Source: a bacterium (GTDB lineage Bacteria > UBP15 > UBA6099 > DSWB01). From it: a stretch of 17,868 bases of DNA. The DNA lies in the NCBI GenBank assembly GCA_020061125.1, contig JAGUYV010000357.1, positions 1-17,868 on the forward strand, given 5' to 3'. Below, one piece after another: positions 1 through 17,868 of the stretch (position 1 is its first letter; every line of letters begins with the position of its first letter). The position numbers were made by a program, and so were the translations under genes. The notes under the pieces are model-generated. The model searched no databases. It saw nothing but the letters and a program-made list of their open reading frames with translations, and was not told the DNA's origin.

Positions 1-318
1 GGCGGGCGGGCGCCGCGGCGGGCCGCCCGCTTTCCACAGTTCCTCGATATCGCTGGCCACCTGTTTGGCCAGGAACTCCTCAAGGATGCTGATGCCGTTC
101 ACCCGCGCCATGGGGATGAAAAACTCCATGGGCGCTCCGGCCTGGGACAGCCGCATCAGATTCACCGCAATGGTGGGCTTGTCCATGGGCGATCCCTCGG
201 GCAGCCCCACCACGCGCTCACAGCACAGCATGCCGTCCGCGCTATCCACCTTCCTGCTCAATTCCACATACAGGAAGGAGCCGTCAATAAAGTTCACGAG
301 CGCGCGTGCGACTTTCAC
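1..318 (-). CDS. Hypothetical protein, C-terminus beyond window edge
   Basis: I do not recognise this protein. At least 106 codons are open from a GTG start at 318 to the window edge, so the C-terminus is missing. The start is chosen because GGAGG sits about 9 bases upstream and no other in-frame start lies between it and the stop of the gene before. The visible part begins VKVARALVNFIDGSF and has no signal peptide, membrane segment or known motif. The last visible stretch (about residues 98-106) is rich in Gly, Pro and Arg and may be a flexible linker. It starts only 22 bases after the pyruvate-kinase-C-like gene, so the two are probably co-transcribed from the promoter at 937-965. Confidence 0.6.
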   Translation of the reverse strand, partial: MKVARALVNFIDGSFLYVELSRKVDSADGMLCCERVVGLPEGSPMDKPTIAVNLMRLSQAGAPMEFFIPMARVNGISILEEFLAKQVASDIEELWKAGGPPRRPPA

Positions 319-340
319 TGTGTCACTCCTCCGCGGCGCA

Positions 341-898
341 TCAGAAATCCCCGGGCTTGGCCAGGATCTCGCGCACCTTCAAATCGAAAAACCTGTTTGA
401 CGGGGCCGTGGCGATGATGGCCGCGGTGTCCGCGCCCCAGGCCGTGCCCGCTACGGCGATGATGTCCTCGCCCTGCGGCACAAGCCCCGCGTCCGTGACC
501 ATGGCCGCCATCTCCACGCACACCTTCATGCCCTGCCCGAAGATGCGCAATGCGGCCGCCACCACCTGCTCCGCGGAAAACCCGCCGAATTTCTCCTTCA
601 CCGCCGTGCCTAGGCCCCGCGTCACCATGGTGCCTGTGTGTATCACGGCGTTGAACCGCTGGATTTCGTCCCGGTTCTCGGGCGTCAGCTCCAGAACCCC
701 GTCTTTTTTGAATCCCACATTGTGCGTGACTACGATGACGCGCGCGGGCGCATCCGCGAACAGCCGCGCCGCTTTCACGCCGGTTTCCCCGCGCGTGGAT
801 GCAACGGCCACATACCGGATTTCCCGCTCCAGCGCGGTCTGCCGCGCCATCTCGAGAACCGCGTCCGTGTGCTGCTGTCCCGCATCTTTGAAAATCAA
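341..898 (-). CDS. Pyruvate kinase C-terminal-like (PK_C) domain protein
   Basis: A 185-residue soluble protein that resembles the stand-alone pyruvate kinase alpha/beta (PK_C, PF02887-like) proteins, such as the archaeal AF0103 type. Recognisable blocks are the N-terminal segment ending in HTDAVLEMA, the strand-turn VAVASTRGETGVKAA near 30-44, VIVVTHNVGF near 54-63, and a C-terminal GxGMKVCVEMAAMVTDAGL block near 142-160. There is no kinase catalytic barrel, so it is not a pyruvate kinase; the family role is unknown, and ligand binding at the former allosteric-domain fold is a guess. The start appears to be TTG at 898, directly after a run of nine T residues, with only a GGGG at 11 bases as a ribosome site. 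Family alignment by eye supports an N-terminus close to here. It leads a two-gene operon. Confidence 0.75.
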   Translation of the reverse strand: MIFKDAGQQHTDAVLEMARQTALEREIRYVAVASTRGETGVKAARLFADAPARVIVVTHNVGFKKDGVLELTPENRDEIQRFNAVIHTGTMVTRGLGTAVKEKFGGFSAEQVVAAALRIFGQGMKVCVEMAAMVTDAGLVPQGEDIIAVAGTAWGADTAAIIATAPSNRFFDLKVREILAKPGDF

Positions 899-936
899 AA
901 AAAAAGAAACCCCGCAGCCAGATTTTCCGCGTGGAT

Positions 937-965
937 AGTATATCTATGATCATCTGGCAAGTCAA
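937..965 (-). promoter_or_regulatory. Sigma-70 promoter for the PK_C-like operon
   Basis: On the minus strand, TTGACT (965-960) and TATACT (942-937) are separated by exactly 17 bases, each one mismatch from consensus. Transcription would start near 930, giving a leader of about 30 bases before the TTG start at 898. This separates the operon from the porin gene upstream. Confidence 0.75.
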
Positions 966-1171
966 ACAACGGCAATTTAAATAAAAACATTATTTCAATA
1001 CTACAGGATTGTCCGGAACGCCCCATGCAAAGGCTGGCGCACCCCGGCAATGCGTGAGCCGTAGGTGTCCGTTGTTGAGGCATTCTGTTTCCGGACAGCT
1101 TTCATTGAAGCCTGTCGAGGCTGTTGAAAAACATATCGGCTCAAGCACGAGGCTTTTATGCGCACGGGCGG
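966..1171. other. Non-coding gap with small inverted repeats
   Basis: The gap between the porin terminator and the next promoter holds no convincing gene. Visible structure: a five-base-stem hairpin AGCCT-GTCG-AGGCT at 1109-1122, and GTCCGGAA near 1013 facing TTCCGGAC near 1089. The left third (about 960-1000) is AT-rich, as expected upstream of a promoter. I cannot assign a function. Confidence 0.4.
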
Positions 1172-1203
1172 AAAACGGCCCGTCCCGCGCGGTCCGGGGC
1201 CGT
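1172..1203 (-). terminator. Rho-independent terminator after the porin gene
   Basis: On the minus strand ACGGCCC (1203-1197) pairs perfectly with GGGCCGT (1181-1175), enclosing a GC-rich loop, and is followed by TTTT. The stem overlaps the final base of the porin stop codon. The U-tract is short, so termination may be partial. Confidence 0.6.
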
Positions 1204-2357
1204 CAGAACCCGATCATGATCTGCAGGCGCAGCTCGTCGTTGTCCTCGCCGCCCGCGGCTTCTTTCTTTGACAGGTAATTCAGCTTGTACACCACATCTT
1301 TTGCGGCGCGGTAGTTCACGGCCAGGGTATCCCAGGTCACATCCGTGGCGGTGGTGGTTCTGACATTGGGATCGTAATCCTCGTGCCGCCAGAAGAAGGT
1401 GTAATTCTTCATGAAATCCACGCCGAACTGCAGGTAACGGCCGTCGGCTAGCACGGCGCCGGCCGCGGGGTCCTTGGGCTTGAGGCGCGCCTGCATGAAC
1501 TCGGCCTTGAATGAGTAGTCTCCGATGCGCGAGCGCAGGCCGGCCTGTTTGAGCGTCTTGTCATACGGAGAAAACGCGCCGGTGTTGGCCGCTGTTTCCA
1601 GGGGCGTGGCGTTTCCGGTCTCGCCCTTTGCGGACAGGAAGGCGGCCTCGGGCTGCAGTTGCAGAGCGCCGATTTTATATGAGCCGGTCAAGCGCGCCGT
1701 TAGCGCGTCCGGGTCCCCGGTGTCGGCGCTATTTTTGCCCGAGCCGTTGAATGCGCCCAGTTCGAGGGCCGTGTCCGGGGCCAGATCGCGCTTTACATTC
1801 ACACCGATGTCGCGTCCGTTGGAGGGGCGCATCTGGTTGATGAACTGCGCGCGGTCAATCATGTCCAGATCCTTTGCGCTGATAATGGACTCGTAACTGA
1901 CCGGCAACTTGAACTGGCCGGCCGAGATCGAGGTGCGGCGAGTGGGCTTCCAGTTCACGAACGCGTCCAGAACAATGGGATCCGCGTTCGCGAAATCCAC
2001 GCCCATCTTCCAGGACATGTTGGGCATGGAGTCGCCGGAAAGCGACAGGCGCGCGTGGCGCACGCGGAAGGTGTCGTTGTTCTGCGTTGTGTCGTTTTCC
2101 ATCCAGTAGCCCGTGAGGTGCATGAAGCCGCTGGCCTTGAAGGGCAGAGAGGCGGGCGCGGGCGCCTTGGCCGCGGCGGGCGCGTCCAGCTCTGTGACAA
2201 GGCCCGCGGCCTCCTCGGCGGTGAGGATCTGCTTTTGCACGAGCAGATCCAGAAGGCGGTCCACGCGGTCATCGGACTGCGCGGCGGGCGCGGCGCACGA
2301 AACAAGAACGGCGCACGCGACGGCTGCAAACACGGCTGCGATCTTTCTCATCGGCAT
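1203..2357 (-). CDS. OprO/OprP-like (Porin_O_P family) outer-membrane porin
   Basis: A 384-residue outer-membrane barrel resembling the phosphate-selective porin O/P family (PF07396-like), expected to form a diffusion channel for small, often anionic, solutes. Residues 1-27 form a signal peptide. Residues 31-58 (DRVDRLLDLLVQKQILTAEEA) match the short coiled-coil segment typical before these barrels, followed by an Ala/Pro linker near 59-70. The remainder alternates polar and hydrophobic residues, with RVRHARLSLSG and WKMGVDFAN typical of the family, and it ends in a terminal Phe, the barrel-assembly signal. The ATG at 2357 is chosen over 2351 because GGGGGG lies 10 bases upstream. LVSC at 18-21 resembles a lipobox, which would be odd for a porin. 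It follows the terminator of the large operon and has its own terminator. Phosphate specificity is not supported; an organic anion is equally possible. Confidence 0.85.
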   Translation of the reverse strand: MPMRKIAAVFAAVACAVLVSCAAPAAQSDDRVDRLLDLLVQKQILTAEEAAGLVTELDAPAAAKAPAPASLPFKASGFMHLTGYWMENDTTQNNDTFRVRHARLSLSGDSMPNMSWKMGVDFANADPIVLDAFVNWKPTRRTSISAGQFKLPVSYESIISAKDLDMIDRAQFINQMRPSNGRDIGVNVKRDLAPDTALELGAFNGSGKNSADTGDPDALTARLTGSYKIGALQLQPEAAFLSAKGETGNATPLETAANTGAFSPYDKTLKQAGLRSRIGDYSFKAEFMQARLKPKDPAAGAVLADGRYLQFGVDFMKNYTFFWRHEDYDPNVRTTTATDVTWDTLAVNYRAAKDVVYKLNYLSKKEAAGGEDNDELRLQIMIGF

Positions 2358-2433
2358 GTGGTAAAGTCCCCCCGGTTTCTGATCACAAGGATCGGAATTT
2401 GGAATAGTATATGCAAAGGGAGGGGCGGGCCGG

Positions 2434-2469
2434 AAAAAGGGGCGGCCGGGGGTCAGGGTCCCGGCCGCC
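2434..2469 (-). terminator. Strong rho-independent terminator of the six-gene operon
   Basis: On the minus strand a perfect ten-base stem, GGCGGCCGGG (2469-2460) with CCCGGCCGCC (2450-2441), encloses a nine-base loop and is followed by CC and then TTTTT (2438-2434). It lies 84 bases after the stop of the last receiver gene and marks the end of the operon that begins at the sigma-54 promoter near 9660. Confidence 0.85.
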
Positions 2470-2553
2470 GTTGGTGAAAAACAAACATCCGGCGTGAAGC
2501 GGATGGCGTTTCAAGGGAAACGAACAACATAAAAACCGGCCCGCGAACCCGCG

Positions 2554-3015
2554 TCAGTCGTCGAGATCCGTGCGCTTGTCGAACACGGCCATGGGGTGGC
2601 TGATGATGCGATCAATGCGCGCCTTGCGGATTTTCTCGTCCATGGCCTGCTTGCGCGCGAACGCCTCTTTGATTTTTTCCACGAGATCCGGCACATCGCA
2701 GGGTTTCATCACATAGTCGAAAGCGCCGAGCTTGAGGCCCTCGACCGCGGACTCCACGGAGGCGTGGCCGGTGAGCATGATGACCTCCACAAGCGGGTGG
2801 TCGCGCTTGATGCGGCGCAGTGTTTCCACCCCGTCCATGCCCGGCATTTTCATATCCAGGATCACCACATCAACCGGGTTGCCGGACAGAATGTTCAGCG
2901 CTTCCTGGCCGCCGGGCGCGGTCCTGGCGTTCATGCCGCGCTTTTCCAGAAGGATTTTCGTGGTCGAAAGGAACCGCTCCTCGTCGTCCACCAGCAGAAT
3001 TTGAACAATGCTCAT
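2554..3015 (-). CDS. Single-domain response regulator with conserved C-terminal tail
   Basis: A 153-residue protein with one receiver domain (about 4-120) and no DNA-binding output domain. All phosphotransfer residues are present: acidic pair D10/D11, phospho-acceptor D54 (LDMKMPGMDG), T82 and K104. A charged helical tail follows (about 121-153) with the segment SHPMAVFDK, closely matching the tail of the receiver at 4802-5293. The ATG at 3015 is chosen because TGGAGG lies five bases before it; the longer reading from TTG at 3027 would bury that site. It starts 34 bases after the kinase gene at 3050-4768, its likely phosphodonor, and is the last gene of the operon. Output is probably by protein contact, for example with the fused transporter or another kinase, but that is inference. 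Confidence 0.9.
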   Translation of the reverse strand: MSIVQILLVDDEERFLSTTKILLEKRGMNARTAPGGQEALNILSGNPVDVVILDMKMPGMDGVETLRRIKRDHPLVEVIMLTGHASVESAVEGLKLGAFDYVMKPCDVPDLVEKIKEAFARKQAMDEKIRKARIDRIISHPMAVFDKRTDLDD

Positions 3016-3049
3016 GGCATCCTCCAAAGGTTAATTTGCGCGCCCGGCG

Positions 3050-4768
3050 TCATGCGCCCGGGTGCGCGTGCGCCTGGGACAGCGGCATGCGCACAGTGAA
3101 CACCGTGCCTGCGCCCGGCTCGCTTTGCACTTCAATCCGGCCTCCGAGCCGTTCCACGATGCCGTAGCATGTGCTCAACCCCAGGCCGGTGCCCTGCCCC
3201 ACGGGCTTTGTGGTGAAAAAGGGCAGAAAGATTTTGCTCAAGTTTTCCGGCTCGATGCCGCAGCCGTTGTCCGCCACGGACACGACAATCTCATTGTGTT
3301 CCTGCTGAACCTCGATGCGGATTTCCGCCCCGTGCCGGTTGTGCACCGCATACAGGGCGTTGTTGAGCAGGTTCAGAAACACCTGCTGGAGCTGCGATTC
3401 GTCGCTCATGATCCGGGGCAGGCCTTTTTCCGCACTCACCGCGATGGACACGCCGTCAATATGCGCGCGCTTGTCCACCATGGACACCACATCCTCGACC
3501 ATGTCGCCGAGGTCCACCTCGTGGAGCGCGGGGTCTGTCTTGCGCGCGAATTTCAGCAGGCCCTGGGTGATGAGCGAACAGCGCGATATCTGCATGGAGA
3601 TCTGCGCCATGCTGTCGCGTATGGTGGACAGATCCGCGGGTGTCAGGTTTTTGTCCGGGATCTCAAGATCGTTAAGCACATCGTTTATCAAATAGCACTC
3701 GGCCATCATGACCTGGAGCGGGTTGTTGATTTCATGGGCCATGCCTGCACTCATTTCGCCGACTTCTGCCAGCTTGCCCGCGGCCAGGAGCTTGTTGCTC
3801 ATCTCGCGTTTTTCGACCTCGACCACGGCAAGCTGACCGGCCAGGCCCGAGGCGAGCACATAAGCGGTGAGCACGACCACGCCGCCGCCCAGGGCGATGA
3901 CGATAACGGCCACGGCCACGGCGCGCGCCAGCGGCGCGTAGGCGTCCGTGGCTTTCTGCCGCACCACGAGCAGCCATCCGGTTTGCTGCAGGCGGCCTAC
4001 GGCGTACAGATAGGTGTTCCCGTCCGAGGCCTGCGCCGTGAACGACTCCACTCCTGCATCCGCCTTGCGGTAAAGGCGCCAGTCAGGGTCCGGCTCCTCC
4101 AGGCGCTCTCCAGACGACAGTCCGGTCTGGAACACGCCTTTGCCGTTTACGATGAACGCCTGCCCGGTGCTGCCCACGCGCACGGCCTTCACCAGGTTGC
4201 TGAAATACGCCGTGTCTATGGTGGCTCGCAGATACCACGGCCGGCCGCCCTCGATGCGCTGCACAGCGATCACGAAGTGCGGGACATTTCTGTAGCCCTT
4301 GAACACATCGGAGACATACACGCCCCTGCGGGACACGGCCTTGAACCAGTCCGTGTTCGAGTAATCTTTGCCCTCGAGATCGTATTCGCCGACATAGGCC
4401 GCATGCCGGCCTTTTTCGTCAAACACGCCGATGTCCTCGAATGCGGGAAACTTGCTTTTCAGATCCATGAAAAGTGCGCCGAGCGCATCGCCTTCCGACA
4501 GCTCTGTAAAGGAGCGCGTGGTGGCCGTGAACTCCAGGGCCGAGACCTGCTCGGCCAGGAACTCGTCCACAAGCGCGCGGTGGCCGTCGGTGATGCGGCT
4601 CAACTCGCCCTGGGCCTTGCGGCCCAGGGCGTCGGCGAAGAAATACACCAGAACGCCGCACACGAGCATGACGATGAGAAAAGGGGCGATGAGCACGCGC
4701 GTGATGATCATGCGCCGGATGCGCTTGAACTTGGCGCTTTGTTCGCCGTTGTTTTGAAGGCTGTCCAT
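3050..4768 (-). CDS. dCache-type membrane sensor histidine kinase
   Basis: A 572-residue hybrid-free histidine kinase. A short cytoplasmic N-terminus leads to TM1 (about 22-45), an extracytoplasmic double-Cache-like sensor (about 55-272; the segment GYRNVPHFVIAVQR is typical), TM2 (about 280-307), then the DHp domain with H345 in GMAHEINNPL and the HATPase domain with N470 (LLNNA), D500 (DNGCGI), the FLPFFTTK F-box and the GQGTGLGLS G2 box. No HAMP is apparent; a short helix joins TM2 to DHp. All catalytic residues are intact, so it should autophosphorylate in response to a small ligand outside the cell. The ATG at 4768 is preferred because GGTGA is five bases upstream; a GTG at 4777 would add three residues. 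It lies between two stand-alone receivers, which are its probable partners, and is architecturally a sibling of the kinase at 7424-9184. Confidence 0.92.
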   Translation of the reverse strand: MDSLQNNGEQSAKFKRIRRMIITRVLIAPFLIVMLVCGVLVYFFADALGRKAQGELSRITDGHRALVDEFLAEQVSALEFTATTRSFTELSEGDALGALFMDLKSKFPAFEDIGVFDEKGRHAAYVGEYDLEGKDYSNTDWFKAVSRRGVYVSDVFKGYRNVPHFVIAVQRIEGGRPWYLRATIDTAYFSNLVKAVRVGSTGQAFIVNGKGVFQTGLSSGERLEEPDPDWRLYRKADAGVESFTAQASDGNTYLYAVGRLQQTGWLLVVRQKATDAYAPLARAVAVAVIVIALGGGVVVLTAYVLASGLAGQLAVVEVEKREMSNKLLAAGKLAEVGEMSAGMAHEINNPLQVMMAECYLINDVLNDLEIPDKNLTPADLSTIRDSMAQISMQISRCSLITQGLLKFARKTDPALHEVDLGDMVEDVVSMVDKRAHIDGVSIAVSAEKGLPRIMSDESQLQQVFLNLLNNALYAVHNRHGAEIRIEVQQEHNEIVVSVADNGCGIEPENLSKIFLPFFTTKPVGQGTGLGLSTCYGIVERLGGRIEVQSEPGAGTVFTVRMPLSQAHAHPGA

Positions 4769-4801
4769 GCCGGTCACCGTCTCCCCGGGCGCAGGCCCGC
4801 G

Positions 4802-5293
4802 TCAGGCGTTCTCCTGGTCCAGTTCCTTCATCTTGCGCAGAATGGCCATGGGGGAACTGTTCTCGGCCATGTTCAGCAGTCTTTCAAGCTGATCTTCCTT
4901 AATCTTCTTCTTGTTCATGAGGCGCTTCTTGTACGCGTCGCTCAACACCTGGAGCAGGTAGTCCAGGTCGCAGGGCTTCTGCAGGTACGAGTATGCGCCT
5001 CCGCGCGTGCACTCCACGGCCGAGTCTATGGACCCGTGGCCGGTGAGGATCACGACCTCCAGGAACGGGCGCAGCTTTTTGAGTTCGGCGAGCGTGGTTT
5101 CGCCGTTCATGCCCGGCATCTTGAGGTCCACCAGGGCGATGTCGAAGCTGTTGTCCCTGGCCGCTTCGATTGCTTTCTCCCCGCGGTTCACCGCAGTCAC
5201 ATTGAAATCGCGCACTTCGAGCCGCTTGGTCATGGACCGGAGGAATTCCTCCTCGTCGTCCACAACGAGGATGTTGATTTTCTGGTTGCTCAT
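4802..5293 (-). CDS. Single-domain response regulator with conserved C-terminal tail
   Basis: A 163-residue receiver protein without a DNA-binding domain. The receiver (about 6-122) keeps the acidic pair D12/D13, the phospho-acceptor D56 (VDLKMPGMNG), T84 and K106. The strongly charged tail (about 123-163, starting KKRLMNKKKIKED) is predicted helical and contains SSPMAILRK, the counterpart of SHPMAVFDK in the receiver at 2554-3015. The ATG at 5293 has GGAGA seven bases upstream. It is located 33 bases before the dCache kinase at 4768 and 74 bases after the receiver-transporter fusion; a hairpin at 5314-5335 lies in that gap. The pair of tailed receivers around one kinase suggests they share a phosphodonor and a binding partner. 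Confidence 0.9.
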   Translation of the reverse strand: MSNQKINILVVDDEEEFLRSMTKRLEVRDFNVTAVNRGEKAIEAARDNSFDIALVDLKMPGMNGETTLAELKKLRPFLEVVILTGHGSIDSAVECTRGGAYSYLQKPCDLDYLLQVLSDAYKKRLMNKKKIKEDQLERLLNMAENSSPMAILRKMKELDQENA

Positions 5294-5313
5294 GGTCTTG
5301 TCTCCTTTTCTGC

Positions 5314-5335
5314 GGCGCAGGCTGTGCCTGCCGCC
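5314..5335 (-). other. Intercistronic hairpin, not a terminator
   Basis: Between the transporter-fusion gene and the next receiver, the minus strand forms GGC-(G)-GCAGGC / loop ACA / GCCTGC-GCC, nine base pairs with one bulged base. No T-tract follows; GAAAAGGAG and the ribosome site do. It may stabilise or set the dose of the separate mRNA parts of the operon. Confidence 0.4.
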
Positions 5336-5367
5336 ATTCTCTTGTCTTCACGCCGAAGCAAATGTCT

Positions 5368-7423
5368 TTATTTGTCAATCCCCATCCACTGCCAGTAGCC
5401 GAGAATGGTCCAGAAGAACAGCACGGCCCAGCTTATGAGGAGCACTATGGTGCCGTGCTTGAAGAAGTCGCCCAGGGTGACGAGCTGCTCGCCGGTTTCC
5501 GGGTCGCGGGCCATGGCGTAGGCGATGGCGTTGTTGGGCGTTCCGATGATCATCATGTGCGCGAAGCTGGACGCGAACGCGGTAGCCAGGCCCACCATGA
5601 CAGGCGAGGTGTTCGAGAGGATGGCCATGGGCACGGTGATGGGGCCGATGGCGGCCACGGTGGCGCCGTCGCTCATGAAGTTGGTCACGGTGCCGGAGAA
5701 AAGGCTCGAACTGATGGCCAGGCCCGCTCCGCTCTGGAAGAACGGGGGCAGCGCGGAGATGAACCGCTCGGCGATCCACAGCGAACCGCCGGTGAGCGCC
5801 ACGCAGTAGCCCAGCGCGCTCGCGCTGGCGTACAGCGCCACCACATCCCAGTGAATGTGGTTGATGTCCTTCCACTGAAGGATGCCGAAACAGGACAGGA
5901 TGACCAGCGCGAACAGGAACGGCCCGCCCATACCGAACTCCTCGCCCAGAGTGATGAGCATGACCACGAGGATCACGAGGATGACGGCGGTGAGGTATTC
6001 CTGTTTCGTCATTTTGCCGATCTTCTGGGTTTCCTTGCGGATCTCGGTGATCAGATCCAGCTTCTTAACCTGCAGCTTGTTTCTGAATGCGAAGAAAAAG
6101 TACGCGGCGATGGCGATGGCGCAGACCGGCACGAAGGGCAGGCCGTACTTGACCCACTCGCCGAACGAGATCTGGATGCCGTAGTCCGCGAGGATGCCGA
6201 TCATGACCGCGTTGCGGCCGCCCGCGGCCGGGGATCCGGGTCCGCCGATGTTCGCGGTGAAGCAGCACACCAGAATGAGCATGACCGCCAGGGCGCGGTC
6301 CTTTTTCACGCCGGCCGCGCGGGTCACGCCCATGTAGCCCAGCATCAGGACCGGCACCACGAACGCCACCAGCGCGTGCTCGGACAGGAACGACGCGCTC
6401 ACCGCCAGCAGCGGGCAAAAGATGAACAGGAACAGGGGCAGGGATTTGCTGGTGCCCAAAAGCAACAGGCCTATGCGCCGGTCCAGCCCGGTCTTGGAGA
6501 TGGCCGCGGCCAGGCCCAGCACGCCCATGACGAACAGCACCGCGTCCTTGAAGTGCGCGCGTGCTATATCGTTGGGCGTGAGGATATTGAACATGTACAT
6601 GAGCACGCAGGCCAGAAACGCGGTGATGCCCACGGGCAGCGCGCCCGAGGCCCAGAACACCGCGCTCAACACCAGGATGCCGATCATGATCTTGGCCTTG
6701 CGCGCGGCGATCATCGCGGCCTGGTCATCGCTGACTTCGGCGCCGCCACGGTGCTCCATGATTTTTGATTTGTCCAAGTAGTAAGAGCCGATGGAATCTC
6801 CGTCCTTCATTTTGCCGAAATCGGAGTAGCCCAGAATGCGCGCGGCTTTTTCGGATTTCTGTTCGGCCACGAGCGACACCATGCTTTTCGGGGGCGGGGT
6901 GAGCGCGATGAGCAGGAACAGGAGCACATTGGCGATGATGATGCCCGGGCGCAAGCCGTGCACGCCCGTGAGCCAGGCTTTAAGGCTCGTGCGCTTGACA
7001 TCCGGGATCTCGTGGCGGGCCATGGCGTAGATGCGCTCCTGCCGCGCCGCCTCAATGTAATCAATAAGCTCCTCGACCGGACAGGGCTTGGCCATGTATT
7101 TGAACACATCGTATTTTCCGGTGAGCCGGGCTTTTTCCGTGGTGCCGTGCCCGGTGAGCATGATGATCTGCACCTCGGGCCGGATGGCCTTGATCTCCTT
7201 GAGCGTCTGGATGCCGTCCATGCCGGGCATTTTCTGGTCCAGCACGATGACCTCGGGGCTTTTGTGGCGCACGATTTTGATGGCGTCTTCGCCCGCGCCC
7301 ACATCCATCACGCTGTAGCCGCGCACCTCGAGCTGTTTCTTCATGGCGGTCCGGAAGTGTTCTTCGTCGTCCACCAGAAGGACTTTGCCGGTTCCCTCCA
7401 GCACGCCGCCGCTGACAGTTGCT

Positions 7424-7431
<8 letters not shown>
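5368..7431 (-). CDS. Receiver domain fused to SLC13/DASS-family anion transporter
   Basis: A 687-residue fusion. Residues 16-130 form a complete receiver: acidic pair D21/D22, phospho-acceptor D65 (LDQKMPGMDG), T93 and K115. A cytoplasmic helix-rich linker (131-162) leads to TM1 (163-178), then a permease of the SLC13/DASS (sodium:sulfate/dicarboxylate symporter) type with about eleven further membrane segments. Family signatures are the PPP after TM1, the ALPVGITAFLACVL segment (264-277), GGPGSPAAGGRNA (397-408) and IIGTPNNAIAY (628-638). The two SNT cation-site motifs are replaced by SEH (350-352) and SDG (587-589). The loop after TM1 (about 180-245) is some 50 residues longer than usual. 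The ATG at 7431 has GGAGG about nine bases upstream and overlaps the stop of the preceding kinase by eight bases, implying translational coupling. The likely meaning is a transporter gated by phosphorylation of its attached receiver; the substrate is unknown. Confidence 0.9.
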
Positions 7432-9184
<1,753 letters not shown>

Positions 9185-9203
9185 GATTGCGACCTCGCCG
9201 GGT

Positions 9204-9617
9204 TCAGTTGTTTTTCACCAGAGAAACTTCTGGGAACCGGGCCGGATAGCACCTGCGCAGCACAGCGTCCATGGCGCGCAGCAGCGGCTCCGGGTTCCCC
9301 TGTTTTTCCACAAAAGCGTCAGCCTGTCTGACCGTGGAATCGTGCTCAAATTCCGATATGTCCGAATGCGCCACAACCGGGATGCGCGGGGAGCGGGCGC
9401 GCAGGAGCGAGAACGCTTCCTTACCCCCGAGGAATGGTAGGTTCCAGTCCAGCAGCGCCAGAGCCGCGGGGCAGTCCCCCTGGTCGAGGAGCGCGAACAG
9501 TTCCCTGTGGTTGGCCGCGCACACTACCCCGTAGCCATGGGCCAGCAGTTCACGCATCAGATAGCTACGGATGCGGGCGCTCCCTTCGGCGATGAGGATG
9601 ACAAACCCTTTGTTCAC
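9204..9617 (-). CDS. Stand-alone receiver protein with altered acidic pocket
   Basis: A 137-residue protein with a single receiver fold (about 4-121) and a short C-terminal tail. The phospho-acceptor D57 (LLDWNLPFLGG), S85 and K105 are present, but the usual DD metal-binding pair is A10/E11 (LIAEGS), so phosphorylation may be weak or need a strong donor. The GTG at 9617 is chosen because AAGGGAG lies upstream at about nine bases, and because residues translated upstream of it show no receiver character although the frame stays open to 9908. It is the first gene of the operon, 33 bases after the predicted sigma-54 start and 19 bases before the kinase at 9184. A role as a phosphate sink or adaptor is inference. 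Confidence 0.82.
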   Translation of the reverse strand: MNKGFVILIAEGSARIRSYLMRELLAHGYGVVCAANHRELFALLDQGDCPAALALLDWNLPFLGGKEAFSLLRARSPRIPVVAHSDISEFEHDSTVRQADAFVEKQGNPEPLLRAMDAVLRRCYPARFPEVSLVKNN

Positions 9618-9659
9618 GGCGTTGCGCTCCCTTGCGCGGTATGCAGCGCACATAAATGA

Positions 9660-9675
9660 AGCAACTTTCATGCCA
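9660..9675 (-). promoter_or_regulatory. Sigma-54 (RpoN) promoter of the six-gene operon
   Basis: The minus strand reads TGGCATGAAAGTTGCT, matching the -24/-12 consensus TGGCAYG-N4-TTGCW at every defined position, with the required ten bases between GG and GC. Transcription would start near 9650, about 33 bases before the GTG at 9617. A sigma-54 promoter needs an AAA+ activator; the NtrC-type protein encoded at 10658-12091 is the obvious candidate. Confidence 0.85.
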
Positions 9676-9715
9676 CAAGAACGGCCGCCGCGACAAAACG
9701 CCGCGCGCTCCACGC

Positions 9716-9733
9716 AAATAAAATTATTTTTTT
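9716..9733. promoter_or_regulatory. A/T tract between activator sites and sigma-54 promoter
   Basis: An 18-base run of only A and T lies about 41-58 bases upstream of the -24 element, between the promoter and the direct repeats. That is where intrinsic bends or IHF sites are commonly found at sigma-54 promoters. No good IHF consensus is readable, so a bend is the safer guess. Confidence 0.35.
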
Positions 9734-9782
9734 CACAAACCTGCGTCGCATCGCGCTTCGCATGCAAAGAAAACTTGCGGGC

Positions 9783-9799
9783 TGTAAAAAAAGCTGGCG
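9783..9799. repeat. Direct repeat copy 1, candidate activator site
   Basis: TGTAAAAAAAGCTGGCG, matching copy 2 at 9867-9883 in 16 of 17 positions. It lies about 108 bases upstream of the -24 element of the sigma-54 promoter, a normal distance for an enhancer-binding site. A dyad CGTTTTC-N6-GAAAATG overlaps its end at 9798-9817. Confidence 0.6.
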
Positions 9800-9866
9800 T
9801 TTTCTGCCACGAAAATGTGCCGTTCCTGCCCGGGCATCCACGCCGCGGACCCGACGAATCTCCGGT

Positions 9867-9883
9867 TGTAAAAGAAGCTGGCG
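9867..9883. repeat. Direct repeat copy 2, candidate activator site
   Basis: TGTAAAAGAAGCTGGCG, the second copy. The start-to-start distance to copy 1 is 84 bases, eight turns of B-DNA at 10.5 bases per turn, so both copies face the same side of the helix. A small dyad CGAA-TAT-TTCG follows immediately. Confidence 0.6.
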
Positions 9884-10192
9884 CGAATATTTCGGACAGT
9901 CTGCACACAATGGCGGTATTGAGCGCAGCCGGGCTGCCATGTCATCGCGTTTTACCAAGAAAAACATTAAAGAATTCCTCTATATAGACAGGAAACCCGG
10001 CAGTGCGCGGCATTCGTGCGCAATGGGGTCAGTGCATCCTCTCATGGACGCCAGCGCAGCGTGGCAATGCCGCATAAGAGCTGGGAAGCCGCTTGATTTC
10101 CTAGAAAAAAATGCGGACTACGGAATATGGTATGGAATTTGACCAAGGATATTCAGTGTTTCGCGCAACAGAAGGTATAAGAGGAGGGGAAA

Positions 10193-10645
10193 ATGCATGT
10201 AATCAAAGGAAATCGCATCCTCGCCGTGCTGCCACGCCAGGGAGCGCAAGCCTCGGTATGCGATATTCTGGCCCGGCACGGCCACGCCTGCACCCACGCC
10301 TCGACCGCGCAAAAGGCCCTGGAACGGATCGAGTCAATGCGTCCCGATGTAGTGATTATCCACTGCGATCTGGAAGACATGCCGGGAGTGGACCTTTGCG
10401 GGAAAATCCGCGCCAGAACCGATCTTCGCGACATGCCCGTGATCATGATATCGGAACGCAGTGATTTGAGCCTGCGGCTCAAGGGTTTCATGGCCGGCGC
10501 GCAGAAGTTTTTGTGTGAACCTGTTGATGAAAAGGAGCTGCTGGCGCAGGTGGAAGCGGTTGCGGCGCGGGCCAGGCCCGGCGCAAAACCGCGCGGCATC
10601 GCCAAGCTGATCGAGCGGGAGCTTAAAGCCGGCCTGCTGCTGTAA
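10193..10645 (+). CDS. Pseudo-receiver protein lacking phosphorylation residues
   Basis: A 150-residue protein with a receiver-like fold (about 6-122) and a basic helical tail (123-150). The segments PDVVIIHCDLEDMPGVDLC and GAQKFLCEPVDEKELL align with receiver strands 3 and 5, but the acidic pair is replaced by L13/P14, the phospho-acceptor position by H57 (D59 is two residues on) and the conserved lysine by E109; only S87 survives. It should therefore not be phosphorylated in the usual way. The ATG at 10193 has a strong GAGGAGG five bases upstream. It is divergent from the six-gene operon and convergent, 12 bases apart, with the NtrC-type gene. A phosphorylation-independent partner of a neighbouring kinase or activator is plausible; it is not proven. 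Confidence 0.8.
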   Translation: MHVIKGNRILAVLPRQGAQASVCDILARHGHACTHASTAQKALERIESMRPDVVIIHCDLEDMPGVDLCGKIRARTDLRDMPVIMISERSDLSLRLKGFMAGAQKFLCEPVDEKELLAQVEAVAARARPGAKPRGIAKLIERELKAGLLL

Positions 10646-10657
10646 GCCCAAACCAGA

Positions 10658-12091
10658 TTACTGGGTCCTGTCATGCCCGGAATCGCCGCCCAGCCCGTAT
10701 TTTTCAATTTTCGCCTGGAGCGTGGGCCGTGTCACACCGAGCAGTTTTGCGGCGCGCGTTCTGTTTCCCCGTGTGAGGCCCAGGGCTTCGCTCGTGAGTA
10801 TGGCCCCGAACCGATCCATGAGATGATTGAATACATCGGATTCCGCCTCGGTGAGCAGCTTCTTGCGCACCCAGCCCCGCACTTCGGTTTCCAGGTCGGA
10901 TTCCTTGACGGATTCTCGTTCCCTGGAATCTTCCATGGCCTGCATGAGGTCGTCTGGGCCAAGGGCGCTGCCGCGGCTGAAGATGAGGGCCTTTTTGACC
11001 GCGTTGGCCAGCTCGCGCACATTGCCGGGCCACGAGTAGCCCTCCACGACCATGCGCGCGGCCGGGGTCATGCCGGGGTTGTCAATGCCCATTTCCCGCG
11101 CGTACCGGGCCAGATAATAGTCGCACAGGCGCAGCGCGTCGCCCTCGCGCCTGCGCAGCGGCGGCAGGTTGATGGTCACCACCTTGAGGCGGTAGTAAAG
11201 ATCCTCGCGGAACCGGCCCTGTTCCATGAGCGAGACCAGGTCGCGGTTGGTGGCGGCGATGATGCGCACATCCACGGAAATGGTTTCCCCGCCGCCCAGG
11301 CGCTCGATGCTCTGCTCCTGGAGCAGGCGCAGGATCTTGGTCTGGATGTGCAGGGGCATGTCGCCGATTTCATCGAGGAACACGGTGCCGCCGTGGGCCT
11401 GCTCGATACGGCCGAGCTTGCGCTGCGAGGCGCCGGTGAACGCGCCCTTTTCATAGCCGAACAGCTCGCTTTCGAGCAGGGTTTCGGGAATGGCCACACA
11501 ATTGATGACCAAAAAGGGCTTATTGGCGCGGGCGCTGTGCTGGTAGATGGCGCGGGCCACAAGCTCCTTGCCCGTGCCGGACTCGCCGAGAACGAGCACG
11601 GTGGCGTCCGTGGGGGCCACGCGGCCGATGGCCTTGTAAATGTCCTGCATGGCCGCGCTGCTGCCGATGATGGACTCGCCGAACTCCTCGCCGGTTTCCT
11701 CGCCCACACCCACGCGCGAGCGCATCATGCGCCCGGCCTCCAGGGCCTCGCGGATCAGGGACAGGATGTCGGGAATCTCGAAGGGTTTGAGCACATAGTC
11801 GAACGCGCCGAGCTTGGTGGCCTCGATGGCCGTGTCCGTGGTGCCGAACGCGGTCATGATGATCACGGGAAGGCGCGGGTGGGTCTTGCGCATCTCGGAG
11901 AAGGTTTCGAGGCCGCTCATGCCGGGCATGCGCACGTCCATGACCACGAGGTCCGGGGACTGGAGGCGCACCTGGTCCAGGGCGGATTCGCCGTCCGGGG
12001 CGATGTCCACGGTGTAGCCCTCGTCCATGAGCAGCTTCCGGAAGCTGTCGCGCAGTTGCGTATCGTCGTCAACGACCAGAATGCGGCTCAT
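10658..12091 (-). CDS. NtrC-family sigma-54-dependent response regulator
   Basis: A 477-residue activator with the full NtrC layout. The receiver (1-120) has D8/D9, phospho-acceptor D52 (MDVRMPGMSG), T80 and K102. The AAA+ domain (about 140-375) has Walker A GESGTGKE (169-176), the sigma-54 contact loop GAFTGA (216-221), Walker B GGTVFLDE (234-241), an RFREDLYYRL arginine-finger region (293-302) and a sensor II GNVRE motif (356-360). A Fis-type helix-turn-helix occupies about 438-466 (GNRTRAAKLLGVTRPTL). The intact GAFTGA shows that it can open sigma-54 promoters. The start overlaps the stop of the kinase gene by ATGA, so it is translationally coupled to its cognate kinase. Two consensus sigma-54 promoters nearby, one upstream of its own operon, are likely targets. 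Confidence 0.95.
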   Translation of the reverse strand: MSRILVVDDDTQLRDSFRKLLMDEGYTVDIAPDGESALDQVRLQSPDLVVMDVRMPGMSGLETFSEMRKTHPRLPVIIMTAFGTTDTAIEATKLGAFDYVLKPFEIPDILSLIREALEAGRMMRSRVGVGEETGEEFGESIIGSSAAMQDIYKAIGRVAPTDATVLVLGESGTGKELVARAIYQHSARANKPFLVINCVAIPETLLESELFGYEKGAFTGASQRKLGRIEQAHGGTVFLDEIGDMPLHIQTKILRLLQEQSIERLGGGETISVDVRIIAATNRDLVSLMEQGRFREDLYYRLKVVTINLPPLRRREGDALRLCDYYLARYAREMGIDNPGMTPAARMVVEGYSWPGNVRELANAVKKALIFSRGSALGPDDLMQAMEDSRERESVKESDLETEVRGWVRKKLLTEAESDVFNHLMDRFGAILTSEALGLTRGNRTRAAKLLGVTRPTLQAKIEKYGLGGDSGHDRTQ

Positions 12092-13578
12092 GATTTGGCC
12101 TCGCTTTCGGGGGTGGGCAGGCTGATGCTGAAGGCGGCGCCGCGCCCTGGAGCGGACACCAGGTCAATGCGGCCGCCGTGCTCCTCGATGATGCGCCGGG
12201 CGATGGAAAGCCCAAGGCCCGTGCCTTCCGCCTTGGTGGTGAAGAACGGCTCGAGCACGCGGTCCTGTATGTCTAAGGGCACGCCGGGGCCGCTGTCGTG
12301 GATGCGCACCACCACGGCGCGGCCCACATGCTCGGCCGCGGCCTCCATTTCCTGGATGCGGATCACGCCCCCGGTTTCCTCCATGGCGTCGCACGCGTTC
12401 ACGATGAAATTCACCAGCACTTCCTTGAGCAGCTCGGGATCCGCGTCCACGGGGGGCAGGTTTTCCTGGGTGCTGCGCTCCACGGCCACGCGCGCCATTT
12501 TGAGCCGGTGCTGCAGCAGCTCCAGGGTCATGGTCATGAGCGCGGGCACCTGCACGGACTGCTTCTTGAGCCGGGGCGGGCGCGAGAATTCGAGGAAGTT
12601 GCGCACAATGTTGTCCAGGCGCCGCATTTCCTCGGACACCACTTCGAGGTCCTCTTTCTGCGCCGGGTTCAACTGCAGGCTGCGCTGAAGAGAGAACAGC
12701 CTCATTTTGATGGAGGTGAGGGGATTGCGGATGCTGTGCGCCACTTCGGTGGACAGCTTGCCGAGCAGCGCCATTTTCTCGGAATGCTCGAGCAGCTCGC
12801 GGCTCTGTTCGAGTTCTTTTTTGGCCGCGCCCACATTCTCGATAAGCCCGTGCACGCTGCGGCTCAAAACCTTCATTTCGTTTTCGCGCGGATTGCCCTG
12901 GCCCTCGGCCATGGACGCTGCCGCGGACAGGCGGCGGATGGGCCGGATCACCTGCCGGGCCAGGGTCACGCCGCACGCCACGCCCAGTCCCAGCAGCGCG
13001 ATCATTCCCGCCACCACGAAATTGCGCATGCCCGCGGCGCGTCGCCTCATGCTCGCCTGCGTCTCCATAATGTTGTGCGTGTAGATCTTTTTGTATTCCT
13101 GCGTCAGCGTGTGAATGGCGAAAAAATTCAGCCGGATCTTCCAGTGCAAATCCGCGCCTTCCTCGAACCGGCCGTTCTTGTACAAATCTATTACGCGGTC
13201 CCGGGATTCGGAATACTGCGCATATTCGTCGCGGACCTTGAGCAGGATGTCGCGCTCTCTCTGCGTGTGAGTGTGTTCGAAAGCCACGCCCAGAGCGTCG
13301 TCAAAATCGTGCTTCTGCCGCTTGAGCTTTTCGAGCCACTCCGGGTTCTGGTCAATGTAATAGTAGGTGACGAAGCCTTTCTGGTTGATGAGCGCGGTTT
13401 CGAGTTCGCGCGCCGCCTCCAGGGCCGTGACATCCTGCTCCATCATCATGCGCAGCATGCGCCCGGTGCTGGTGGCGTACCAGATGGTGATGACCCCGCC
13501 CGTGAGCGCCATGATCAGCAGAACGCTGAACAGAGAGTACACCCGGACCGAAAGCCCCTGATTGCGCCACCAGTTCAT
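12088..13578 (-). CDS. HAMP-containing NtrB-type sensor histidine kinase
   Basis: A 496-residue kinase: TM1 (about 11-34), a helical extracytoplasmic domain (35-184) rich in charged helices and resembling four-helix-bundle sensors, TM2 (185-207), HAMP (208-255), a coiled linker, DHp with H281 (EVAHSIRNPLTSIKM), and HATPase with N394 (FIVNACDA), D428 (DSGPGV), LEPFFTTK and EGTGLGLS. All catalytic residues are intact. The ATG at 13578 is chosen because GGGGAGG lies six bases upstream; reading from 13632 would add 18 residues across the promoter leader. Its ATGA overlap with the NtrC-type gene marks a cognate pair. The sensor differs from the dCache sensors of the other two kinases, so it perceives a different cue. 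The sigma-54 promoter upstream suggests autoregulation. Confidence 0.93.
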   Translation of the reverse strand: MNWWRNQGLSVRVYSLFSVLLIMALTGGVITIWYATSTGRMLRMMMEQDVTALEAARELETALINQKGFVTYYYIDQNPEWLEKLKRQKHDFDDALGVAFEHTHTQRERDILLKVRDEYAQYSESRDRVIDLYKNGRFEEGADLHWKIRLNFFAIHTLTQEYKKIYTHNIMETQASMRRRAAGMRNFVVAGMIALLGLGVACGVTLARQVIRPIRRLSAAASMAEGQGNPRENEMKVLSRSVHGLIENVGAAKKELEQSRELLEHSEKMALLGKLSTEVAHSIRNPLTSIKMRLFSLQRSLQLNPAQKEDLEVVSEEMRRLDNIVRNFLEFSRPPRLKKQSVQVPALMTMTLELLQHRLKMARVAVERSTQENLPPVDADPELLKEVLVNFIVNACDAMEETGGVIRIQEMEAAAEHVGRAVVVRIHDSGPGVPLDIQDRVLEPFFTTKAEGTGLGLSIARRIIEEHGGRIDLVSAPGRGAAFSISLPTPESEAKS

Positions 13579-13641
13579 TGCAGTCCTCCCCGTGAGCGGC
13601 ATCATGCCCCTGCCGCGACTATATGCCAACATTTTTCAATG

Positions 13642-13657
13642 TGCAATATTCATGCCA
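13642..13657 (-). promoter_or_regulatory. Sigma-54 (RpoN) promoter of the kinase/NtrC-type operon
   Basis: The minus strand reads TGGCATGAATATTGCA, a full match to TGGCAYG-N4-TTGCW with ten bases between GG and GC. It shares TGGCATGAA and TTGC with the promoter at 9660-9675. Transcription would start near 13631, leaving a leader of about 53 bases before the ATG at 13578. Confidence 0.85.
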
Positions 13658-13744
13658 TGTGCGCACGGGCGCAGTACGCTTGCGCGCGGTTTCCTGTTAC
13701 AATATTTATAAGACATTCTTTTCTGGGGGCATGAGCGACCCCGC

Positions 13745-16312
13745 ATGCAAGATTCGCAATCCGAACGCATCAGACGGCTCCGCCGCCGTTACCTGGAAGA
13801 CACCCCGTTCATCTCGGCGCAGCGCGCGCGGTTTTACACCGAATCGTGGCGCGCCACCCAAGGCCGTGAGCGCGCCGCGGGCGTGCGCGTGGCCCTGGCC
13901 ATGAAACATGTTTACGACAACATGCGCGTGCACATTGACCCGGACGACCGCATCGCGGGCACATGGACCGAATTCTTTATGGGCGTGCCTTTGGACATCG
14001 AGAGGGGCCTGTTCAACGGCGCCCTTGAAGTCGAGTTCGACCAGGCGCGCATGGCCATGTACCGCATGGCGTCCGGCGCGCGCTTCGCCGCGTTCATGCT
14101 CAAGCGATACAAACCCTCGGAACTGCTGAACACCGCCCTGGAAATCTCCGAAGCCGATGTGCCCCTGCTGTCCATCGGCACGCGGACCATGGACCGCCGC
14201 CCGGTGAACCCGTACCGCATCCGGTACCGCGATCTCATGATCCTGCGCCGCGAACTGCTCCCGTTCTGGAAGGGCCGCACCATTGCAGAGCGTTTGCGCG
14301 ATGCGTTCCACCGGCTCGGCGTATATTCCGGGGACATGAAGGACATGGCCGTCAACATGCCGTCCGGCACCACCATGGAGGCAACCATCATCAGCCCCCT
14401 GGCCGCGCTCGGCACATGGCAGGGCCATCTGATCCTGGATCACGAAACCCCGCTGCGCCGCGGCATCGCCGCCATGCGCGAGGATGTGCGCCGCGAACTC
14501 CGTAACCCGGACAACTCCCAGGAACAGATGGATTTTCTGCGCTCCGCGGATCTGGCCCTCGAAGGCGTGCTCTCGTTTAACCGGCGCATTGTCGAGGCGC
14601 TCAAGCAGGCCATCGAGGACGCAACGGACCCGGAGCGCAAGCGCATCCTGTGGCAGATGCTGAATGATTGCCTGCGCGTGCCCGAGAACCCGCCCAACAC
14701 CTTCCGCCAGGCCGTGCAATCTTACTGGACCGTGAAAACCGCGGTGGAGCTGGCCATGCCGTTCAATGTGCACGCGCCGGGCCGCCTGGACCAGTTGCTG
14801 CGGCCATGGTACGAGGCCGACATTGCCGCAGGCCGCATAACAACCGACCAGGCGCGCGAGTTGTGCGAGGAGCTGTTCCTCAAAATCATGTCCCACAACA
14901 TGCGCCCGTACTCGAATTTCACGGGCGCGTTCAACCAGCGCTACGAGGGCAGCGAACCCGTGACCCTCGCCGGGCAGACGCCGGATGGGCGCGACGCAAC
15001 CAACCCCCTCACCTATCTGATGCTCGAGGCCGCTGAAGGCTCGGGCGCGGCCCTGAATTTCGTGGTCCGGTTCCACGAAAATTCACCCCTGGAACTTTAC
15101 GACACTGTGGCCGCCATGCACGCCCGCGGCGTGTCCAGCGTGTCCATGATGAACGATGAAATCTGCATTCGGGCCATGCTGCGGCACGGGTTCTCGGAGC
15201 AGGACGCGCGCAACTGTGCGGTGACCGGGTGCGTGGACCTTGTGGCGCCGGGCAGGACCGGTGGCGAGGGATTCTCGTCCCTGCTCATGTGCCGCACCCT
15301 GGACGCTGCGTTGCGAAACGGGGACAGCAAAACCCTCATGGGCGTGATCCGCGGCGTGGGGCCGCGCACCGGGGACCCGGACACATTCACGAATTTCGAT
15401 CAGCTCCTGGACGCGTTCGCGGCCCAGGCCGCGCACGCCGTGCAATCCATCGCGCGCGCCTCGCGCATCCGCGATCAGTTGTACGCGCGGCATCTGCCGT
15501 GTCCCGCCATCTCCGCGTTCATGCAGGGCTGCATGGACAAGAAAAAGGATGTGACCGCCGGAGGCGCGGTTTACGACTTCGAGGGCATCCTGGTCATGAA
15601 CAGCATCGCCAACACCGTGGATTCGCTGTTCGTGATCAAAAAGCTCGTGTTCGAGGAGAACAAATACACGGTCAAGCGGATACTCGAGGCCGCGGACCGC
15701 AATTTCAAGGGCCGCGAAGAATTGCTGCGCGACATCCTGGCCGTGCGGGGCAAGTGGGGCAACGGCAACCCCGAGAGCGACGCCCTGGCGCGCCGCATCA
15801 CTGACACCGTGTTCCGGGAAATGGACCGGCACGCCACATACAAGGGCGGCCGGTTCGCGCCGTTCATCAACTCCATGACCAGCCACACCATTGACGGCCG
15901 CTTGAGCGGGGCCACCCCGGACGGCCGCCTGGCGGCCACGCCGTTCGCCGCAAGCTGCAACCCCTACAATGTGGAGGAAAACGGACCCACGGGCGTGCTG
16001 CGCTCCGTGGCCGCCATAGATTTCTCACAGGTGCTCGGCTGCGCGGTCAACATACGCATGCACCCGTCCGCCATCGGCGCCACGCCCGAGTCCCGCGCCA
16101 AATGGGCGGCGCTGATCCGCACCTATTTCGCCCTCGGCGGCGAGCAGATCCAGCCCACCGTGGTGTCCACGGAAACCCTGCGCGCGGCCCAGCTCGACCC
16201 GGATTCGCACCGTAACATTATCGTCAAGGTCGGCGGCTACAGCGCCTACTTCACAGACCTGGGCCGCGAGATTCAGGACGAGATCATCACCCGAACCGAG
16301 CATTCCATGTAG
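13745..16312 (+). CDS. Glycyl radical enzyme (PFL-like dehydratase/lyase family)
   Basis: An 855-residue glycyl radical enzyme of the pyruvate formate-lyase-like superfamily, spanning the PFL domain (about 5-700) and the C-terminal Gly_radical domain (about 720-850). The radical glycine is G831 in KVGGYSAYF, a variant of the usual RVxGY. The active-site thiyl cysteine is C496 in TGCVDL; most dehydratases and lyases of this group have GCVE followed by Pro, so the general-base position carries D498 instead. The ATG at 13745 is the first possible start after an in-frame stop at 13733; no clear ribosome site precedes it. Length is normal. Oxygen sensitivity implies an anaerobe. No activating radical-SAM enzyme is present in the window, so activation must come from elsewhere. 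The substrate cannot be named; a decarboxylase, C-C lyase or dehydratase role are all possible. Confidence 0.88.
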   Translation: MQDSQSERIRRLRRRYLEDTPFISAQRARFYTESWRATQGRERAAGVRVALAMKHVYDNMRVHIDPDDRIAGTWTEFFMGVPLDIERGLFNGALEVEFDQARMAMYRMASGARFAAFMLKRYKPSELLNTALEISEADVPLLSIGTRTMDRRPVNPYRIRYRDLMILRRELLPFWKGRTIAERLRDAFHRLGVYSGDMKDMAVNMPSGTTMEATIISPLAALGTWQGHLILDHETPLRRGIAAMREDVRRELRNPDNSQEQMDFLRSADLALEGVLSFNRRIVEALKQAIEDATDPERKRILWQMLNDCLRVPENPPNTFRQAVQSYWTVKTAVELAMPFNVHAPGRLDQLLRPWYEADIAAGRITTDQARELCEELFLKIMSHNMRPYSNFTGAFNQRYEGSEPVTLAGQTPDGRDATNPLTYLMLEAAEGSGAALNFVVRFHENSPLELYDTVAAMHARGVSSVSMMNDEICIRAMLRHGFSEQDARNCAVTGCVDLVAPGRTGGEGFSSLLMCRTLDAALRNGDSKTLMGVIRGVGPRTGDPDTFTNFDQLLDAFAAQAAHAVQSIARASRIRDQLYARHLPCPAISAFMQGCMDKKKDVTAGGAVYDFEGILVMNSIANTVDSLFVIKKLVFEENKYTVKRILEAADRNFKGREELLRDILAVRGKWGNGNPESDALARRITDTVFREMDRHATYKGGRFAPFINSMTSHTIDGRLSGATPDGRLAATPFAASCNPYNVEENGPTGVLRSVAAIDFSQVLGCAVNIRMHPSAIGATPESRAKWAALIRTYFALGGEQIQPTVVSTETLRAAQLDPDSHRNIIVKVGGYSAYFTDLGREIQDEIITRTEHSM

Positions 16313-16322
16313 CCCCGCCTCG

Positions 16323-17868
16323 TTATTCCTGATAAGTCGTGATGATTTGCTTCTGCTTTGCGCCGATCTCGAAATCATAGAACAGATCCGCGGCGCCGGG
16401 CGAATCGGGGACATCATGCGCGGCTGCGCCCAGCGCCTGCACCCCTGCGCCAAGCCAGGTTTCATCAAGCAGAATGCGATAGGCGCCGGGGTCCAGATCC
16501 TCGAAATAGTATTCTCCGTTTTTGTCCGTGAAGGCTTCGAGCATGGGGCGCCCGTCTTGCAGAAGGATGATGTGCATGGCCGCCGGGGAGAGCGCGCCGC
16601 GGCGCGAGATCATGCCGGTGTCCCGCACGCGCACGCGCCCGGCCAGGCGCACCGTGTTTTTCATGGGAATGTCCATGTCCACAGTGCGCCCGCCGCCCAC
16701 GGAGAACTCGCGGAGATCCGCGCCCGGTTTCAGCCCCGCGGCGTAGCTCGCGCTGTCCAGCGTCAGGGTGTAGGATCCGGGAATCAGGCCCTCGAACGCG
16801 TATTCGCCGCGTTCGTTTGTGACGGCCCGGAAATCCCGGTTCAGCGACAGTGCCGCGCCTGCGATGGCCGGCTCGCCGGGGTCCCGCGCGCCATTGCGGT
16901 TCAGGTCGTGATACACCGCGCCGCGCACGCGCCCGGCGCCGCTGAACGGAATCTTCAAATCCAGAGATTTGGACCATGTTCCGCGAACCATGCGCTGCGC
17001 GCCTGCCGCGCCACGGTTGATTTCATAAGCAAACGCGAGCGACGATGTATCCCGGAACCGTTTTTCCACGGTGAACTCGAACCGGTCCCCGCTGTCGCCG
17101 GAACCCGCGTCCGCTTCGTGGCTGCGCCAGTTGACGCCGAACAACAGGGAGTTTGAAAACGAATAGCCCAGGGACAGAGAGGATGTGCGCCCGCCGCCGC
17201 TGAACACGCCCGCATCCGTGAAAAACTGCGCGCGGTTCAGGTCCGCATTCAGAGTCAGCCCATTGTTGCGATAGGCCAGGGATACGCCGAGTTCGCGATA
17301 GTCCGCACGGTCCGCGCCGCGCGTTTTGTCACCGGTTTCCATTTCCGCGGCCACGGTGAAATGGCTGATTTTCCGGGACATCTTGAGCACGAAGAATTCC
17401 TGTCGCGCGGAGGCGGGAGACGCGGGAGAATTCGCGTCGCGGATGTCCGACGACCGGCTGTTGTACGACGCGAAAAGCATGACGCCGCCGAGGACCGGGC
17501 GCGAGAACCCCGCGCTGTGCAGATCGTGCCGGTAAGGAACGGGAGCGGCGGGCGCGTCCGGTTCCGCGCGATACGCGGTGTCTCTCTGAAACTCCGCGAA
17601 AAACCGGGTCCGGCGCGCGGGGGTGAATACGGCGCGCAGCCCCAGTTTTTTCACGCGCCCGTCGCCGGGGAAATCCTTGTGCCCGGTCTGAAAGTTCGCG
17701 CTCAACTGAAACCCGCCGCCCTGGTACGAACCGCCGAGGCGCAGGGCCGCGCCCTCGCGCTCCACGCCGTCGCGGGTTTCCCTGGCATGCACCAGCTCCG
17801 CGTCCAGGCTCGTTCGCTTGTGCGGGATGTATGCGGCGCGGAACATGTCTGCGGCGAATCGCGCGCCC
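16323..17868 (-). CDS. Beta-barrel surface protein with SdrD_B-like domains, N-terminus beyond window
   Basis: The frame is open from the window edge to a TAA at 16323-16325, at least 514 residues; the true start is not in the window, and the Met at 17846 is probably internal. The first visible 280 residues or so alternate polar and hydrophobic residues in many short strands, like an outer-membrane barrel (AAEMETGD, LSLSYR-type segments, NWRSHEAD). Next comes a clear SdrD_B/Cna-B-like module (GAVYHDLNRNGARDPGEPAIAG, ending YAFEGLIPGSYTL) and a second carboxypeptidase-regulatory-like fold (GEYYFEDLDPGAYRI). The C-terminus ends KQKQIITTYQE. Function is unknown; an envelope scaffold or secretion-related barrel is the best guess. 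It converges with the glycyl radical enzyme gene, ten bases apart, so it is not in that operon. Confidence 0.7.
   Translation of the reverse strand, partial: GARFAADMFRAAYIPHKRTSLDAELVHARETRDGVEREGAALRLGGSYQGGGFQLSANFQTGHKDFPGDGRVKKLGLRAVFTPARRTRFFAEFQRDTAYRAEPDAPAAPVPYRHDLHSAGFSRPVLGGVMLFASYNSRSSDIRDANSPASPASARQEFFVLKMSRKISHFTVAAEMETGDKTRGADRADYRELGVSLAYRNNGLTLNADLNRAQFFTDAGVFSGGGRTSSLSLGYSFSNSLLFGVNWRSHEADAGSGDSGDRFEFTVEKRFRDTSSLAFAYEINRGAAGAQRMVRGTWSKSLDLKIPFSGAGRVRGAVYHDLNRNGARDPGEPAIAGAALSLNRDFRAVTNERGEYAFEGLIPGSYTLTLDSASYAAGLKPGADLREFSVGGGRTVDMDIPMKNTVRLAGRVRVRDTGMISRRGALSPAAMHIILLQDGRPMLEAFTDKNGEYYFEDLDPGAYRILLDETWLGAGVQALGAAAHDVPDSPGAADLFYDFEIGAKQKQIITTYQE

Follow-up and report, generated by a model that had tools for sequence, protein, structure and literature searches.

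SPX domains are regarded as sensors of inositol pyrophosphates or Pi. In the yeast permeases Pho90 and Pho87, such a domain forms the N-terminal cytoplasmic regulatory part of a DASS permease, and its deletion raises transport up to eightfold (PMC7381174). The bacterial protein described here resembles Pho90 and Pho87 in this arrangement, and Pho90 aligns with its AF2 model. However, the yeast proteins are eukaryotic and use SPX, whereas the bacterial fusion carries a phospho-receiver and is encoded beside a histidine kinase. A transporter and a two-component module also share one polypeptide in the SLC5-STAC kinases CbrA and CrbS, but there an SLC5 transporter is joined to a kinase, on the input side of signaling, whereas here an SLC13 transporter is joined to a receiver, on the output side (PMC13022988).

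At the level of the locus, the nearest counterpart is a 30.5-kb cluster of Desulfosarcina variabilis. According to the main text of its description, it combines DASS transporters and CBS proteins with numerous two-component systems, Cache-domain kinases among them, the same kinds of genes as the fusion loci (PMC11887813). That text reports related clusters in a total of 26 species, describes the DASS proteins of the D. variabilis cluster as abundant and constitutive, and proposes that the cluster imports sulfate under transcriptional control and control at the CBS level; it does not mention a receiver on the transporter. The DASS proteins of sulfate reducers include a divergent group, Cii, of 474-691 aa, and their function is regarded as unsettled at the clade level (PMC5840216). 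The upper length of this group, 691 aa, is that of four of the fusions reported below (L036, L037, L040 and L052), and that account is silent on response regulators, fusions and two-component systems. Both papers take what appears to be this cluster, or these DASS proteins, to be the means by which sulfate reducers import sulfate.

A receiver and a DASS permease in one reading frame

The window, by which we mean the whole 17,868-nucleotide stretch of DNA analyzed, contains the features collected in Table 1. The original prediction had described a single uninterrupted frame encoding a receiver, a linker and a full permease; ORF analysis together with Pfam and TIGR00785 searches gave the same coordinates and placed the gene on the minus strand. 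The predicted receiver residues, namely the acidic pair D21/D22, the phospho-acceptor D65, T93 and K115, are all present and are invariant in 29 distinct full-length homologues, and the predicted 8-base overlap with the dCache kinase ORF at 7424-9184 is exact. The Pfam content of the fusion consists of Response_reg and CitMHS only, the latter (PF03600) covering residues 258-593 at 1.9e-27, above cut-off; there is no kinase domain, and the N-terminal domain is not SPX. TIGR00785 (dass) matched residues 243-672 at 6.4e-44 with 150 bits, short of its curated cut-off of 198.6. The linker between receiver and permease measures 24-35 residues.

Table 1 Features of the window, with the evidence for each.
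Feature	Position	Strand	Evidence and remarks
REC-DASS fusion	5368..7431	minus	687 aa; ATG at 7431, stop ends 5368 (ORF, Pfam, AF2 model)
Receiver domain, residues 17-126	7054..7383	minus	PF00072 Response_reg, 3e-26
Linker, residues 127-161, with the end of alpha5 and the E141-I-P and R161-P162 motifs, into TM1	6949..7053	minus	
DASS/SLC13 permease, residues 162-687	5371..6948	minus	PF03600, TIGR00785, fold match
dCache histidine kinase HK1, likely phosphodonor	7424..9184	minus	HisKA and HATPase_c pass the cut-off; dCache_1 (8e-10) falls short of it
Single-domain receiver RR1	4802..5293	minus	Pfam
Second dCache histidine kinase HK2	3050..4777	minus	Pfam; order conserved in many loci
Single-domain receiver RR2	2554..3027	minus	Pfam, locus comparison
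Degenerate receiver-like gene before HK1	9204..9620	minus	Acidic pair replaced by A-E; phospho-Asp and Lys kept
Porin (Porin_O_P), 3' end of the cluster	1203..2357	minus	Pfam
Sigma-54 (-24/-12) like promoter TGGCATGAAAGTTGCT, HK1/fusion operon	9660..9675	minus	Pattern match
Second sigma-54-like promoter TGGCATGAATATTGCA, preceding the paired kinase and NtrC genes	13642..13657	minus	Pattern match
NtrC-type response regulator, REC-AAA54-HTH	10658..12091	minus	Profile search
Histidine kinase with 4HB_MCP, HisKA and HATPase, forming a pair with the NtrC gene	12088..13632	minus	Pfam

The fusion is real and conserved

A homologue scan of about 85,000 species genomes yielded 33 loci with close relatives of the fusion, at 51-63% identity. 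Receiver and DASS lie in one frame in 31 of these, and in the other two (L059 and L065) the contig starts within the DASS part. Together with the window, the genome G030 and two other genomes from the phylum of G030 (G149 and G150), the number of fused loci comes to at least 35. The possibility that two genes had been joined in error was checked by looking in relatives for a stop between residues 130 and 163; none was found, all 29 proteins reading through, and the short forms in L057 and L062 are cut off by N-gaps and not by frameshifts. No unfused close homologue was found in the scan of about 85,000 species genomes or in G149 and G150. The window was also considered as a foreign or mis-binned contig, which was not supported, its composition correlating at r 0.92-0.95 with the contigs of its own bin versus 0.55-0.82 with other genomes. 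The receiver-DASS fusion is thus real and conserved.

Carriers of the fusion belong to Desulfobacterota and several other bacterial lineages, with the labels Desulfobacterales, Desulfatitalea, Desulfobacula, Desulfosarcina, Zixiibacteriota, LCP-89 and Hatepunaea; those labeled Nealsonbacteria, Pirellulales and Omnitrophota may be binning errors. In the open literature, supplements and the Galperin censuses aside, no account of a receiver-DASS fusion came to light, so that it may have been mentioned before. Of the 16 solved sequences that the profile matched, none is named as one.

Receiver and linker

In the 29 distinct full-length proteins, Y112 is invariant beside the five active-site residues, which is more than a mere structural appendage would need. 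Linker residues E141, W153, G156, R161 and P162 are likewise invariant. Residues 14-141 of the AF2 model match receiver folds with Z of about 20-21, and the sequence comparison strongly supports an intact phosphorylation site. In a tree of 107 receivers from these loci, all 33 fusion receivers form one clade (support 0.66), for which a single fusion event, subsequently kept, is the simplest history.

The permease retains the DASS fold with altered substrate-site motifs

The AF2 model of the fusion, built from 49 sequences, has a pLDDT of 88.3 and a pTM of 0.83, with low confidence at linker residues of about 140-160. Its residues 146-687 match NaCT, NaS1, VcINDY and Pho90 (Z 28-39), and the DASS fold is complete, with Z of 31-39 to VcINDY, NaCT and NaS1. 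These three share the fold at 22-24% identity, whereas the fusion differs from them by the added receiver and by an extra 60-residue loop between TM1 and TM2 (residues 182-240). From known DASS topology, this loop would be periplasmic if the receiver is cytoplasmic; it is longer still in the unfused DASS that accompanies the fusion in these clusters.

In VcINDY, both asparagines of the paired SNT-type motifs help to bind Na+ and substrate. Both motifs are changed in the fusion: profile alignment to VcINDY places S350-E351-H352 at the first SNT, S587-D588-G589 at the second motif, SNV, and R406 at the proline of the first GxPN. SEH, SDG and R406 are invariant in 29/29 fusions, and the companion DASS has SDH and ADG at the two motifs. 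Neither hairpin carries a VcINDY-like SNT/SNV motif: the serines are retained, and acidic residues stand in for the asparagines. Deviations from these motifs are seen in other bacterial DASS of the set too. Since the replaced asparagines bind Na+ and substrate in VcINDY, the acids suggest altered coupling, possibly by protons, or a different ligand, and Na+/sulfate symport of the NaS1 type cannot be assumed. The profile matches VcINDY at 1e-77, and the homologue in L086 passes PF00939. By predicted fold and profile we class the fusion as a DASS, without filing it as a VcINDY-like Na+/dicarboxylate or Na+/sulfate symporter; its cation-coupled anion transport is a prediction.

Conserved two-component neighbors

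Wherever the neighborhood of the fusion could be read, a dCache histidine-kinase gene stands upstream (31/31 loci) and a receiver gene downstream (30/30 loci); homologous loci and gene order strongly support the predicted placement of a conserved receiver-DASS fusion next to a dCache kinase. The fuller gene order is HK1, REC-DASS, RR1, HK2, RR2, a second DASS (about 615 aa) and REC-CBS-CBS, the second DASS and a REC-CBS gene lying on contig C147 in the window's own genome. The Porin_O_P porin at the 3' end may belong to the uptake system. The operon also holds further receivers and a second kinase, so that HK1 may not be the sole donor, nor the fusion the sole acceptor, and the cognate partner of HK1 is uncertain. 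HK1 distances correlated with those of the fusion receiver at r 0.88 (partial 0.62 given DASS) and with those of RR1 at r 0.81 (partial 0.48), a weak indication that HK1 tracks the fusion receiver better than RR1, as all the genes share one history.

Several other receiver architectures were observed in these clusters. In seven loci (L036:4870-6915, L039, L040, L045, L058, L061 and L064) HK1 has a leading extra receiver, giving REC-dCache-HK, another case of a receiver N-terminal to a membrane protein. Cytidylate_kin2-like and receiver domains are fused at L086:8432-9664, in the same cluster of G030. REC-CBS-CBS proteins stand beside unfused DASS (L034:10976-11887, L088:1894-2841 and L086:9746-10774) and are possibly adenosyl-ligand or ion-sensing partners. 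On the contig that carries the second DASS, a receiver is fused to an anti-sigma type HATPase_c_2 domain (L088:5222-6142).

Sigma-54-like promoters and the rest of the window

Upstream of HK1, sequences that fit the sigma-54 consensus with no more than one mismatch have a density of 0.84 per kb, compared with a background of 0.031 per kb, a 27-fold enrichment (10 sites versus 0.37 expected, P about 1e-11 with loci treated as independent). Within the window, one site precedes the small receiver-like gene leading into HK1 and another the kinase/NtrC pair; the two are near-identical, and 0/200 shuffles contained two, with a pattern derived from those same sites. The NtrC-type regulator likely activates the sigma-54 promoter.

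A single receiver gene (10193-10645, plus strand), in convergent orientation to the NtrC gene, lies between the two operons. Beyond them are a gene for a glycyl radical enzyme of a pyruvate formate lyase-like family (13745-16312, plus strand) and, at 16323-17846, an unusual outer-membrane combination of a porin-like N-terminal part followed by SdrD_B/carboxypeptidase-regulatory-like domains.

Carrier genomes and the probable substrate

Of the 34 fusion carriers, 24 have a dsrA hit above cut-off, as do 10 of the 115 other genomes (odds ratio 25, P 2e-12, kinship ignored). In a further seven carriers there are dsr fragments or aprA, bringing those with dsr or apr to 31/34; the three without either signal (G125, G132 and G145) may be incomplete genomes. 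An apparent lack of dsrA in G030 was rejected, as two of its contigs end inside the dsrA start, an assembly break. Contigs G030:C97 and G030:C54 end at the same dsrA position with different upstream sequences, which suggests two dsrA copies or a collapsed repeat.

By this dsr/apr association, the carriers are dissimilatory sulfur-metabolizers. Matched by gene content, their clusters are apparently equivalent to the sulfate-uptake cluster as set out in the main text of PMC11887813, and the substrate is most likely a sulfate-like dianion. A non-sulfate substrate, such as thiosulfate, sulfite, a sulfonate or a dicarboxylate, would also be compatible with control by the kinase. The changes from SNT to SEH and from SNV to SDG, as well as R406, are unlike characterized sulfate and carboxylate DASS, and the clade-level uncertainty voiced in PMC5840216 leaves room for such a ligand. 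Nevertheless, we regard it as rather unlikely, given the strong dsr/apr association of the carrier genomes and the assignment of the cluster to sulfate in the published main text (PMC11887813).

Proposed mechanism and alternatives

We consider it moderately probable, from the sequence, that HK1 phosphorylates D65 and so changes the transport of a sulfate-like dianion, with phosphotransfer, gating and substrate each a predicted step. In the proposed pathway, the fusion would act as a response regulator with an ion-coupled DASS transporter as its output domain. HK1, encoded just upstream and presumably co-expressed, would sense a periplasmic ligand through its dCache domain and pass phosphate to D65 of the cytoplasmic receiver. 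A short conserved linker joins the receiver to TM1; phosphorylation could shift the contacts of the receiver with the DASS dimer, and the shifted contacts would release or restrain transport of the sulfate-like dianion, as SPX restrains Pho90. Expression of the operon would additionally be set by the sigma-54 promoter and the NtrC regulator. With Pho90/Pho87 as the precedent, we infer that phosphorylation gating of transport would be the best explanation of the fusion.

Alternatively, the DASS part could serve as a transceptor or sensor of substrate or flux, while the receiver competes for or drains phosphate from HK1 and HK2; transport would then be ungated, and other receivers or NtrC would respond. 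The operon encodes two kinases of the dCache type along with three or more receivers, the altered SNT motifs could mean weak or no transport, and CbrA offers a precedent for a sensor that unites a transporter with two-component signaling (PMC13022988). However, the fusion receiver is a phosphate acceptor and not a kinase, the usual flow being from kinase to receiver, and the complete DASS fold is retained with a highly conserved core. The abundant, constitutive DASS proteins of the apparently equivalent cluster, likened by gene content to the one in the main text of PMC11887813, also fit transport better, and we judge the sensor role unlikely.

Receivers often dimerize, and the receiver could instead be a module for tethering, dimerization or localization that keeps HK1 and RR1 attached to the transporter, its phosphorylation altering assembly or turnover and not the transport cycle. 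Several receivers are encoded together, and REC-CBS proteins may bind as well. The strict invariance of D65, T93 and K115, however, favors phosphorylation chemistry over a passive tether, making this role quite improbable. Finally, an assembly artefact joining two genes, conceivable for a window from a fragmented MAG of 513 contigs, is excluded by the occurrence of the fusion in different assemblies at the 35 or more loci above.

Significance

Known two-component systems act mainly on genes, second messengers or motors. The fusion pairs a known receiver domain with an unusual output, a membrane transporter. What is new here is the two-component receiver as N-terminal regulator of a DASS protein, an N-terminal regulatory domain as such being known from SPX-Pho90. 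Preferring phosphorylation gating, we tentatively suggest that the loci may represent a widespread two-component pathway: a histidine kinase would act on a secondary sulfate transporter directly, gating it by phosphorylation of the receiver that the transporter carries, and coupling would be altered, possibly to a proton type; the first step of dissimilatory sulfate reduction could thereby come under fast post-translational control. With a conserved receiver-transporter protein, the control of solute uptake by a kinase could be tested directly, through the one residue D65. Were sulfate the substrate, the fusion would put a signaling switch where sulfate enters its reduction pathway, one of the main ways in which organic carbon is oxidized in marine sediments.
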